Assembly: GCF_019297855.1 (NCBI RefSeq)
Contig: NZ_CP079194.1
Span: 1,971,501 to 2,035,500, forward strand
Length of the DNA stretch: 64,000 nt
Reading direction: 5' to 3'
Origin: Gymnodinialimonas ceratoperidinii
Lineage (GTDB): Bacteria; Pseudomonadota; Alphaproteobacteria; Rhodobacterales; Rhodobacteraceae
Shown: positions 1-64,000 of the stretch, in pieces
How positions within the stretch are numbered: position 1 is the stretch's first letter
Layout: every line of letters starts with the position of its first letter
The notes under the pieces: generated by a model
Told to the model about the DNA's origin: nothing
The model's input: only the letters and a program-made list of their open reading frames with translations
Databases searched by the model: none
Position numbers and translations under genes: made by a program

Positions 1-899
1 AGGATCAGGAACAGGATGACGGTTTGCGCCGCGGCATAGCCCATGTCGTAGCTGTCGAAGGCGGTCTGGTAGATCATCAGCACCAGCGGTTTGGTGGTGT
101 TCAAAGGCCCGCCGGGGTTGGCGGAGGTCATGTTGAAGACGTGATCGAAGATCCGCAGGAAACCGATGGAGGACAGAACGACCACGAAAACGATCGTGGG
201 GCGCAGAAGCGGCAGGGTGATCTCCCACAGCACGGTCCAGGTGGAAACGCCGTCGATCTTGGCCGCCTCGTAGAACGAGCGCGGAATGGCGCGCAGCCCG
301 GCCATGAAGATGATGATCTGGAAGCCCAGACCCGCCCAGATTGCGGGCGCAAGGATCGAGGGCAGGGCGTTGGTGGTGCTGTCGAGAAAATCGATCTGCG
401 GTATGCCGATGGAAGCCAGCGCATTGTTGAAAAGGCCGATGGGCACGTCCTGGTAAAACCAGCGCCAGACCCATGCCATGGCCACGGCAGAGGTCATGAA
501 GGGCACGAAGTAGAGCGCCCGGATGGTCCCGTGCATGAAGCGCACCTGATCGAGGTGATAGGCCACGAAGAAAGCCAGCACGAGGCTGATTGGCGTGCCC
601 AGAAGCAGATACATGAAGGTGTTGCGGAACACCTGCCAGAAGACCGGATCCCAGAGCAGGACGCGGTAGTTCTCCAGCCCGGCCCATGTCCGCTCGCCCA
701 GGAGGTTCCATTCCTGGAACGACAGCACCATGGCGTTGCCGGTCGGGTAGAAGCGGATCACCACGTAGAAGAGGATCGGCACGGAGAGGAAGCCCCACGC
801 CCAGAGCGTGCGCTTCTGCATGATCGTCAGCCCGCCCGCCGCCGGCGCCGGTGTGCTCACCGGGGCAGTGCTTGGGGCAGGGGATGGAGAGTGCGCCAT
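1..899 (-). CDS. Sugar ABC transporter permease, MalF type (3' end cut by window edge)
   Basis: Inner-membrane permease subunit of a carbohydrate ABC importer. Translating the minus strand from the ATG at 899 gives an uninterrupted frame to base 1 with several hydrophobic segments. The cytoplasmic EAA loop (EAAKIDG, followed by a W..L.EITLPLLRP stretch) docks on the ATPase and is diagnostic of MalF/UgpA-type permeases. The protein starts with a Pro/Ala-rich tail before the first membrane segment. It follows the binding-protein gene by about 85 bases in the same direction, so the two form one operon; the partner permease and ATPase should lie left of the window. The substrate cannot be read from sequence. 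The ROK regulator and PIG-L deacetylase opposite suggest a sugar or glycoside. Confidence 0.9.
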   Translation of the reverse strand, partial: MAHSPSPAPSTAPVSTPAPAAGGLTIMQKRTLWAWGFLSVPILFYVVIRFYPTGNAMVLSFQEWNLLGERTWAGLENYRVLLWDPVFWQVFRNTFMYLLLGTPISLVLAFFVAYHLDQVRFMHGTIRALYFVPFMTSAVAMAWVWRWFYQDVPIGLFNNALASIGIPQIDFLDSTTNALPSILAPAIWAGLGFQIIIFMAGLRAIPRSFYEAAKIDGVSTWTVLWEITLPLLRPTIVFVVVLSSIGFLRIFDHVFNMTSANPGGPLNTTKPLVLMIYQTAFDSYDMGYAAAQTVILFLI

Positions 900-984
900 G
901 GAGAGCCTCTGGGTGGAAATCGGAAGGGGAAAGAAAGACACCGGGCGACAGCATCGCCCGGCGTCAGGGAAGTGTCACGGAGAT

Positions 985-2247
985 TTATTCGCCGTGGAAG
1001 TCGTCAAGCAGCGCCTGTTCGGCCTCGGCTGCCATGGTCAGGCTCTCGCCCGGGTCCATGTCCTGCAGCTGCACCCGCTCCACCATGTCGACCAGAACCT
1101 GGCGCTGTGCGGATTCGTCGGCGAAGATCGTGGTGTGGGCGTATTCCAGCCCGCGGATGAAGGGCCCGAAGACCGGGTCGTTGGCGTTCTCTTCGGTCAT
1201 GCCCACGGCCGAGCGGGCGGGCAGCTCGCCCACCGTCTCCAGCCAGATTTCCATCGCCTCGGGCGAGGTGATGTACTCCATGAAGGCCACGGAGGCTTCG
1301 TATTCCGGACCCTCTGCCGAGGAGGTGATCGCGTTCACCCAGTAGGAGGAATAGTTGGAGCGCTCGCCATCGTTGTTGGCGGGCAGTTCCGTCACGCCCC
1401 ACCGCAAGCCGCGCTCGCCTTCAAGCGCGCCGATGCGGAACGAGCCGTCGATGTGGAAGGCCGCGCGGCCCGAGCGGAAGGCGGCCTGGGGCTCGTCCAT
1501 GAAGCCCGACTGCGTGACGCCCTGTTCCTCCAGCCCGAGGTAGAAGTCGAGCGCGGCGCGTCCGGCTTCGGTGTCGTAGTTCACGTTGCGGTAGCCATCG
1601 GTATAGGGTTCTCCGCCAAACTGGCGCACCAGCACTTCGCGGAACCAATGGTGGTCCTGCGCCGTCATGCCGGAGGTGAAACCCACCTGCGTGATGTTGC
1701 CCGCACCGTCACGCTCGGTCGTGGCCTCGGCGGCGGCGACAAGCTCATCCAGCGTGGTGGGCACCTCGACGCCCGCCTCTTCAAGCAGGCGCTCGTTGTA
1801 GAACAGCGCCAGCGAGCGCACGGCAGTGGGCAGGGCGTAATACTGACCATCGCGCTCCATCGCCTGCACCATCGGGAAGAACTCGGCCTCCACCATCTCG
1901 GGCGAGAACGGGTCGGTCGGCAGCGGCTGGATCAGGCCCGCGTCGATGTAGTCGTTCAGCCAGCCGTAGAAGAGCTGCACGACGTCAGGGCCTTCGCCCG
2001 AGGGCACCGCCACGGCGGTCCGCGTGCGGTAGTCGGCGTAGGGGAAATGGGTCATCTCGACGTTGATGTTCGGGTTGGCCGCCTCGAAATTCTCGATCAG
2101 CTGCTCCATCGCGTCGACGCGCGCTTCAAAGAAGTACTGCCAATATTCGATCGTGACTTGTTCCTGCGCCGATGCGCCCCCCGCGGCCGTCAGAGCGGCG
2201 GCGGAGGTGGCGAGCACGGCAAGCGTGTTCCGGGTTCTGCGAAGCAT
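985..2247 (-). CDS. Sugar ABC transporter substrate-binding protein (family 1)
   Basis: Periplasmic binding protein of 420 residues that captures a sugar and delivers it to the permease encoded next to it. A Sec signal peptide is visible (Arg-rich start, Ala-rich core, likely cleavage after GGASA about residue 27). The mature part begins VTIEYWQYF, with a middle segment AFRSGRAAFHIDGSF typical of MalE/UgpB-like extracellular solute-binding proteins (SBP_bac_1). A GGGAGAG ribosome-binding site precedes the ATG at 2247. It is the first gene of the leftward operon and is divergent from the ROK regulator, which probably controls it. The ligand is unknown. No Cys follows the signal region, so it is not a lipoprotein. 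Confidence 0.92.
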   Translation of the reverse strand: MLRRTRNTLAVLATSAAALTAAGGASAQEQVTIEYWQYFFEARVDAMEQLIENFEAANPNINVEMTHFPYADYRTRTAVAVPSGEGPDVVQLFYGWLNDYIDAGLIQPLPTDPFSPEMVEAEFFPMVQAMERDGQYYALPTAVRSLALFYNERLLEEAGVEVPTTLDELVAAAEATTERDGAGNITQVGFTSGMTAQDHHWFREVLVRQFGGEPYTDGYRNVNYDTEAGRAALDFYLGLEEQGVTQSGFMDEPQAAFRSGRAAFHIDGSFRIGALEGERGLRWGVTELPANNDGERSNYSSYWVNAITSSAEGPEYEASVAFMEYITSPEAMEIWLETVGELPARSAVGMTEENANDPVFGPFIRGLEYAHTTIFADESAQRQVLVDMVERVQLQDMDPGESLTMAAEAEQALLDDFHGE

Positions 2248-2331
2248 TGGAAACTCTCCCTGAGTTGCTGATCTGGTCGGAGGCCCGAATTCTCTGGACG
2301 GTGCCCTTGAGAGTGACGCTAGCGCAGGGCC

Positions 2332-2358
2332 GTTGAGTTATCAAGTGAGTTGAGTTAT
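2332..2358. promoter_or_regulatory. 10-bp direct repeat, candidate ROK operator
   Basis: GTTGAGTTAT occurs at 2332-2341 and again at 2349-2358, a period of 17 bp, within the short intergenic region between the divergent ABC operon and the ROK gene. The second copy ends 10 bases before the ROK start codon. A repeat in this position fits an operator for the adjacent regulator, but that assignment is inference. Confidence 0.45.
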
Positions 2359-2368
2359 TCGATTGGTC

Positions 2369-3538
2369 ATGGTTTCCAAACCTCTCCCTCCCGGCTCTAA
2401 CGCCGAACGTAGCAGGACCTATAACATCGGTCTGGTCCTCGGGCATTTGCACCGCGAGGGAGAGGCCGGACGCGCCGAAATCGCGCGCGCATCAGGGCTT
2501 AGCACCCAGGCCGTCAGCAATATCATCGCGCATTTGCTGGATGAAGGTTGGGTGGAAGAGACCGGACGCCGCGCGGGTCAGCGCGGGCTTCCGGCAGTCA
2601 CCTACGCGATCCGCTGCGGCGCTCACACCGCGCTTGGGGTCGAGATCCGGCCCGACGCCGTGCTCGCGGCATGGATCGATCTGGGCGGGCCGATTCTCCA
2701 CAAGGAGCGCATCGCGCTGCCCTCCGCGCGGCCCGAGGATGTGCTGCCGATCATCGCGCAATTGCCGGAACTTGGCGCGCGCGCCGGTGTAGACCATGCC
2801 ACGGTGATCGGCGCGGGCGTGGTGATGCCCGGCCCGGTGGGGCAGACGGGCCTCTCGGATCGGGCGACGCAACTGCCGGGATGGGGCGATGTCGCCCCTG
2901 AAGCGGCGCTGGCCGATGCGCTTGGCGTGGCAATCAAGCTGGAAAACGACGCCAACGCCGCCGCCATGGCCGAGCGTATCCTAGGGGCCGCGCAGGGGCT
3001 CGGCACCTTCGCCTGCCTCTATTTCGGCGCCGGCGTGGGCCTTGGGCTTGTCCACGAGGGCGTGGTTTTCTCGGGCGCGTTCGGCAATGCCGGAGAGATC
3101 GGGCACATCCCCGTCGTGACGGCAGCGGGCCAACGCTCGCTGGAATCGCAGGCCAGCCGCGTGACGCTTGTGCGGGCACTTGCCGCCGACGGCATCGACG
3201 CGCGCACCGTCGCCGACCTCACCACGCAATATCACGGTCGCCCCGCTGCGCTTTCAACGTGGCTGGACACAGCCGCCGAGGCGCTTGGCCAAGCGGTGCA
3301 GGTGATCGAGAACATGCTCGACCCAGAGACCATCGTGATGACCGGCGCGCTCCCCGCGCCGCTGCTGGCCGAGCTGGTGGACCGTGTCCCGCTGCCCGAG
3401 CTTTCCGTTTCCAACCGTGCCGACCGGGCCCGCCCGCGCCTTGTCGTGGGTCAAGCGGGGCCGCGCGCCGCGACCCTCGGGGCGGCGGCACTGGTGGTCA
3501 ATTCCGCAATTTCTCCGCGTCTCGTCGACGCCCAATAG
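2369..3538 (+). CDS. ROK family transcriptional regulator
   Basis: Sugar-responsive repressor of the ROK (repressor, ORF, kinase) family, about 389 residues. The N-terminal winged helix-turn-helix (roughly residues 20-75, with IARASGLSTQAVSNII as the recognition region) is followed by a sugar-kinase-like domain with ENDANAAAMAE and FGAGVGLGLV motifs. The usual ROK zinc site (His followed by CxCGxxGC) is not conserved: after GEIGHIPV the Cys positions are replaced, so this copy is probably a pure sensor rather than a zinc-containing kinase. I chose ATG 2369; an upstream in-frame TTG at 2363 is possible. It is divergent from the ABC operon and 12 bases ahead of the PIG-L gene, so it likely controls both. 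Confidence 0.88.
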   Translation: MVSKPLPPGSNAERSRTYNIGLVLGHLHREGEAGRAEIARASGLSTQAVSNIIAHLLDEGWVEETGRRAGQRGLPAVTYAIRCGAHTALGVEIRPDAVLAAWIDLGGPILHKERIALPSARPEDVLPIIAQLPELGARAGVDHATVIGAGVVMPGPVGQTGLSDRATQLPGWGDVAPEAALADALGVAIKLENDANAAAMAERILGAAQGLGTFACLYFGAGVGLGLVHEGVVFSGAFGNAGEIGHIPVVTAAGQRSLESQASRVTLVRALAADGIDARTVADLTTQYHGRPAALSTWLDTAAEALGQAVQVIENMLDPETIVMTGALPAPLLAELVDRVPLPELSVSNRADRARPRLVVGQAGPRAATLGAAALVVNSAISPRLVDAQ

Positions 3539-3550
3539 GATCAAGCACCC

Positions 3551-5857
3551 ATGTCCAATGCCGTCCAATCCCGCATTCTGTCCGAAGCTGGCGATCCGCT
3601 CATCGCGCGGGTCTGGCGGGCGATGGCGGGCCTGCGCTCTGTCGTGGGGTTCATGAACACCGGCGCCCATCCCGATGATGAGACCAGCGCCATGCTCGCC
3701 GCTCTCTGGCTGCGCGACGGGGTGAACCTCTCCTACGCCTGCTCGACCCGGGGCGAGGGCGGGCAGAATGACATCGGCACCGAGGCGGGCCCGGCCTTGG
3801 GAGCGCTGCGCACCGCCGAGATGGAGCGCGCCTGCGACGTGCTCGACATGGTGATGTATTGGCACGGCCAGTCGCCCGACGACACGATCACCGATTTCCG
3901 CTTCTCCAAATCCGGCAAGGAAACCATGGGAATCTGGGGCCGCGAGCGGCTTCTGCAGCGATTCGTGGAGATCGTGCGGACCGAGCGCCCTGACATCCTC
4001 TGCCCGACCTTCCTCGATATTCCCGGCCAGCACGGCCACCACCGCGCGATGACCGAGGCGGCCCATGCCGTCATCGACCTCGCCGCCGATCCGGACTTCC
4101 CCTGCGATCTGCCGGTCTGGCAGGTCTCCAAGCTCTATCTGCCCGCCTTCTCCGGCGCGGGCGGCGCCTATGACGACGAGGTGCCTCCGCCGCCCGCGAC
4201 GCTGACGGTCGCGGCAAAGGGCGGCGACGAGATGCTCGGGATGAGCTATGAGCGCATCGGCCAATGGTCGCGGCAGTTCCACCGCACCCAAGGCATGGGC
4301 CGGTGGTTCGCGCCCGGCGATGAGCGCGACTGGCCACTGCATCTGGCGTGGAGCCGCGTGGGCGAGGATGCTGGTGCGGTGACCGACAACCTGCCGCAGA
4401 CGCTGGCCGATATCGGCTTGCCGGATGCGCAGTCGAAGATTGACGAGATGCTGGCCGCCTTCCCGAACTTCGCCGCCATGGCCCGATTGGGGGCGGAGGC
4501 TTTCCAGCTTCTGACGAATGGGAAGGTGGCCGAGGAGCACAGCCACCGCGTCACCCGTAAGCGCCAGCAGCTTGCGCGGCTCGTGCAGCTTGTCGCGGGC
4601 GTCAGCGTCCGTGCGAGGCCGGAGCAGATCGCCGTTTCGCCGGGAGCTTCGGTGCCGATCAGCTTTGAGGTCCGTGAAGGGATTTCGGAGAGCGTCGATG
4701 TCTCCCTCGAGGTGCCGGATGGCATGACCGCCACGGGCGACTCCATCAAGGTCAGCGCCGATGCCGCGCCGACCGATCCGTACCCTGACACCTATGCCCC
4801 GCTCAGCCCGCGCGCGCCGGCTGTCCGCGTCGTGGCCCGCCTCCACGACACGGAGATTTCAGCCGCCGTCCCGATGGAGGAGCCGCTCCTCGTGTTACCT
4901 GAGCCGCGCGCCACGCTGTCGCGCAAGCGCGCGTTCCTGAACCTCTCCCAACCCGCTCGCGACGTATCGCTGTCGGTGCATGCAAAGGGTGGCGCGTTCG
5001 ATCTGCCCGAAGGGTTTGAACAGCGGTGGGAGGGCGATGAGGTCACATTGACGGTGCCTGATAACCCATTGGAAGGAATGTATGATCTCCCGTTGAAGGC
5101 GGACGGCAAGCAGGCTTTCGAGGCGCAGGTCCTCACCCATGAGCACATCCGCCCAACCATCACCCACAGCCCCGCGACGCTTTCGCTCCGGCTCGCCGAG
5201 GTGGCGCTTCCGCGAGGACGGATCGCCTACATCGGCGCCGGCAACGACCGGATCGCGCCTGCGCTGCAGGCGGCGGGAATCGAGGTCACGGACCTCTCCG
5301 ACGCCGACCTCGCCCGCGCCGAGCCTTTCGCGGGCTTCGACACGATCCTCGTCGGTGTTTTCGCCCACCGTTTCCGCCCCGCGTTGCAGCCCGTGGTGGC
5401 CACGCTGAACGCCTGGGTGAAGGATGGCGGCACGCTGGTGACCCTCTACCACCGCCCGTGGGACAACTGGCGGCCCGACACGACGCCGCCCGCGATGATC
5501 GAGATCGGCCAGCCCTCGCTGCGCTGGCGGATCACCGATGCGGAGGCGGAGGTCACCGTGCTCGCACCAGAGCATCGGGTGTTCAGCGGTCCGAACCCGA
5601 TCGGGCCGGAGGATTGGAACGGCTGGAAGAAGGAGCGTGGGCTCTATTTCGCGAAGGCGTGGGACGCGGCCTATACGCCGCTTTTACGGATGGCGGACCC
5701 CGATGAGCAACCGCTCGACGGTGGGCTTCTCGTGGGCGAGATCGGGCAGGGGTGCCACGCCCACGTGGCCCTGAACCTGCATCACCAGCTGGAGCACCTC
5801 GTGCCCGGCGCCTACCGGTTGATGGCCAATATCCTGGATCTGCGCGGCGGCGAATAG
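3551..5857 (+). CDS. Large PIG-L family deacetylase with C-terminal amidotransferase-like domain
   Basis: Probable zinc-dependent N-deacetylase acting on an N-acetylated sugar; 768 residues, about three times the length of a bare PIG-L domain. The PIG-L metal motif A-H-P-D-D is at residues 39-43 and the second part (PGQHGHHRAM) near 160. The middle (about 360-530) looks like beta-sandwich material. The last 230 residues resemble a class I glutamine-amidotransferase/ThuA-like fold (RIAYIGAGNDR, then TLVTLYHRPW), without an obvious catalytic Cys triad. No signal peptide is visible, so it should act in the cytoplasm on imported material. It follows the ROK gene by 12 bases. PIG-L homology is firm; the substrate is inferred from the neighbouring sugar transporter. 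Confidence 0.85.
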   Translation: MSNAVQSRILSEAGDPLIARVWRAMAGLRSVVGFMNTGAHPDDETSAMLAALWLRDGVNLSYACSTRGEGGQNDIGTEAGPALGALRTAEMERACDVLDMVMYWHGQSPDDTITDFRFSKSGKETMGIWGRERLLQRFVEIVRTERPDILCPTFLDIPGQHGHHRAMTEAAHAVIDLAADPDFPCDLPVWQVSKLYLPAFSGAGGAYDDEVPPPPATLTVAAKGGDEMLGMSYERIGQWSRQFHRTQGMGRWFAPGDERDWPLHLAWSRVGEDAGAVTDNLPQTLADIGLPDAQSKIDEMLAAFPNFAAMARLGAEAFQLLTNGKVAEEHSHRVTRKRQQLARLVQLVAGVSVRARPEQIAVSPGASVPISFEVREGISESVDVSLEVPDGMTATGDSIKVSADAAPTDPYPDTYAPLSPRAPAVRVVARLHDTEISAAVPMEEPLLVLPEPRATLSRKRAFLNLSQPARDVSLSVHAKGGAFDLPEGFEQRWEGDEVTLTVPDNPLEGMYDLPLKADGKQAFEAQVLTHEHIRPTITHSPATLSLRLAEVALPRGRIAYIGAGNDRIAPALQAAGIEVTDLSDADLARAEPFAGFDTILVGVFAHRFRPALQPVVATLNAWVKDGGTLVTLYHRPWDNWRPDTTPPAMIEIGQPSLRWRITDAEAEVTVLAPEHRVFSGPNPIGPEDWNGWKKERGLYFAKAWDAAYTPLLRMADPDEQPLDGGLLVGEIGQGCHAHVALNLHHQLEHLVPGAYRLMANILDLRGGE

Positions 5858-5875
5858 CGTCGCCGCGCCAGAGCC

Positions 5876-6658
5876 TCAGCGCGACCCCGAGAACTTCGGG
5901 GCGCGCTTGTCGAGGAAGGCCGAGACGCCCTCGGCATAATCCGGATGCTCGCCGCAGAGCTTCATCAACTCGGCCTCGTAATCGAGGTGTGCGTCGAGGG
6001 TGTTTGTCGCCGCCGCGGTGATCGCATCCTTGGTGCGGGCGTAGCCGAAGGTCGGGCCGTGGGAGAGCTTCTCGGCCAGCGCGCGGGCCTCCTCCATCAG
6101 CGCGTCGTCGGGCAGAGCCTTCCAGATCAGGCCCCAATCAGCGGCCTGCGCGGCGCTCAGCGGCTCGGCGGTCAGCGCAAGACCCATGGCGCGGGCGCGG
6201 CCCAACATCGCGGTGAGGTGCCAACTGCCGCCCGTGTCCGGGATCAGGCCAACCTTCGAGAATGACTGGATAAACTTGGCGCTTTCGGCGGCCAGAACCA
6301 TGTCGCAGGCCAGCGCCACGCTGGAACCCGCGCCCGCCGCCACGCCGTTCACGGCGCAGATCACCGGCATCTCCAACGCCTGGATCTGGCGCACCAGCGG
6401 CGCCCAGTAGGTTCGCACCGTCTCGCCCAGATCAGGCGGGCCGTCCATCTTGCGCGGATCGCGGTCGCCCAGGTCCTGGCCTGCACAAAAGCCGCGCCCG
6501 GCGCCGGTCAGCAGCACGGCGCGTTTGTCGCGCGCACCGTTCAAGGCGTCTCGCAGGGCGAGGTGCATCTCGGGCGTGAAGGAGTTCAGCCGGTCCGGCC
6601 GGTTCAGGGTGATCTCACACCAGGTGTCGTGGTCCTCGACCAGAATGGGGTCTGCCAT
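5876..6658 (-). CDS. paaG: Enoyl-CoA hydratase/isomerase, PaaG-like
   Basis: Crotonase-fold enzyme of 260 residues. The closest pattern is 2-(1,2-epoxy-1,2-dihydrophenyl)acetyl-CoA isomerase: GRGFCAGQDL in the oxyanion region, NGVAAGAGSS, the acidic residue in GLIPDTGG, and an EGVSAFLDKRAPKF ending. I placed the start at ATG 6658 (MADPILVE), behind a good GGAGG site; an upstream extension shows no family character. It is downstream of marR on the same strand and beside the benzoyl-CoA cluster. It may therefore isomerise the 3,4-dehydroadipyl-CoA double bond in the lower box pathway rather than serve phenylacetate breakdown. No other paa gene is in view. Family is certain, exact reaction inferred. 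Confidence 0.85.
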   Translation of the reverse strand: MADPILVEDHDTWCEITLNRPDRLNSFTPEMHLALRDALNGARDKRAVLLTGAGRGFCAGQDLGDRDPRKMDGPPDLGETVRTYWAPLVRQIQALEMPVICAVNGVAAGAGSSVALACDMVLAAESAKFIQSFSKVGLIPDTGGSWHLTAMLGRARAMGLALTAEPLSAAQAADWGLIWKALPDDALMEEARALAEKLSHGPTFGYARTKDAITAAATNTLDAHLDYEAELMKLCGEHPDYAEGVSAFLDKRAPKFSGSR

Positions 6659-6734
6659 GGCGCGGCCTCCTGTCAGATGATTTGTATGCTCATCATTTGC
6701 ACGCTGCCTGCGCGAGAGCAATCCCGCGGCGGCG

Positions 6735-7217
6735 TCAGACCTGCGAGACCTCTTTCTTCTTGCGTATGACAAGAGGCGCGCGGCTTCGGTCGTTGTGCAG
6801 CAGGGTGATCTTCTCGGCGAGAGAGATGAACTTCTCCTTCTCGGCCTCGCTGAGCCCATCGAGAACCCTGGATTGCGTCTCCACCACGACGGGCCGCATC
6901 CGCTGCACCATCTCGGCGCCAGCCGGGGTCAGCGCAAGGGATTTCGCGCGTCGGTCAGTCGGGCTCGTCTTGCGTTCGACCAGACCCTTGGCGGCAAGGC
7001 GTTCGATCACGCCGCCGATGGTCGGCCGGTCCAGCGCGATCATCCCCGCGAGCGTGGCCTGATCAATGCCGGGGTTTTCCTCAAGGATCGCGAGGGCCGC
7101 AAACTGCGGCGAGGTCATGTCGATCCCGGCGGATTTCATGCCCTCGGAAAACAGCGACACCGAGATCTGGTGCAGGCGTCGGATCAGGTGGCCGGGCATG
7201 GAGTAAATGTCGCTCAT
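6735..7217 (-). CDS. MarR family transcriptional regulator of the benzoate cluster
   Basis: Winged-helix regulator of 160 residues. The DNA-binding part (about 45-110) shows SPQFAALAILEENPGIDQ, then a recognition helix DRPTIGGVIERLAAKG and the wing TDRRAKSLALT. I chose the ATG at 7217 (MSDIYSMPG) because the upstream extension is low-quality and enters the promoter region. It is divergent from the DUF4863-bclA operon and transcribed with paaG. BadR of Rhodopseudomonas is a MarR protein controlling benzoate genes, so an aromatic acyl-CoA or benzoate effector is plausible. The 7218-7367 intergenic region holds several symmetric elements it could bind. Confidence 0.88.
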   Translation of the reverse strand: MSDIYSMPGHLIRRLHQISVSLFSEGMKSAGIDMTSPQFAALAILEENPGIDQATLAGMIALDRPTIGGVIERLAAKGLVERKTSPTDRRAKSLALTPAGAEMVQRMRPVVVETQSRVLDGLSEAEKEKFISLAEKITLLHNDRSRAPLVIRKKKEVSQV

Positions 7218-7253
7218 GGCAAAAACATACGGAGGGGGCGGCATTTGGCAAGC

Positions 7254-7307
7254 GTGCATTATTTTGCACATTGTTGCGCGGGCAAGGTGGCTGACGCAAT
7301 AAATTGC
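7254..7307. promoter_or_regulatory. TGCA-type palindromes in the marR/box intergenic region
   Basis: Two inverted repeats lie here: GTGCA-N6-TGCAC (7254-7269) and GCAAT-AA-ATTGC (7296-7307, followed at once by a further TGCA overlap at 7305-7308). TGCA repeats inside palindromes are the reported recognition element of BzdR, the benzoyl-CoA-responsive regulator related to BoxR. A BoxR homologue is encoded at 15899, so these are candidate BoxR operators; MarR binding is the alternative. Confidence 0.45.
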
Positions 7308-7314
7308 ATGAGGT

Positions 7315-7339
7315 CGATTTAGAATGTACGCTTACTAAA
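7315..7339 (-). promoter_or_regulatory. TTTAGTAAG-N8-CTAAAT element, copy 1
   Basis: Read on the minus strand, 7339 to 7318 is TTTAGTAAG, eight bases, CTAAAT, then CG. The same arrangement with the same spacing occurs in the mobA promoter at 20259-20281. This copy ends about 30 bases before the DUF4863 start and is 100 bases from marR. It is a candidate site for the MarR protein. Confidence 0.45.
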
Positions 7340-7367
7340 AGCTGATTCTTGCCGAGGGAGGGCGCAG

Positions 7368-7835
7368 ATGTCGCAACAGGAATTTCACGAGCTGATGACG
7401 AAGGTCGCGTCGGGCCTCGAGGGCAGGGCGCTCGACGCCGCGATGGCCGCTGATCTGAACCAGAAGTTTCCCGCCGAGGGAGAGACTTTTCAGCGCTTGG
7501 CCGCGCTCTGTGCCGAAGGAGAGGCCGAGGGCTGGCTGATGGCGCGTGAGCACGGTGGCATCAAGTACGGCCGAGCGATCAAGCCGGGAGAGGCGGCGGG
7601 CAGCTACAGTGTCGACGTGGTCCGCATGAAGGACGTCGCGGGCCCGCATCACATTCATACCAAAGGTGAAATCGGCGCGATCATGCCCATTGAGGGCGCG
7701 CCGAAGTTCGATGGCATCGCGCCGGGGTGGTACGTCTACCCGCCCGGCTCGGACCACCATCCGACGGTCACGGAAGGGGACGCCTATGTGCTATACCTGC
7801 TTCCGGACGGGGCGATCGAGTTCACCGGAAAATAA
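7368..7835 (+). CDS. DUF4863 family protein (4-hydroxylaminobenzoate lyase-like)
   Basis: Small cytoplasmic protein of 155 residues, probably a cupin-like metal enzyme. The second half carries clustered histidines (GPHHIHTKGEIGAIMP, then PPGSDHHPTV) in the order expected for a metal site. The family, DUF4863, includes proteins annotated as 4-hydroxylaminobenzoate lyase and is often placed beside benzoate-CoA ligase genes. Its role in benzoyl-CoA metabolism has not been settled to my knowledge. It is first in the rightward operon and is 32 bases ahead of bclA. Possible roles are handling a substituted benzoate or repairing a reactive intermediate; the sequence does not decide. Confidence 0.75.
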   Translation: MSQQEFHELMTKVASGLEGRALDAAMAADLNQKFPAEGETFQRLAALCAEGEAEGWLMAREHGGIKYGRAIKPGEAAGSYSVDVVRMKDVAGPHHIHTKGEIGAIMPIEGAPKFDGIAPGWYVYPPGSDHHPTVTEGDAYVLYLLPDGAIEFTGK

Positions 7836-7867
7836 CACCACATAAGCGGCAGGGAGGAAGCCACATT

Positions 7868-9399
<1,532 letters not shown>

Positions 9400-9403
<4 letters not shown>

Positions 9404-10221
9404 GCGCGGCTTGGGTTCCGAACGGGCAGTTGCTGGCCGGCGGCAAGGCGTTGGAATACGCCTGTTGGGGGCCTGCGCCCGCTGACGCGCCGACGCTGGT
9501 GCTGCTTCACGAAGGGCTCGGCTGCACGGCGCTTTGGCGGGACTTCCCGGCGCGGCTGGCCGAGGCCACCGGCTTCGGCGTCGTGGCCTATTCGCGCGCC
9601 GGGTACGGGCAATCGGACCCGGCCGACTTGCCGCGCCCGCTCGACTACATGACCCGCGAGGCAGTTGATGTCTTGCCCGAGGTGCTCGACGCGCTCGGCG
9701 TGGTGCGCGCGGTCCTTCTGGGGCACAGCGACGGCGCCACGATCGCGGCGATCTATGCCGGGAGCGTGCAGGATCACCGGGTGCGCGGCGTCATCACCAT
9801 GGCGCCGCATTTCTTCACCGAGGACATGGGCCTGACCGAGATTGCGGCCGCGAAGACAGCCTTCGAGACGACCGATCTGCGGGCGAAGATGGCGAAATAC
9901 CACGCCGATCCCGACAACGCGTTTCGCGGCTGGAACGACGCCTGGCTGCATCCCGATTTCAAGAAGTGGAACGTCGAGGAAGTGCTGGATTACATCCGGG
10001 TGCCGGTGCTGGCGATCCAGGGGCGTGAGGACCAATACGGTACGCTGGCCCAGATCGAGGTGATGGAGCGCCGCAGCTACGCGCCGGTGGAGGTACTGGT
10101 GCTCGATGATTGCCGCCACGCGCCGTTTCTGGAACAGTCCGACGCCGTGCTCGGCGCCGTGGCCGACTATTGCCTGCGTCTGACCGAGATCGAAGCCGCG
10201 GGCGCAGCCCCCGTGCAATGA
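9400..10221 (+). CDS. Alpha/beta hydrolase of the benzoate operon
   Basis: Alpha/beta-hydrolase fold protein of 273 residues. The nucleophile elbow is GHSDG (Ser about residue 109), the oxyanion loop is LLHEGLGCT (not the usual HGxG), the acid lies after VLAIQGREDQYG, and the catalytic His is in DCRHAPF near the end. It starts inside the stop codon of bclA (ATGA) and its own stop overlaps the next gene, so it is translated with the ligase. Similar hydrolases accompany box clusters, where hydrolysis of a CoA ester or a side product is suspected. Its substrate is unknown. Confidence 0.8.
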
Positions 10222-10658
10222 CGCGCGCGGTGTTCACCCCCACGCACGCCTATGTGCCGGGCAAGACGCCGCGCCATCCCGAGGGCTGTTTCGACGCGAT
10301 CCGCGACACTGCGCAACCGGGAATGGATGCGCGGGCGCTGGCTGAAACGGACGCCTTCCAGACCGGGCTCGCTTACCTCGAGCAGGGGTATTTCTGGGAG
10401 GCGCACGAGGTTCTGGAACCGGTCTGGATGATCCTTCCGGAAGAATGCGACGCGCGATTGTTCGTGCAGGCGCTGATCCAGTTGGCGAATGCCCGGCTCA
10501 AACATCGCATGGAAAGACCGAAGGCCGCGCTGCGGCTTTGTGCTATCGTGCGCGGGCTGCTGGAGGAGACGTCCGGCGGCGTGATCATGGGTATCGAGAC
10601 GGCTGACATCGTGGCGCAGATCGATTCCCTTGAGGGCGAATTGAGTGATGATCTATAG
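10218..10658 (+). CDS. DUF309 domain protein
   Basis: Small helical protein of 146 residues. The DUF309 signature is clear: a YLEQGYFWEAHEVLEPVW helix pair, then LFVQALIQLANARLKHRM. The family has no established biochemical activity. It is translationally coupled to the hydrolase through an ATGA overlap and is the last gene before the boxC promoter region. Being fixed in a benzoate operon suggests an accessory role there, for example as a stabilising or regulatory protein; this is inference. Confidence 0.8.
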   Translation: MTRAVFTPTHAYVPGKTPRHPEGCFDAIRDTAQPGMDARALAETDAFQTGLAYLEQGYFWEAHEVLEPVWMILPEECDARLFVQALIQLANARLKHRMERPKAALRLCAIVRGLLEETSGGVIMGIETADIVAQIDSLEGELSDDL

Positions 10659-10805
10659 TGCATAAAGTGACCTGATCCTACCGGGTCAAATGCTAATGAG
10701 CTGAAAAACATCACATTTAACTCTGCTCTATCGTGCCATAATGAGTTTACTTACCAATCCGCCCACCCTAAGATGTGGGCAACAGTTTCCAGGGAGGACA
10801 CCCAC
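10656..10805 (+). promoter_or_regulatory. boxC upstream region with candidate operators
   Basis: The 147 bases between DUF309 and boxC hold one TGCA (10659-10662), an inverted repeat TGACC-N11-GGTCA (10668-10688), and a stretch at 10741-10758 whose reverse complement reads TTGGTAAG, a near match to the TTTAGTAAG element seen at 7331 and 20259. A strong GGGAGGA site precedes the boxC ATG. The length and symmetry suggest boxC-boxB-boxA has its own promoter besides read-through. Which regulator binds is not known. Confidence 0.4.
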
Positions 10806-12461
10806 ATGGGCAAGGTGATCGATTTTCAAACAAATCCATCCAGCTACCGTCATTGGCGCGTGGAATACGAGGGGCCGGTGGCGAACCTCTACATGGATGT
10901 CGATGAGGATGGCGGCCTGTTCGATGGGTACCAGCTGAAACTGAACTCCTACGACCTGGGCGTCGATATCGAGCTTAACGACATCGTCCAGCGGATGCGG
11001 TTCGAGCATCCGGAAGTGAAGGTCGTGGTGATGCAGTCGGGCAAGGACAAGGTCTTCTGCGCCGGCGCCAACATCCGCATGTTGGGCGGCGCCGCGCACA
11101 GCCACAAGGTCAACTTCTGCAAGTTCACCAACGAGACCCGCAACGCTTTCGAGGCGGCGGAAGAAGAGAGCGGCCAGAAATACGTCGCGGCCGTGAAGGG
11201 CGCCTGCGCGGGCGGCGGCTATGAGCTGGCGCTGGCCTGCAACCACATCATGCTGACCGACGACAGCACCTCTTCCGTGGGTCTGCCCGAGGTGCCGCTG
11301 CTGGCGGTTCTGCCCGGCACCGGCGGCCTGACGCGCGTGACCGACAAGCGCAAGGTGCGCCGTGACCTCGCCGACATCTTCTGTTCGATCGAAGAGGGCG
11401 TGAAGGGCAAGCGCGCGAAGGACTGGCGGCTGGTCGACGAGGTCATCGCCAACTCCAAGTTCGACGAGACGGTGCAGGAGCGCGCCCGCGAATTCGCCAC
11501 CGCTTCCGATAAGCCGGAAGCCTCCGAGGGTGTCACTTTCGGTCCGCTCAACCGCACCATTGGCGAGAACTCGGTGACGTACGATCTGGTCGAAGTCGAG
11601 CTGGACCGTGACGCGCGCCGCGCCACGATCACCCTCAAGGGCCCCGAGGAAGACGCCCCCGCCGACATGGAGGCCTTCCACGCCCAGGGCGATCAGGCCT
11701 ACCTGCTGAAGCTCTGCCGCGAGCTGGAGGACGCGATCCTGCACCTGCGGTTGAACGAGATGGAAACCGGCCTCTGGATCTTCAAGACGGTGGGTGATGC
11801 CGATGCCTTCCTCGCCCACGAGGCGGTGATCGCCGACAGCGACCACTGGCTCGCCAACGAGGTGCGCCAGTACTGGAAGCGCACGCTCAAGCGCGTCGAC
11901 GTGACCTCGCGCTCGCTGGCGGCGTTTGTCGAGAACGGCTCCTGCTTCGCGGGCCTGCTGGCCGAGCTGCTCTTCGCCGTCGACCGGAGCTACATGATGG
12001 AAGGCGAATTCGAGGGCGACAACCGCCCCGAGGCGGCGATCAAGCTGTCGTCCTCCAACTTCGGCCCCTATCCGATGGGCAACGACCTGACCCGCCTGCA
12101 GACCCGTTTCCTCGGCACCCCCGAGATGGTCGAAAAGGCGCAGGAAAACATCGGTGAAAGCCTCGACGCCGAAGCGGCGGACGCGCTTGGCCTCGTGACG
12201 ATGATCCTCGACGACATCGACTGGGAAGACGAAGTTCGCATCTTCATGGAAGAGCGCGCCAGCTTCTCGCCCGACGCGATGACCGGCATGGAAGCCAACC
12301 TGCGCTTCGCGGGCCCCGAGACGATGGAGACGCGGATCTTCGGGCGACTCACCGCCTGGCAGAACTGGATCTTCAACCGCCCCAACGCGGTCGGCGAGGA
12401 CGGCGCGTTGCAGCGCTACGGCACCGGTGTGCGCGGCGATTACAACATGGAGCGGGTGTAA
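10806..12461 (+). CDS. boxC: 2,3-Epoxybenzoyl-CoA dihydrolase (benzoyl-CoA-dihydrodiol lyase)
   Basis: Ring-opening enzyme of the aerobic benzoyl-CoA pathway: converts 2,3-epoxybenzoyl-CoA and water to 3,4-dehydroadipyl-CoA semialdehyde and formate. The 551-residue length matches BoxC, a double-crotonase protein. The N-terminal crotonase half shows VFCAGANIRMLG and GACAGGGYELALAC, then SVGLPEVPLLAVLPGTGG; the C-terminal half carries NGSCFAGLLAELLFA. ATG 10806 follows a GGGAGGACA site; an in-frame upstream start at 10773 lacks one. It is followed 118 bases later by boxB. Identification is firm from the length and double-crotonase layout and from the neighbours. Confidence 0.95.
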   Translation: MGKVIDFQTNPSSYRHWRVEYEGPVANLYMDVDEDGGLFDGYQLKLNSYDLGVDIELNDIVQRMRFEHPEVKVVVMQSGKDKVFCAGANIRMLGGAAHSHKVNFCKFTNETRNAFEAAEEESGQKYVAAVKGACAGGGYELALACNHIMLTDDSTSSVGLPEVPLLAVLPGTGGLTRVTDKRKVRRDLADIFCSIEEGVKGKRAKDWRLVDEVIANSKFDETVQERAREFATASDKPEASEGVTFGPLNRTIGENSVTYDLVEVELDRDARRATITLKGPEEDAPADMEAFHAQGDQAYLLKLCRELEDAILHLRLNEMETGLWIFKTVGDADAFLAHEAVIADSDHWLANEVRQYWKRTLKRVDVTSRSLAAFVENGSCFAGLLAELLFAVDRSYMMEGEFEGDNRPEAAIKLSSSNFGPYPMGNDLTRLQTRFLGTPEMVEKAQENIGESLDAEAADALGLVTMILDDIDWEDEVRIFMEERASFSPDAMTGMEANLRFAGPETMETRIFGRLTAWQNWIFNRPNAVGEDGALQRYGTGVRGDYNMERV

Positions 12462-12579
12462 CCCGCCGGGACAGGACGGCGGGAACTGACCCGCAGCGCG
12501 TCCGGGCTTTCGGCCCGGGCCGCGACCAGACCGACAGACATTGGCCGGGCCGAGGCTCGCGCTCAGGAGGAGAAGCAAG

Positions 12580-14028
12580 ATGACTGCAATCGACGTATCC
12601 TACGACACGATGATCCCCAACAACGTGGGCCTCAGCGAAGACCGCAAGGTTCTGAAGGCGTTGGAGAAATGGCACCCCGGTTACATCAACTGGTGGAATG
12701 ACCTGATCCCGCAGAACTTTCAGGAAAGCATGGTCTACCTGCGCACCGCCGTCAGCGTGGACCCCAAGGGTTGGGCCAAGTTCGACTACGTGAAGATGCC
12801 GGAATACCGGTGGGGCGTTCTGTTGGCGCCGCAGGTCGAGGGCCGCACCATTCCCATGGGTGAGCACGCCGGCAAGCCCGCGTGGCAGGAAGTGCCCGGT
12901 GAATACCGCAACATGCTCAAGCGCCTGATCGTGATCCAGGGCGACACCGAGCCGGGCTCGGTCGAGCAGCAGAAGTTCCTCGGCCTCACGGCGCCCTCGC
13001 TCTACGACATGCGCAACCTGTTTCAGGTCAACGTGGAGGAGGGCCGTCACCTCTGGGCGATGGTCTACCTGCTGCAGAAATACTTCGGCAAGGATGGCCG
13101 CGAAGAGGCAGATGACCTGCTGCGCCGCTCCTCCGGTTCCGACGAGGCGCCCCGCATGCTCGGCGCCTTCAACGAGGAAACGCCGGATTGGCTGTCGTTC
13201 TTCATGTTCACCTATTTCACCGACCGTGACGGCAAGATGCAGCTGGAAAGCCTCGCGCAATCGGGCTTCGACCCGCTCTCGCGCACCTGCCGCTTCATGC
13301 TGACCGAGGAAGCGCACCACATGTTCGTGGGTGAAACCGGCGTGGGCCGCGTTTTGCAGGCGACCTGCGATGCGATGAACAAGGCCGGCATCACCGATCC
13401 CTACGACATCGGCCGGGTCCGCGACCTCGGCGTGATCGACCTGCCGACGATCCAGAAGAAGCTGAACCTGCACTACTCGCTGTCTCTCGACCTCTTCGGT
13501 CAGGAGGTCTCCACCAACGCGGCCAACGCCTTCAACTCGGGCATCAAGGGCCGCTACATGGAGCAGCGCATCGACGACGACCACAAGTTGCAGAACGACA
13601 CCTACATCGTGCGCAACGTCGTCGACGGCAAGATCGTGGCCGAGGAGGTCCCGGCACTGACGGCGATCAACATGCGCCTGCGCGACGACTACATTCGCGA
13701 CGCCTCGGGCGGCGTGGGGCGCTGGAACAAGCTGCTGCAGAAAGCCGGGATCGATTTCCAGCTGGAGATGCCGCACGAGGCCTTCCACCGTCAGATCGGC
13801 GTGTTCGCCGCGATCAAGGCAAACCCGCAGGGCGACATCATCTCGGAAGAGGAATGGGCCGCGAACGAGCACAAGTGGATCCCCACCAAGGAAGACGGGG
13901 CCTTCATCCAGTCGCTCATGGTGCCCTGCTACGAGCCCGGCAAATACGCCAGCTGGATCTCGGCGCCGAAGATCGGCATCGACAACAAGCCGGGCGACTT
14001 CGAATACGTCAAACTGCACATGGCGTGA
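12580..14028 (+). CDS. boxB: Benzoyl-CoA 2,3-epoxidase subunit B
   Basis: Class I diiron oxygenase that epoxidises benzoyl-CoA with O2, using electrons from BoxA; 482 residues. Iron-ligand motifs are visible: VEEGRHLWAM (Glu153/154 and His157) and LTEEAHHMF (Glu243/244 and His246/247), both ExxH pairs in helices. An AGGAGGAGAAG site lies just before ATG 12580. The 118-base gap after boxC shows no terminator. The next gene, a 55-residue Cys-rich protein, starts 57 bases downstream, which is unlike the usual direct boxB-boxA arrangement. Confidence 0.95.
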   Translation: MTAIDVSYDTMIPNNVGLSEDRKVLKALEKWHPGYINWWNDLIPQNFQESMVYLRTAVSVDPKGWAKFDYVKMPEYRWGVLLAPQVEGRTIPMGEHAGKPAWQEVPGEYRNMLKRLIVIQGDTEPGSVEQQKFLGLTAPSLYDMRNLFQVNVEEGRHLWAMVYLLQKYFGKDGREEADDLLRRSSGSDEAPRMLGAFNEETPDWLSFFMFTYFTDRDGKMQLESLAQSGFDPLSRTCRFMLTEEAHHMFVGETGVGRVLQATCDAMNKAGITDPYDIGRVRDLGVIDLPTIQKKLNLHYSLSLDLFGQEVSTNAANAFNSGIKGRYMEQRIDDDHKLQNDTYIVRNVVDGKIVAEEVPALTAINMRLRDDYIRDASGGVGRWNKLLQKAGIDFQLEMPHEAFHRQIGVFAAIKANPQGDIISEEEWAANEHKWIPTKEDGAFIQSLMVPCYEPGKYASWISAPKIGIDNKPGDFEYVKLHMA

Positions 14029-14085
14029 TGCCATTGCGGGAGGGCCGGTCCACCGGCCTTCCCATCTGCGTCAGGGAGGACAGAC

Positions 14086-14253
14086 ATGGTTATCAGCCGC
14101 CAAGCGACCGCACCCATCTCCGCGCCGGCCATTGCCCGGCTCCGCGAAAGCTGCATGGGTTGCACCGATTGCAAGGGAACCTGTACCGAGCTGATGCAGA
14201 TGTTCCTGCTACCTGAAATTCTGCTCCGTCGCCGCCGGGAGGGCCAGTCGTGA
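14086..14253 (+). CDS. 55-residue CxxCxxCxxxC mini-protein between boxB and boxA
   Basis: A short gene starting ATG 14086, 6 bases after an AGGGAGGA ribosome-binding site, and ending TGA 14251-14253 inside the boxA start (GTGA overlap). The product has four cysteines at 23, 26, 29 and 33 (CMGCTDCKGTC), exactly the spacing of a bacterial ferredoxin [4Fe-4S] motif, but the last Cys is followed by Thr instead of Pro and there is no second set. After the cysteines comes a hydrophobic helix (ELMQMFLLPEILL) and a basic tail RRRREG. It could be a small Fe-S or zinc protein that docks on BoxA/BoxB, or an assembly factor. I do not recognise a named family. Confidence 0.75.
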   Translation: MVISRQATAPISAPAIARLRESCMGCTDCKGTCTELMQMFLLPEILLRRRREGQS

Positions 14254-15452
14254 ACAAACCCCTGAAACAGCACCTGATCGACCCGGAAATCTGCATCCGC
14301 TGCTACACTTGCGAGATGACATGCCCGGTGGGCGCGATCGAGCATGACGACAACAACGTCGTCGTGAACCCCGACACCTGCAACTTCTGCATGGATTGCA
14401 TCCCGGTCTGCCCGACCGGCTCCATCGACGAATGGCGCGTGGTCAACGAGCCCTATTCGCTGGAAGAACAATACGAATTCGACGAACTCCCCGAGCAGGG
14501 CGAGATCGCTCAGGCCGCGGCGGCGCCGGAAGGCACCGAAGATGGCGATGCCGAGGTCGATCCCGTCGCCGCCCTGCTGGCCGAGGCCCATGCGGGCGCG
14601 GGCGGCAAGGCCAAGGCGCCCGCCAGCGCCGCGAAGCCCTCGGTCAACCTCTACAACCTCGGCCATCCGGTCGAGGCCGTGGTGCAGGGCAACTACCGCC
14701 TCACTGCCGAGAGCTCCGACGCCGACGTGCGCCACATCATCCTCGATTTCCAAGGCAAGCCGTTCCCCGTGCTCGAGGGCCAGTCCCTCGGCATCATCGC
14801 GCCGGGTGCTGACGCCGAGGGCAAGGCCCATCTGCCGCGGCTCTACTCCGTTTCCAGCCCCCGTGATGGCGAGCGGGCGGGCTATCACAACGTCTCGCTC
14901 ACCGTGAAGCGCGAGGAGGGGGGGCTCTGCTCCAACTATGTCTGCGACCTGAAGAAGGGCGACAAGGTGCGCGTCACCGGGCCGTTCGGCGCGACCTTCC
15001 TGATGCCCTCGGACCCCGACGCGCGGCTGCTGATGATCTGCACCGGCACCGGCTCCGCGCCGATGCGCGCGTTTACCATGGCGCGCCAGCGCAGCGTCGG
15101 CGTGAAGCCGGGCGGCATGATGATGTTCTTCGGCGCCCGCACCCCCGACAGCCTGCCGTACTTCGGGCCGCTGAAGAAAATCCCCTCGGACCTGCTGGAG
15201 CAGCACCTCGTTTTCAGCCGGATGCCCGAGCAGCAGAAGGAATATGTGCAGGACCGGATGCTGGCGGAAGAAGACCGTGTGGCCGAGTATCTCAACGATC
15301 CCAAGACCCACATCTACATCTGCGGCCTGAAGGGCATGGAGGAGGGCGTGGAGCGCGCCTTCACCACCATCGCCGAGTCGATCGGCGAGCAGTGGATCAA
15401 CCTGCGCGACGGCATGCGCGAGGATGGCCGCTATCACGTGGAGACCTACTGA
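14250..15452 (+). CDS. boxA: Benzoyl-CoA 2,3-epoxidase reductase subunit A
   Basis: Reductase that passes electrons from NADPH through FAD and two [4Fe-4S] clusters to BoxB; 400 residues. The ferredoxin domain is at residues 10-60 with two CxxCxxCxxxCP motifs (Cys15/18/21/25 and Cys44/47/50/54). An acidic and Ala-rich linker (about 75-130) leads to an FNR-like FAD/NADP domain: RLYSVSS for flavin, CSNYVCDL, then ICTGTGSAPMRAF for the nicotinamide nucleotide. The start is GTG 14250, overlapping the stop of the Cys-rich mini-protein, so its translation is probably coupled to that gene. Confidence 0.95.
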   Translation: MNKPLKQHLIDPEICIRCYTCEMTCPVGAIEHDDNNVVVNPDTCNFCMDCIPVCPTGSIDEWRVVNEPYSLEEQYEFDELPEQGEIAQAAAAPEGTEDGDAEVDPVAALLAEAHAGAGGKAKAPASAAKPSVNLYNLGHPVEAVVQGNYRLTAESSDADVRHIILDFQGKPFPVLEGQSLGIIAPGADAEGKAHLPRLYSVSSPRDGERAGYHNVSLTVKREEGGLCSNYVCDLKKGDKVRVTGPFGATFLMPSDPDARLLMICTGTGSAPMRAFTMARQRSVGVKPGGMMMFFGARTPDSLPYFGPLKKIPSDLLEQHLVFSRMPEQQKEYVQDRMLAEEDRVAEYLNDPKTHIYICGLKGMEEGVERAFTTIAESIGEQWINLRDGMREDGRYHVETY

Positions 15453-15453
15453 C

Positions 15454-15906
15454 ATGACGCCAAAGCCCGACAGCGCCCATTGCCACGAGATCAACGTGAC
15501 GTGGGGCGATTGCGACCCCGCCATGATCGCCTATACCGCGCGGCTGCCGTGGTTTGCGCTCGATGCGATCAACGGCTGGTGGGAGGCGCATCTGGACGGT
15601 GATGGCTGGTTCCAGATGGAGCTCGACCGCAATGTCGGTACGCCCTTCGTGCGGCTGGAGATGGATTTCACCTCTCCGGTGACCCCGCGCCACAAGCTGC
15701 TGTGCTACGTCTGGCCCGAGAAGCTCGGCACCTCGTCGATCACCTTCCGCGTCGACGCGGAGCAGGACGGCAAGTTGTGCTTCTCCAGCCGGTCGGTCAG
15801 CGTCTTCACCGTGGCTGACAAGTTCCAGAAACAACCGGCACCCGCCGAGATCCGCGCCATTGTTGAGCCGTTGATCCCGCCGCAGCCCGTAACCGCCGAT
15901 GCCTGA
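15454..15906 (+). CDS. 4-Hydroxybenzoyl-CoA-type thioesterase (hotdog fold)
   Basis: Acyl-CoA thioesterase of 150 residues. The hotdog signature TWGDCDPAMIAYTARLPWF contains the conserved Asp and the YxxR-like helix of the 4HBT family. It starts one base after the boxA stop and overlaps boxR by 8 bases. In box clusters such thioesterases are thought to release CoA from dead-end benzoyl-CoA analogues that would otherwise trap the CoA pool. The exact substrate is inferred. Confidence 0.85.
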   Translation: MTPKPDSAHCHEINVTWGDCDPAMIAYTARLPWFALDAINGWWEAHLDGDGWFQMELDRNVGTPFVRLEMDFTSPVTPRHKLLCYVWPEKLGTSSITFRVDAEQDGKLCFSSRSVSVFTVADKFQKQPAPAEIRAIVEPLIPPQPVTADA

Positions 15907-16798
15907 CGACGCGCGTCATATCCCCTTCGAGGAAGACGTGGCAGAGCTGATCCACCACGTCGGCGAGAAGGTCCTGTCGCTGCGCAAGGCGCGGCGCATG
16001 TCGCGGCGCGAATTGTCCGAGACCTCGGGCGTGTCGCCGCGTTATCTGGCGAAGCTGGAAGGCGGCGACGGCAATATCTCCATCGGCCTGCTCAAGCGGG
16101 TCGCGCTGGCGCTGGATACACCGGTGGAACAAATCCTCGTGCGCGATGATCCCCAGGCCGCCGAAACCCTGCACATGATGCAGATGTATCGCCGCGCCGA
16201 CGCCGGAACACGCGCGCGGGTGCTGCAGGTTCTCGACCCCGAACGAACCCGCGCCCAAAAGGCCGAACGGCTTTGTCTCGTGGGGCTTCGTGGCGCGGGG
16301 AAATCGACCCTCGGCGCACGCATCTCTGCTGCGTTCGACGCGCCGTTCATCGAGTTGAACGACGAGATCGAGCAGAACGCCGGCATGCCCGTGGCCGAGA
16401 TCATCGCGCTCTACGGCCAAGAGGGCTATCGCCAGCTCGAGGCCGACACCCTTGGCGCCATCGTGAAAAGCCACGAGCGCGCCATCGTTGCCGTGGCCGG
16501 TGGCATCGTCTCGGAAGAGACCACCTTTCAGCAGTTGCTGTCGCGCTTCCACTCCGTCTGGGTCCGCACGTCTCCCGGTGAACACATGGAGCGCGTCCGC
16601 GCCCAAGGCGACGTGCGCCCGATGGAGGGCAACCCCCAGGCCATGATCCAATTGCGCCAGATCCTGAAGGCGCGAGAGGTCTATTACGCGCAGGCCGACC
16701 ACCTGTTAGACACCAGCGGAAAGTCGGTGGATGTCAGCGAGGCGGAGCTTTCGGACCTGATCCAAACCTATCAAATTCTGGGCGCTGATCGCCGCTGA
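15899..16798 (+). CDS. boxR: BoxR/BzdR family regulator: XRE HTH fused to shikimate-kinase-like domain
   Basis: Transcriptional regulator of benzoyl-CoA genes, 299 residues. The XRE-type helix-turn-helix covers about 24-80 (ARRMSRRELSETSGVSPRYLAKLE). After a linker, a shikimate-kinase-like domain starts near 124 with Walker A GLRGAGKST (129-137) and continues through the ELNDEIEQNAGMPVAEI region. In BzdR and BoxR this domain binds benzoyl-CoA and relieves repression. The gene sits inside the box operon and overlaps the thioesterase, so the regulator is produced with its target enzymes. TGCA-rich palindromes near 7254-7308 are candidate operators. Confidence 0.93.
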   Translation: MPDDARHIPFEEDVAELIHHVGEKVLSLRKARRMSRRELSETSGVSPRYLAKLEGGDGNISIGLLKRVALALDTPVEQILVRDDPQAAETLHMMQMYRRADAGTRARVLQVLDPERTRAQKAERLCLVGLRGAGKSTLGARISAAFDAPFIELNDEIEQNAGMPVAEIIALYGQEGYRQLEADTLGAIVKSHERAIVAVAGGIVSEETTFQQLLSRFHSVWVRTSPGEHMERVRAQGDVRPMEGNPQAMIQLRQILKAREVYYAQADHLLDTSGKSVDVSEAELSDLIQTYQILGADRR

Positions 16799-16835
16799 TC
16801 CGGCCATTCGCCCTAGCACATAAAAGGAGATCGCC

Positions 16836-18902
16836 ATGAGCGTGACCACGCGCCGCGAAGAAAACGTAGGCTTCGTCGAGATCGACAACCCACCCGTTAA
16901 CGCCATTAACCAGGCCGTCCGCCAAGGGCTTCTGGACGCCGTGCGGTGGGCCGAGAAAGAGATGCTGGACCGGGTCATCGTCACTGGCGCCGGCCGTGCC
17001 TTTGCCGCGGGAGCGGACGCGAAGGAATTCGACAAGGCCCCGGTGGAGCCGCATCTGCCCGACGTGATGAACGCCATCGACGAGAGCTTCGTGCCCTGGG
17101 TCGCGGCAATCAACGGCGTGGCGCTTGGCGGCGGCGCCGAGATCGCCATGGCCTGCCGGATGCGCATCATGGCGCCGGGCGCTCAGATCGGCCTGCCCGA
17201 AGTCACCCTCGGCGTGATCCCGGGCGCTGGCGGCACCGCGCGGCTGCCGCGCCTTGTCGGTCTGGAGAAAGCGCTCGACATGATCACCGGCGGCAAACCG
17301 CTCCGCGCGGAAGCAGCGCTGGCGGCTGGCCTGGTCCACATGGTCGATGAGAACCCCGTCGACGCGGCCTTCATGGTCAACACCGAGGAATTGGGCTGCA
17401 TCGTCCCCACCTGGGAGTTCAACCCGCCCGAGGCCGATGCAGATGTCCTCGCAGCGGCCCGTGAGCGTGTGGCCGCAAAGATGTCGGATCAGATCGCCCC
17501 GCAGCGCGCCATCGACGTGATCGAGCATGGCCTGTCGGTCCCGTTCCACGAGGCGCTGAAGACCGAGCGCGCCGCCTTCATCGAGCTGAAGGGCGGTGAA
17601 CAGGCCCGCGCGCTGCGCCACATCTTCTTTGCCGAACGTGCCGCCAAGGCGCCCGACTGGCTCGATGCTGCACCGGTGCCGCTGGAACAGGTCGCCGTCG
17701 TGGGCGGTGGCACCATGGGCGCGGGCATCGCCTATGCGCTGTTGAACGCGGGCCTTTCCGTCACGCTGCTGGAGACTGACGCCGATGGGGTCGAGCGGGC
17801 CAAGGCAAACGTCGAGAAGATCGTCGAGGCGAGCCTGAAACGCGGCATGATCGATGCGGCCCGCGCCGAGGATCACCGCGCCCGGCTGACGGTGACCGAC
17901 GACTACGGGCAGGCGAACAAGGCGACCCTCGCGATCGAGGCCGCCTTCGAGTCGATGGAGGTCAAGCGCGACGTCTTCGCCAAGCTGGAAGCGGTGCTGC
18001 CGGCCGACGCGATCCTTGCCTCCAACACCTCCTACCTCGACGTCAATGAAATCGCCTCCTGCGTCGCGGACCCGTCGCGCGTCGTGGGGCTGCACTTCTT
18101 CGCGCCCGCCCACATCATGAAGCTCCTCGAGATCGTGAACGCGGACGCGACAGGCGACGTGGCACTGGCAACAGGCTTCGCGCTCGCCAAGAAGCTGCGC
18201 AAGGTGCCGGTGCTGGCGGGCGTCTGCGACGGCTTCATCGGCAACCGCATCCTTGCGCGGTACCGCGAGGCGGCGGACACGGTCCTGATGGACGGTTCCA
18301 CCCCGTGGGAGATCGACGATGCCATGGTCGATTTCGGCTATGCGATGGGCCTCTACGAGACGCAGGACCTTTCGGGCCTCGACATTTCCCACGCCAACCG
18401 TCGCCGCCAGGACGCCACCCGCGATCCGAACCGACGCTACATCCCCATTGCTGACCGTCTGGTGGAGATGGGCAAACTGGGCCGCAAGACCGGGGCAGGG
18501 TGGTATCGCTATCCCGGCGGCGGCGGCAAGGTCGCGGACCCCATCGTGGCTGACCTCGCGCTGGAAGAGGCGCATTTCGCCGGGATCACCCGCGTGGATT
18601 ACTCCGAGGGCGAGATCCGCTCGCGTTTGCTGCATGCGATGATCAACGAGGCCGCCGACCTGCTCGACGAGGGCATCGCACAATCGGCGCGTGACATCGA
18701 TCTGGTGACGGTCTTCGGCTATGGCTTCCCCCGGTGGCGGGGCGGGTTGATGCATTACGCCGACACCCTTGGGGCCAAGGCAATCGTCGCGCAGCTCGAG
18801 GAATACGAGAAGGAAGACCCGCTGGTCTGGAAGGTCTCGCCGCTGCTGCGCCGCTGCGCGGAAACCGACACGCCTCTTGCCGACGCGAAGCCCTCGGCAT
18901 GA
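16836..18902 (+). CDS. Bifunctional enoyl-CoA hydratase / 3-hydroxyacyl-CoA dehydrogenase
   Basis: FadB/FadJ-type beta-oxidation protein, 688 residues. The N-terminal crotonase domain (1 to about 190) has NGVALGGGAEIAMAC and GLPEVTLGVIPGAGG with both catalytic Glu. The NAD-binding dehydrogenase domain begins near 288 (VVGGGTMGAGIAYALL), with the catalytic His in VGLHFFAPAH and a C-terminal helical domain (GFIGNRIL onward). It is encoded 37 bases after boxR and overlaps the aldo/keto reductase start. In this operon it can hydrate and oxidise 2,3-dehydroadipyl-CoA made from the BoxC product. The closing thiolase is not in the window. Confidence 0.9.
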   Translation: MSVTTRREENVGFVEIDNPPVNAINQAVRQGLLDAVRWAEKEMLDRVIVTGAGRAFAAGADAKEFDKAPVEPHLPDVMNAIDESFVPWVAAINGVALGGGAEIAMACRMRIMAPGAQIGLPEVTLGVIPGAGGTARLPRLVGLEKALDMITGGKPLRAEAALAAGLVHMVDENPVDAAFMVNTEELGCIVPTWEFNPPEADADVLAAARERVAAKMSDQIAPQRAIDVIEHGLSVPFHEALKTERAAFIELKGGEQARALRHIFFAERAAKAPDWLDAAPVPLEQVAVVGGGTMGAGIAYALLNAGLSVTLLETDADGVERAKANVEKIVEASLKRGMIDAARAEDHRARLTVTDDYGQANKATLAIEAAFESMEVKRDVFAKLEAVLPADAILASNTSYLDVNEIASCVADPSRVVGLHFFAPAHIMKLLEIVNADATGDVALATGFALAKKLRKVPVLAGVCDGFIGNRILARYREAADTVLMDGSTPWEIDDAMVDFGYAMGLYETQDLSGLDISHANRRRQDATRDPNRRYIPIADRLVEMGKLGRKTGAGWYRYPGGGGKVADPIVADLALEEAHFAGITRVDYSEGEIRSRLLHAMINEAADLLDEGIAQSARDIDLVTVFGYGFPRWRGGLMHYADTLGAKAIVAQLEEYEKEDPLVWKVSPLLRRCAETDTPLADAKPSA

Positions 18903-19912
18903 AGTACCGGCTGCTTGGGAACTCGGGCCTTCGGGTCTCGGAAATCGCGCTCGGCTCGCTGAATTTCGGCGAGCAGAAGGCCTGGGGTGTCGACCGGGAA
19001 GAGGCGCTGCGGGTCCTCTCGACCTTTGCCGAGGCAGGGGGCACGCTGATCGACAGCGCGCCGAACTACGCCAAGGGTGCAGCCGAGGAGATCATCGGCG
19101 CCTTCATCGCGGACCGGCGGCACGAGGTCGTGGTTTCGACGAAATACACGGCTTCTAGTGACCCTCACGTGCTGGCCGGCGGCAACAGTGCCCGCACAAT
19201 GGTGGCCTCGGTCGAGGCCAGCCTGAAACGCCTCGGGACCGATCACATTGATCTTCTGTGGCTGCATTTCTGGGACGGCACGACACCGCTGGACGAGATC
19301 CTGAAAGGGTTCGATGCGCTCCTGAGCGCGGGCAAGATCCGCTACACCGGCTTTTCGGACGTCCCTGCCTGGCTGGTGAGCCGCGCGGCGACCATGTCGG
19401 AGTTCCGCGGATGGGCGCGGCCCGCGGCGGTTCAGGTAGAATATTCGCTCGCCGCGCGCGAGGCGGAGCGGGAATTCATACCGATGGCCGCGGCTCTGGA
19501 TCTCGGCATCGTGGGGTGGGGTGCCATGGCGGCAGGCGCGCTCAGCGGCGGCGCAAATCCGCAGCGGCGCCCGGCGGACAAGGTGCCCGGCGCGGTGCGC
19601 GCCAACGTCGACGCGGCGCGCGAGATCGCGGAGGAGGCCGGGCTGTCACTGCCCGAGGCGGCCTTGCGCTGGCTGCTGCGGGACGGGCAGGCAGCCCCCG
19701 TCGTGCCCCTGATCGGCGCGCGCGATGCCGCGCAGCTCTCGGAGACTCTGGCTTCGGCCGATGGGCCGTTGGACCCGGAGGTAGCCGCGCGCCTGACGAA
19801 GGCCACGGCGCCGCGTTTGGGATTTCCCCATGACCTGATCGGCTCGCCCTACCTGCAGCGCTTCGCCTTCGGCAAGGATAACGAGATGCACCCGTTCCGG
19901 CCCCGCGCCTGA
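18899..19912 (+). CDS. Aldo/keto reductase
   Basis: NADPH-dependent oxidoreductase of 337 residues with an AKR (beta/alpha)8 barrel. Tetrad residues are recognisable: Asp in DSAPNYAKG with Tyr four residues on, Lys in VSTKYT and His in LLWLHFWD. The nucleotide region shows VGWGAMAAGAL and the late PLIGARDAAQL. It starts inside the stop of the upstream gene (ATGA) and closes the box operon. It might interconvert the semialdehyde produced by BoxC, since no BoxD aldehyde dehydrogenase is encoded in this operon, but reduction of an unrelated aldehyde is equally possible. Confidence 0.82.
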   Translation: MKYRLLGNSGLRVSEIALGSLNFGEQKAWGVDREEALRVLSTFAEAGGTLIDSAPNYAKGAAEEIIGAFIADRRHEVVVSTKYTASSDPHVLAGGNSARTMVASVEASLKRLGTDHIDLLWLHFWDGTTPLDEILKGFDALLSAGKIRYTGFSDVPAWLVSRAATMSEFRGWARPAAVQVEYSLAAREAEREFIPMAAALDLGIVGWGAMAAGALSGGANPQRRPADKVPGAVRANVDAAREIAEEAGLSLPEAALRWLLRDGQAAPVVPLIGARDAAQLSETLASADGPLDPEVAARLTKATAPRLGFPHDLIGSPYLQRFAFGKDNEMHPFRPRA

Positions 19913-19919
19913 GCGGCGG

Positions 19920-20147
19920 TTACCAGTTGCGACAATAGGAGGGCGCGGCGTCGAGCGTCGGGTTCTCCGCCTGCAGACGCGCGCAAGCCGCGTGCTCCTT
20001 GCAAGCCGCACAGCGCAGGATCGCGGACCGGTAGGCGGCCGCATCGGCCTCCGTTGGCGATGTGGTTGTGCCGGGGACGCGCGTGCCAAGGCGGTCGGCC
20101 ATCCCCGCGGTGAGGCTGCAACTCTCGTCAATTTTCCTGTAGAACAT
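19920..20147 (-). CDS. DUF6455 family small protein
   Basis: A 75-residue protein typical of Rhodobacterales. The DUF6455 pattern is visible: ILRCAACKEHAACARLQ followed by an APSYCRN end, giving conserved cysteines in a C-x2-C-x4-C spacing plus one near the terminus. A helical N-terminal half carries little conservation. The ATG at 20147 has a good AGAGGTGA site. It faces the aldo/keto reductase tail to tail (7-base gap). Function is unknown; the cysteines suggest metal or redox chemistry. Confidence 0.7.
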   Translation of the reverse strand: MFYRKIDESCSLTAGMADRLGTRVPGTTTSPTEADAAAYRSAILRCAACKEHAACARLQAENPTLDAAPSYCRNW

Positions 20148-20258
20148 GGGTCACCTCTTTCCTTCTGACCCGACCGAGGATGGCTTGGAATTGACAAGTG
20201 CGCCTTGATTTGGATCAACGTCCTCCGCTCGATTGGGGTGCCTTCCAAAGTTGTTGCA

Positions 20259-20284
20259 TTTAGTAAGTAGGCATACTATATTCG
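20259..20284 (+). promoter_or_regulatory. TTTAGTAAG-N8-CTATAT element, copy 2 (mobA promoter)
   Basis: TTTAGTAAG at 20259-20267, eight bases, then CTATAT at 20276-20281 and TCG. It matches the minus-strand element at 7315-7339 in both half-sites and spacing. An inner inverted repeat TAGTA-N8-TACTA spans 20261-20278. It lies 27 bases before the mobA ATG, where a repressor would block the promoter. Confidence 0.5.
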
Positions 20285-20307
20285 CGACAACGTGACGGGA
20301 GGATTAG

Positions 20308-22179
20308 ATGCAATACCACCTCGAAGGGTTTCGTCCCGGCGATCCCCATGTGTCTCCCGCCGTCGATCAGCCCGCCACGCCGCATGATAAGGTGGATGTC
20401 ATCATCGTCGGCTGCGGACCTGCCGGGCTGACGTTGGCCGCGCAACTCGCCGTCATCGGTGGGCTCAGCGTGCGCATCTTCGATCGCAAGGAGGGCCCGC
20501 TGGAGGTCGGGCAGGCCGACGGCATCGCCTGCCGCTCGATGGAGATGTTCGAGGCCTTCGGCTTTGTCGAGAAGGTCCGCCGCGAGGCCTATTGGGTGAA
20601 CGAGACGACCTTCTGGCGCCCCAGGCCCGGCGGCTCGGGCCTGCGCCGGGCCGACCGCATTCAGGACGTGGAGGATGATCTTTCGCACCAGCCCCACGTG
20701 ATCCTCAACCAGGCGCGTATTCATGATTTCTTCCTCGAGGTGATGGCGAACGCGCCCGCGCGTCTGACGCCGGACTACCGGCGGGATCTGGTTTCGCTGA
20801 CACGGGACGATACCGCCGAGTATCCGGTCACTGCCACCTTTGACCGCCTCGACGCGCCCGGTGAGCAAGAGGTCGTGCGAGCGAAATACATCGTGGGCTG
20901 CGACGGCGCCCGCAGCGCAGTGCGCAAGTCGCTCGGGCTGGCGTTGAAGGGGGACGCAGCGCGGCAACTCTGGGGCGTGATGGACGTGTTGGCCGACACA
21001 GATTTCCCCGACATCCGCCTGAAATGCGCGATCCAGTCGGCGGAGGCGGGCAGCATCCTGCTGATCCCGCGCGAGGGCGGCTACATGGTCCGCCTCTATA
21101 TCGAGCTGGATGCCCTCCACGGCGACGAGCGCGCGGCGGACCGCAACGTGACCGCCGCGATGCTGGAGCAAAAGGCGCAGGCGATCCTCGCGCCCTACCG
21201 CTTCGAGGTGCGCGAAGTCGCATGGTGGTCGGCCTACGAGATTGGCCAGCGGGTCTGTGATGCCTTCGATGACGCCAATGAGGCCCGCGATCCGCGTATT
21301 TTCATCGCGGGTGACGCCTGCCACACCCACAGCCCTAAGGCGGGGCAGGGGATGAATGTCTCCATGGCCGATACCTTCAACCTCGGCTGGAAGCTGGCCT
21401 CGGTCTTGAAGGGGCAGGCGGGCCCTTCGCTTCTGGCAACCTATTCGGCGGAGCGTCAGGCCAAGGCGCAGGAATTGATCGACTTCGACCGCGACATGGC
21501 GCGGCTGTTCAGCGAGAAGCCGAGAAACGCCGAGGAAGAGGCAAGGTTCCAGACCTACTTCCAGACCCACGGCCGCTACACCGCCGGGGTGGAGACGACC
21601 TATGACAGCTCCCCCATCGTCGGCCCGGACAGCCATCAGCATCTTGCGACGGGTCAGGTCATCGGCAAGCGGTTCCACTCCGCACCGGTGATCCGGCTCG
21701 CTGACGCCAAGCCTTTGGAATTCGCGCAGGAGCTTCTGGCGGACGGACGGTGGCGCATCGTGGCTTTTGCCGGAGAGGACGACGACGGCACGGAAGGCGG
21801 CGCGGTGGCGCGGCTATGCGACTACCTGTCGGATGATCCGGCCTCGCCGCTGCAACGCTACACGCCGAGGGGCGCCGATCCCGATGCCGTGATCGATTTG
21901 CGCGCGGTGTTCCAGCAATCGCACCGCGACCTCGACCTTTCAGCCATGCCGGGGCTGCTGCTGCCGCGCAAGGGACGGCTTGATTTGATCGATTACGAGA
22001 AGATTTTCACCGTCGACACGCGCGGCCCGGTTGATATCTTCAAGCAGCGCGGCATCGACCGCAGAGCCGGTGCGCTAGTGGTGATCCGCCCGGATCAGTT
22101 CGTGGCCCATGTGCTGCCACTCGACAGCCACGCCGCGCTTTCGGACTTCTTCGCGGGGTTCATGCAACCGGCGGAATAA
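20308..22179 (+). CDS. mobA: FAD-dependent 3-hydroxybenzoate 4-monooxygenase-like hydroxylase
   Basis: Single-component flavoprotein phenol hydroxylase, 623 residues, close in length to MobA of Comamonas (about 640). The Rossmann motif VIIVGCGPAGLTLAAQL is near 32-48, the second FAD motif FIAGDACHTHSPKAGQGMN near 332-350, and the C-terminal thioredoxin-like domain of the phenol hydroxylase family ends with PDQFVAHVLP. It would convert 3-hydroxybenzoate to protocatechuate with NADPH and O2. A GGGAGG site precedes the ATG. It stands alone between the box cluster and a sulfatase gene. Phenol 2-monooxygenase activity is the main alternative. Confidence 0.83.
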   Translation: MQYHLEGFRPGDPHVSPAVDQPATPHDKVDVIIVGCGPAGLTLAAQLAVIGGLSVRIFDRKEGPLEVGQADGIACRSMEMFEAFGFVEKVRREAYWVNETTFWRPRPGGSGLRRADRIQDVEDDLSHQPHVILNQARIHDFFLEVMANAPARLTPDYRRDLVSLTRDDTAEYPVTATFDRLDAPGEQEVVRAKYIVGCDGARSAVRKSLGLALKGDAARQLWGVMDVLADTDFPDIRLKCAIQSAEAGSILLIPREGGYMVRLYIELDALHGDERAADRNVTAAMLEQKAQAILAPYRFEVREVAWWSAYEIGQRVCDAFDDANEARDPRIFIAGDACHTHSPKAGQGMNVSMADTFNLGWKLASVLKGQAGPSLLATYSAERQAKAQELIDFDRDMARLFSEKPRNAEEEARFQTYFQTHGRYTAGVETTYDSSPIVGPDSHQHLATGQVIGKRFHSAPVIRLADAKPLEFAQELLADGRWRIVAFAGEDDDGTEGGAVARLCDYLSDDPASPLQRYTPRGADPDAVIDLRAVFQQSHRDLDLSAMPGLLLPRKGRLDLIDYEKIFTVDTRGPVDIFKQRGIDRRAGALVVIRPDQFVAHVLPLDSHAALSDFFAGFMQPAE

Positions 22180-22193
22180 ACCCCGCGTCTCGG

Positions 22194-23852
22194 TCACTTC
22201 CGGCGTGACGCAGGGCCCGCCGGGGTCAGGGAGGCGAAGGGCTTGCCAGCGACCTCTTCATATTCCTCCTCGTCCCAGAAGCCGATCAGGATGCCGACGT
22301 CTGACGCGCTTTTTTGTCCTGCAAGAACCTGCGGCGTTGCGGTGATCCGCGTGTGGTGGCGGCTGGCCCATTCAAGCAACGCCGCTTCCATCCGGGCGCG
22401 CACCTCGACATGTTCCGGCTCTGGCGAGGCGCCGAGATCCACCAGCTCCTGCGGGTCGGTTTCCAGGTCAAAGAGGACCGGGCGAAACCCTTCGCAGCGA
22501 ATGAATTTCCAGCGGCCGTCGAAAATCATCTTGGTATGGGCGTCAAACTGCGGCTGCTTCAGGGCGGCGGCCATCTCAGACCAGTTGTAGTCGTGCTCAC
22601 TGATCGCGTAGCGGCGCGAGAAGCCTTCGGTGCCGTGCAGGATCGGGGTCAGGTCGCGGCCCTCGATGATGTGCGGCTTCGCCTCGCACCCCACGGCATT
22701 CATGAAGGTCGGGGCGAGGTCGATCATCTCCACCAACTCGTCGCAGACATGGCCGCGCGTCGCGTCAGCCTCGGGACGCGGATCGGCGATGATCAGCGGC
22801 ACCTTCACCGCCATCTCGTGATAGAAATCCTTGTCGCCCAACCAGTGATCGCCCATGTAATCGCCGTGATCGGAGGTGAATGCCACGATGGTGTTCTCGC
22901 TCAACCCCTCGTCATCCATCCACGCGAACAGCCGCCCGAGGTTGTCGTCGAGCTGCTTGATCAGGCCCATGTAGGCGGGGATGACATGTTCGCGCACGTG
23001 ATCGCGCGAGAAGCTGCGGCTGACCCGCGCCTCGCGGTACGCGGCCATCAGCGGATGGTCATTGTCGAACTCGGCCTGCGAGCGGATCGGCTCGACGATA
23101 TGCCGCTCGTTGTACATGTCGTGGTAGGGCGCCGGCACGATATAGGGCCAGTGCGGCTTGATGTAGGAGAGGTGGCAGACCCAGGGGCGGTCGTCGTCCT
23201 TCGCCTCGCGCATGAAATCCATCGCCCGGTTGGTCATATAGGCGGTTTCGGAATGCTCTTCGGGCACGTTGGCGGCGAGGCGTGAGTTCTTCAGGAGCCA
23301 GGCCGAAAGCAGTTCTCCATCCGGATCGATGCCGGAATTGGCGAATTCTTCCCAAGGGTTATCGGACTCGAAGCCATGGGCCACGAGGTAATCATCGTAG
23401 GCGGACCAGTTCTGCTTGGCGCTGTCGGGATGCAAGCCGTCGTCGCGCTCGAACGCTTCGAACCCGCATTCGCGTACTCGCACGCCGATCTCGCTCTCTG
23501 GCGGAATGCCGAGCCATGCCATCCCCTCGGCGTCGGCGACCATGTGGGTCTTGCCGACGAGCACCGCCCGCGCCCCCGCACCGCGCAGGTGATCGCCGAG
23601 CGTCGGCTCGCCGATGCGCAGCGGCATGCCGTTCCAGGTGGAGCCGTGGCTGCGTACGTAGCGCCCGGTATAGGCAGACATCCGCGAGGGGCCGCAGACC
23701 GGCGACTGCACGTAGGCCTTGTCGAAACGCACCCCCCGCGCGGCCAGCGCATCGATGTGCGGCGTGTGCAGATGAGGATGTCCGTAGCAGCTGAGATAAT
23801 CGAAGCGAAGCTGATCGGCCATGATCCACAAGACATTGGGGGGAGTGCTCAT
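22194..23852 (-). CDS. Type I (formylglycine) sulfatase
   Basis: Cytoplasmic sulfatase/alkaline-phosphatase superfamily hydrolase, 552 residues. The metal-binding start VLWIMADQLRFDYL and the CxPxR motif (CGPSR, Cys53) mark a sulfatase whose Cys is converted to formylglycine. FTSDHGDYMGDHWLGDK supplies the second metal ligands. There is no signal peptide, so the substrate must be imported. It converges on mobA with a 14-base gap. Related proteins include choline sulfatases and phosphonate monoester hydrolases, so a phosph(on)ate ester is an alternative; pairing with an aromatic hydroxylase favours an aryl sulfate. No formylglycine-generating enzyme is in the window. Confidence 0.88.
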   Translation of the reverse strand: MSTPPNVLWIMADQLRFDYLSCYGHPHLHTPHIDALAARGVRFDKAYVQSPVCGPSRMSAYTGRYVRSHGSTWNGMPLRIGEPTLGDHLRGAGARAVLVGKTHMVADAEGMAWLGIPPESEIGVRVRECGFEAFERDDGLHPDSAKQNWSAYDDYLVAHGFESDNPWEEFANSGIDPDGELLSAWLLKNSRLAANVPEEHSETAYMTNRAMDFMREAKDDDRPWVCHLSYIKPHWPYIVPAPYHDMYNERHIVEPIRSQAEFDNDHPLMAAYREARVSRSFSRDHVREHVIPAYMGLIKQLDDNLGRLFAWMDDEGLSENTIVAFTSDHGDYMGDHWLGDKDFYHEMAVKVPLIIADPRPEADATRGHVCDELVEMIDLAPTFMNAVGCEAKPHIIEGRDLTPILHGTEGFSRRYAISEHDYNWSEMAAALKQPQFDAHTKMIFDGRWKFIRCEGFRPVLFDLETDPQELVDLGASPEPEHVEVRARMEAALLEWASRHHTRITATPQVLAGQKSASDVGILIGFWDEEEYEEVAGKPFASLTPAGPASRRK

Positions 23853-23999
23853 CAGCCTGTATCCTCATTCTCGCGTGATGACCGCAGCTTGCGCAGGGCA
23901 CAGCGGGTCAGGCACCGCGCAAGGCGGTGTATTCATTGAGCGATTGATGAAGGTCAATGCGGGCGAGGTCTAGACCTTTCGTGGGCTTCAGCGCCCTTG

Positions 24000-24563
24000 T
24001 TACCGGTCCTTTTCGCCGCGCGCGAAGGCGGTGAAACCTGCGAGATAGGCGGCCAGACGGTCTCGCATCTTCTCGTCCGTCAGCGCGCCGGTCTCGTCGA
24101 ACAGGTCACCCGCGCGGGCGACCATCAGGCGACCCTCGTGCCACGGCCGCGTCCGGAGTGTGCGAAAGACGCTCAGCCACGCATCCTGCGCAAGGATCGT
24201 GCCGAACCCGCCCGGCGTCGCGCCGACGACCGCGATGGGCTTGGCGCCAAATACCTTCGCCATGTCGCTCGACGGTCTGCTCGCCCAATCCATCGCGTTC
24301 TTCAGCACGCCCGGGACCGAATTGTTGTACTCGGGCGAGAAGAGGAGAAGCCCGTCAGCGTCGATGATCTGCTGTTTCAATGTTTCGACTGGCGCGGGGA
24401 TGCCGTGGACCGTCTCGTCATCGCCGTTGTAAAGCGGAATGCCTGCGATGGTCCCCTCGATCAGAGTGCTGCCCTCGGGCATCAATGCCTGCGCCGCGCG
24501 CAACAGGGCCGTGTTGTAGGAGCCACGCCGGAGGCTGCCGGAGATGCCGAGGATGCGTGTCAT
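24000..24563 (-). CDS. NADPH-dependent FMN reductase
   Basis: Flavodoxin-like reductase, 187 residues. The phosphate-binding loop is at the N terminus (GISGSLRRGSYNTALLRAA) and the family motif SPEYNNSVPGVLKNAMDW lies in the middle, as in ChrR/YieF and the azoreductase-like FMN_red family. It could supply reduced flavin or detoxify quinones, which fits aromatic metabolism. It is a single leftward gene, 147 bases from the sulfatase; that gap shows no strong signal. Confidence 0.88.
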   Translation of the reverse strand: MTRILGISGSLRRGSYNTALLRAAQALMPEGSTLIEGTIAGIPLYNGDDETVHGIPAPVETLKQQIIDADGLLLFSPEYNNSVPGVLKNAMDWASRPSSDMAKVFGAKPIAVVGATPGGFGTILAQDAWLSVFRTLRTRPWHEGRLMVARAGDLFDETGALTDEKMRDRLAAYLAGFTAFARGEKDR

Positions 24564-24649
24564 TTGCCTGTCCTTCCATTGATCGAAGGAACGCGCCCTC
24601 CCGAGGCGATGGTAATGCGGGCGCGGCGGTAATCAACAACGCGCGCTTA

Positions 24650-24684
24650 CGCGGCACGCGCGGCCTTTCTCGCGGCACGCGAGA
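24650..24684. repeat. 11-bp direct repeat ending in a perfect hairpin
   Basis: CGCGGCACGCG occurs at 24650-24660 and 24671-24681 (21-bp period). The second copy is the core of a perfect inverted repeat TCTCGCG-GCA-CGCGAGA at 24668-24684. It lies in the 196-base divergent region between the FMN reductase and the antiporter, so it may be an operator or an mRNA leader hairpin. There is no T-tract, so it is not an obvious terminator. Confidence 0.5.
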
Positions 24685-24759
24685 GGCAGGGCGCAAGTTT
24701 CCGTCAGCACGCTCAAGCTGGCAGTTCCGGCTCCCGGAGAAACAGGATAAAGCATTGTA

Positions 24760-27279
24760 ATGGACATCGTTTTGATAACTGCGACCATCGCATCGCTGTT
24801 CGTCATCATCGGCGTGGCGGAGCCGCTCTCGGAACGGGCGCGGCTGCCCTATACCGTGATCCTTGCGCTGCTCGGTATCCTGATCGCGGTCGCAGCGAGC
24901 TTCTTTTTGCGCACCGAATTGACCGATGCGCTGAACCCGGTGGCCGAGACGATTCTGGCGTTGCCGATCCGGTCCAACGTCTTCCTCTACGTGTTCCTGC
25001 CGACGCTGCTGTTTCAGGCCACCCTTGGCATGAACCTGCGGCGGATGATGGACGACTGGGTGCCGATCCTCGTGCTGGCGGTCGTCGCGGTCTTCGTGGC
25101 GACGCTCTCGGTGGGCTACGCGTTGTCCTGGGTCAGCACCTTGCCGCTGGCGGCCTGCCTGTTGATTGGCGCGATTGTCTCGACAACCGACCCCTCGGCC
25201 GTGGTCTCGATCTTCCGCTCAATCTCGGCGCCGCGGCGCCTGTCGCGGATCATCGAGGGCGAGAGCCTGCTGAACGATGCCGCCGCCATCGCGCTTTTCG
25301 GCCTGTTCATGGGCTTCGTCATGATCGGCGTGCCCAACCCCGAGCTCGGCACCGCCGCGCGGCAGTTTCCGATCCTGATCGCCGGAGGCGCGTTGACCGG
25401 CTGGCTCGCGGCCCGGGTGGGGCTGTGGATCATGGCGTCGTTCAGCGTCCACGAGTTGGCCGTCATCTCCATCTCCATCGCGCTGCCCTACCTCGCCTAT
25501 ATCGGGGCCGAGCAACTGGTCGGCGCCTCGGGCGTCATCGCGGTGGTGGCGGCGGGGCTGACGCTGAACCTCGCCGGGCCGGGCCGCTTGCCGCCGCAGG
25601 CCTGGATCAATCTGCGCGAGGTCTGGGACCTGCTGGCCCATTGGGCGGGCGCGTTGATCTTTATCCTCGCGGCCCTGCTGATCCCCCGTCTTCTGGAAGG
25701 GGCGCGGCCCGGCGATTTCATCTTGATCGGTGTCGTCGTGATCGCCGCAATCGCGGCGCGCGCCGTCATCCTTTTCGGGCTGCTGCCGCTCCTGAGCTTC
25801 CTGCGCCTCTCACCCGTGGTCGAGCGTCCCTACCGCACCGCGATCCTTTGGGGCGGCTTGCGCGGCGCGGTGACGCTCGCATTGGCCCTTGCCGTGACTG
25901 AAAGCATCCGGGTGCCCATCGAGGTCAAACGGCTTGTCGGTATCCTCGCCACCGGCTTCACGCTGTTCACGCTGATGGCGCAGGGCTCTACGCTGCGCTG
26001 GATCATCGCGCGGCTCGGGCTCGACCGCCTGTCGCCCATCGACGAGGCCATGGCGCGGCAGGTCGTCGCCGTGGCGCTGCAGACGGTGCGCGAGGACGTG
26101 GCGCGCACGACCGAAGCCTATGACCTGACCCACGATGTCGTGCGGACCGAGGCGAAGAGTTTCGGTGAGCGGCTGGAGAGGGCGGTCAAGGCGGCGGAGG
26201 AAAGCGACGACATCCTCGACCGCGACCGCATCACCCTGGGGCTGATCGCGCTGGCGGGGTTCGAGAGGGACCGGATTCTGCAGAAGGTTCGCGAGGGGAC
26301 GATCTCGGCCAGCATGGCCGAGCAGATCCTATTGGAGGCCGACCGCCTGCTGGAGGCCGCGCGAAGCGGGGGGCGCAGCGGCTATCAGCGCGTCGCGCGC
26401 CGTTCGGTGGCATATGGCCGTGCGATGCGGCTCGCCGTTGCGATCCACACGCGGTTCGGCATCTCGGCGCCCTTGGTGCGGATGACGGCGGACCGCTTCG
26501 AGAAGCTGCTGTCACAGCAACTCATCCTGCGTGACCTCGATGTTTTCATCGACAATCGCATTCGCCGCATCCACGGCCGCCGCGTGGCGGAACTGCTCCA
26601 CGACATGACCGCGCGCCGGATCGAGATGGTGGAAACCGGCCTCGACGGGTTGCGCCTGCAATATCCGGGCTACGCGGAAGAGTTGGAACGCCGCTTCATC
26701 CGCCGCACCGCGTGGCGGATGGAGGAGCGCGAATATATTTCCATGCGCGAGGATGGGTTGATCGGGGCCGAGGTCTTCACGACGCTGACCCAGGACATCG
26801 CCCGCCGCCGCGCCGAGGCCAAGGAGCGCCCCTCGCTCGACATCAGCCTCAAGCGGTTGGAACTGGTGCGCCAGTTTCCGCTTTTCGCCGACCTCGACGA
26901 TCGCGCGCTCCGGCGGCTCAACCGGGCGCTGAAGTTTCGCTATGTCAGCCCTGACGACATCATCGTGCGCAAGGAAAACACGATGAAGAACGTCTATTTC
27001 ATCGCGTCCGGCGCGGTGGAACTGGAAAGCGCTGGCCAGACGTGGCGGCTCGGGCGGGGTGAGATGTTCGGGCAGGTGGCGATCTTGATCAAGAACGCCC
27101 GCCGCGCGCAGGTCCGCGCGATTGCGCCGACGACGCTTCTGGTCCTTGATATCGTCCGCTTCCGCGCGCTGCTCGACCGCAGCCGCGCCCTGCAGAACGC
27201 GGTGCGCGAAAGCGCCGAGAAGCGCGGTATCGATCCGGATCGCTTGCTGGATGATGTGCAAGTGCCGGCACAGGCGTAA
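24760..27279 (+). CDS. CPA1 family Na+/H+ antiporter with C-terminal cyclic-nucleotide-binding domain
   Basis: Inner-membrane cation/proton exchanger, 839 residues. About twelve hydrophobic segments occupy 1 to 410, with the CPA1-type TTDPSAVVSIFR and the following EGESLLNDAAAIALF that contains the ion-translocating Asp. The cytoplasmic tail (about 420-830) ends in a cNMP-binding fold near 700-820 (FPLFADLDDRALRRL, then ASGAVELES and GEMFGQVAIL). This resembles long prokaryotic NhaP/SOS1-like exchangers gated by a cyclic nucleotide. It is a monocistronic gene. Physiologically it would serve pH and salt balance. The nucleotide ligand is not readable from sequence. Confidence 0.9.
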   Translation: MDIVLITATIASLFVIIGVAEPLSERARLPYTVILALLGILIAVAASFFLRTELTDALNPVAETILALPIRSNVFLYVFLPTLLFQATLGMNLRRMMDDWVPILVLAVVAVFVATLSVGYALSWVSTLPLAACLLIGAIVSTTDPSAVVSIFRSISAPRRLSRIIEGESLLNDAAAIALFGLFMGFVMIGVPNPELGTAARQFPILIAGGALTGWLAARVGLWIMASFSVHELAVISISIALPYLAYIGAEQLVGASGVIAVVAAGLTLNLAGPGRLPPQAWINLREVWDLLAHWAGALIFILAALLIPRLLEGARPGDFILIGVVVIAAIAARAVILFGLLPLLSFLRLSPVVERPYRTAILWGGLRGAVTLALALAVTESIRVPIEVKRLVGILATGFTLFTLMAQGSTLRWIIARLGLDRLSPIDEAMARQVVAVALQTVREDVARTTEAYDLTHDVVRTEAKSFGERLERAVKAAEESDDILDRDRITLGLIALAGFERDRILQKVREGTISASMAEQILLEADRLLEAARSGGRSGYQRVARRSVAYGRAMRLAVAIHTRFGISAPLVRMTADRFEKLLSQQLILRDLDVFIDNRIRRIHGRRVAELLHDMTARRIEMVETGLDGLRLQYPGYAEELERRFIRRTAWRMEEREYISMREDGLIGAEVFTTLTQDIARRRAEAKERPSLDISLKRLELVRQFPLFADLDDRALRRLNRALKFRYVSPDDIIVRKENTMKNVYFIASGAVELESAGQTWRLGRGEMFGQVAILIKNARRAQVRAIAPTTLLVLDIVRFRALLDRSRALQNAVRESAEKRGIDPDRLLDDVQVPAQA

Positions 27280-27350
27280 GCGCGGCGGTCAGGGGGCTGT
27301 CCGCACTGCTTCAAAGCTGACCTAGATCAGACGCCCCTCTGCAAACGGAA

Positions 27351-27378
27351 CGGGCGCAAGGGTTTCCCCTCGCGCCCG
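27351..27378. terminator. Hairpin between convergent antiporter and PLP-enzyme genes
   Basis: CGGGCGC at 27351-27357 pairs with GCGCCCG at 27372-27378, with an inner GGG/CCC pairing. It sits between two genes that end toward each other, so a shared terminator is likely. The flanking T-run is weak on both strands, which limits the call. Confidence 0.45.
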
Positions 27379-27414
27379 CTCTATTAAAAAATTTCGTGAT
27401 GCCACAGCGCTAGC

Positions 27415-28683
27415 TCATGCCGCCGCTTCAAGCTCTTCCGTGATCTCGCGCATCGCCTGCAGGAACTGCGCCACTTCCGCTTCCGTGTTGTAGTGGCACA
27501 TCGAGACGCGGATCGCGTCGGTGCGGCCAAGCGGATCGAGGATGTTGCCCGAGTAATGATCCGCCTTGCGCGTGTGGGTGCGGATGCCCCGTTCCCGAAG
27601 CGCCGTCACCACGTCCGGTGAGGCGATGCCATCGACACAGATGCAGACGAGCCCCTCGCGCCGCGGGTTGTCCTCGCCGCCGATGATCGTGACTGCCGCC
27701 ATGTCAGCCAGACCCTTCTGGTTGCCGGTGCCATGGATCATCGCCTCGCAAAGCTGACGCTCATGGGCGTGGATCGCCTTGCCCGCGGCGACGATACGCG
27801 CGCGGCGGTCGTCGCTGTCAGTGAAGTTGCTGCCCAACCAGTCGAAATAATCCACCACGTCCGAGAAGGTCGCGTAAGAGCCAGTGTCGCGGGTGCCGAA
27901 CTCCCACGGATCACCCGGCGCGCCGACAAGGTGCTCGTGCGGCAGGTTGGAGAGCCGGTCGGAGATCCAGGCAATGCCGTAGCCGTGGCGCGAGAACATC
28001 TTGTAGGGCGAGATCACGTAGCCATCGATGTCATAGCTGGCGATGTCGAGCTGCCCGTGGGCCGCGTGCTGGATGCCGTCGACGATGATGAAACACTCCG
28101 GCGCGATGGCCCGGACCGCCTTGGAAATCGCGGCGACGTCCATGCCCATCCCGGTCACCGGCGAGGTGTGCAGGATCGTCACAACCTGTGCATCCGGCGT
28201 CACCTGCGCGGCATAGGCCTCGGCGTCGACGGCGCCGGTGGCGTCGTCATGGGCGATGTAGACGTGTTCCTTGCCCATCGTCTCGGCCCATTTGGCCGCC
28301 GCCGAGCGGCTCGCGGGATGCTCGACCGTGCTGGAGAAGACCTTGCCCTCGGGCGTGCCAACAATTGCCGTGCGGATCAGGCGGAACAGCAGCTCGGTGC
28401 CGCTCTCGCCGACGAAGAACTGACCCTCCGGCGCGTTGAACATCACCGCCATATCGGCCTTGGCCTTGTCGATGGTCGCCACCAGCGCCTTGGCTGCGGG
28501 GTTGTCGCGGCCCTGATTGTCCGGGATCGCGGCGAATTTGCCCGAGGTCTCGACCACCGAATTCAACGTCAGCGCGCCGCCTGCGTTCTCGAAGAATACG
28601 CGCGGCCCGACGAAGGGACACTCGGAAACATGGGCGAAGCGGGCGCGAACCTCGTCGAGGAGGCCGGGCTTGGTCGTGAGCAT
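27415..28683 (-). CDS. Class V aminotransferase (cysteine desulfurase-like PLP enzyme)
   Basis: PLP-dependent fold-type I enzyme, 422 residues. The aminotransferase V pattern is visible: FFENAGGA near the N terminus, STVEHPASRSAA, the PLP-ring Asp in IIVDGIQHAAHG, and the Schiff-base Lys in GYVISPYKMFSRHGYG. I started at ATG 28683, preceded by GGAG; a TTG 33 bases upstream is unlikely. It is divergent from matB. The absence of any Fe-S assembly gene nearby argues against a housekeeping IscS/SufS; an amino-acid lyase or beta-elimination role is possible. Substrate unknown. Confidence 0.82.
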   Translation of the reverse strand: MLTTKPGLLDEVRARFAHVSECPFVGPRVFFENAGGALTLNSVVETSGKFAAIPDNQGRDNPAAKALVATIDKAKADMAVMFNAPEGQFFVGESGTELLFRLIRTAIVGTPEGKVFSSTVEHPASRSAAAKWAETMGKEHVYIAHDDATGAVDAEAYAAQVTPDAQVVTILHTSPVTGMGMDVAAISKAVRAIAPECFIIVDGIQHAAHGQLDIASYDIDGYVISPYKMFSRHGYGIAWISDRLSNLPHEHLVGAPGDPWEFGTRDTGSYATFSDVVDYFDWLGSNFTDSDDRRARIVAAGKAIHAHERQLCEAMIHGTGNQKGLADMAAVTIIGGEDNPRREGLVCICVDGIASPDVVTALRERGIRTHTRKADHYSGNILDPLGRTDAIRVSMCHYNTEAEVAQFLQAMREITEELEAAA

Positions 28684-28933
28684 ATCTGTACTCCAGAAAA
28701 ATAAGGTTGAGGGCAATGTTCATGGCCGCGGATGCGGGGGCGGCCGGTTTTCCGATGGCATCCGTAAGGCGACTTTCCGGGAACGACAAGCAGCCGCCCC
28801 CTTTGGTGGGCCGCCCTGCGACGCGGTGTGGAGGGTCAGGACCTCGTCTGCCACTGGGTTGTTCCATGATCGGAATGCGATAAACCGACCCGAGAGACGA
28901 GACACCCGAGACTATCCGGAGGCACGACACACC

Positions 28934-30448
28934 ATGGCCAACCCCCTCTACGACGCCCTGCTGGCCCGCCACGTCGGGCAGGACACGCCGTTCCTTCACC
29001 TGCCGGACGGCAGCACCGTCAGCCACGGCGCCTTCATGGAGAAGGTGGCGCAGACCGTCTGTGCGTTGCGCGAGTTGGATGTGCAGGCGGGAGACCGGGT
29101 CGCCGTCCATGTGGCCAAGTCGCCGGAGGCTCTCGCGCTCTATGCCGCGTGCCTCCAGAGCGGCGCTGTCTTCCTGCCGCTCAACACCGCCTACACGCCG
29201 TTCGAGCTTGAATATTTCGTCGGCGACAGCGGGGCCTCGCTCTTTGTCTGCGACCCCTCTGAAGCCGAGGCTCTTGCGGGGATCGCGGCGGAGAATGGCT
29301 GCACGCTCCATACCCTCGCCGCAGATGGCAGCGGGTCTTTCGCCGATCTGGTCGAGAGCCAGCCGGTTACCGCCCCGGTGGCCGATCGCGGCCCCGATGA
29401 CCTTGCCGCGCTGCTCTATACCTCGGGGACGACCGGACGCTCGAAGGGGGCGATGTTGACGCAGAATAACCTGCTGTCGAACGCGCAATCGCTGGTGGAG
29501 GAATGGCGCGTCACCTCTGACGACGTGTTGCTGCACGCGCTGCCCATTTTCCACGTCCACGGCCTGTTCGTCGCCTGCAACACGATGCTTCTGGCGGGCG
29601 GGTCGATGATCTTCCAGCCGAAATTCGACGTCGCGCGCGTGATCGAGCGTCTCCCGGACGCAACCACCATGATGGGCGTGCCGACCTTCTACACCCGCCT
29701 CTTGAGCGAGCCTGCCTTCGACCGTGCCCTTACACAGCACATGCGGCTCTTCATCTCGGGTTCCGCGCCGCTGCTGGCCGAGACCCATGAGCGCTTCGAG
29801 GAACGCACCGGTCACCGCATCCTTGAGCGCTACGGCATGACCGAGACCTCGATGAGCACCTCCAACCCCTATGACGGTGCGCGGCGCGCGGGCACCGTGG
29901 GCTTCCCGCTGCCCGGGGTGGAGGCAAAGGTCTGCGATCCCGAAACCGGCGCCGAGCTGCCCCGGGGCGAGATCGGCGTGTTGGAAGTGCGCGGACCCAA
30001 TGTCTTCAACGGATATTGGCAGATGCCCGAGAAAACCGCCGAGGAATTGCGCGCCGATGGTTTCTTCATTACCGGCGATCTCGCCCGGATCGACGCGGAT
30101 GGCTACATCACCATCGTCGGGCGCGGGAAAGATCTGATCATTTCGGGCGGCTACAACATCTATCCCTCCGAGATCGAGATGTTCCTCAACGCTCTGCCCG
30201 GCGTCTCTGAAAGCGCCGTCGTGGGGGCCCCGCATCCCGATCTCGGCGAAAGCGTCGTGGCGGTGCTGGTCGCGGAGGCGGACGTGCCGCTTGATCTCGA
30301 CGCGGTCGATGCAGCCGTGCGCCGCGATCTGGCCGGCTTCAAACGGCCGCGCCACATCGCCGTGATGGACGCGCTGCCGCGCAACACGATGGGGAAGGTT
30401 CAGAAGAAGAACCTTCGGGATCAGTTCGCCGAAGTCTTCACGGCATAG
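28934..30448 (+). CDS. matB: Malonyl-CoA synthetase (MatB-like)
   Basis: Adenylate-forming acyl-CoA synthetase, 504 residues, the size of Rhizobium MatB. The P-loop is YTSGTTGRSKGAMLTQNN (about 157-174), with YGMTETSM, the hinge GYITIVGRGKDLIISGGYNIYP, and the catalytic Lys in PRNTMGKVQKKNLR. MatB converts malonate, ATP and CoA to malonyl-CoA. No malonate decarboxylase or transporter is beside it; the divergent partner is the class V aminotransferase. Malonate or a methylmalonate analogue is the likely substrate, since the overall pattern matches MatB better than acetyl- or benzoyl-CoA ligases. Confidence 0.82.
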   Translation: MANPLYDALLARHVGQDTPFLHLPDGSTVSHGAFMEKVAQTVCALRELDVQAGDRVAVHVAKSPEALALYAACLQSGAVFLPLNTAYTPFELEYFVGDSGASLFVCDPSEAEALAGIAAENGCTLHTLAADGSGSFADLVESQPVTAPVADRGPDDLAALLYTSGTTGRSKGAMLTQNNLLSNAQSLVEEWRVTSDDVLLHALPIFHVHGLFVACNTMLLAGGSMIFQPKFDVARVIERLPDATTMMGVPTFYTRLLSEPAFDRALTQHMRLFISGSAPLLAETHERFEERTGHRILERYGMTETSMSTSNPYDGARRAGTVGFPLPGVEAKVCDPETGAELPRGEIGVLEVRGPNVFNGYWQMPEKTAEELRADGFFITGDLARIDADGYITIVGRGKDLIISGGYNIYPSEIEMFLNALPGVSESAVVGAPHPDLGESVVAVLVAEADVPLDLDAVDAAVRRDLAGFKRPRHIAVMDALPRNTMGKVQKKNLRDQFAEVFTA

Positions 30449-30623
30449 ACGGGCAGGGCGGCTTCGCGGCGCATGAGCTGCTGAGACCGCCGCGTATCCT
30501 CGCGGGGAAACTTGGTATCGTGGTTGCCAGAGGTTCACGCACACCGCTCGCCCCGCTGCCGACGCTCCCTGACAGGCCGCAACCCGTGCCTTGACAGGCA
30601 CCCCCTTGCCGCTGCAATATATT

Positions 30624-30649
30624 TTGAACGCAAAGTTCACAATTGAACA
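30624..30649 (+). promoter_or_regulatory. Candidate IclR operator, copy A
   Basis: TTGAAC, five bases, GTTCA, CAAT, TGAAC: half-sites begin at 30625, 30635 and 30644. The same three half-sites with identical spacing and the same CAAT linker occur at 38096-38121. The site is 68 bases before the first gene of the extradiol/ThDP operon. The IclR protein encoded at 37217-37999, between the two sites, is the natural candidate to bind both. Confidence 0.6.
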
Positions 30650-30716
30650 ATCGCAGATTTGCCAGTCGCTAAGGATGCGCCAATGAGCCGACGTTCGCAG
30701 GTTAACAGGTTCCGCC

Positions 30717-31556
30717 ATGACTGAGGTCAGCCGTCAGTCCACCGGCGAGGTGTCCTACCTCACGCGCTCCGGCTCAGGACCCGTGGTGGTGTTCCTGCAC
30801 GGCATTGGCTCGAACGCGGCCTCCTTCGCGCCGGTCTTCGACAGGCTGCCCGCGGACCTGAACCTCGTCGCCTGGAACGCGCCGGGCTATCTCGACTCGG
30901 CGCCTCAGGCGGAGCCTTGGCCCGTTGCGGACGACTATGCCTGCGCGCTGGAGCGGTTTCTCGACGCCCTCGGCCATCGCCGCGTGCATCTGGTCGGCCA
31001 TTCCCTCGGCACCCTGATCGCCACCGCCTTCGCCCGCCGCGCCCCCGACCGGCTCGACAGCCTGACCCTCGCGGCCGCTGCCAATGGCTACGGTGTGACG
31101 CCGGGGGGCGCGCTCTCCGACAAGACGGCCAAGCGGCTCGAGGATCTCGCAGCGCTCGGCCCCGCCGCGTTCGCCAAGGCGCGCGCCGCCAACCTCGTCC
31201 ACGACCCCGAGGCCAACCCCGAGATCGTGGCACAGGTGGAAGCCGCCATGGCCCAGGTGAACCCGGAAGGCTACGAACAGGCGGTGCGCATGCTCGCTTC
31301 CGGCAACCTCGCTGGCGACATCGGCGCCGTGAAGATGCGCCCCGCCTTCATCATCGGCGCGCAGGACAATGTCACGCCCGAGGCGCAGACCCGGGCCGCC
31401 GCCGATGCGTGGCAAGCGGCCCATGGCGCCGCCCCGCGCGTCACCGAAATCGACCAGGCGGGCCACGCGGTCTACCTGCAACAGCCCGATGCCTTCTGCG
31501 ATGCCCTGATGGCGCAGATCGCCCCCGCCTCATCCCGCAACCCCGAGGGAGTTTGA
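30717..31556 (+). CDS. Alpha/beta hydrolase, meta-cleavage-product-hydrolase-like
   Basis: Alpha/beta-hydrolase of 279 residues. Visible elements are the oxyanion loop LHGIGSN (28-34), nucleophile GHSLG (Ser96), the acid in IIGAQDNVTP, and the catalytic His in QAGHAVYL. First gene of a rightward operon whose next gene encodes an extradiol dioxygenase; an enzyme in this position usually cleaves the C-C bond of the ring-fission product (MhpC/BphD type) or hydrolyses a lactone. The operon continues with 1-8 base gaps or overlaps through the aldehyde dehydrogenase. Identity beyond the fold is inferred from context. Confidence 0.82.
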   Translation: MTEVSRQSTGEVSYLTRSGSGPVVVFLHGIGSNAASFAPVFDRLPADLNLVAWNAPGYLDSAPQAEPWPVADDYACALERFLDALGHRRVHLVGHSLGTLIATAFARRAPDRLDSLTLAAAANGYGVTPGGALSDKTAKRLEDLAALGPAAFAKARAANLVHDPEANPEIVAQVEAAMAQVNPEGYEQAVRMLASGNLAGDIGAVKMRPAFIIGAQDNVTPEAQTRAAADAWQAAHGAAPRVTEIDQAGHAVYLQQPDAFCDALMAQIAPASSRNPEGV

Positions 31557-31557
31557 C

Positions 31558-32466
31558 ATGACCCAAGAGCTCAGATTGCACCACCTGCGCGGCATCGTGA
31601 TGCGCGCGCCGGGCATCACCGCCACCACCCCGTTCTACACCGAGCAATGGGGCCTCCACCTCGCCCATGAAGAGAAAGGCATCACCTACCTGCGCGGCAC
31701 CGGTGAGCAGCCGTTCATCTACGGCCTCAAGGATGATTCCACCTACGGGATCGAATACATCCACTTCGGCATGCCCGACCGCGAGGGCGTCGACGCGCTC
31801 TACCGCCAGCTCGAGGGCAAGGGCGCCGACCTGCGCGGCGCCCCCGGCACGTTCGACGGACCCTTCGGCGGCTACGGCTTCGAGGTCGCGGACCCCGACA
31901 ACCGCCGCCTGCGCATCACCGCCGACATCGAGCTGCGCGAGGCTGACGACACCCACGCCTACCCGCGCAAGATCAGCCATGTGGTGCTGAACTCTCCCGA
32001 CATGGACGGCGTGCAGAAGTGGTACGAGGACATGCTCGGCTTCCGCACCTCGGACTATTCCGCCGACCAGATGGTGTTCCTGCGCTGCGGCAGCGACCAC
32101 CACGCCATCGCGCTCGTGCGCGCACAATACCCCTCGGTCAACCACGTGGCCTTCGAGATGCCCGGCATCGACAGCTTCATGCGCGGCATCGGCCGGATGA
32201 AGCAGAAGGGTCAGGTGCCCAGTTGGGGGCCGGGCCGCCACGGGCCGGGCAACAACCCCTTCGCCTATTTCGTCTCGCCTTCGGGCTTCGTGATCGAGTT
32301 CACCTCCGAGGTGCAGCAGATCGACGAGGAGACCCATGAGCCCAAGGTCTGGTCGCGCAGCGATCCCGAGGCGATGGACCAGTGGATGACGGCGGGCCCG
32401 CCCACGCCGGCGCAACGCGCGGTCATGGCCGGGCGCCCCGATCCCGGCTTCCCGAAGGAGGGCTGA
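31558..32466 (+). CDS. Type I extradiol ring-cleavage dioxygenase (VOC superfamily)
   Basis: Iron-dependent two-domain VOC protein of 302 residues. The 2-His-1-carboxylate triad is present: His141 (ISHVVLN), His196 (VNHVAFE) and Glu247 (GFVIEFTSE); the conserved His/GRH segment before the last strand (GPGRHGPGNN, His228) matches extradiol dioxygenases such as BphC. It would cleave a catechol-type ring next to the hydroxyl groups using O2. A GAGGGAG site precedes the ATG. Two flavin hydroxylases across the IclR gene could supply the diphenol. The substrate is unknown, and a VOC isomerase is a less likely alternative given the intact triad. Confidence 0.85.
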   Translation: MTQELRLHHLRGIVMRAPGITATTPFYTEQWGLHLAHEEKGITYLRGTGEQPFIYGLKDDSTYGIEYIHFGMPDREGVDALYRQLEGKGADLRGAPGTFDGPFGGYGFEVADPDNRRLRITADIELREADDTHAYPRKISHVVLNSPDMDGVQKWYEDMLGFRTSDYSADQMVFLRCGSDHHAIALVRAQYPSVNHVAFEMPGIDSFMRGIGRMKQKGQVPSWGPGRHGPGNNPFAYFVSPSGFVIEFTSEVQQIDEETHEPKVWSRSDPEAMDQWMTAGPPTPAQRAVMAGRPDPGFPKEG

Positions 32467-32468
32467 GC

Positions 32469-33260
32469 ATGGACCTCGGGTTGAAAGACCGTCGCGTCGT
32501 CGTGACCGGCGGCACCTCCGGCATCGGCCTGGCGGCGGTGCGGATCTTCCTGGCTGACGGCGCGAAGGTCGCCTTCTGCGCCCGCGGTGCAGAGCGGCTG
32601 GAGAAGGTCGTGACCGAGCTCTCGTCGGAGTTCGGCGCTGACCGGGTGATGGGGCGCGCCTTCTCGGTGCTGGACGCCGAGGCCGTCACGGGCTTCGCCG
32701 AGGAGGTCCGCACGGCCTTCGGCGGCTGTGACGCGCTGGTAACCAACGCGGGACAGGGGCGTGTTTCGACCTTCGCCGACACCAGCGACAACGACTGGCG
32801 TGACGAGCTGGAGCTGAAGTTCTTCAGCCAGCTGCACCCGATCCGCGCTTTCGAGGGGATGCTGCGCGACAGCGGCGGCGGCGCGATCGTTGCGGTGAAT
32901 TCCCTGCTGGCGCTCCAGCCCGAGCCGCACATGGTCTGCACCTCCGCTGCCCGTGCCGGGGTCCAGAACCTGCTCAAGTCCCTCGCCACGGAACTCGCGC
33001 CTGCGATCCGGGTGAACTCGATCCTCCTCGGCCTCGTGGACAGCGCCCAGTGGCAACGCCGCTTCGAGGCGCGCGAGGATCCATCGCAGTCCCGCGAAGA
33101 ATGGTTCGCCGCGCTCGCGCGCAGCAAGAAGATCCCGATGGGCCGCCTCGGCGATCCGCAGGAGCCTGCCCGCGCCATCGCCTTCCTCGCCTCTCCCGCA
33201 GCCAGCTACATCACCGGCGCCAAGCTTGAAATCTCCGGCGGCGTGTCGCGCTTTGCCTGA
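32469..33260 (+). CDS. SDR family oxidoreductase
   Basis: Short-chain dehydrogenase/reductase, 263 residues. The cofactor loop TGGTSGIGLAA is at 14-24, the NAG-type motif is NAGQGRV, and the catalytic Ser is in VNSLLALQPEPH. The YxxxK position is unusual: the expected active-site Tyr is replaced in HMVCTSAARAGVQNL, where Cys/Thr-Ser and Arg occupy the region. The C-terminal SGGVSRFA is normal. It may therefore be a catalytically altered SDR or a structural homologue. It lies two bases after the dioxygenase gene and is clearly co-transcribed. Confidence 0.8.
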   Translation: MDLGLKDRRVVVTGGTSGIGLAAVRIFLADGAKVAFCARGAERLEKVVTELSSEFGADRVMGRAFSVLDAEAVTGFAEEVRTAFGGCDALVTNAGQGRVSTFADTSDNDWRDELELKFFSQLHPIRAFEGMLRDSGGGAIVAVNSLLALQPEPHMVCTSAARAGVQNLLKSLATELAPAIRVNSILLGLVDSAQWQRRFEAREDPSQSREEWFAALARSKKIPMGRLGDPQEPARAIAFLASPAASYITGAKLEISGGVSRFA

Positions 33261-33263
33261 CCA

Positions 33264-34928
33264 ATGAAAGACCAGACCATGTCCCAGACCGTAGGCCACC
33301 AGATTGCCGAGGCCCTCGCCGATGCCGGCGTCACCACCATGTTCGGGGTGATCTCGATCCACAACATGCCGATCCTCGACGCGATAGCCGAGCAGGGGCG
33401 CATCCGCTTCATTCCCGCGCGCGGCGAGGCCGGCGCGATGAACATGGCCGACGCCTTCAGCCGCGTCTCGGGCCAGTTGGGCGTGGCGCTGACCTCTACC
33501 GGCACCGCGGCAGGCAATGCCGCCGGCGCACAGGCCGAGGCGCTGACCGCCGGCAGCCGCGTGCTGCACCTGACCACCCAGATCGACCGGCCCTTCATGG
33601 ACCGCGACCGCGCCGCCATCCACGACGTGCCCAAACAGCCCGAGATGCTGCGCGGCGTCTCCAAGGCGGTCTACCGCATCTGGGACGAGACCGGCGCGCT
33701 GAGTACCGTGGCCGCCGCCGTCCGCGCCGCGATGACACCGCCGACCGGCCCCGTCAGCCTCGAGGTGCCGGTGGACGTGCAGCGCGTGCCCGCCGTGCCG
33801 GGCATGCGCCTGACACCGCCGCGCCCGGCATTGCCGCCGGTCGAGGAAGCCGCGCTCGACGCGTTGGCCGAGAAGGTGAAGAGCGCCAAGCGCCCGATGA
33901 TCTGGCTCGGCGGCGGGGCGCGTGGGGCAGGGGCCGAGGCCCTGGAACTGGTGGAACGCGGTTTCGGCGCTGTCAGCTCGACGCAAGGCCGCGCCATCGT
34001 GCCCGAAAGCCACAAGGGCACGCTCGGGGCCTTCAACATGACGCCCGAGGCCGAGGAGATCTACAAGAGCAGCGACCTGATGATCGTCGTCGGCTCGCGC
34101 CTGCGCGGCAACGAGACGCGCAACAACAAGATGCCACTGCCGAAGCCGCTCTACCAGATCGACATGGAGCCCACCCAGGGCGGCCGCAACTACTCGGTCG
34201 ACGGTTTCATCTGCGGTGACGCGGCCCAGACGCTGCGGGCGCTCCTCGACCGTCTGCCCGAGACGCTGGAGACCGATCCGCAGCTGCACTACGACATCTC
34301 CGTGGCGCGGGCGAAATCCGAGGGCGCCCTGCGCAGCCGCCTCGGGCCTTACCAGGTCGTCGCCGATCACCTGCTCTCCGTGGTGCCCGAGGGCGGCCAC
34401 CCCTGGGTGCGCGACGTGACGATCTCCAACTCCACCTTCGGCAACCGCTACGTGCAGTTCGCCAAGCCGAACCTTGGCGTCCACGCCCTCGGCGGCGGCA
34501 TCGGCCAGGGCATCGCCATGGCGGTGGGTGCGGCGGCGGGTGCTGAGGCGCGCACCATCGCGCTGGTGGGCGACGGCGGCGCGCAACTCGGCATCGCCGA
34601 GTTGATCACGGCGGTCGACGCGGAGCTGCCGATCACCTTCGTGCTGATGAACGACGCCGCCTACGGCGTGATCGAGAACATTCAGGACGCGCAATACGAC
34701 GGGCGGCGCCACTACTCGGCCCTGAAGACCCCGGACTTCGCCAAGCTCTGCGACGCCATCGACATGCCCCACGTCCGGGTCTCCGACATCGAGGCCTTCG
34801 CCGAGACCTTCGACGCCACGCTCGACCGCAAGGGTCCGATGGTCGTCGAGGTCGACATGATCGCCATCGGCCCCTTCGCGGAATCCTTCGCGGGTCCCCC
34901 GGCTGGTGCTGCGGGCAGCGCGAAATGA
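33264..34928 (+). CDS. Thiamine-diphosphate enzyme, acetolactate synthase/benzoylformate decarboxylase superfamily
   Basis: ThDP-dependent enzyme, 554 residues. The cofactor-activating Glu is in ARGEAGAMNMADAFSR (near residue 54), and the ThDP/Mg motif GDGGAQLG with the Asn of LMNDAAYGV about 25 residues later is intact. The family spans carboligases and 2-oxoacid decarboxylases. Here it follows a ring-cleavage gene, so decarboxylation of an aromatic-derived 2-oxoacid to an aldehyde, which the aldehyde dehydrogenase two genes on could oxidise, is the simplest reading. The start could be ATG 33264 or 33279. The last bases overlap the next gene (ATGA). Confidence 0.85.
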   Translation: MKDQTMSQTVGHQIAEALADAGVTTMFGVISIHNMPILDAIAEQGRIRFIPARGEAGAMNMADAFSRVSGQLGVALTSTGTAAGNAAGAQAEALTAGSRVLHLTTQIDRPFMDRDRAAIHDVPKQPEMLRGVSKAVYRIWDETGALSTVAAAVRAAMTPPTGPVSLEVPVDVQRVPAVPGMRLTPPRPALPPVEEAALDALAEKVKSAKRPMIWLGGGARGAGAEALELVERGFGAVSSTQGRAIVPESHKGTLGAFNMTPEAEEIYKSSDLMIVVGSRLRGNETRNNKMPLPKPLYQIDMEPTQGGRNYSVDGFICGDAAQTLRALLDRLPETLETDPQLHYDISVARAKSEGALRSRLGPYQVVADHLLSVVPEGGHPWVRDVTISNSTFGNRYVQFAKPNLGVHALGGGIGQGIAMAVGAAAGAEARTIALVGDGGAQLGIAELITAVDAELPITFVLMNDAAYGVIENIQDAQYDGRRHYSALKTPDFAKLCDAIDMPHVRVSDIEAFAETFDATLDRKGPMVVEVDMIAIGPFAESFAGPPAGAAGSAK

Positions 34929-35734
34929 GCCTGGGTCACGTCGTCATCATCGGGTTCGGCGCCATCGCGCAGGACCTTGTCGAAATCCTCCGCGCCCAGG
35001 ACGAGGCGCCGGGCAAGCTCTCCGTGCTGGTCCGGCCCGAGCGGGTGGAGGAGGTCAGCCAAGCGCTTGGCGACCGCGCTTTGGTGAGCGCCGACCTCGC
35101 GGCGCTGCTGGCCGCGCAGCCCGATGTGGTCGTGGAATGCGCGGGTCACGGCGCCGTGACCGCCTACGGCCCCGAGGTGCTGCAGAGCGGCACCGATCTT
35201 GTCGTGGCCTCGGTCGGTGCGCTCGCCGACGCCAAACTTGCCGCGCGGCTGGCCGAGACGGCCCGCCAGTCCGGGGCGCAATGCGTTGTGCCTTCGGGCG
35301 CCATCGGCGGCATCGATGCTCTGGGCGCCGCGCGACTCTCGGGCCTCACCTCGGTGCGCTACACCGGGACGAAGCCCCCCTCGGCGTGGTCCGGCACTCC
35401 GGCGGAGGAGGCCTGCGACCTCGCCGCCCTGAGCGAGCCCTTCACCTTCTTCGAGGGCACGGCGCGGGAGGCGGCGCAGGCCTATCCCAAGAACGCCAAC
35501 GTCGCCGCAACGCTGGCCCTGGCCGGGCTTGGCATGGATGAGACCACTGTCAGCCTCGTCGCCGATCCGGGCGCGACCGAGAACGTGCACAGCTTCAGCG
35601 TCGCCTCGCAAGCCATTGAATTCTCGATGAGGTTGGTGGGTAAGCCGTCGCCGCTTAACCCCAAGACCTCCCGATCCACCGTTTACAGCATCGCCCGCGC
35701 CGTCCTGAGCCGGCGCGCCGCGATCGTCATCTGA
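34925..35734 (+). CDS. Aspartate dehydrogenase-like protein (NadX/DUF108 family)
   Basis: NAD(P)-dependent oxidoreductase of 269 residues. The Rossmann loop IIGFGAIAQDLVE is at the N terminus and the family motif SGAIGGIDALGAAR near 120-133, followed by TGTKPPSAW and KNANVAATLALAG. NadX-type enzymes oxidise L-aspartate to iminoaspartate. No nadA or nadC neighbour is present; instead the gene sits in an aromatic operon, overlapping the ThDP gene and eight bases before aldehyde dehydrogenase. A different amino or imino acid substrate, or a 2-oxoacid amination, is possible. Family is firm, reaction in this pathway unknown. Confidence 0.85.
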   Translation: MSLGHVVIIGFGAIAQDLVEILRAQDEAPGKLSVLVRPERVEEVSQALGDRALVSADLAALLAAQPDVVVECAGHGAVTAYGPEVLQSGTDLVVASVGALADAKLAARLAETARQSGAQCVVPSGAIGGIDALGAARLSGLTSVRYTGTKPPSAWSGTPAEEACDLAALSEPFTFFEGTAREAAQAYPKNANVAATLALAGLGMDETTVSLVADPGATENVHSFSVASQAIEFSMRLVGKPSPLNPKTSRSTVYSIARAVLSRRAAIVI

Positions 35735-35741
35735 GGGACCC

Positions 35742-37220
35742 ATGGAACAGACTTTTCGCGACGACCTGATTTTCGTCGGCGGCACCTGGCAGCAAGGCCG
35801 CGGTGCGCAGATCACCTCCCGCTTCGCCGCCGAGGGCAGCGTCAACACCACGCTGACCGGCGCCTCGGCCGAAGACGTGGAGACCGCCATCGCGCGGGCC
35901 CGCGACGCGCAGCCCGCCTGGGCCGCGCTGAAGCCCCACGAGCGCGCCACCGTGCTGCACAAGATCCCCGAGGGAATCACCGCCAATATCGAGCGGATTG
36001 CCTGGGTGCAGAGCCGCGACACCTCCAAGACCCTCGGCGAGACCCGCGCGCTGGCCACCTCGGCCGCGGCCACCTTCCGCTACTTCGCCGCCGTGGCGGA
36101 GACGGCGGACGAGCTGCTGACCGTGCCGCGCGGTGATTACACAACGGCCTCGATCCACGAGCCGCTCGGCCTCGTCGCCGCGATCACGCCGTGGAACTCG
36201 CCCATCGCGTCCGACGCCCAGAAGGTCGCCCCGGCGCTGGCCGCAGGCAACGCCGTGCTGCTGAAGCCCGCAAGCTGGTCGCCGCTGGTGGCATTGGAAC
36301 TCGCGCGCATCGCCGAGGAGGCGGGGCTGCCTGCGGGGCTTCTCTCTGTCCTTCCGGGATCGGGGCGCGAGGTCGGCAACCTGCTGGTCGAGCACCGCGA
36401 TATCGCCAAGGTCTCCTTCACCGGCGGCACCTCCACCGGGCGGCGTCTGGCCCATTCGGCGGCGGACAAGCTGATGCCGGTCTCGCTCGAACTTGGGGGT
36501 AAATCCCCGACCATCGTCTTTGACGATTGCGACACCGACCTCGCCATCGCAGGTATCCTCTTCGGCATCTTCTCGTCGTCGGGGCAAAGCTGCATCGCGG
36601 GCTCGCGCCTTTTCGTGCAGCGCAGCATCTACGATGAGTTCGTCGCCCGTCTCGTGGAGGCCACGAAGGCGCTGAAAGTCGGCCATCCCTTCGATCCGGC
36701 CACCCAGGTCTCCTCGCTGGTCCATGCCGAGCACCGCGACAGCGTGGCGCGCTACGTGGAGATTGCCCGCGAAGAGGGGGGCGAGATCCTCTGCGGCGGC
36801 GCAGCACCAGAGGGCGCAGAATACGCGGACGGGGCCTACTACCTGCCGACGATCATCGCCGGGCTGGAAAACACGGCGCAGACCTGCCGCGAGGAAATCT
36901 TCGGCCCGGTGCTGGTGGTCATGCCCTTCGACGACGAGGCCGACGTGATCGCCCAGGGCAATGACAACGACTACGGTCTGGCCTGCGGCATCTGGTCGAG
37001 CGATCACCGCCGCTGCCAGCGCATCGCCCGCGCCATTCGCGCCGGTACGGTCTGGATCAACACCTACAAGCAGTTCTCGATCTCGACGCCCTTCGGCGGC
37101 GACGGCAACAGCGGCATGGGTCGTGAGAAGGGCCGCGACGGCCTGCGCGCCTACCAGCGGCAGAAGTCGATCTACGAGGACATGTCCGGCCAGCCCCATC
37201 CGTGGGCGCGATGGCCCTAG
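35742..37220 (+). CDS. NAD(P)-dependent aldehyde dehydrogenase
   Basis: Aldehyde dehydrogenase superfamily, 492 residues. Catalytic Glu is in LELGGKSP, catalytic Cys in SSGQSCIAGSR, and the Asn of the oxyanion hole in ITPWNSPI. It would oxidise an aldehyde from the ThDP enzyme or ring-cleavage products to an acid. It ends the operon; its TAG shares a CTAG with the stop of the convergent IclR gene. I considered BoxD of the benzoyl-CoA pathway but the gene is 16 kb from the box operon and in another regulatory unit. Confidence 0.9.
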   Translation: MEQTFRDDLIFVGGTWQQGRGAQITSRFAAEGSVNTTLTGASAEDVETAIARARDAQPAWAALKPHERATVLHKIPEGITANIERIAWVQSRDTSKTLGETRALATSAAATFRYFAAVAETADELLTVPRGDYTTASIHEPLGLVAAITPWNSPIASDAQKVAPALAAGNAVLLKPASWSPLVALELARIAEEAGLPAGLLSVLPGSGREVGNLLVEHRDIAKVSFTGGTSTGRRLAHSAADKLMPVSLELGGKSPTIVFDDCDTDLAIAGILFGIFSSSGQSCIAGSRLFVQRSIYDEFVARLVEATKALKVGHPFDPATQVSSLVHAEHRDSVARYVEIAREEGGEILCGGAAPEGAEYADGAYYLPTIIAGLENTAQTCREEIFGPVLVVMPFDDEADVIAQGNDNDYGLACGIWSSDHRRCQRIARAIRAGTVWINTYKQFSISTPFGGDGNSGMGREKGRDGLRAYQRQKSIYEDMSGQPHPWARWP

Positions 37221-37999
37221 CGCGGGGTATATCCCATCGCGCGCGAGGCTTCGTGCGCGGCCGAGGTGACGGCGTCGATCAGCGCCGGGTCACGATCCGA
37301 GAAACGTGCCTCGGGGCCCGAGACGTTGATCCCGCCCACGACCTGCCCGGTATGGTCGAAGACCGCCGCCGCGCAGGAGCCGATCCCGGCCTCGAAATTG
37401 CCTTCGCTCCAGGCAAACCCCTCGGCCTTGTCATGGTGCGCCTGGCCGAGGATCGCCTCGACGGTCTGGGGGGTCTTGTCGGTGGCCTGAGACAGCGCGT
37501 CGTCCGAGAAGATCTGCCGCAGTTGCGTCTCGGTGTATTCCGCCAGAATCGCGCGCCCGATCGACGAGGCATGGGCCGGCAGACGAGAGCCGGTGCGCAC
37601 GTTGCTGACAAGATGCGAGTTCGGCGCTTCACGGCCGAGGTAGATGACGTCGCGCCCGTCCAGAACACCCAGATGCGCCGACATCCCGGTCTCTTCGCAG
37701 AGCTTGCGCAGGATCGGCTGGCAGACCTGCGCGATATCGCGCCCCTGGATCGCTTGCGCCCCGAGGCTGACCAGCCCGGCGCCAAGACGGTACCCCGCGC
37801 CGTCGTCGATCTCTTCGATCATGCGATGCGCCACGAGGGTATGAATCAGGCGGATCAGCGTCGTGCGGTTGATCCCCAGATCACGCGACACGGTCGAGAG
37901 GTTCCGCGCCCTTTGGCCTTCGCCGATGTAATGAAGCAGCTTCAAGGCACGTTCAACCGGGGGAACGGAATACGTCGTCTGCGCGGGCGTTTCGGCCAT
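37217..37999 (-). CDS. IclR family regulator of the extradiol/TRAP region
   Basis: IclR-type regulator, 260 residues. The N-terminal winged helix covers about 14-75 (ALKLLHYIGEGQRARNLSTVSRDLGINRTTLIRLIHTLV written in two parts across that span), followed by the effector-binding domain with HLGVLDGRDVIYLGRE and GGINVSGPEARF. It lies between two catabolic blocks that carry the same operator-like motif at 30624 and 38096, so it probably controls both and itself. The effector should be a substrate or intermediate of that pathway. Confidence 0.9.
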   Translation of the reverse strand: MAETPAQTTYSVPPVERALKLLHYIGEGQRARNLSTVSRDLGINRTTLIRLIHTLVAHRMIEEIDDGAGYRLGAGLVSLGAQAIQGRDIAQVCQPILRKLCEETGMSAHLGVLDGRDVIYLGREAPNSHLVSNVRTGSRLPAHASSIGRAILAEYTETQLRQIFSDDALSQATDKTPQTVEAILGQAHHDKAEGFAWSEGNFEAGIGSCAAAVFDHTGQVVGGINVSGPEARFSDRDPALIDAVTSAAHEASRAMGYTPR

Positions 38000-38095
38000 T
38001 GGGGTGCGTCCTGTCGTTCAAATCCGAACCGGTCCAAGGGAAGCCCCGTGATGAGGCTGAAAGCTATTGACCGTCACGGACATGTAATATTATCT

Positions 38096-38121
38096 TTGAA
38101 CATATAGTTCACAATAGAACA
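38096..38121 (+). promoter_or_regulatory. Candidate IclR operator, copy B
   Basis: TTTGAAC, five bases, GTTCA, CAAT, AGAAC: half-sites begin at 38097, 38107 and 38116, matching copy A at 30624-30649 in order, spacing and linker. TGAAC-ATATA-GTTCA is a perfect inverted repeat. It lies 25 bases before the GTG start at 38146 and about 100 bases from the divergent IclR start. Confidence 0.6.
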
Positions 38122-38145
38122 TCTGACAAGATTGAAAGGGATGAT

Positions 38146-39309
38146 GTGACACTTTCTATCGGCATATGCGGCGGCGGCGTCGGCGGGTTGGCAGCGGCGA
38201 TCGCTCTGCACCGCGCGGGTCACTCGGTTCAGGTGTTTGAAAAGGCGCGCGCGATCAACCGCGTTGGCGCTGACGTGAACCTGACGCCGAACGCGGTCTT
38301 CGCGCTCGATAAGCTCGGCGTCGGCGCGTTCCTGCGCGAACGCGCGGCGCGGCCGACATTCCGCATCAGTCGGGATGGTGTCACCGGAGAGGAAACCTCG
38401 CGGCTGCCGATGAGCTCGGCGGCGGAAGAGAAGTACGGCGCGCCACAGCTCACCATCCACCGCGCCGATCTGCTGGAAGCCCTGCGCTCGCAGCTCCCCG
38501 AGGGCGCGTTGCACCTGGGTCGGGCGGCGGCCTCGGTCGAGCTTGCCGCGGACAAGGCCACGGTGGCCTTCGCCGACGGAACCAGCGAGGCCTTCGATCT
38601 GGTGATCGGCGCCGACGGCATCCATTCGGCCGTGCGGGAAGCGCTCTGGGGCGAGGATCACCCGCGCTACACCGGCATGGTCTCCTACCGCGGCACCTTC
38701 CCGCGCGAGGCGGCCGGTGACATTGCCGACGCCGAGGCCTTCACCAAGTGGTGGGGCGAGATCCCCGAGAAGCAGATTGTCACCTTCCCGCTCACGGAAG
38801 GCACGGAGATCTTCGTCTTCGCGACCCTGCCGCAGGAGGATTGGTCGGAGGAGGGCTGGACACTGCCCGGAGACGTGGAAGACCTGCGCACGGCCTACGC
38901 CAATTTCCATGGCGATGCCCGCAAGCTGCTGAACGCGCTGGATGATGTGACGCGTTCCGCGCTGCATGTGCGCGATCCCATGCCGCAATGGGCCAAGGGG
39001 CGCGCGACGCTTCTGGGCGATGCGGCGCATCCGATGGTGCCCTTCATGGCACAGGGCGCCTGCATGGCGATCGAGGACGGCGTCGTGCTGGCCCGCGCCT
39101 TGGACAGCAGCCCCGACGATATCGACACCGCGCTTGCGCGGTACGAGACGGAACGCAAGCCCCGCACCGCGCGGGTCCAGGAAAGTTCGCTTGCCAACGA
39201 CTGGCTGAAAAAGGCCGGCAATGCCGATTGGGTCTATGGCTACAACGCCTGGACCACACCGCTCAACGACATCAAACTCGAAGGGAGTTCCCATGAAACA
39301 TGTGTATAG
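38146..39309 (+). CDS. FAD-dependent aromatic monooxygenase (salicylate/3-hydroxybenzoate 6-hydroxylase-like)
   Basis: Single-component flavin hydroxylase, 387 residues. The dinucleotide motif GICGGGVGGLAAAIALHRAG is at 6-25, the DG motif is VIGADGIHSAVR, and the GD motif LLGDAAHPMVPFMAQGA. These are the group A flavoprotein hydroxylases such as salicylate hydroxylase and 3-hydroxybenzoate 6-hydroxylase. The start is GTG 38146, after an AAAGGG site, since the ATGs just upstream run into stops. Its 3' end overlaps the dctP start by 17 bases. It would hydroxylate the compound imported by the TRAP system. Confidence 0.85.
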   Translation: MTLSIGICGGGVGGLAAAIALHRAGHSVQVFEKARAINRVGADVNLTPNAVFALDKLGVGAFLRERAARPTFRISRDGVTGEETSRLPMSSAAEEKYGAPQLTIHRADLLEALRSQLPEGALHLGRAAASVELAADKATVAFADGTSEAFDLVIGADGIHSAVREALWGEDHPRYTGMVSYRGTFPREAAGDIADAEAFTKWWGEIPEKQIVTFPLTEGTEIFVFATLPQEDWSEEGWTLPGDVEDLRTAYANFHGDARKLLNALDDVTRSALHVRDPMPQWAKGRATLLGDAAHPMVPFMAQGACMAIEDGVVLARALDSSPDDIDTALARYETERKPRTARVQESSLANDWLKKAGNADWVYGYNAWTTPLNDIKLEGSSHETCV

Positions 39310-40276
39310 CACAGCCTTGCTGGCAGCCGGTATTGCCGCTGCCGTTGGCACCGCCCCCGCCTACGCCGACCCGGTTGAAATCAACGCCGTCACGCTGGCG
39401 CCGCGCTCCGTCTACATCACGCAGCCCTTCGCGCAGTTCGTCGAAGAGGTGAACGAGCGGTTCGAGGGCGAGATCGAGATCACCTGGCGCGGTGGCCCGG
39501 AAGTCATGCCGCCCTTCGGTCAGGCCGAGGGTGTGCGCAACGGCGCCATGGGGATGACCTACACCAGCCCGAGCTACTACCAGGGCCTGGTGCCGACCTC
39601 CGGCACGATGAACCTCTCGTTCATGAACTACGCGGAAATCGCCGAGACCGATTACCACGAGCGCATGACGGAGCTCCACGCCGAGCAGAACCTCGCGTTC
39701 ATCGGCGAGATCCCGGCCACCGAGCTCGATTTCCGCATCTACATGGGTGAGGAGGTCACGAGCCTTGCCGACCTCGAAGGCAAGCGCATCCGCGTGTTCC
39801 CGACCCTGCTGCCGCTGGTGCAGGCTCTGGGCGCCGAGCCGATCGTCCTGCCGATGCAGGAAATTTACACCGCGCTGGAGCGCGGCACCATCGACGGCTT
39901 CATGCAGGGCCCTCTGGGCCAGGCAGCGCAGTTCGAAGGCCTCGTCTCCACCGTGATCGAGCCGGGCGTCTACCGCGCAGGCTTCCCCGTCCTGATGAAC
40001 ATGGACCTCTTCAACGAGATGTCGCCGGACCTGCAGGAGCGTTTCACCACCTTCCTTCGTGAAGATTTCGCCCCGCGCATCGACGACATCTGGACCGAGG
40101 ACATCGCGACAGAGCGTGCCGCACAGGAAGCGGCAGGTTTCGAATACCTGACGCTTTCCGAGGAAGAGGCCGCGCGTTACGAGACCATGGCGATGGACGC
40201 CGCCTGGGAGATGACCGCAGAGAACGCCGGCGCCGAAGTCGCCGCAGAACTGCGCGAGATGCTCGACCGCCAGTAA
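39293..40276 (+). CDS. TRAP transporter solute-binding protein (DctP type)
   Basis: Periplasmic receptor of a TRAP transporter, 327 residues. A Sec signal peptide is clear, with cleavage likely after APAYA (about residue 22). Mature features include EVMPPFGQAEGVRNGAMGM, the conserved Arg in LDFRIYMGEEVTSLADLEGKRIRVFPT region that binds a carboxylate, and LERGTIDGFMQGP. An AAGGGAG site precedes ATG 39293 inside the end of the flavin hydroxylase gene. Ligands of this class are usually organic acids, fitting an aromatic or sulfated aromatic acid. Confidence 0.9.
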   Translation: MKHVYSTALLAAGIAAAVGTAPAYADPVEINAVTLAPRSVYITQPFAQFVEEVNERFEGEIEITWRGGPEVMPPFGQAEGVRNGAMGMTYTSPSYYQGLVPTSGTMNLSFMNYAEIAETDYHERMTELHAEQNLAFIGEIPATELDFRIYMGEEVTSLADLEGKRIRVFPTLLPLVQALGAEPIVLPMQEIYTALERGTIDGFMQGPLGQAAQFEGLVSTVIEPGVYRAGFPVLMNMDLFNEMSPDLQERFTTFLREDFAPRIDDIWTEDIATERAAQEAAGFEYLTLSEEEAARYETMAMDAAWEMTAENAGAEVAAELREMLDRQ

Positions 40277-40357
40277 GCGGCGCGGTCCAAGTGATAACGG
40301 TGAAGCCGGGTGCCCTCGGCTTCGCCATCCGACACGAACGAAAGGCGGCAGGTAGAG

Positions 40358-40852
40358 ATGTTTTTGGTTAAGCTACGACGCCTGTTGAGCGCCGTGAACC
40401 TGTGTTGCGCCATCATCGGCGCGGGCCTTCTGCTCATGATCGCGGTGATCATCTGCTTCGAGGTAACGGTCCGCTCGCTCGGGTTTGCCTCGCAGCTCTG
40501 GGTCATCGAGGTCAGCGAATACGCGCTGTTGTTCATCACCTTCCTCGGCGCGCCTTACCTGCTTGAGAAGAACATGCATGTGGTTCTCGACCTGGTCTAC
40601 GACAGCCTCTCGCATCGCCCCCGCATCGTTCTGCAGATCATCAACGCGACCATCGGGCTTGCGCTTTGCGGGATCCTGACCGTGATCGGGATCAGCGTGG
40701 TGGTGGAGCAGTTCCAGCTTGGCGTCCGGCAAGTCACCGTGATGCGCCCGCTGAGCTGGTGGATCACACTGGCGATGCCCGTCGGCATGGCCCTCATGAC
40801 CCTGGAGTTTCTCTTGCAGATGATCCGTTCCTTCCGCGGCGAGAGGGTCTGA
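40358..40852 (+). CDS. TRAP transporter small permease (DctQ type)
   Basis: Four-helix membrane subunit, 164 residues. Hydrophobic segments lie near 15-37, 53-72, 92-115 and 132-152; the LLEKNMHVVLDLVYDSL loop is typical of DctQ. I chose ATG 40358 after a GGTAGAG site. The 81-base gap after dctP has no terminator. It couples with the large permease downstream, which starts three bases after the stop. Confidence 0.88.
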   Translation: MFLVKLRRLLSAVNLCCAIIGAGLLLMIAVIICFEVTVRSLGFASQLWVIEVSEYALLFITFLGAPYLLEKNMHVVLDLVYDSLSHRPRIVLQIINATIGLALCGILTVIGISVVVEQFQLGVRQVTVMRPLSWWITLAMPVGMALMTLEFLLQMIRSFRGERV

Positions 40853-40855
40853 ACC

Positions 40856-42172
40856 ATGGAATGGTATGTCACGCTCGCGGTAATCCTGTTGCCGCTCTTC
40901 GTCCTGATGATGATGGGCCTGCCCGTCGCCTTCTCCTTCCTCGCGGTCAATCTGGTGGGTGCCTACCTTCTGATGGGGGGCTTTGCGGGGTTGGAGCAAC
41001 TTGTCCTCAACACCGTGGGTTCGATCACCAGTTTCACGCTGATCCCCATCGCGCTGTTCATGATCATGGGCGAGGCGATGTTCCGATCGGGCATCGCGAT
41101 CGAGTTGATGGACACGCTCGACAAATGGTTCGGCAAGCTGCGCGGGCGGCTCGCGCTGATGGCTGTGGGCGGCGGCGTGCTGTTCTCCACGCTGACCGGC
41201 AACTCCATGGGCTCCATCGCACTTCTGGGCTCCTCGCTGACGCCCGAGATGGAGAAGCGCGGCTACGCCAAATCCATGTCCCTCGGTCCGATCCTCGGCT
41301 CCTCCGGCCTCGCGATCATGATCCCGCCCTCGTCGCTGGCGGTGGTTCTGGGCGTGATCGGTGACATCTCCATCGGGCGCATCCTGATCGGCATCATCGT
41401 GCCGGGCCTCGTCATGGCGCTGCTCTACATCGCCTACATCCTCGGCCGCTGCCACCTGCAGCCGCACCTCGCCCCTTCCTTCGACGTGCCGCCCGTGACC
41501 CTCGGTGAGAAGATGCGCGCGACGGTGGTCAACATCCTGCCGCTTTCGGTCATCGTCTTCTCGGTGGTGGGCGTGATCTTCCTCGGCATCGCCACCCCGA
41601 GCGAGGCCGCCGCCACCGGCGCCTTCGCGACGCTGGCACTGGCCGCCTTGCGCGGCCGCCTGACGGGCAAGGTCTTCGGCGACACGATGTTCTCCAGCGC
41701 CAACATCTCGGTCATGGTGCTGCTGATCGTCTCGGGCGCGGTCACCTTCTCGCAGCTTCTGGCCTATACCGGCGCGACCTACGGCATGGTCGACGCGGTC
41801 CTCTCGCTCGACATCTCGAACGAGGCCATCGTCTTCATGATGATCATGCTGGTGGTCTTCATGGGCATGTTCATGGGCCCGCTGCCGATCATGCTGATCA
41901 CCCTGCCGATCTTCATCCCGGTGGTGCAGCAGTTCAACATGGACCTGATCTGGTTCGCGGCGCTGTTCCTCGTGGCGATCGAGACCGGCGCGACCTCTCC
42001 ACCCTTCGGCGCGGCGCTCTTCGTGATGAAGGCCGTGGCCCCGAAAGGGACGACCATGGGCGAGATCTACCGCGCGGCGGTGCCGTTCATCATCCTCGAC
42101 CTCGCGGCGATCCTGCTGATCTTCTTCATCCCCGAGCTGGTGACCTTCCCGGTCGACCTGATGTTCCGATGA
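40856..42172 (+). CDS. TRAP transporter large permease (DctM type)
   Basis: Sodium-driven transport channel, 438 residues with about twelve membrane segments. Family landmarks are GLPVAFSFLAVNLVG, the TLTGNSMGSIALLGS segment, ILGSSGLAIMIPPSS, and IATPSEAAATGAFATL. A DctM protein exchanges Na+ with the solute delivered by DctP. Its stop overlaps the sulfatase start (ATGA), so transport and desulfation are co-translated. The organic-acid class is known; the exact solute is not. Confidence 0.93.
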   Translation: MEWYVTLAVILLPLFVLMMMGLPVAFSFLAVNLVGAYLLMGGFAGLEQLVLNTVGSITSFTLIPIALFMIMGEAMFRSGIAIELMDTLDKWFGKLRGRLALMAVGGGVLFSTLTGNSMGSIALLGSSLTPEMEKRGYAKSMSLGPILGSSGLAIMIPPSSLAVVLGVIGDISIGRILIGIIVPGLVMALLYIAYILGRCHLQPHLAPSFDVPPVTLGEKMRATVVNILPLSVIVFSVVGVIFLGIATPSEAAATGAFATLALAALRGRLTGKVFGDTMFSSANISVMVLLIVSGAVTFSQLLAYTGATYGMVDAVLSLDISNEAIVFMMIMLVVFMGMFMGPLPIMLITLPIFIPVVQQFNMDLIWFAALFLVAIETGATSPPFGAALFVMKAVAPKGTTMGEIYRAAVPFIILDLAAILLIFFIPELVTFPVDLMFR

Positions 42173-43731
42173 CCCGGCCAAACTTTCTGGTGATCATGAC
42201 CGATCAGCAGCGCGCGGATCACCTGGGCTGCTACGGCAACGACATCGTCCGGACGCCCCATATCGACGCGCTGGCCGCGCGGGGCACGCGGTTCGATCGC
42301 TTCTACGTCGCCAACCCGATCTGCCAGCCCAACCGCGCGGCGCTGGCTACGGGGCAGCTGACCTCGGTCAACGGGTGCCGGCAGAACGGCATCCCCCTCG
42401 GGCTGGATGCCACGACCTACGCCGACGTGCTGCGCGCATCGGGCTATCGCACCGGGCTGGTGGGCAAGGCGCACTTCCAGAACGTCTCGCCCATTCCCGC
42501 GCCGGTCCCGCCCGCCAAGGGGCAGGGGGAGGCACCGCCCGATCCCTACGACCTCGCCCGGCGGAGCCAGCGGCGCGGCCCGGAATATGCCCACGAGATC
42601 CGCAAGAACTGGGTCGAGAACCCCGACCGCGAGGTGCCGCGCCCCTACTACGGCTTCGACCACCTGCGCCTGTGCATCGGCCACGGCGACCAGGTTGAGG
42701 GTCATTACTCGCGCTGGCTGAAAGATCGCCTCGACGGCGCGCCCGATCCCCGGGGCCGGGCCGCTGCGCTCGACAACACGCCCGGCGACGCGCCGCAGGT
42801 CTGGCGCACGGCCGTCCCGGAGGAGCTCTACCCGACCAGCTACGTCGGGCAGGAGGCCTGCGATTTCATTGCCGCCGCCGATGAGGATCCCTTCCTGCTG
42901 CTGGTGTCCTTCCCGGACCCCCACCATCCCTTCACGCCGCCGGGCCACTACTTCGACATGTACGACCCCGACGACATGCCGCTGCCCGAAAGCTTCGATC
43001 ATCCCACGCGCGCGCGCCGCGATCTGCCGCGCCACATCCAGCGCGTCTACGAGATCGGCGCCGAGAAGCCCGACGCCTATTGGCCCTTCCACACCGATGC
43101 CGAGGCCACGCGCCGGATGATCGCGCTCAACTACGGCGCGATCACCATGGTCGACGATTGGGTGGGTCGCATCATGGCCGCGCTGGAACAAAGCGGGCAG
43201 GCCGAGGACACCGTGGTCATCTTCATGTCCGACCACGGCGATTACATGGGCGATCACGGCACCGTTCTGAAGCACGGGCTGCACACCCACGGGCTGATCC
43301 GTGTGCCGCTGATCTGGGCCGACCCCCGGCGCGGGGCAGAGGTCTCGGCCTTGCAGGGCAGCGCCATCGACTTCGCGCCGACGCTGTTGCAAAGCGCCGG
43401 GCTGAAGTGCCCCGTCGGCATGCAGGGCCGCGACCTGCTGGCCGAGGATGCCGCCGACCTGCCGGTGCTGATCGAGGACTCGGGTCTCGCCTTTGCCAGC
43501 GATGATGGCCGCACGGCGAGCCGCACGCTGGTGCACGAGGGCTGGCGGTTGAGCCTTTTCGAGGGCACGGACCTGGGCGAGCTCTACGATCTCGAGGCCG
43601 ACCCCCACGAGCTGTCGAACCTCTGGGCCGACCCGGCCCATGCCACGCGCCGCGCCGAGATGATCAAGCACCTCGCCCAACGCATGCTCGCGCTGCGTGA
43701 CACCTCGCTGCTCTCCACCCATCAGGCGTGA
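42169..43731 (+). CDS. Type I (formylglycine) sulfatase coupled to a TRAP importer
   Basis: Sulfatase of 520 residues. The metal motif FLVIMTDQQRADHLG starts the protein, the modifiable Cys52 lies in CQPNR (CxPxR), and FMSDHGDYMGDHGTVLKH supplies further metal ligands. No signal peptide, so hydrolysis is cytoplasmic after import. It overlaps dctM by four bases and the following flavin hydroxylase by one to four, which makes import, ester cleavage and hydroxylation look like consecutive steps. Choline sulfatase and phosphonate monoester hydrolase relatives exist, so the ester type is inferred from context. Confidence 0.88.
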   Translation: MTRPNFLVIMTDQQRADHLGCYGNDIVRTPHIDALAARGTRFDRFYVANPICQPNRAALATGQLTSVNGCRQNGIPLGLDATTYADVLRASGYRTGLVGKAHFQNVSPIPAPVPPAKGQGEAPPDPYDLARRSQRRGPEYAHEIRKNWVENPDREVPRPYYGFDHLRLCIGHGDQVEGHYSRWLKDRLDGAPDPRGRAAALDNTPGDAPQVWRTAVPEELYPTSYVGQEACDFIAAADEDPFLLLVSFPDPHHPFTPPGHYFDMYDPDDMPLPESFDHPTRARRDLPRHIQRVYEIGAEKPDAYWPFHTDAEATRRMIALNYGAITMVDDWVGRIMAALEQSGQAEDTVVIFMSDHGDYMGDHGTVLKHGLHTHGLIRVPLIWADPRRGAEVSALQGSAIDFAPTLLQSAGLKCPVGMQGRDLLAEDAADLPVLIEDSGLAFASDDGRTASRTLVHEGWRLSLFEGTDLGELYDLEADPHELSNLWADPAHATRRAEMIKHLAQRMLALRDTSLLSTHQA

Positions 43732-44912
43732 TGCAAATGCAGGGCCGCGCGCTGAACATCTTGATCATCGGCGGCGGCATCGCCGGATGCTGCGCGGCGA
43801 TTGCTCTCGGGCAGGCTGGCCACCGGGTGCGGATCGTCGAGAAGCAGAGCGAATGGCGCTTCCAGAGCTCAGGCATCTTCGTCTATGCCAACGGATTGGA
43901 AAGCCTCGGGAAACTCGGCCTGCTGGACGACATCCTCGCCGCCGGCTTCGCGGTGCCCGACGGGCGCAACGCCTATTACGATCACCGCGGCCGCCCCATC
44001 GTGGAGACCTTCTATCCCACCGCTGATGGTGGGACGATCCCCGCCATCCTCGGGATCAAACGCGCCGAGATGCACCGGGTCATGGCGGCCCGTGTCGCGG
44101 CCCTGGGGGTGCCGATCTCTCTTGGGACCACCGTGACGAACCTGCAGGAACAGACCGACGGCATCACGGCGGTGCTGTCGGACGGCAGTAACGAAATGGT
44201 CGACCTCGTGGTCGGCGCGGACGGGTTGCGCTCGGCCACCCGCGCGATGATCGGCATCGACGTCGCGCCGCGCTACACCGGGGTCGGCGTCTGGCGCTCG
44301 GTCCACCGGAGGCCGCCGGAGCTGACCGACAAGATCATGATGATGGGGCCAGCCAAGCGTTTCGGCATCATGCCGATCAGCGACGACCGGCTCTACACCT
44401 TCGGCACCATGGCAGAGCCGGCGGGCAGCTACTACGCCCCCGCCGATTGGCCGCAGCTGATGCGCGCGCGCTTCGCCGAGTTCGAAGGCCCCGCCGCACC
44501 CTTCCTCGCCGAGTTGAACGCCGAGAGCGAGGTGCTCTACACCGCCGTCGAGGAGGTCGCCCTGCCGTTGCACTGGCACCGGGGCCGGGTGCAGCTGATC
44601 GGCGACGCGGCCCATGCCTCGACGCCTTTCATGGGGCAGGGCGGGGCGATGGCGATGGAGGACGCGGTGGTGCTGGCCGAGGCGCTGGCAGCCGTGCCCG
44701 ATCTCGAGGCCGCGCTCACTGCCTTTGGGCAGGCGCGGTTCCCGGTCTGCGAATTCGTGCAGAACGTCTCGCGCGCCGTGGGCGAAGACGGCGCGCGGGA
44801 GACGTCTGGCGATGAAGAGGCGCGCCACGCTGCCTTGCGAGAGACCGCGCAAGCCAAGGTGGATGGCTTCTATATGAGGCTCGCTGAGTTGCGTGCCTCG
44901 GCGCGGTTCTGA
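43731..44912 (+). CDS. FAD-dependent aromatic monooxygenase, second copy
   Basis: Group A flavin hydroxylase, 393 residues from ATG 43731 (GTG 43728 and ATG 43737 are alternatives). The Rossmann motif is ILIIGGGIAGCCAAIALGQAG, the DG motif VVGADGLRSATR, and the GD motif LIGDAAHASTPFMGQGGAM. It is distinct from the hydroxylase at 38146; the two could hydroxylate successive positions or different substrates. It is translationally coupled to the sulfatase and ends the rightward operon, facing the pentapeptide-like gene with an eight-base gap. Confidence 0.85.
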   Translation: MQMQGRALNILIIGGGIAGCCAAIALGQAGHRVRIVEKQSEWRFQSSGIFVYANGLESLGKLGLLDDILAAGFAVPDGRNAYYDHRGRPIVETFYPTADGGTIPAILGIKRAEMHRVMAARVAALGVPISLGTTVTNLQEQTDGITAVLSDGSNEMVDLVVGADGLRSATRAMIGIDVAPRYTGVGVWRSVHRRPPELTDKIMMMGPAKRFGIMPISDDRLYTFGTMAEPAGSYYAPADWPQLMRARFAEFEGPAAPFLAELNAESEVLYTAVEEVALPLHWHRGRVQLIGDAAHASTPFMGQGGAMAMEDAVVLAEALAAVPDLEAALTAFGQARFPVCEFVQNVSRAVGEDGARETSGDEEARHAALRETAQAKVDGFYMRLAELRASARF

Positions 44913-44920
44913 CGACGCGT

Positions 44921-45445
44921 CTATCCCGGCAGGCGCAGCCGCCCGAAGATATCTGCCTCGCCATGATCCAGCGCGCCGATGCCGGCCTCGGCGGACCACA
45001 GGCCGCCCATGATCTCCGCACCGTCGAGCACGACCTCACCGTCGATCCGCGCGCCTTCCAGCGTCACGTTCGCCATCATCAGCGCATTCCGCAACGAGAG
45101 GGAGCGGAGCGTGGCACCGGCAAGCGACAACACGCCCTGCAACTCGCAATCGTCCAGAAGGACGTCCTCGGCCTCCAGCTGATCCGCTCGCAGATCGGTG
45201 CGAAAGGAGGCCTCGCGGAGGTCACAGGTGCCCTTGATGGTGGCTTTGCGCAGCCACGCGAGGCCGCGAAACCGCGTGCCCCGCGCGCTCAACCCGCCGT
45301 TGAGTTGCGCGCCCGAAAGGTCGAAGCCGCGCACCTCCATGCCGTCGAGCACCAAGGGCTCGTCCAGCACGAGGCCGCGGGCATCGACATGCTCGCCGTG
45401 GTGCCAGGGACGCTGGAGGTCGGCAATAAGCTCATCCACTGTCAT
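44921..45445 (-). CDS. Pentapeptide-repeat-like beta-helix protein
   Basis: 174 residues with irregular repeats of the A(D/N)LxX type: FDLSGAQLNGGLSARGTRFRGLAWLRKA, then CDLREASFRTDLRADQLEAEDVLLDDCELQGVLSLAGATL as separate coils. This implies a right-handed beta-helix without a catalytic site. It is the last gene of the leftward Rieske operon, overlapping the SDR stop (ATGA). Such proteins can mimic DNA or act as scaffolds; its presence in a catabolic operon is unusual. Family call moderate, function unknown. Confidence 0.65.
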   Translation of the reverse strand: MTVDELIADLQRPWHHGEHVDARGLVLDEPLVLDGMEVRGFDLSGAQLNGGLSARGTRFRGLAWLRKATIKGTCDLREASFRTDLRADQLEAEDVLLDDCELQGVLSLAGATLRSLSLRNALMMANVTLEGARIDGEVVLDGAEIMGGLWSAEAGIGALDHGEADIFGRLRLPG

Positions 45446-46182
45446 GTGAACACGAAGCCCCTGTTTACCGGCAACACCTGCCCGGTGAGGGTCAGCGCCG
45501 CCTCGCTCAGCAGGAAGGCGACCGTTCCGGCCACGTCCTCGGGCGGTTGCGGGCCGGGCACGGCGCGGCCGGTGCCGTATTGGTCGTGGCGTGCCTGCGG
45601 GACGTAATCGGTGCTCTCGGTGGTGAGGATGCCCGGCGCGATGGCGGTGACGCCGATCCCGTCAGGCCCCAACTCGCGCGCGAGCGAGCGGGTCATCGAC
45701 ATGACCGCGCCCTTCGAGGCGACATAGCTCATCAGGTTGGGCGCGCCCCAAAGCGCGGTGTCCGAGGCGACGTTGACGATCCGCCCCGTGCCCGCGGCGC
45801 GCAGGGCAGGGGTGGCGGCCTTGGTCATCAGCCATGTGCCGCGAACGTTGACCTCCATCACCCGGTCCCAGGTGTCGATGTCGACCTCCTCGAAGCCGAT
45901 GCCGCCGATCCCGGTGGCAATGGCGCCGTTGTTGAAGAGCCCGTGGAGCGGACCCTCCAACTTTGCGCCAAGCGCCTCGATGCTGGCGGGGTCGCGCAGG
46001 TCGACGCGGTGGAAGTCGGCATCCAGCTCTCCGGCCACCGCGCGGCCTTCATCCTCGAGGATGTCGGCAAGGGTCAGCTGCGCGCCGGCTTCTGCCAGAT
46101 GCCGGGCGATGACCGCGCCCAATCCGCGCGCGGCCCCGGTGAGCAGGATGTGCCGGCCGGCAAGGTCGCAGGCCAGGCTCAT
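45442..46182 (-). CDS. SDR family dehydrogenase
   Basis: Classical SDR of 246 residues. TGAARGLGAVIARHL is the cofactor loop (residues 15-29), NNGAIATG replaces NNAG, the catalytic Ser is in NVASDTALWG and the YxxxK pair in SYVASKGAV. TGQVLPVNRGFVF ends the protein. It could oxidise a cis-dihydrodiol or alcohol made by the Rieske oxygenase encoded immediately upstream, with which it overlaps by four bases. The N-terminal ILLTGAA and downstream Asp suggest NAD preference, but that is tentative. Confidence 0.88.
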   Translation of the reverse strand: MSLACDLAGRHILLTGAARGLGAVIARHLAEAGAQLTLADILEDEGRAVAGELDADFHRVDLRDPASIEALGAKLEGPLHGLFNNGAIATGIGGIGFEEVDIDTWDRVMEVNVRGTWLMTKAATPALRAAGTGRIVNVASDTALWGAPNLMSYVASKGAVMSMTRSLARELGPDGIGVTAIAPGILTTESTDYVPQARHDQYGTGRAVPGPQPPEDVAGTVAFLLSEAALTLTGQVLPVNRGFVFT

Positions 46183-47231
46183 TGCGCGGCCACGCCGTCG
46201 GCTGCCGCATCTTCCGCTTCAATCTGCGTGCGGGCGAGGCGATTGAGCGCCCGGCGCAGGTGCGCAAGACCGATGTCATGCTGGTAGAGCATCTCGCGGC
46301 GACGGGCGTCGTCGGGCATGCCTTCCAGCATCACGCGGTCCTGTTCCAGCACGTTCCAGTGCCGCTCTTCCAGCCGCGCCCGGAACAGGAAGCGCCAGCT
46401 GTCACGCTCGAAACCCTGCACCTTGCGCATGCGCCAGAAGAAGACCTTGCAGCGCTGCGGGCCCATGGGCAGCACGTAGCCCACGATGCGCATGTTGCCG
46501 CCGGGGCCGGCCGAGGGCGGGTAGGGGATGTCGAGGTGGCAATACATGCCGCCTTCGGGGGTCTCGAACTCGACCCAGTCGAAGTTCTCGCCGGTCTGTC
46601 CCACGCGGGCGACGCGGAAGCCGTCCTCGCGGTTGTCCAGTTCCAGCAGGTCCTGCTTGGAGCCGAAGGCGAGGGTGAAGCTCTCGGCGTGCAGGTAGCA
46701 GCCGTGCATCGGATCGGCGAGGTTGTCGAGCGCATAGCGGTAGTTCACGTCCCAGACCGCGGTGCACAGGAAGCCTTCCCACTCCGGGTCCGTCAGCTCG
46801 GGCGAGAGCGGCAGCTCGGGCGGCTCGGTCGCCTCGTCGGAGGACATGAAGACGAAGACCGCGTCGCTGTGCTCGGCCACGTGGAAGGAGCGCAGCGCCT
46901 TGCGGCCCTCCATCGGGCAATCGGGCATGGCGGGCACTTGCTGCACGGTGCCGGTGCCGTCCACCACGACGCCGTGGTAGCGGCAACCGATGTGCTCGCC
47001 GTGGATCTCGCCGTAGCTCAGCGGCGCGCCGCGGTGCGGGCAGAAATCCTCGATGCATTTGATCGAGCCGTCCGAGGTGCGCCACATGACCAGCTTCTGC
47101 CCGAGCGCCACGACGCCCACGGGGCGGTCGCTGCGGACCTCGACAGATTTGGCGACCGGATACCATTGATCCCGGACACCTTCGTTCACGCGCGCTTCGA
47201 TCCGCGCTCTCTTCTCTGGTGATAATGCCAT
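46179..47231 (-). CDS. Rieske non-heme iron oxygenase, alpha subunit
   Basis: Terminal oxygenase of the VanA/phthalate-4,5-dioxygenase type, 350 residues. The Rieske [2Fe-2S] ligands are C64-P-H66 and C83-R-Y-H86. The mononuclear iron site has Asn/Asp and two His in DNLADPMHGCYLHAESF. This group works as an alpha-only trimer and needs a separate VanB-like reductase, which is not encoded in the operon or anywhere in the window. A GGGAGGA site precedes the ATG at 47231. It hydroxylates or demethylates an aromatic acid; which one is open. Confidence 0.9.
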   Translation of the reverse strand: MALSPEKRARIEARVNEGVRDQWYPVAKSVEVRSDRPVGVVALGQKLVMWRTSDGSIKCIEDFCPHRGAPLSYGEIHGEHIGCRYHGVVVDGTGTVQQVPAMPDCPMEGRKALRSFHVAEHSDAVFVFMSSDEATEPPELPLSPELTDPEWEGFLCTAVWDVNYRYALDNLADPMHGCYLHAESFTLAFGSKQDLLELDNREDGFRVARVGQTGENFDWVEFETPEGGMYCHLDIPYPPSAGPGGNMRIVGYVLPMGPQRCKVFFWRMRKVQGFERDSWRFLFRARLEERHWNVLEQDRVMLEGMPDDARRREMLYQHDIGLAHLRRALNRLARTQIEAEDAAADGVAAQ

Positions 47232-47243
47232 GATATCCTCCCT

Positions 47244-47561
47244 TCAGGCTCCGAAGCCGTGTTCCTGATAGGCCGCGTCCAGATCGGCGTTGATCGCCTT
47301 CAGTTCCGCGGCCAGAGTCTCTGCCGTCCAGTCGGGCTTGCCGGTGGAGGGCCGGGCGACCTTGCGCGCGGCCAGAGCCTCGGCCAGATCGGCCTCTCCC
47401 GTTTTCCCTTCGTCATAGATCGCCATCAGCGCGTCGGCCAAGGCGTCCTCTGCCTCGGTCAGGGGGCGCCCCCGACCCTGATGGGCCAGCTCGGGCCGTC
47501 CGGCGGCGCGGGCGGCCTGCATCATTTCCTTGAACGCATCGGGGCGGTTGTTGCTGCTCAT
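47244..47561 (-). CDS. Small recombinase-like HTH domain protein of Rieske operons
   Basis: A 105-residue protein from ATG 47561 (nine bases after AAAGG); an in-frame ATG at 47570 overlaps the stop of the bicupin gene. The body is acidic and helical: LTEAEDALADALMAIYDEG and AEALAARKVARPSTGKPDWTAETLAAELKAINADLDAAY in parts. Proteins of this size labelled 'recombinase-like helix-turn-helix' are found beside Rieske oxygenases in proteobacteria; no recombinase catalytic residues are present. It may be a subunit or chaperone of the oxygenase rather than a DNA-binding protein. Function unknown. Confidence 0.7.
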   Translation of the reverse strand: MSSNNRPDAFKEMMQAARAAGRPELAHQGRGRPLTEAEDALADALMAIYDEGKTGEADLAEALAARKVARPSTGKPDWTAETLAAELKAINADLDAAYQEHGFGA

Positions 47562-47566
47562 CACGT

Positions 47567-48523
47567 TCATCCTTTCTTGTAGACCGCGCCATCGTCGCCG
47601 GAGGTGCCGATCACGGTCCAGACCGTCGCGGCGCCCGCACCGGGATTGCGCAGGTAATGTGCCTGACCTGCCGGTGTCTTGACCAGATCGCGCGGGCCAA
47701 GCTCGACACTGGCTTCTTCGCCGTCTTCGCCGACCCAGACAACCTCCACGCTGCCCTCGAGGCACAGATAGGCGTCTTCCACGGTGCGCGTGAAGGGTGC
47801 CAGTTTCGCGCCCATGGGCAGGCCCCACATCTCCTTGCGGGTGCTGTCGTGGTGAACCGCGCCGGGCGCATCGCCCACGTAGACCTTGCGGGTGAAGCCC
47901 GCGTCTTCCCAGATCGTCGGCAGCTCTGCGAAGCGCACGACGTAATCGGACATCAGTTTCTGGATCTCGTGCTCGCCATTGCGGTCGAAGGGCATGGTGT
48001 TGCCCGGCTCTGCGCCGAAGGTCCGCGCCAGCTCGGCCGGATGCTCCTTGGGGTGGTAGTGGTAGACCGGGGGCAGGGGTTTGCCCACGTCGACCGAGAT
48101 CGACATCATTACCGGCTCCACGCCGTCGACGCGGAAGCCGTGGCCGATTTCGCGGGCGTTGAGGATCATGTCCTTGGGACCGAGGTTCACCTCGACGACC
48201 TCGCCGTGCTTCTCCCACCCGACGATCAGCGCGCCGGAGATGATCAGGAAGCTCTCCTCGATCTCGTGGCTGTGGCAGGCGGCGTAGCGACCCGGCTCCT
48301 TGTAGATCATGCTGAGGGTGAAGTTGTCGGCCTTCAGGGTAGAGGGGTCACCCACCTTGGGCGAGCCGCCGGCACCGATGTAGCGCATCTGGGCGCGGGC
48401 GAGGTCCTCGAAACCGTCGTTGGACGGAAAGGCGTTCCAATCGAATTTCTTGTCGACGAAGCGCCCGGTGTGCGCCTCCATCTTTTCGGCAAGGGTCGTG
48501 GTGGGAGTGGCTGCGACGTTCAT
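47567..48523 (-). CDS. Bicupin protein
   Basis: Cytoplasmic protein of 318 residues with two cupin barrels. The first (about 85-165) carries the metal motif H-x-H in AACHSHEIEESFLI followed by GHGF; the second (about 245-310) carries DAYLCLEGSVEVVW and AGQAHYLRNPG. The layout resembles gentisate/1-hydroxy-2-naphthoate dioxygenases and acetylacetone dioxygenases, but the second barrel has few metal ligands. It is the first gene of the Rieske operon, divergent from an IclR gene. A ring-cleaving role after the Rieske step is plausible, not proven. Confidence 0.78.
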   Translation of the reverse strand: MNVAATPTTTLAEKMEAHTGRFVDKKFDWNAFPSNDGFEDLARAQMRYIGAGGSPKVGDPSTLKADNFTLSMIYKEPGRYAACHSHEIEESFLIISGALIVGWEKHGEVVEVNLGPKDMILNAREIGHGFRVDGVEPVMMSISVDVGKPLPPVYHYHPKEHPAELARTFGAEPGNTMPFDRNGEHEIQKLMSDYVVRFAELPTIWEDAGFTRKVYVGDAPGAVHHDSTRKEMWGLPMGAKLAPFTRTVEDAYLCLEGSVEVVWVGEDGEEASVELGPRDLVKTPAGQAHYLRNPGAGAATVWTVIGTSGDDGAVYKKG

Positions 48524-48587
48524 GGTGATCCTCCGCTTGAATTGTGCTTGACCCGAACGTACCGCAGACGCTCAAGTTGGGAAGCTC

Positions 48588-48607
48588 GCGTTTTACCGGT
48601 GAAACGC
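48588..48607. promoter_or_regulatory. 20-bp near-perfect palindrome, candidate IclR operator
   Basis: GCGTTT-TACCGGTG-AAACGC is symmetric except for one mismatched pair. It lies 12 bases before the ATG of the IclR gene at 48620 and 64 bases from the bicupin start, so it could serve both divergent genes. It differs from the TGAAC motif of the other IclR unit. Confidence 0.55.
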
Positions 48608-48619
48608 ATTGGAGGCCTG

Positions 48620-49360
48620 ATGAGCGAGAATGACCCCTACGCCGTCCCCGCCCTTGTGCGCGGGCTGAAGCTGCTGCAGGCCTTCACGCCGCAGCAGCCC
48701 GAACAGACGATGGCGCAACTGGCGCAGAAGCTCGGCATCACCCGGTCCGCTGTGTTCCGCACCGTGCACACGCTGGTGCAGGAAGGGTTCCTCCTCGCGG
48801 TGCCCGACGGCAAACACTTCCGCCTCGGCCCCGCCGTGCTGCGCGTCAGCTACGGCTATCTTGCCAGCCGCGAGCTTCTGGAAGTGGCGCAGAAACCGCT
48901 GGAAGCAATGCGCGATCAGCTCGATTGGTCCGGTCATCTCGGGGTGCTCGACGGGCGGCAGATCCTCTACCTGATGCGCCTGCCGGCCTCCGATGGCCTC
49001 TCGTCGCTGGTGCACGTGGGAAGCCGCCTGCCGGTGACCATGACCGCGATGGGGCGGGTGCTGCTGACCCAGAAGACCGAGCCGCAGATCCGCCGCCTGC
49101 TGGACGGACAGCCGAAACTGGCGATCGAGCGCGCTCTTGCGGCCTGGCAGACCGACCGCGCCAGCCCCTCGGTCATTCACAACGGCAGTTTCGAGACCGG
49201 GCTCTGCAGCGTCGCCGCGCCGATCTACGACATGTCTGGCGACGTCGTGGCCGCCATCAGCGCCACGAAACAGACCGAAGAAGTCCCGCCCCACGTGGAG
49301 CGCGAGGTTCTGAAATCCGCCTACGCCATCAGCCGCGCCATGGGGTTCGAGCCGGCCTGA
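48620..49360 (+). CDS. IclR family regulator of the Rieske operon
   Basis: IclR regulator of 246 residues from ATG 48620, seven bases after a TTGGAGG site. The winged helix (about 8-70) contains LAQKLGITRSAVFRTVHTLVQEG; the effector domain has HLGVLDGRQILYLMRLP and HVGSRLPVTMTAMGRVLL. It is divergent from the bicupin-Rieske operon, so local control is likely. The longer open frame to its left is an antisense artefact across the bicupin gene. Confidence 0.9.
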   Translation: MSENDPYAVPALVRGLKLLQAFTPQQPEQTMAQLAQKLGITRSAVFRTVHTLVQEGFLLAVPDGKHFRLGPAVLRVSYGYLASRELLEVAQKPLEAMRDQLDWSGHLGVLDGRQILYLMRLPASDGLSSLVHVGSRLPVTMTAMGRVLLTQKTEPQIRRLLDGQPKLAIERALAAWQTDRASPSVIHNGSFETGLCSVAAPIYDMSGDVVAAISATKQTEEVPPHVEREVLKSAYAISRAMGFEPA

Positions 49361-49504
49361 TCCCGCAGCCCACGCGCGTCCCGCGCCGTGCCCTCTTGGA
49401 AGATTCGCCCGCAGCCTTCATATGGGGGAAGAATTATCCTAGACAGACAGCCCCCGCGAAGCCGCGCCCGCAAGCGCCCTGAGCAACCGCCCGAGAAGAC
49501 GCAG

Positions 49505-50494
49505 ATGCACCTGAACCGACACGCCAGATTGTCCGTCGCCCCGATGATGGACTGGACCGATCGCCATTGCCGCTACTTCCATCGGCTGATGTCGCGCGAG
49601 GCGTTGCTCTATACCGAGATGGTCACCGCCCCCGCCGTGATCAACGGCGACCGCGCGCGACTGCTGGATTACGACGCGGCCGAGCATCCTGTCGCCCTGC
49701 AGCTTGGCGGCTCCGTGCCCGAGGAACTCGCTCAGGCCACCCGGATCGCCAATGATTGGGGCTATGACGAGGTGAACCTCAACGTCGGCTGTCCCTCGGA
49801 CCGGGTGCAATCGGGCTGCTTCGGCGCGGTGCTGATGAAGAGCCCTGCGCTGGTCGCCGACTGCGTCAGGGCCATGCAGGAGGCCAGCGCCGTGGAGGTC
49901 ACGGTGAAATGCCGCATCGGTGTCGACGAGCAGGACCCGCAGGAGGCGCTGCCCGCGTTTCTCGATGCGATGGTCGCGGCAGGGGTGCAGCGGGTCACGA
50001 TCCATGCCCGCAAGGCTTGGCTGCAAGGGCTCAGCCCGAAGCAGAACCGTGACGTGCCGCCGCTCGACTACGATCTCGTGCACGTGATGAAGCGCGAATA
50101 TCCGCAGCTGCATCTCTCGATCAACGGCGGCGTCACGACACTGGACGAGGCCCGCACGCATCTCGATGCCGGAATGGACGGCGTGATGTTCGGCCGCGCC
50201 GCCTACCACACGCCCGCCGAGGTTCTTTTGCAGGCCGACCAGCTGATCTTCGGCGCCGCGCATCCTGCCCGGACCGCCGAGCAGGTGGCGCTCGACATGA
50301 TCCCCTATATCGACGCGCATCTGGCCGCCGGAGGGCGTTTGAACCAGATCACCCGCCACATCCTCGGCCTCTTCGCCGGCCGCCCCGGCGCGCGCGGCTG
50401 GAAGCGCGTCCTCTCCGAGGGCGCCCACCTCGACGGCGCCGGGCCGGAGCTGATCGAACGCGCCCTGCAGGAAGTCACCGCCCGCGCCGCATGA
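49505..50494 (+). CDS. dusA: tRNA-dihydrouridine synthase A
   Basis: Flavin enzyme that reduces uridine at positions 20/20a in the D-loop of tRNAs; 329 residues. FMN-barrel start is RLSVAPMMDWTDRHCRYFHR, the catalytic Cys is in NLNVGCPSDRVQSGCFGAVLM (split here at NVGCPSDRV), and the tRNA-binding pieces include HARKAWLQGLSPKQNR and NGGVTTLDEA. A 144-base gap from the IclR gene marks a return to housekeeping genes. I chose ATG 49505; the upstream extension is not conserved in character. A tRNA gene lies just downstream. Confidence 0.95.
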   Translation: MHLNRHARLSVAPMMDWTDRHCRYFHRLMSREALLYTEMVTAPAVINGDRARLLDYDAAEHPVALQLGGSVPEELAQATRIANDWGYDEVNLNVGCPSDRVQSGCFGAVLMKSPALVADCVRAMQEASAVEVTVKCRIGVDEQDPQEALPAFLDAMVAAGVQRVTIHARKAWLQGLSPKQNRDVPPLDYDLVHVMKREYPQLHLSINGGVTTLDEARTHLDAGMDGVMFGRAAYHTPAEVLLQADQLIFGAAHPARTAEQVALDMIPYIDAHLAAGGRLNQITRHILGLFAGRPGARGWKRVLSEGAHLDGAGPELIERALQEVTARAA

Positions 50495-50569
50495 CCCCCG
50501 AAATCGCTGCGCAAGATGCCGGATTTGAGATTGCGGGGCCGGGACGGTGCGGATATACCGCCCGACAGC

Positions 50570-50646
<77 letters not shown>

Positions 50647-50799
50647 TTTTCGTAAATACTTCGCAAACATCGCCGTCATCGGCATGGTTCCGGCGGCGAT
50701 CGCCCATCGTTCCGTCTGGCCCCTCGCGTCAAATCTCTTGCGTCGTCAGGTGCATTCCTGTTCCGTCAGCCGAGACGTATCCGCTTGAAGGGGCCACCC

Positions 50800-51801
50800 A
50801 TGCACATCGCCATCGCTGACATTCGCGCCGCCTCTGAAGCCGCGTTGCTTGCCCATGGGGCCGGGGCCTTTCAGGCGGCAGAGGTGGCCAAGGCCGTCGC
50901 GCGGGCGGAGGAGACCGGGAATATTATCTGCGGGCTCTACTACTTGGAGAGCTATTGCACGCAGCTGGCCTCCGGGCGGGTGGAGGGCACCGTCGAGCCT
51001 GAAATCTCAAAGCCCAAACAAGGTGTTGTGCGGGCCGACGCCCGCTTTGGCTTCGCGCAGCCGGCCTTTGCCCGCGCCTTGTCCCAGGCCGTTGCGGCGG
51101 CCCGTGACGTGGGTGTCGCGACCCTTACGGTGGCCCATGCCCATACCTGCACGTCGCTTGGCTATTTCACCGAGCAGATCGCGGCGGAGGGGTTGATCGC
51201 TATCGGTTTCACCAACGCCTCGGCCATCGTCGCCGCGCCGGGCGGCACGGCGCCGGTCCTGGGCACCAATCCGATTGCCATGACGATACCCGGCGACGAC
51301 GGGCCCTTGATGCACGCTGATTTCTCGACCTCGGCGGTGGCTCTGGGCAAAATCACCATGGCGAAGGCTGCGGGCGAGAAGATCCCCCTCGGATGGGCGG
51401 TGGACGCGGAAGGACAGCCCACGACGGACCCGGAAGCGGCGATCAAGGGCGCCCTGGTGAGCGCGGCGGGGCCAAAAGGATGGGCCTTCGGCCTGCTTGT
51501 CGAGGTGATGGCGGCGGGGCTGACCGGCTCGGTCAATTCGCTGGACGTGAAAGGCCTGAAGTTGCCGGACGGCAAGCCGCATGATCTGGGGCAGACCTAC
51601 CTGTTCATCGACCCAGACGCCCATGCGGGGCGCGACACGATGACGGCGCGTCTGCGCCGGGTGGCGGAGGTTTTGGAGAATGACGGCGGATCAGGGCGCA
51701 TTCCGGGCGTGCCGCGGCGGCATCTCGATCCGGTGGATGTGCCCGACGCACTCTGGGCGTCGGTGCAGGCCCTGGCAGGGCAGAAAACGGCGGGGGCCTG
51801 A
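50800..51801 (+). CDS. Ldh family (type II malate/lactate-like) oxidoreductase
   Basis: NAD(P)-dependent oxidoreductase of the Ldh_2/YjmC/DpkA family, 333 residues. Visible motifs include VAAPGGTAPVLGTNPIAMTIP, the HADFSTSAVALGKI segment and LVEVMAAGLTG, with the R-rich nucleotide-binding end HAGRDTMTARLRRV. Members reduce malate, ureidoglycolate, 2,3-diketo-gulonate or delta1-piperideine-2-carboxylate; the sequence does not tell which. I chose ATG 50800 with GAAGGGG upstream; a TTG at 50785 is weaker. A monocistronic gene facing msrA. Confidence 0.88.
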   Translation: MHIAIADIRAASEAALLAHGAGAFQAAEVAKAVARAEETGNIICGLYYLESYCTQLASGRVEGTVEPEISKPKQGVVRADARFGFAQPAFARALSQAVAAARDVGVATLTVAHAHTCTSLGYFTEQIAAEGLIAIGFTNASAIVAAPGGTAPVLGTNPIAMTIPGDDGPLMHADFSTSAVALGKITMAKAAGEKIPLGWAVDAEGQPTTDPEAAIKGALVSAAGPKGWAFGLLVEVMAAGLTGSVNSLDVKGLKLPDGKPHDLGQTYLFIDPDAHAGRDTMTARLRRVAEVLENDGGSGRIPGVPRRHLDPVDVPDALWASVQALAGQKTAGA

Positions 51802-51811
51802 ACCCCCGCCG
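51784..51811 (-). terminator. Rho-independent terminator shared by msrA and the Ldh-family gene
   Basis: CGGCGGGGG at 51788-51796 pairs with CCCCCGCCG at 51803-51811 around a six-base loop. On the minus strand it is followed by TTTT (51787-51784), so it ends the msrBA transcript. It overlaps the stop codon of the plus-strand gene, which it may also terminate. Confidence 0.8.
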
Positions 51812-51816
51812 CGCAT

Positions 51817-52326
51817 TCATTCAGCAGCAGTTGAGCGCTTGGGAAGGACCCAGTCCGGCCGCACGAAGTGGCAGGTGTAGCCATTGGGAATACGCTCGAG
51901 GTAATCCTGATGCTCGGGCTCGGCCTCCCAGAACGGCCCCGCGGGTTCCAGCTCCGTCACGACTTCACCGGGCCAGAGACCTGACGCGTTCACATCGGCA
52001 ATCGTATCCTCTGCGATCTCCTTCTGAGCATCGTCGACGTAGTAGATCGCGCTGCGATAGCTCATCCCGCGGTCGTTGCCTTGGCGGTTCAGCGTGGTGG
52101 GATCGTGGATCTGGAAGAAGAATTCCAGCAGCTTGCGATAGCTGATGCGGTCCGGATCGAAGATGATCTCGATCCCCTCCGCGTGGGTCCCGTGATTGCG
52201 GTAGGTCGCATTCTCGACGTCACCGCCGGTGTAGCCTACGCGGGTGGAGATCACCCCATCCATCTTGCGGATCAGGTCCTGCATCCCCCAGAAGCATCCG
52301 CCTGCCAGTACTGCCCGCTCGCTCAT
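51817..52326 (-). CDS. msrA: Peptide methionine-S-sulfoxide reductase MsrA
   Basis: Reduces the S-epimer of methionine sulfoxide in proteins; 169 residues. The active-site Cys lies in [10 protein letters not shown] near the N terminus. [21 protein letters not shown] and [15 protein letters not shown] are the typical substrate-site motifs. I chose ATG 52326, which overlaps the msrB stop by four bases. Only one Cys is present, so thioredoxin recycling through a second Cys in this protein is not available; an external thiol must regenerate it. Confidence 0.95.
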
Positions 52327-52772
52327 GCCACGTCCTCCACCTGGTCGATATATGCGCCGTAGCCTTCGGCTTCCATGTCGTCGCGGTGAATGAAGCGCAG
52401 CGACGCGGAGTTGATGCAATAGCGCAGGCCACCGCGGTCCGCGGGGCCGTCGGGGAAGACGTGTCCCAAGTGGCTGTCTCCATGGGTCGAGCGCACCTCG
52501 GTGCGGATCATGCCGAGGGAGGTGTCGCGCAACTCGTTGACCATCGAGGTATCGATTGCCTTAGTGAAGCTCGGCCAGCCGCAGCCGGATTCGTACTTGT
52601 CGGACGAGGCAAAAAGCGGCTCGCCAGAGACGACGTCGACGTAAATTCCCGGCTCCTTGTTGTCGAGGTACTCGCCCGTGCCGGGGCGCTCGGTGCCGTC
52701 CTGCTGCGTCACGCGGTATTGCTCCGGCGTGAGATTGGCGATCGCGTCGGGATTCTTTGTGTAATTGCTCAT
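52323..52772 (-). CDS. msrB: Peptide methionine-R-sulfoxide reductase MsrB, zinc-free type
   Basis: Reduces the R-epimer of methionine sulfoxide; 149 residues. The catalytic Cys is in [11 protein letters not shown] and the substrate region is SGCGWPSF with [10 protein letters not shown]. The two CxxC motifs that bind structural zinc in most MsrB proteins are missing: their places read VSGEP and STHGDSH. The gene is first in an msrB-msrA operon with a four-base overlap. ATG 52772 has a nearby GGAGG. The product lacks a signal peptide, so repair is cytoplasmic. Confidence 0.95.
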
Positions 52773-52880
52773 GGGGCCTCCGCTTGGATGTCTGCGCAGG
52801 ATATGGGGGCGCGGCGGGAAATGTCCAACCCGCCGGACGTTCACGAAGCTGCGTTACCGCGCCACGATGCGGCGCAAAAG

Positions 52881-52914
52881 CAAAGCGCCCCGGCGGGCAG
52901 CACGGGACGCTTTG
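52881..52914 (-). terminator. Probable terminator of the DUF882 gene
   Basis: On the minus strand CAAAGCGTCCCG (52914-52903) pairs with CGGGGCGCTTTG (52892-52881) with one wobble, and CTTTTG follows. It lies about 95 bases after the DUF882 stop and before msrB. The T-tract is short, so efficiency is uncertain. Confidence 0.5.
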
Positions 52915-53008
52915 AAAAATAATTGCAGAACTTCACGGAGGGTAGGGAACCGGACAGGGCCGGGCGCGTTAATCGAGCATGACACCCGCACTGCGCCCTC
53001 AATCTGTC

Positions 53009-53566
53009 TTAGCTGCCCCAGCTGCGAACGGGGCCGCAGTCCATGTGTACGAAGTTGCTGCTGGAGTAGCGACCGACACCGCCGGCGTTGCAGGCACGCG
53101 CGGCCTGGAACATCTGGTTGATCGACCGCGACTGGAGTTGCACGTCCGCCGCTTCGCCCACCATGTGGCGGGAGCGGCTTGCAACGCCGGAAGAGCGCCG
53201 ACGCAGCATCGCGTTGGTCTCGGGAGAGCGGTAGCCCGACAGAAGCGTGTAGGGCTCCGTCGTGTCCATCAGGTTGTGCGCAGCGGCCAGGATGTCGACT
53301 GTGCGAGCGTTGATTTCGATCACACCATCCGTGCGCCAATCGCGCATGAAGTAGTTAACCTCTTCCAAAGCGGGAGCGATGTATTCGCCCTCGATCCAGT
53401 AGATCATGTTCAGGCTCTCGCCCGAGCGACCGTTGTACATGTTGAGCCGGCGAATATCGCCCGCGCCGCGCAACAAGCCGGTCGCGTTGGCCATCACCGG
53501 CGCTGCGGCAACAGTTGTGGCTGCGAACGCCCGGAGAAGCGAGCGTCGTGAGAATTGTGTCGTCAT
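53009..53566 (-). CDS. DUF882/YcbK family murein peptidase-like protein
   Basis: Exported protein of 185 residues with a twin-arginine signal (SRRSLLRAF, then an Ala-rich core to MANATG). The mature domain is a peptidase M15-like fold: the metal-binding SRHMVGEAADV (His then Asp) and the closing HMDCGP with His/Asp. E. coli YcbK (MepK) cleaves peptidoglycan cross-links of the 3-3 type. It is divergent from an L,D-transpeptidase, which makes those links, so the pair likely remodels the wall. Confidence 0.88.
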   Translation of the reverse strand: MTTQFSRRSLLRAFAATTVAAAPVMANATGLLRGAGDIRRLNMYNGRSGESLNMIYWIEGEYIAPALEEVNYFMRDWRTDGVIEINARTVDILAAAHNLMDTTEPYTLLSGYRSPETNAMLRRRSSGVASRSRHMVGEAADVQLQSRSINQMFQAARACNAGGVGRYSSSNFVHMDCGPVRSWGS

Positions 53567-53976
53567 GGGAATCTGCCCCTTTTAGCTGCCCGTTCCGTAT
53601 CAGCAGGATCAAGTCGTTCGTCCAAAACGACCCTTACGATCCATGCGCTGTCCCCACAGGCTTAGTGTGTGTTGAATGACACAATCGAAACTTTTCTGGA
53701 AGAGCCATTGCACTTCGCGACCAGCATGCCTTCGATTCTAGGCAAGTTTCTGCCGGTTTAGCGGGTCTGTGGTGGCGAACTCGAGCCAACCCGGAGATCA
53801 CGTGATCTCGTACCATTCTCTGTCGAACCATCCTCTCAATACGGAAATCCACCGTTGCCCGATTGAAACTACACATAAAAACTTACAGAAACGTGAATAG
53901 ACAGTCATTGCCTGTCACGCGACTGTAGAACAAAGCCGCGCCGATCCAATTCTTTACCGCCCCGGGGAAACCTAAC
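53567..53976. other. 410-base divergent intergenic region, with 16-bp perfect palindrome at 53794-53809
   Basis: Separates the DUF882 gene (minus) from the L,D-transpeptidase gene (plus). It is AT-richer than the surroundings, as expected for promoters. The main structure is GAGATCAC-GTGATCTC, a perfect 16-bp palindrome at 53794-53809. An 80-codon minus-strand frame (53634-53876) has no ribosome-binding site or protein character and I do not call it. Confidence 0.6.
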
Positions 53977-55572
53977 ATGTTGAAATTCGCTAAATTTTCG
54001 CTTCTTTCGTTGGCCCTTGCCGGCGTGCCGATGGCGACGACCATGCTGACCCCGGTTCAAGCCGAAGCGCAGGCTTTTTCCTCGCTGCGTCAAGCCATTG
54101 CGGAGGCTTCCTCCACCGAAGAGCAGCTGGCAGCCTTCTATCGCGAGCGCGATTTTCAGCCGATCTGGACGACCGCGGACGCCGCCGACCGCCGGAATGC
54201 GCTGTTCAGCGCCTTGGCGGAGGCCTCGAACCACGGTTTGCCGACTCAGCGCTATGACACGACGGACCTCGTGGCGGCTTTCGAGTCGGCGACGAATCCC
54301 TACGAGATGGGCCGCGCCGACGTTCAGGCGTCGCTCCTTTTCCTGCGTTACGCGCAAGACATCCACTCCGGCTTCCTGGAGCCCGGCGAAATCGTGGGCG
54401 ACATCGTCCACACCCTGCCGCGTCGCGATCCGCTGGAATTGTTTACCGAGTTCGTGAGCGCCAATCCCTACGAGTACATTTCGACGCTCGCCCCGCAGCA
54501 CCCCGAATACACACGCCTGATGCGCGCCAAGCTGCGTCTTGAGCGTCTGATCGACGAGGGAGGCTACGGGCCGACCGTCGCCGCGGGCTCTCTCGCGCCC
54601 GGTGCGACCGGCGCGCCTGTCGTGCAGCTTCGCAACCGCCTGATGGCGATGGGCTACCTCGACCGCTCGGCCACCGCGACTTATGACGTGAACCTGCAGC
54701 AGGCCGTGCTCGAGTTTCAGGTCGACAACGGCATCACCGCGGACGGCATCGCCGGGGGCGAGACGATCCGTGCGGTCAACCGTTCCGCCACCGAGCATCT
54801 GTCCGAGGTCATCCTCGCAATGGAGCGGCAGCGCTGGCTCAACTTCGACCGCGGCGAGCGCCATGTCTTCGTGAACCTTCCCGATTTCCACGTCCGCGTG
54901 ATCGATGACGGCGAGATCACCTTCATCACCCGCTCCGTCATCGGCTCGCGCGACAGCGACCGTCGCACGCCGGAGTTCTCCGACACAATGGAGCACATGG
55001 TCATCAACCCGAGCTGGTACGTGCCGCGCTCCATCGCGCGCGACTACATCCCGCGTATCCTTGCGGGCGGGGCCAACCATCTGGAGTTGATGGCCAACGG
55101 CCGTCCGGTAAGCCGGCGCAACGTGGATTGGAGCCGCGTTTCGGCGAACAACTTCCCCTTCGACCTGCGCCAGCCCCCCGGTCCGCGTAACGCGCTCGGT
55201 CTGGTGAAGTTCATGTTCCCGAACCGCTGGAACATCTACCTGCATGACAGCCCGGACCAGTACCTGATGACCCACGAGGTCCGCGCTTACTCCGCTGGTT
55301 GCGTGCGCCTCGATGACCCCTACGAGTTCGCCTACCACCTGCTCGCCGCCCAGGAGGAGGATCCGCAAGGCTTCTTCGACCGCATCCTGAACTCGGGCCG
55401 CGAGACCCAGGTGAACCTCGACGTGCCGCTGCCCGTGCACCTCGTCTACTGGACCGCTTGGGTCGACACCGACGGCCGCCTGAACTTCCGCAACGACATC
55501 TACGGGCGCAACGCCCAGTTGCGGCAGGCGATCGAGAACCTTGGGGTGGAGATCAGAGGCGTGAACAGCTAA
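53977..55572 (+). CDS. L,D-transpeptidase, YcbB type
   Basis: Periplasmic cross-linking enzyme, 531 residues. Signal peptide at 1-30 (core [13 protein letters not shown]). A scaffold domain follows (about 35-190), then a peptidoglycan-binding domain (about 205-265, [15 protein letters not shown] ... [11 protein letters not shown]). The YkuD catalytic domain lies about 290-460 with its His upstream and the nucleophile in [11 protein letters not shown]. It forms 3-3 cross-links and can attach lipoproteins. The SAGC form replaces the common SHGC. A GGGGAAA site precedes the ATG. Confidence 0.93.
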
Positions 55573-55603
55573 ATCTCGACCCGTGTCGGACGCGGGGAAG
55601 AGC

Positions 55604-56701
55604 ATGGCTGAATTCAGCATCAGGGAAATCGCAGCGGCGCTTGGGGCAGAGGCCCTGGGCGCCGCTGATCTTTTGGTAAGCGGTGTCGCCGAACCCGCCA
55701 CAGCCGGGCCTGAGCATCTGGCCCTCGCCATGCGGCCCGAATACGCGGAAGGCTTGCGGACGGGCCAGGCGCGCGCAGCCGTCATCGGGGCCGGCATGGA
55801 TTGGCAAGATCTTGGGCTGGAAGCCGCCATCGTGGCGCCGCGTCCGCGCTACGCCATGGCAGGTGTCACCGCCGCGATGGACCCGGGTCCGGATATTGCG
55901 CCCGGCGTGCATCCCTCGGCCGTCATCGACGAGAGCGCGCAGATCGGCGCGCATGCTGCCATCGGCCCGTTCGTCGTCGTCGGCGCAGGCGCGCAGATCG
56001 GCGCACGGGCGCGCATCGCCTCCCACGTCTCCATCGGCGCGGGCGCCCAGATCGGTGACGATGCGCTGATCCACGAGGGCGTGCGCATCTGTCACCACGT
56101 CCGCATCGGCGATCGCTTCATTGCACAGCCCGGCGCGGTTCTGGGGGGCGATGGCTTCAGCTTCGTCACCCCGCAAAAGTCGCAAGTGGAAGCCGCGCGC
56201 GAAAGCCTCGGCACCGCCACCGACGCCGCGATCGAGCAATCCTGGACCCGTATCCACTCCCTCGGCAGCCTCGTCATCGGCGATGATGTGGAGATCGGCG
56301 CCAATGCAGCCATCGACCGGGGCACCATCGCCAATTCCGAGATCGGCGACGGCACCAAGGTCGATAACCTCGTCCATATCGGCCACAACTGCGTCATCGG
56401 GCGCGATTGCCTGATTTGCGGTCAGACGGGCTTTGCTGGCTCCGTCCAGATGGGCGACCGCGTGGTTCTGGGCGGCAAATGCGGGGTCAGCGACAACATC
56501 ACCATCGGCTCCGACGTGGTGGCCGCGGGCGCCTCGAAGCTCTTCACCAATGTGCCCTCGGGGCGCATGGTCATGGGCCATCCGGCGGTGAAAATGGACA
56601 CCCATGTGGAGATGTACAAAGCCCTGCGCCGCTTGCCGCGCACGTCCCGCATCGTCCAGGCGCTGCAGAAAGCCGTTTCCAACCCCGACAAGACATCTTA
56701 A
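55604..56701 (+). CDS. lpxD: UDP-3-O-acylglucosamine N-acyltransferase LpxD
   Basis: Lipid A biosynthesis enzyme that N-acylates UDP-3-O-acyl-glucosamine with an acyl-ACP; 365 residues. The N-terminal uridine-binding domain (about 1-100) is followed by left-handed beta-helix hexapeptide repeats ([19 protein letters not shown] type). The catalytic His lies in [11 protein letters not shown]. It is not beside bamA, lpxA or fabZ as in the usual lpx cluster, but starts an lpxD-acp-KAS set. A second lpxD elsewhere is therefore likely. ATG 55604 follows GGGGAAG. Confidence 0.92.
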
Positions 56702-56730
56702 ATCCCCACCTGAACAGCGGGGAGAGAGCC

Positions 56731-56997
56731 ATGGCCCAGACCGTCCGAGAGAAGATCATCGCCATCATCGCCGAGCAGGCCATGCTGGAGCCCTCCGACG
56801 TGACCGAAACCGCGACGTTGGAAGACCTCGGGATCGACAGCCTAGGGCTGGTGGAATCGATCTTCGCCATCGAAGAGGCCTTCGATATCCAGGTGCCCTT
56901 CAATGCCAACGAGCCCGAGGCCTCGGAGTTCGACATCTCTTCTGTTGCCGCCATCATCCGCGCGGTCGAAGGGCTCTTGGCCGAGCAGAAGGTCTAG
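56731..56997 (+). CDS. Acyl carrier protein (specialised copy)
   Basis: Phosphopantetheine carrier of 88 residues. The attachment Ser37 is in LGIDSLGLVE; helix I starts VREKIIAIIAEQ and helix III is EFDISSVAAIIRAVEGLL. A GGGGAGAGAG site precedes the ATG. It lies between lpxD and a ketoacyl synthase, apart from the usual fabD-fabG-acpP-fabF order, so it is probably a dedicated carrier, comparable in context to AcpXL, which carries a long acyl chain for lipid A. That comparison is contextual. Confidence 0.9.
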   Translation: MAQTVREKIIAIIAEQAMLEPSDVTETATLEDLGIDSLGLVESIFAIEEAFDIQVPFNANEPEASEFDISSVAAIIRAVEGLLAEQKV

Positions 56998-57000
56998 CCC

Positions 57001-58206
57001 TTGCGCCGCGTCGTCATCACCGGGCAGGGCACGATCAACGCCCTCGGCACCGATGTGCCCACGACGTTGGAGGCCTTCCGCGAGGGACGCTGCGGCATCT
57101 CGGATCTGGAGCTGCGCGACGTCGAGAGGCTGAGCGTGAAGATCGGCGGGCAGGTGAAGGGCTATGACCCCGAGAGCCTGTTCAACCGCCAGCAGATCGC
57201 CCTCTACGACCGGTTCACCCAGTTCACGATGATCGCTGCGCGACAGGCGCTCGAGGGGATGAGCTTCTCGGGCGAGGACGCGATCCGCGCGGGCGTCGTT
57301 CTGGGCACCGCAGGCGGCGGCGTGAACACCTGGGACGAGAATTACCGCACGGTCTACGAGGAGGGAAAGAACCGCGTGCATCCCTTCGTCGTGCCCAAGC
57401 TGATGAACAACGCGGCCGCCTCTCACGTCTCGATGGAATGGAACCTGAAGGGGCCGTCGTTCTCGGTGGCGACCGCCTGCGCCTCGTCGAACCACGCCAT
57501 GGGGCAGGCCTTCAACCTGATCCGCTATGGCGGCGCCGACGTGATGGTCACCGGCGGCTCCGAGGCGATGCTCTCGTTTGGCGGCGTCAAGGCGTGGGAA
57601 GGGCTGCGCGTGATGTCAAAGGACGCCTGCCGCCCGTTCTCGGCCAACCGCAACGGTATGGTTCAGGGCGAGGGCGCGGCGGTCTTCGTTTTCGAGGAAT
57701 ATGAGCGTGCCCGCGCGCGCGGTGCCGACATCCTCGCAGAAGTGGTGGGCTTCGCCATGACCTCCGACGCCGCCGACATCGTCATGCCGTCGCAGCAGGG
57801 CGCCGCCCGCACCATCAGCGCGGCGCTCAGGGACAGCGGATTGAACGCGGGCGACGTGGGCTACATCAACGCCCATGGCACCGGCACGGCCGCCAATGAC
57901 AAGGTCGAATGCGCCGCCGTGGCCCATGCCTTCGGCCCCCATGCCGACGATCTGATGATCTCCTCCACCAAGTCGATGCATGGCCACCTGATCGGCGGCA
58001 CCGGCGCGGTCGAGCTTCTGGCCTGCATCATGGCGCTCAAGGACGGCATCATCGCGCCGACCATCGGCTACGAGGAGCCGGACCCGGAATGCGCCCTCGA
58101 CGTGGTCCCCAACGAGGCGCGCGAGGCGAAGGTCACGGCCTGCCTGACGAATGCCTTCGCTTTCGGCGGCTTCAACGCGGTGCTGGCGCTGCGCGCCGCG
58201 CCCTGA
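57001..58206 (+). CDS. Beta-ketoacyl-ACP synthase, FabF-like
   Basis: Chain-elongating condensing enzyme, 401 residues. The Cys-His-His triad is complete: Cys in VATACASSNHAM, His in NAHGTGTAANDK and His in SMHGHLIGGTGAVE. Translation most likely starts at TTG 57001 (RRVVITGQG is the family start), three bases after the acp stop. With the preceding ACP it could build a special acyl chain for the LpxD reaction. Convergent with ialB; a bidirectional terminator lies between. Confidence 0.92.
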   Translation: MRRVVITGQGTINALGTDVPTTLEAFREGRCGISDLELRDVERLSVKIGGQVKGYDPESLFNRQQIALYDRFTQFTMIAARQALEGMSFSGEDAIRAGVVLGTAGGGVNTWDENYRTVYEEGKNRVHPFVVPKLMNNAAASHVSMEWNLKGPSFSVATACASSNHAMGQAFNLIRYGGADVMVTGGSEAMLSFGGVKAWEGLRVMSKDACRPFSANRNGMVQGEGAAVFVFEEYERARARGADILAEVVGFAMTSDAADIVMPSQQGAARTISAALRDSGLNAGDVGYINAHGTGTAANDKVECAAVAHAFGPHADDLMISSTKSMHGHLIGGTGAVELLACIMALKDGIIAPTIGYEEPDPECALDVVPNEAREAKVTACLTNAFAFGGFNAVLALRAAP

Positions 58207-58218
58207 GTGACGGCCAAG

Positions 58219-58250
58219 AAAAAGGCCCGCGCGGATCGCTCTGGCGGGCC
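58219..58250. terminator. Bidirectional terminator between KAS and ialB genes
   Basis: GGCCCGC at 58224-58230 pairs with GCGGGCC at 58244-58250. The minus-strand reading ends in TTTTTCTT (58223 downwards), a good tail for ialB; the plus-strand tail TGTTTG is weaker. Confidence 0.75.
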
Positions 58251-58273
58251 TGTTTGACAGAGCGGCGCGAGTC

Positions 58274-58966
58274 TTATTCGCTGGCCGCCTCACCTTCGCC
58301 TTCGGCCTCTTCCGCGCCTTCTTCAGCCGCGCCCTGCTGTGCGGCGGCCTGCTGTTCGGCGAGGAATTCCCGCACGCCCACGATCCGCTCTTCCAGCGAG
58401 TCGAAGGCCGCAGTGAAGCCGCGCAGGGACGCCGTCGTCGGCACCGGCGCGCCGCCCATCTGGCCAAGCTCGTCACGGACCAGCGCGAAAAGCACCACCT
58501 GCGTGTCGGCGCCATTCTCGAACTGCGCCACGTTCTCTGCGGTCAGCGAAAGCTGCACGAAGCAGCCGATATTGCGGCAGAAGGCAAAGGGCACCACGGC
58601 CGGCTCGGTATCATCCACGCGGATCTGCAGGCCGGGGCTCAGCAGCGTGTCGAGAGGCGTCAGGATCGTCGCGTTGGCGACCGTCTCACCATCATCGATC
58701 AGCGCGGCGGCGATCCGGAACTCGGCAACCGGGTTGCCGTTTTCCTCTTCCAGAAGTTGGAACATCTCGCAGCGGTCGGGCATCTCGTCGGTCTCGGCCC
58801 GGATGCAGCGCACCTGCCAGTCGCGGAAGATCTCGGCGACATAGGGCTCCCCCGCCTCGACTTCCGAGCGGTCCGGCAGAACCAGAGGCTCGGCCTGGGC
58901 CAGAGCCAGTCCGGGCAGGGTGAGTGCGGCCAGAAGGCCAGCGGCGAGCGGCTTCAAGAAAGTCAT
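58274..58966 (-). CDS. Invasion-associated locus B (IalB) family protein
   Basis: Exported protein of 230 residues. Signal peptide with cleavage after ALAQA (about residue 25). The IalB domain shows EIFRDWQVRCIRA, CEMFQLLEEENG and FCRNIGCFVQLSL, with paired cysteines that probably form disulfides. The C-terminal 35 residues are Gln, Ala and Glu rich and low in complexity. Despite the name, IalB proteins are common in non-pathogenic alphaproteobacteria, where their envelope role is unclear. Confidence 0.9.
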   Translation of the reverse strand: MTFLKPLAAGLLAALTLPGLALAQAEPLVLPDRSEVEAGEPYVAEIFRDWQVRCIRAETDEMPDRCEMFQLLEEENGNPVAEFRIAAALIDDGETVANATILTPLDTLLSPGLQIRVDDTEPAVVPFAFCRNIGCFVQLSLTAENVAQFENGADTQVVLFALVRDELGQMGGAPVPTTASLRGFTAAFDSLEERIVGVREFLAEQQAAAQQGAAEEGAEEAEGEGEAASE

Positions 58967-59185
58967 GCGATGCGCGTCCTTTTAAACTTAAGTCAGATGC
59001 AACCCGGCGTGCGGGCTTTCAATGACGGTGGCTACCACGGCGAAGGCGGGTCTGTCAGGCGCAAAATGCGGCATCGGCAAAGGCTTGCGGATGACGAGGC
59101 GGCAGAAGGAGAGGGGGCAAAGACGGTGCAGTGGCTCTCTCACCGGGCGTCCGCCGCGGGTCAGACACACCCCTCGAAAAAGGCG

Positions 59186-59216
59186 AAAGGGTCCGCAGTA
59201 CGGACCCTTTTCTTTT
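59186..59216 (+). terminator. Strong rho-independent terminator without an upstream gene
   Basis: AAAGGGTCCG (59186-59195), loop CAGTA, CGGACCCTTT (59201-59210), then TCTTTT. The ten-pair stem and T-rich tail point to plus-strand termination, yet the nearest gene to the left (ialB) runs on the minus strand. It implies a short unannotated plus-strand transcript starting between about 58970 and 59150. Confidence 0.7.
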
Positions 59217-59355
59217 GTCTCTCCCTGTCGGACTGGCCGACTTGTGTACCGGAACGTAAGCGACGCTTTGCAAGCCGTCAACAGTGCATTTCGAGGAAAG
59301 TTACGGTACGGAATTTGCAGTGGATTTGAGGCGGTTCCAGCGAGGATCACGACCG

Positions 59356-59435
59356 AAAAAAGCCGCGCCAGTGTGGCGCGGCCAGTTGACAGGGAGGAAG
59401 TCATCACCAGCCATCTGGCCGGGTGATGAACTCAC
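59356..59435 (-). ncRNA. Candidate anti-Shine-Dalgarno small RNA (cuckoo/CcsR-like)
   Basis: On the minus strand: a hairpin TCATCACC...GGTGATGA (59429-59401), the unpaired sequence CTTCCTCCC (59400-59392), then the terminator stem GCCGCGCCA-CAC-TGGCGCGGC (59382-59362) followed by six T. CUYCCUCCC is the conserved motif of alphaproteobacterial cuckoo/CcsR small RNAs. The 5' end is not determined and no clear promoter is seen, so length is approximate. Confidence 0.45.
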
Positions 59436-59501
59436 TCTGGCGTACAAATGTTAAAAATGTATTGTCTCGAGCAGAAAAAACGAAATCGGGGGCGATGAGT
59501 G

Positions 59502-61064
59502 ATGTCAGATCAGGGCGAAAGCGGGATTTTCGTGGGCGGCGGGGGCCGCGATTACTCGGAAGCGCAATACCTCCGCCCTGACTACGCGAACCGCCACGGG
59601 TTAATCGCGGGTGCCACCGGCACCGGCAAGACGGTGACGCTGCAGATCCTCGCCGAAAGCTTCTCGGCCCTCGGCGTCCCGGTGGTGCTCTCCGACGTGA
59701 AGGGCGACCTCTCGGGCCTCGGGCAGGCGGGCTCCGACAGCTTCAAGCTCCACGATGCCTTCATCGCCCGCGCCGAGACGATCAACTTCACCGATTACGC
59801 CTACCGCGCCTTCCCCGTCACCTTCTGGGACCTCTTCGGCGAACAGGGCCACCCGATCCGCACCACCGTGGCCGAAATGGGCCCGCTGCTGTTGTCGCGC
59901 CTCCTGGACCTGACCGACGCGCAGGAGGGCGTGCTCAACATCGCCTTCCGCGTCGCCGATGAGGAGAGCTGGCCGATCCTCGATCTCAAGGACCTGCAGG
60001 CGCTGCTGGTCTGGGTCGGCGAGAACCGCAAGACGCTCTCGCTGCGCTACGGCAATGTCTCCTCGGCCTCCGTCGGCGCGATCCAGCGCCGCCTGCTGGT
60101 GCTGGAGACCGAGGGCGGCGCAAAGTTCTTCGGCGAACCGGCGCTCGAACTCGATGATCTGTTCCTGACAGACGAGACGGGGGCAGGGCGCATCAACATC
60201 CTTGCCGCCGACAAGCTGATGCAGTCGCCGCGCCTCTACGCGACCTTCCTGCTCTGGCTCCTCTCCGAACTCTTCGAGACGCTGCCCGAGGTGGGCGACC
60301 CCGACAAACCAAAGCTGGTCTTCTTCTTCGACGAGGCGCATCTCCTGTTCGAGGATGCCCCCAAGGCGCTCGTCGACAAGGTCGAACAGGTGGCCCGCCT
60401 GATCCGCTCCAAGGGCGTCGGCGTCTACTTCATCACCCAGAACCCGGCCGATGTCCCCGAAGATATCCTCGGTCAACTCGGCAACCGCATCCAGCACGCC
60501 TTGCGCGCCTTCACCGCCAAGGACCGCCGCGCCCTGCAGCAGGCGGCGCAGAACTACCGCGACAATCCCGATTTCGACATCGAGGACGCGATCCGCGAGG
60601 TGGGCGTCGGCGAGGCCGTGACCTCACTTCTGGAACGCAAGGGAATCCCCGGCGTCGCGCAACGCACGCTGATCCGCCCCCCGTCCTCGCAACTCGGCCC
60701 GATCACCAAGGCCACCCGTGCCGCGCTGATCGGCCAGTCGCCTATCGCGGGCAAATACGAGACCATCGAGGACCGCGAGAGCGCCTACGAAATCCTCCAG
60801 AAACGCGCCGCCGAGGCCGCGCGCGAGGCCGAGGAAGCCGAGGCGAAGGAAGAGCAAGCCGCCCCCGCCGAGCGTGAATACCGCGCCGGACGCCGCTATT
60901 CCGCCCCCAACGTCAGCCGCTCCACCTCGAAACCGCGCCGCCGCTCCAGCCGCTCCGACAGCGTCGGCACCGCCTTCGCCAAGAGCTTCGCCCGCCAGAT
61001 GGGGACGCAATCGGGCCGCGCCGTGGTCCGGGGCATCCTCGGCGGCCTGTTCCGCGGCCGCTAA
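59502..61064 (+). CDS. DUF853 family HerA-like ATPase
   Basis: FtsK/HerA-superfamily nucleotide-driven motor, 520 residues. Walker A is GATGTGKT (37-44), Walker [14 protein letters not shown] near 268-280, and the glutamine/arginine region [15 protein letters not shown] follows. The C-terminal 90 residues are an Ala/Glu and then Ser/Arg-rich tail, ending [12 protein letters not shown] chose ATG 59502 over the adjacent GTG 59499. Members may translocate DNA, but the cellular role of this family is not established. No NurA-like nuclease is next to it. Confidence 0.9.
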
Positions 61065-61257
61065 CCCCCGGCGGCACTGCACGAACCGCTCCCGCTTCAT
61101 CTTGGCCCATACAACTCCCCCCGGAGGGTCGATCCGCCCCACACGCCCTGACCACGGCTGATCTCGGCGCTCACATCCCCGTCAACGGGCCGCCAATGCG
61201 TCGCACCGAGCCGCTTGCTCTCTGGCGCCCCCTGCGCGCGCAGCCTACAAAGGACCC

Positions 61258-63246
61258 ATGATAGTAGAACTCGGACATTTCGCCCTGATCCTCGCCTTCG
61301 CGGTCGCGATCTTCCAGACGATCGTGCCCATGGTGGGGGCCGCGCGGGGCAATCGCGCGTGGATGGCGACGGCGGAGCCCGCCGCAAGCGCCCAGTTCCT
61401 TCTCACCGGCCTTGCCTTCGCGGCACTGACCTACGCCTTCGTGACCTCGGATTTCTCCCTCAGCCTCGTTGTCGCCAACTCCCATACCGCCAAGCCGATG
61501 CTCTACAAGATCTCCGGCGTCTGGGGGAATCACGAGGGCTCGCTCCTGCTCTGGGTCCTCATCCTCACGCTCTTCGGCGCCTGCGCGGCGTGGTTCGGCA
61601 AGGGCCTGCCGCCAAGCCTGCGCGCCCGCGTGCTGGCGGTGCAATCGGCCATCGCCACGGCCTTCTTCGCCTTCATCCTCTTCACCTCCAACCCCTTCCT
61701 GCGGCTCGCGACCCCGCCCTTCGACGGGCAGGACCTCAACCCGTTGCTGCAGGACCCGGGCCTCGCCTTCCACCCGCCGTTTCTCTACCTCGGCTACGTT
61801 GGCCTCTCGATGTCCTTCTCCTTTGCCGTCGCCGCCCTGATCGAGGGGCGCGTCGACGCCGCCTGGGGCCGGTGGGTGCGCCCCTGGACGCTGGCGGCCT
61901 GGATCTTCCTGACCATCGGCATCGGCCTGGGTTCCTGGTGGGCCTATTACGAGCTTGGTTGGGGCGGCTTCTGGTTCTGGGACCCGGTGGAAAACGCCTC
62001 CTTCATGCCCTGGCTGATCTCGGCGGCGCTGCTGCATTCGGCCATTGTGGTGGAGAAGCGCGAGAGCCTGAAAAGCTGGACGATCCTGCTGGCGATCCTC
62101 GCCTTCGGCTTCTCGCTCATCGGCACCTTCATCGTGCGCTCGGGCGTGCTGACCTCGGTCCATGCCTTCGCCAATGACCCCGAGCGCGGGATCTTCATCC
62201 TCGCGATCCTCGCGATCTTCATGGGCGGCGCGCTCCTCCTCTTCGCCTTCCGCGCGGGCGCGATGGAGGCCAAGGGCGTCTTCGCCACCGTCAGCCGCGA
62301 GAGCGGGTTGGTGCTCAACAACCTGCTGCTGGCCGTCTCCTGCTTCGTGGTCTTCATCGGCACGATCTGGCCGCTGGTGGCCGAGCTCTTCTTTGAGCGC
62401 ACCCTCTCCGTCGGCCCGCCCTTCTTCGACGCGGCCTTCACGCCCTTCGTCTTCGGCCTCGCCATCGCCATGCCCATCGCCGCGATGCTGCCGTGGAAAC
62501 GCGCCCGGCTGCCCAAGCCCGCGCGCGCGTTGATGCCGGCGGCAGTTCTCGCGCTCTCGGTGGGGCTACTGGCCTGGGCGATGTACTCCGGCAAAACCGC
62601 CATCGCGCCTCTCGGCATCGGCCTCTCCGTCTGGCTTCTGGCCGGCGCCGTGACAGATCTCTGGACCCGGACCGGCCGGGGCGATCTGCGCGGACGCCTG
62701 CGCCGCCTTGCGCGCCTTCCCCGCGCCGATTGGGGCAAGTCCATCGCCCATGCAGGCCTCGGCGTCACCATGTTCGGGGTCGTCGCACTGACCGGCTACC
62801 AGATCGAAGACATCCGCGTGGCCCAGGAGGGCACGCCCTATGTCGTCGGCGCCTACGAGGTCGAGCTCTTGGGCGTCGAGGAGAACGTCCGCGGGCCAAA
62901 TTATATCTCCACGATCGCTTCGGTTCTCGTCCGGGACGCCGAGACCCGAGAAGAAATCGCCACGCTCACCCCTGAGCGCCGCATCTACCCGGTCGCCGGG
63001 ATGCCCACGACCGAGGCCGGGATCGACGGCGGCATCACGCGCGACGTCTACATCACCCTCGGCGATCCCCAGGACGGCGGCGGATGGGCGCTGCGGGTCT
63101 GGGTCAAACCCTTCGCGAACTGGATCTGGGGCGGCACCATCATCATGGCCTTGGGCGGGTTCCTGAGCCTCTCCGACCGCCGCTACCGCATGGCCGCAGG
63201 CGCCGCCCGCTCGCGCCCCGCCGTGCGCGAGGTGCCGGCGGAATGA
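61258..63246 (+). CDS. ccmF: Cytochrome c heme lyase subunit CcmF
   Basis: Integral membrane protein of the system I cytochrome c maturation pathway, 662 residues with about fifteen hydrophobic segments. The WWD heme-handling motif WGGFWFWDPVENASFMPWL (about 234-252) is complete, and WGNHEGSLLLWVLIL near the N terminus carries a heme-binding His. It receives heme from CcmE and joins it to apocytochrome with CcmH. Overlaps ccmH by four bases. The 193-base gap before it has no feature I can support. Confidence 0.95.
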   Translation: MIVELGHFALILAFAVAIFQTIVPMVGAARGNRAWMATAEPAASAQFLLTGLAFAALTYAFVTSDFSLSLVVANSHTAKPMLYKISGVWGNHEGSLLLWVLILTLFGACAAWFGKGLPPSLRARVLAVQSAIATAFFAFILFTSNPFLRLATPPFDGQDLNPLLQDPGLAFHPPFLYLGYVGLSMSFSFAVAALIEGRVDAAWGRWVRPWTLAAWIFLTIGIGLGSWWAYYELGWGGFWFWDPVENASFMPWLISAALLHSAIVVEKRESLKSWTILLAILAFGFSLIGTFIVRSGVLTSVHAFANDPERGIFILAILAIFMGGALLLFAFRAGAMEAKGVFATVSRESGLVLNNLLLAVSCFVVFIGTIWPLVAELFFERTLSVGPPFFDAAFTPFVFGLAIAMPIAAMLPWKRARLPKPARALMPAAVLALSVGLLAWAMYSGKTAIAPLGIGLSVWLLAGAVTDLWTRTGRGDLRGRLRRLARLPRADWGKSIAHAGLGVTMFGVVALTGYQIEDIRVAQEGTPYVVGAYEVELLGVEENVRGPNYISTIASVLVRDAETREEIATLTPERRIYPVAGMPTTEAGIDGGITRDVYITLGDPQDGGGWALRVWVKPFANWIWGGTIIMALGGFLSLSDRRYRMAAGAARSRPAVREVPAE

Positions 63247-63740
63247 GACGTCTCCTCTGCGCCCTGCTTCTTGTGACCGCCAGCCTGGCCACGCCGGCCA
63301 CGGCGGTGCAGCCGGACGAGGTCCTCTCCGACCCCGTCCTCGAAGAGCGAGCGCGCGACATCTCGGCGGGTCTGCGATGCCTTGTCTGCCGCAACGAGAG
63401 CATCGACGAGAGCAATGCCGACCTCGCCCGCGACCTGCGGCTCCTCGTGAGGGAGCGTCTGGTCGCAGGCGACACCGATGCCGAGACCGTGGCCTATATC
63501 GTCGACCGCTACGGCGAATACGTCCTCCTTCGCCCGACCTTCGACGGCTCCTCTATCCTGCTCTGGCTGGCCGGGCCACTGCTGCTGCTCGCCGGCCTCG
63601 GCCTCTCGGTTAGCTACCTGCGCACGCGCGCGACGGCAGAGCCCGCAGGCGCCGACCAACTGACCCCCGAGGAGGAAGCGCGCCTGCAGGCCATCCTCTC
63701 GGACAGCGCCGAGCGCGACAGCACGCCCCCTGAGAACTGA
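63243..63740 (+). CDS. ccmH: Cytochrome c maturation protein CcmH (CcmH/CycL type)
   Basis: Thiol reductant of apocytochrome c, 165 residues. A signal peptide (core LLCALLLVTASLATPATA) is followed by the redox motif LRCLVCRNESI (CxxC) and DLRLLVRERL. One membrane anchor lies near 106-128 (ILLWLAGPLLLLAGLGL). The C-terminal tail is acidic. It is the short CcmH form, without the TPR extension (CcmI). ATG 63243 overlaps the ccmF stop. Confidence 0.95.
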   Translation: MRRLLCALLLVTASLATPATAVQPDEVLSDPVLEERARDISAGLRCLVCRNESIDESNADLARDLRLLVRERLVAGDTDAETVAYIVDRYGEYVLLRPTFDGSSILLWLAGPLLLLAGLGLSVSYLRTRATAEPAGADQLTPEEEARLQAILSDSAERDSTPPEN

Positions 63741-63808
63741 CGCCGCGTTTAGGCTGGTCCGGCCGGGCCCGTTTGCTATGGTTCCCGCAACCTTAGGGAG
63801 GCCTACCC

Positions 63809-64000
63809 ATGAATTACGAGACAATCACCACCGAGACCCGCGAGGGGATGGCTGTCATCACGATGAACCGCCCCGACGTGATGAACGCGCTCAACACGCA
63901 GATGCGCGCAGAGATCACCCACGCGGTCAGCGCGGCGGGACAGGAGGCGCGGGTGGTCGTGCTGACGGGCACGGGCGCGGCCTTCTGCTCGGGTCAGGAC
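63809..64000 (+). CDS. Enoyl-CoA hydratase/isomerase (3' end outside window)
   Basis: The first 64 residues of a crotonase-fold enzyme: an ITMNRPDVMNALNTQM start and the oxyanion segment TGTGAAFCSGQD at the window edge. A TTAGGGAGG site precedes ATG 63809. This gene following ccmH is a common order in Rhodobacterales. FCSGQDL-type ends occur in PaaG/MenB-like and short-chain hydratases, so the exact class cannot be given. Confidence 0.88.
   Translation, partial: MNYETITTETREGMAVITMNRPDVMNALNTQMRAEITHAVSAAGQEARVVVLTGTGAAFCSGQD

Follow-up and report, generated by a model that had tools for sequence, protein, structure and literature searches.

The BoxA/BoxB benzoyl-CoA epoxidase as described consists of two proteins. 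What, then, is the role of the 55-codon open reading frame (ORF) with four cysteines that lies between boxB and boxA in Gymnodinialimonas ceratoperidinii? An earlier note on this DNA had proposed it as a third component of the BoxAB system. We asked how far the ORF, its relatives and their genomic surroundings bear this out, starting from the window, by which we mean the whole stretch of 64,000 nucleotides that was analysed.

The microprotein gene and its operon

The microprotein ORF, as read in the window, opens with ATG at 14086, runs for 55 codons and closes with TGA at 14251-14253; its translation is MVISRQATAPISAPAIARLRESCMGCTDCKGTCTELMQMFLLPEILLRRRREGQS, in which cysteines 23, 26, 29 and 33 are followed by the segment LLPEILLRRRR. 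These features, together with the ribosome site and the stop codon overlapping the GTG of boxA (Table 1), had been described in the earlier note and are borne out by the sequence. A purine-rich site is found 5' of the ATG in 65 of 67 homologues, judged by a loose pattern, and the 4-nt overlap with boxA recurs in 43 of the 55 loci of the A2 alignment where boxA was found. The case for a hydrophobic helix after the motif is weaker than had been stated, since the invariant Pro43 falls inside the segment and the AlphaFold predictions have low confidence.

Table 1. Coordinates in the window of the microprotein gene, its sequence elements and its neighbours
Feature	Position	Strand	Basis or remark
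boxC, 2,3-epoxybenzoyl-CoA dihydrolase	10773..12461	+	TIGR03222, 980 bits
boxB, benzoyl-CoA 2,3-epoxidase diiron subunit	12580..14028	+	TIGR03225, 902 bits
Shine-Dalgarno-like AGGGAGGA	14073..14080	+	5 nt 5' of the microprotein ATG
Cys4 microprotein gene	14086..14253, stop included	+	ORF reading, homologues, A2 alignment
CxxCxxCxxxC codons, Cys23-Cys33	14152..14184	+	Cys kept in 67/67 aligned
GTGA overlap, microprotein stop/boxA start	14250..14253	+	boxA GTG at 14250
boxA, ferredoxin + FNR-type reductase	14250..15452	+	TIGR03224, 536 bits; two Fer4 stretches
4HBT-type thioesterase	15424..15906	+	family match

Upstream of the microprotein lie a benzoate-CoA ligase gene, boxC and boxB, the last of which was used in queries that started at 12574, two codons 5' of its ATG; downstream are boxA, a FadJ-like gene, the thioesterase gene and boxR. 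Here and below, the labels boxR, LacI-like, DctQ and DctM were assigned from sequence, without a family search, and for the labels DctP, AlkZ-like and flavodoxin a family match was checked on one copy each. The box cluster also contains a DUF309 gene (window positions 10212-10658), and another small cysteine-containing protein, of 75 residues and the DUF6455 type, is encoded near the operon on the minus strand (19920-20147).

A lineage-specific family under selection

A protein search of 147 relatives gave 14 matches, the source genome included. In 12 of the 13 other matching relatives the microprotein lies between boxB and boxA, in the same orientation; the match at locus L014, which has neither boxB nor boxA, is taken to be spurious. 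With a 13-row profile, 83 of 394 family genomes match at E <= 0.01 and 66 at E < 1e-8, the family being Rhodobacteraceae in the wide sense (the NCBI ranks read Roseobacteraceae or Paracoccaceae). The A2 alignment holds 67 of the 75 distinct translations, the eight rows left out being four pieces of two frameshifted copies (genomes G021 and G212), the G371 variant and three noise hits. In G021, boxC and the ligase gene also match in two pieces each, which suggests a noisy assembly.

Throughout the 67 aligned homologues C23, C26, C29, G31, C33 and P43 are invariant, and this conservation of cysteines and frame among related box clusters upholds the earlier view that the gene is real. So does the pattern of substitution, which stays clear of a ratio of 1: dN/dS is 0.33-0.34 in three pairs within the genus (0.33 for the window member against G002 and G006; Fisher p 0.0017, from rounded counts, against G002), and pN/pS is 0.18 in the Leisingera-type copies described below. 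Judging from these comparisons, the ORF is a genuine gene under purifying selection. The constraint is far weaker than that on boxA and boxB, for which dN/dS within the genus is 0.03-0.10 and 0.003-0.014, respectively.

The family of 47-70 residues, with the core C-x2-C-x2-C-x-G-x-C...P, is undescribed and lineage-specific. None of the scores listed from Pfam and NCBIfam searches attains a family cut-off, and the ORF is unreported in the literature searched, from which subscription papers mostly fell outside coverage, as it is in the part of PMC9873259 (on benzoate genes in general) that was covered. Among 385 genomes of the class there is no convincing match outside the family, the source genome scoring 64 bits and the others about 22 bits or less. 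The same holds for a sample of 398 genomes of the phylum: of the 10 matches listed, six are in the family and the other four score 20-25 bits, three of these as parts of open frames some 950-1020 residues long. The homologues envisaged in Burkholderiales were thus not found in the phylum sample, nor in one annotated Burkholderiales record, where the boxB-boxA gap is 22 nt, and plasmid records gave zero matches for two query members. All names attached to 40 named loci come from the Rhodobacteraceae group, for example Ruegeria pomeroyi, Leisingera, Sulfitobacter and Antarcticimicrobium, in a scan that used one peptide pattern and so sees only members with that stretch. One genome (G451) has a second copy of the microprotein (L145), next to boxR-like and partial fadJ-like matches and away from its box cluster (L121).

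Iron-sulphur cluster or zinc

The motif CxxCxxCxxxC is present in all 67 aligned members, and CxxCxxC is a classical Fe-S cluster motif. The window member scores 15.4 bits against Fer4_18 (cut-off 27; E 0.022) and 13.7 bits against Fer4_2 (cut-off 24.5), and the best E-value listed for the other 66 members against Fer4 models is 0.00054. The recurrent weak Pfam matches fall mostly on Fer4_2 (17/67 members), Fer4_18 (13/67) and other Fer4 models, with DUF2112 (2/67) as an exception to the 4Fe-4S pattern. Weak NCBIfam matches are to ferredoxin-type and other Fe-S models (25 of 38 families listed), including TIGR02745 in 8 of 67 members, and a PDB match to PsaC has an E-value of 1.3e-4 within the motif. 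An Fe-S cluster is favoured over zinc as the probable ligand, by motif matches only.

The nearest known systems differ from the microprotein in several respects. Bacterial 2[4Fe-4S] ferredoxins (Fer4, PsaC, the BoxA N terminus) have one copy of CxxCxxCxxxC in common with it and give the best profile matches of this kind, and they usually carry a Pro after the fourth Cys. The microprotein, in contrast, has four Cys only and one motif, usually without that Pro, and it has an invariant Gly within the motif; homology beyond the motif is undetected, and the scores stay below every cut-off listed. In the A1 alignment a second cluster motif is absent from all 13 rows; L010 has Cys-Pro, but in the other 12 rows, among them the window member, Cys33 is not followed by Pro. 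CcoG, a membrane protein, carries two cluster motifs, and after its CxGCxxCxxxC come a helix and, about ten residues further, a Pro. Its cluster region (CcoG/RdxA-FixG; Fer4_18, TIGR02745) has all three of these in common with the microprotein, which nevertheless has one motif and falls about 12 bits below the Pfam cut-off. Origin by duplication from the BoxA ferredoxin domain was considered and is unsupported, as hhalign gave a probability of 3.1% (E 0.014) with similarity confined to 16 motif columns. Two AlphaFold predictions gave a low-confidence helical peptide (mean pLDDT 62 and 67, pTM 0.32 and 0.29).

Several observations count against our best reading, an Fe-S protein: the scores stay short of every family cut-off and the likeness ends at the motif; the Pro customary after the fourth Cys is usually missing, and an invariant Gly stands two residues ahead of that Cys; the hhalign match to the BoxA domain and the structure predictions are poor; and the related ORFs of three flavodoxin-type clusters have C-x3-C-x2-C-x3-C, a looser spacing than ferredoxins usually permit. 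A zinc-binding small adaptor or regulator, non-redox and acting through protein-protein or nucleic-acid contact, would suit this varying C-x2/3-C spacing in the flavodoxin-linked forms, the small size and basic C terminus of the protein, the resemblance of CxxCxGxC to DnaJ-like zinc modules and the weak Anti-TRAP match of one of the 67 members (E 0.04). We consider it unlikely, as the recurrent weak matches are mostly to 4Fe-4S models and not to zinc modules, and the classical CxxCxxC motif speaks against it as well.

The tie to boxB and boxA

The microprotein shares operon and strand with the epoxidase genes. Among the 394 family genomes, 58 have the microprotein and boxB, 8 the microprotein only, 24 boxB only and 304 neither; boxB is thus present in 58 of the 66 strong carriers, with an odds ratio of 92. 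This linkage, the place between boxB and boxA and the 4-nt overlap are what one would expect if the microprotein were dedicated to BoxAB alone, as a third subunit or a maturation factor supplying the diiron site of BoxB with iron or electrons. The microprotein also stays by boxB where boxA is on another contig (G149, G282) or was not found (G289, only 75% complete; G458), and a related ORF lies between boxB and flavodoxin in three clusters.

An obligate component of BoxAB would accompany boxB everywhere and be missing where boxB and boxA are; instead, 24 of 82 boxB genomes have no strong match, and 18 distinct genomes without box genes have an intact copy. In 16 of the 24, boxA adjoins boxB and the ORF is absent. 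Three (G208, G309, G371) have a variant ORF, MxIxR...C-x3-C-x2-C-x3-C, between boxB and the flavodoxin gene, one (G029) carries a CxxCxxCxxxC ORF that has diverged widely, and two (G007, G068) have flavodoxin and lack the ORF; in the last two (G171, G413) the locus stops at a contig end, so that their microprotein state lies beyond the sequence. Mapped on a BoxB tree, presence and absence need at least 17 changes (the parsimony minimum), four of them forced by strong branches. This is a quick tree of 140 rows, with some genomes repeated as truncated loci, G021 scored as a carrier, G029 as a non-carrier and weak support for 59 of the 134 inner branches. We read it as pointing to a microprotein that may have been ancestral to one large BoxB clade and repeatedly lost, many of the branches being weak.

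What stands of the proposed third component is thus a real, selected gene with strong linkage to boxB, but the dedicated role does not follow, as Box does without the microprotein and the microprotein does without Box. Besides the 16 boxB-boxA pairs without the ORF, a dedicated subunit is at odds with the purifying selection that keeps the microprotein in Leisingera-type genomes lacking boxB or boxA, and with its faster evolution than that of BoxB (dN/dS 0.33 vs 0.014). We therefore regard a role confined to BoxAB as quite improbable.

The box clusters themselves vary. A flavodoxin-like gene, assigned by a PF00258 match on the L054 copy, lies between boxB and the thioesterase gene, at the place of boxA, in 13 genomes: nine from the same genus as the window, together with G068, G208, G309 and G371 (L054-L062, L064, L152, L186, L191). 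There is no boxA match in the four flavodoxin genomes checked (G001, G003, G068, G371), and BoxB may run on flavodoxin in such clusters. In BoxA of G164 and G238 (L181, L188) one Cys is missing from the second ferredoxin motif, which reads CDHEGSC and CDHEMAC rather than CNFCMDC.

Copies without the benzoate enzyme

The family genomes without boxB and boxA hold seven intact copies of the microprotein and one frameshifted copy (G212). Of the 40 named loci, 13 are without boxB, and all 13 genomes lack boxB and boxA; R. pomeroyi, the fourteenth genome checked, has boxB as expected. When L218 and L220 are counted once with G262 and G457, 18 distinct box-less genomes have an intact copy, that is, 18 of 19 copies, and the frameshift in G212 counts against our best reading. 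Ten Leisingera-type copies, from eight Leisingera and two further records with near-identical copies, have a pN/pS of 0.18, uncorrected and summed over 45 pairs; of the 52 codons that vary, 31 do so only synonymously, the synonymous distance is at least 0.93 in 9 of the 16 pairs listed out of the 45, and selection between L204 and L208 is significant at p 1.3e-7. Since relatives without the benzoate enzyme still keep the microprotein, it seems to have its own job.

The surroundings of these copies are partly shared. In L204, L206, L208, L213, L222, G175 and G262 a TRAP transporter is followed by the microprotein and then by AlkZ-like and LacI-like genes, the first five being those of the ten Leisingera-type loci that were read gene by gene, and in G289 and G371 box genes occupy that same place. 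The simplest account would be that deletions removed the box genes on either side of the microprotein and left it in place, a direction of change that we infer. The order TRAP transporter, box genes, AlkZ-like glycosylase, LacI-like regulator forms a common locus (L149, L152, L142, L143, L208), in several lineages without the box genes. Of the 13 named loci that lack box genes, 7 have a 4HBT thioesterase homologue 3' of the microprotein. In G335 (L147), which is box-less, the microprotein and a DUF309-like gene stand side by side, adjoining a TRAP transporter. No neighbour is common to every box-less copy; G286 and G401 adjoin HpcH-aldolase and HTH/PBP genes. PaaA, a related diiron epoxidase subunit, occurs in 14 of 18 box-less carriers and in 14 of 26 box-less controls that lack the microprotein. 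Since 4 of the 18 carriers have no PaaA, and three of these are 99-100% complete, the microprotein does not require it as a partner. That no partner was found in the box-less genomes counts against our best reading.

These copies also bear on two simpler readings. A leader ORF with an inert product, translated only to link boxB with the expression of boxA, would explain the stop-start overlap in 43 of 55 loci, but selection at the amino-acid level and the invariant cysteines make it very improbable, and persistence in genomes without boxA contradicts it as the sole role. Still less credible is a passive relic of recent deletion, suggested by several box-less copies at the place of relatives' box clusters, between the TRAP transporter and the AlkZ-like/LacI-like pair, and by the frameshift in G212, yet largely contradicted by the constrained protein at such synonymous distances in the Leisingera-type pairs and by the 18 of 19 copies that are intact.

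A probable shared redox or accessory protein

The reading that we hold to be probable, with some reserve, is that the microprotein binds an Fe-S cluster and acts as a small redox or accessory protein common to Box and another process; we are less confident of any specific partner. Most likely, we infer from the sequence, its cysteines bind a [4Fe-4S] cluster, with three ligands from CxxCxxC and the fourth from Cys33, which would come from the same chain or be exchanged between the chains of a homodimer; a Cys33-swapped homodimer would rebuild a two-cluster ferredoxin. In most carriers the microprotein gene sits in the box operon, where it probably shares a transcript with boxB and boxA, and its product would help the oxygenase under some condition. 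It would also serve at least one other process, hence its retention where boxB and boxA are absent. We speculate further, and with considerable doubt, that these 55-residue, one-motif chains form a free-standing half-ferredoxin, dimerising so that each lends Cys33 to the cluster of the other, which was recruited by the diiron epoxidase operon in Rhodobacteraceae and later kept as a general redox partner.

If a cluster is bound, the microprotein would be a minimal natural half-ferredoxin. A conserved unnamed gene, carried by a group of mostly marine bacteria, joins the known genes of the box operon in many Rhodobacteraceae, Ruegeria pomeroyi (L205) among them. With it comes a testable question: what job a Cys4 microprotein does beside a diiron epoxidase, and why it is retained without that enzyme.
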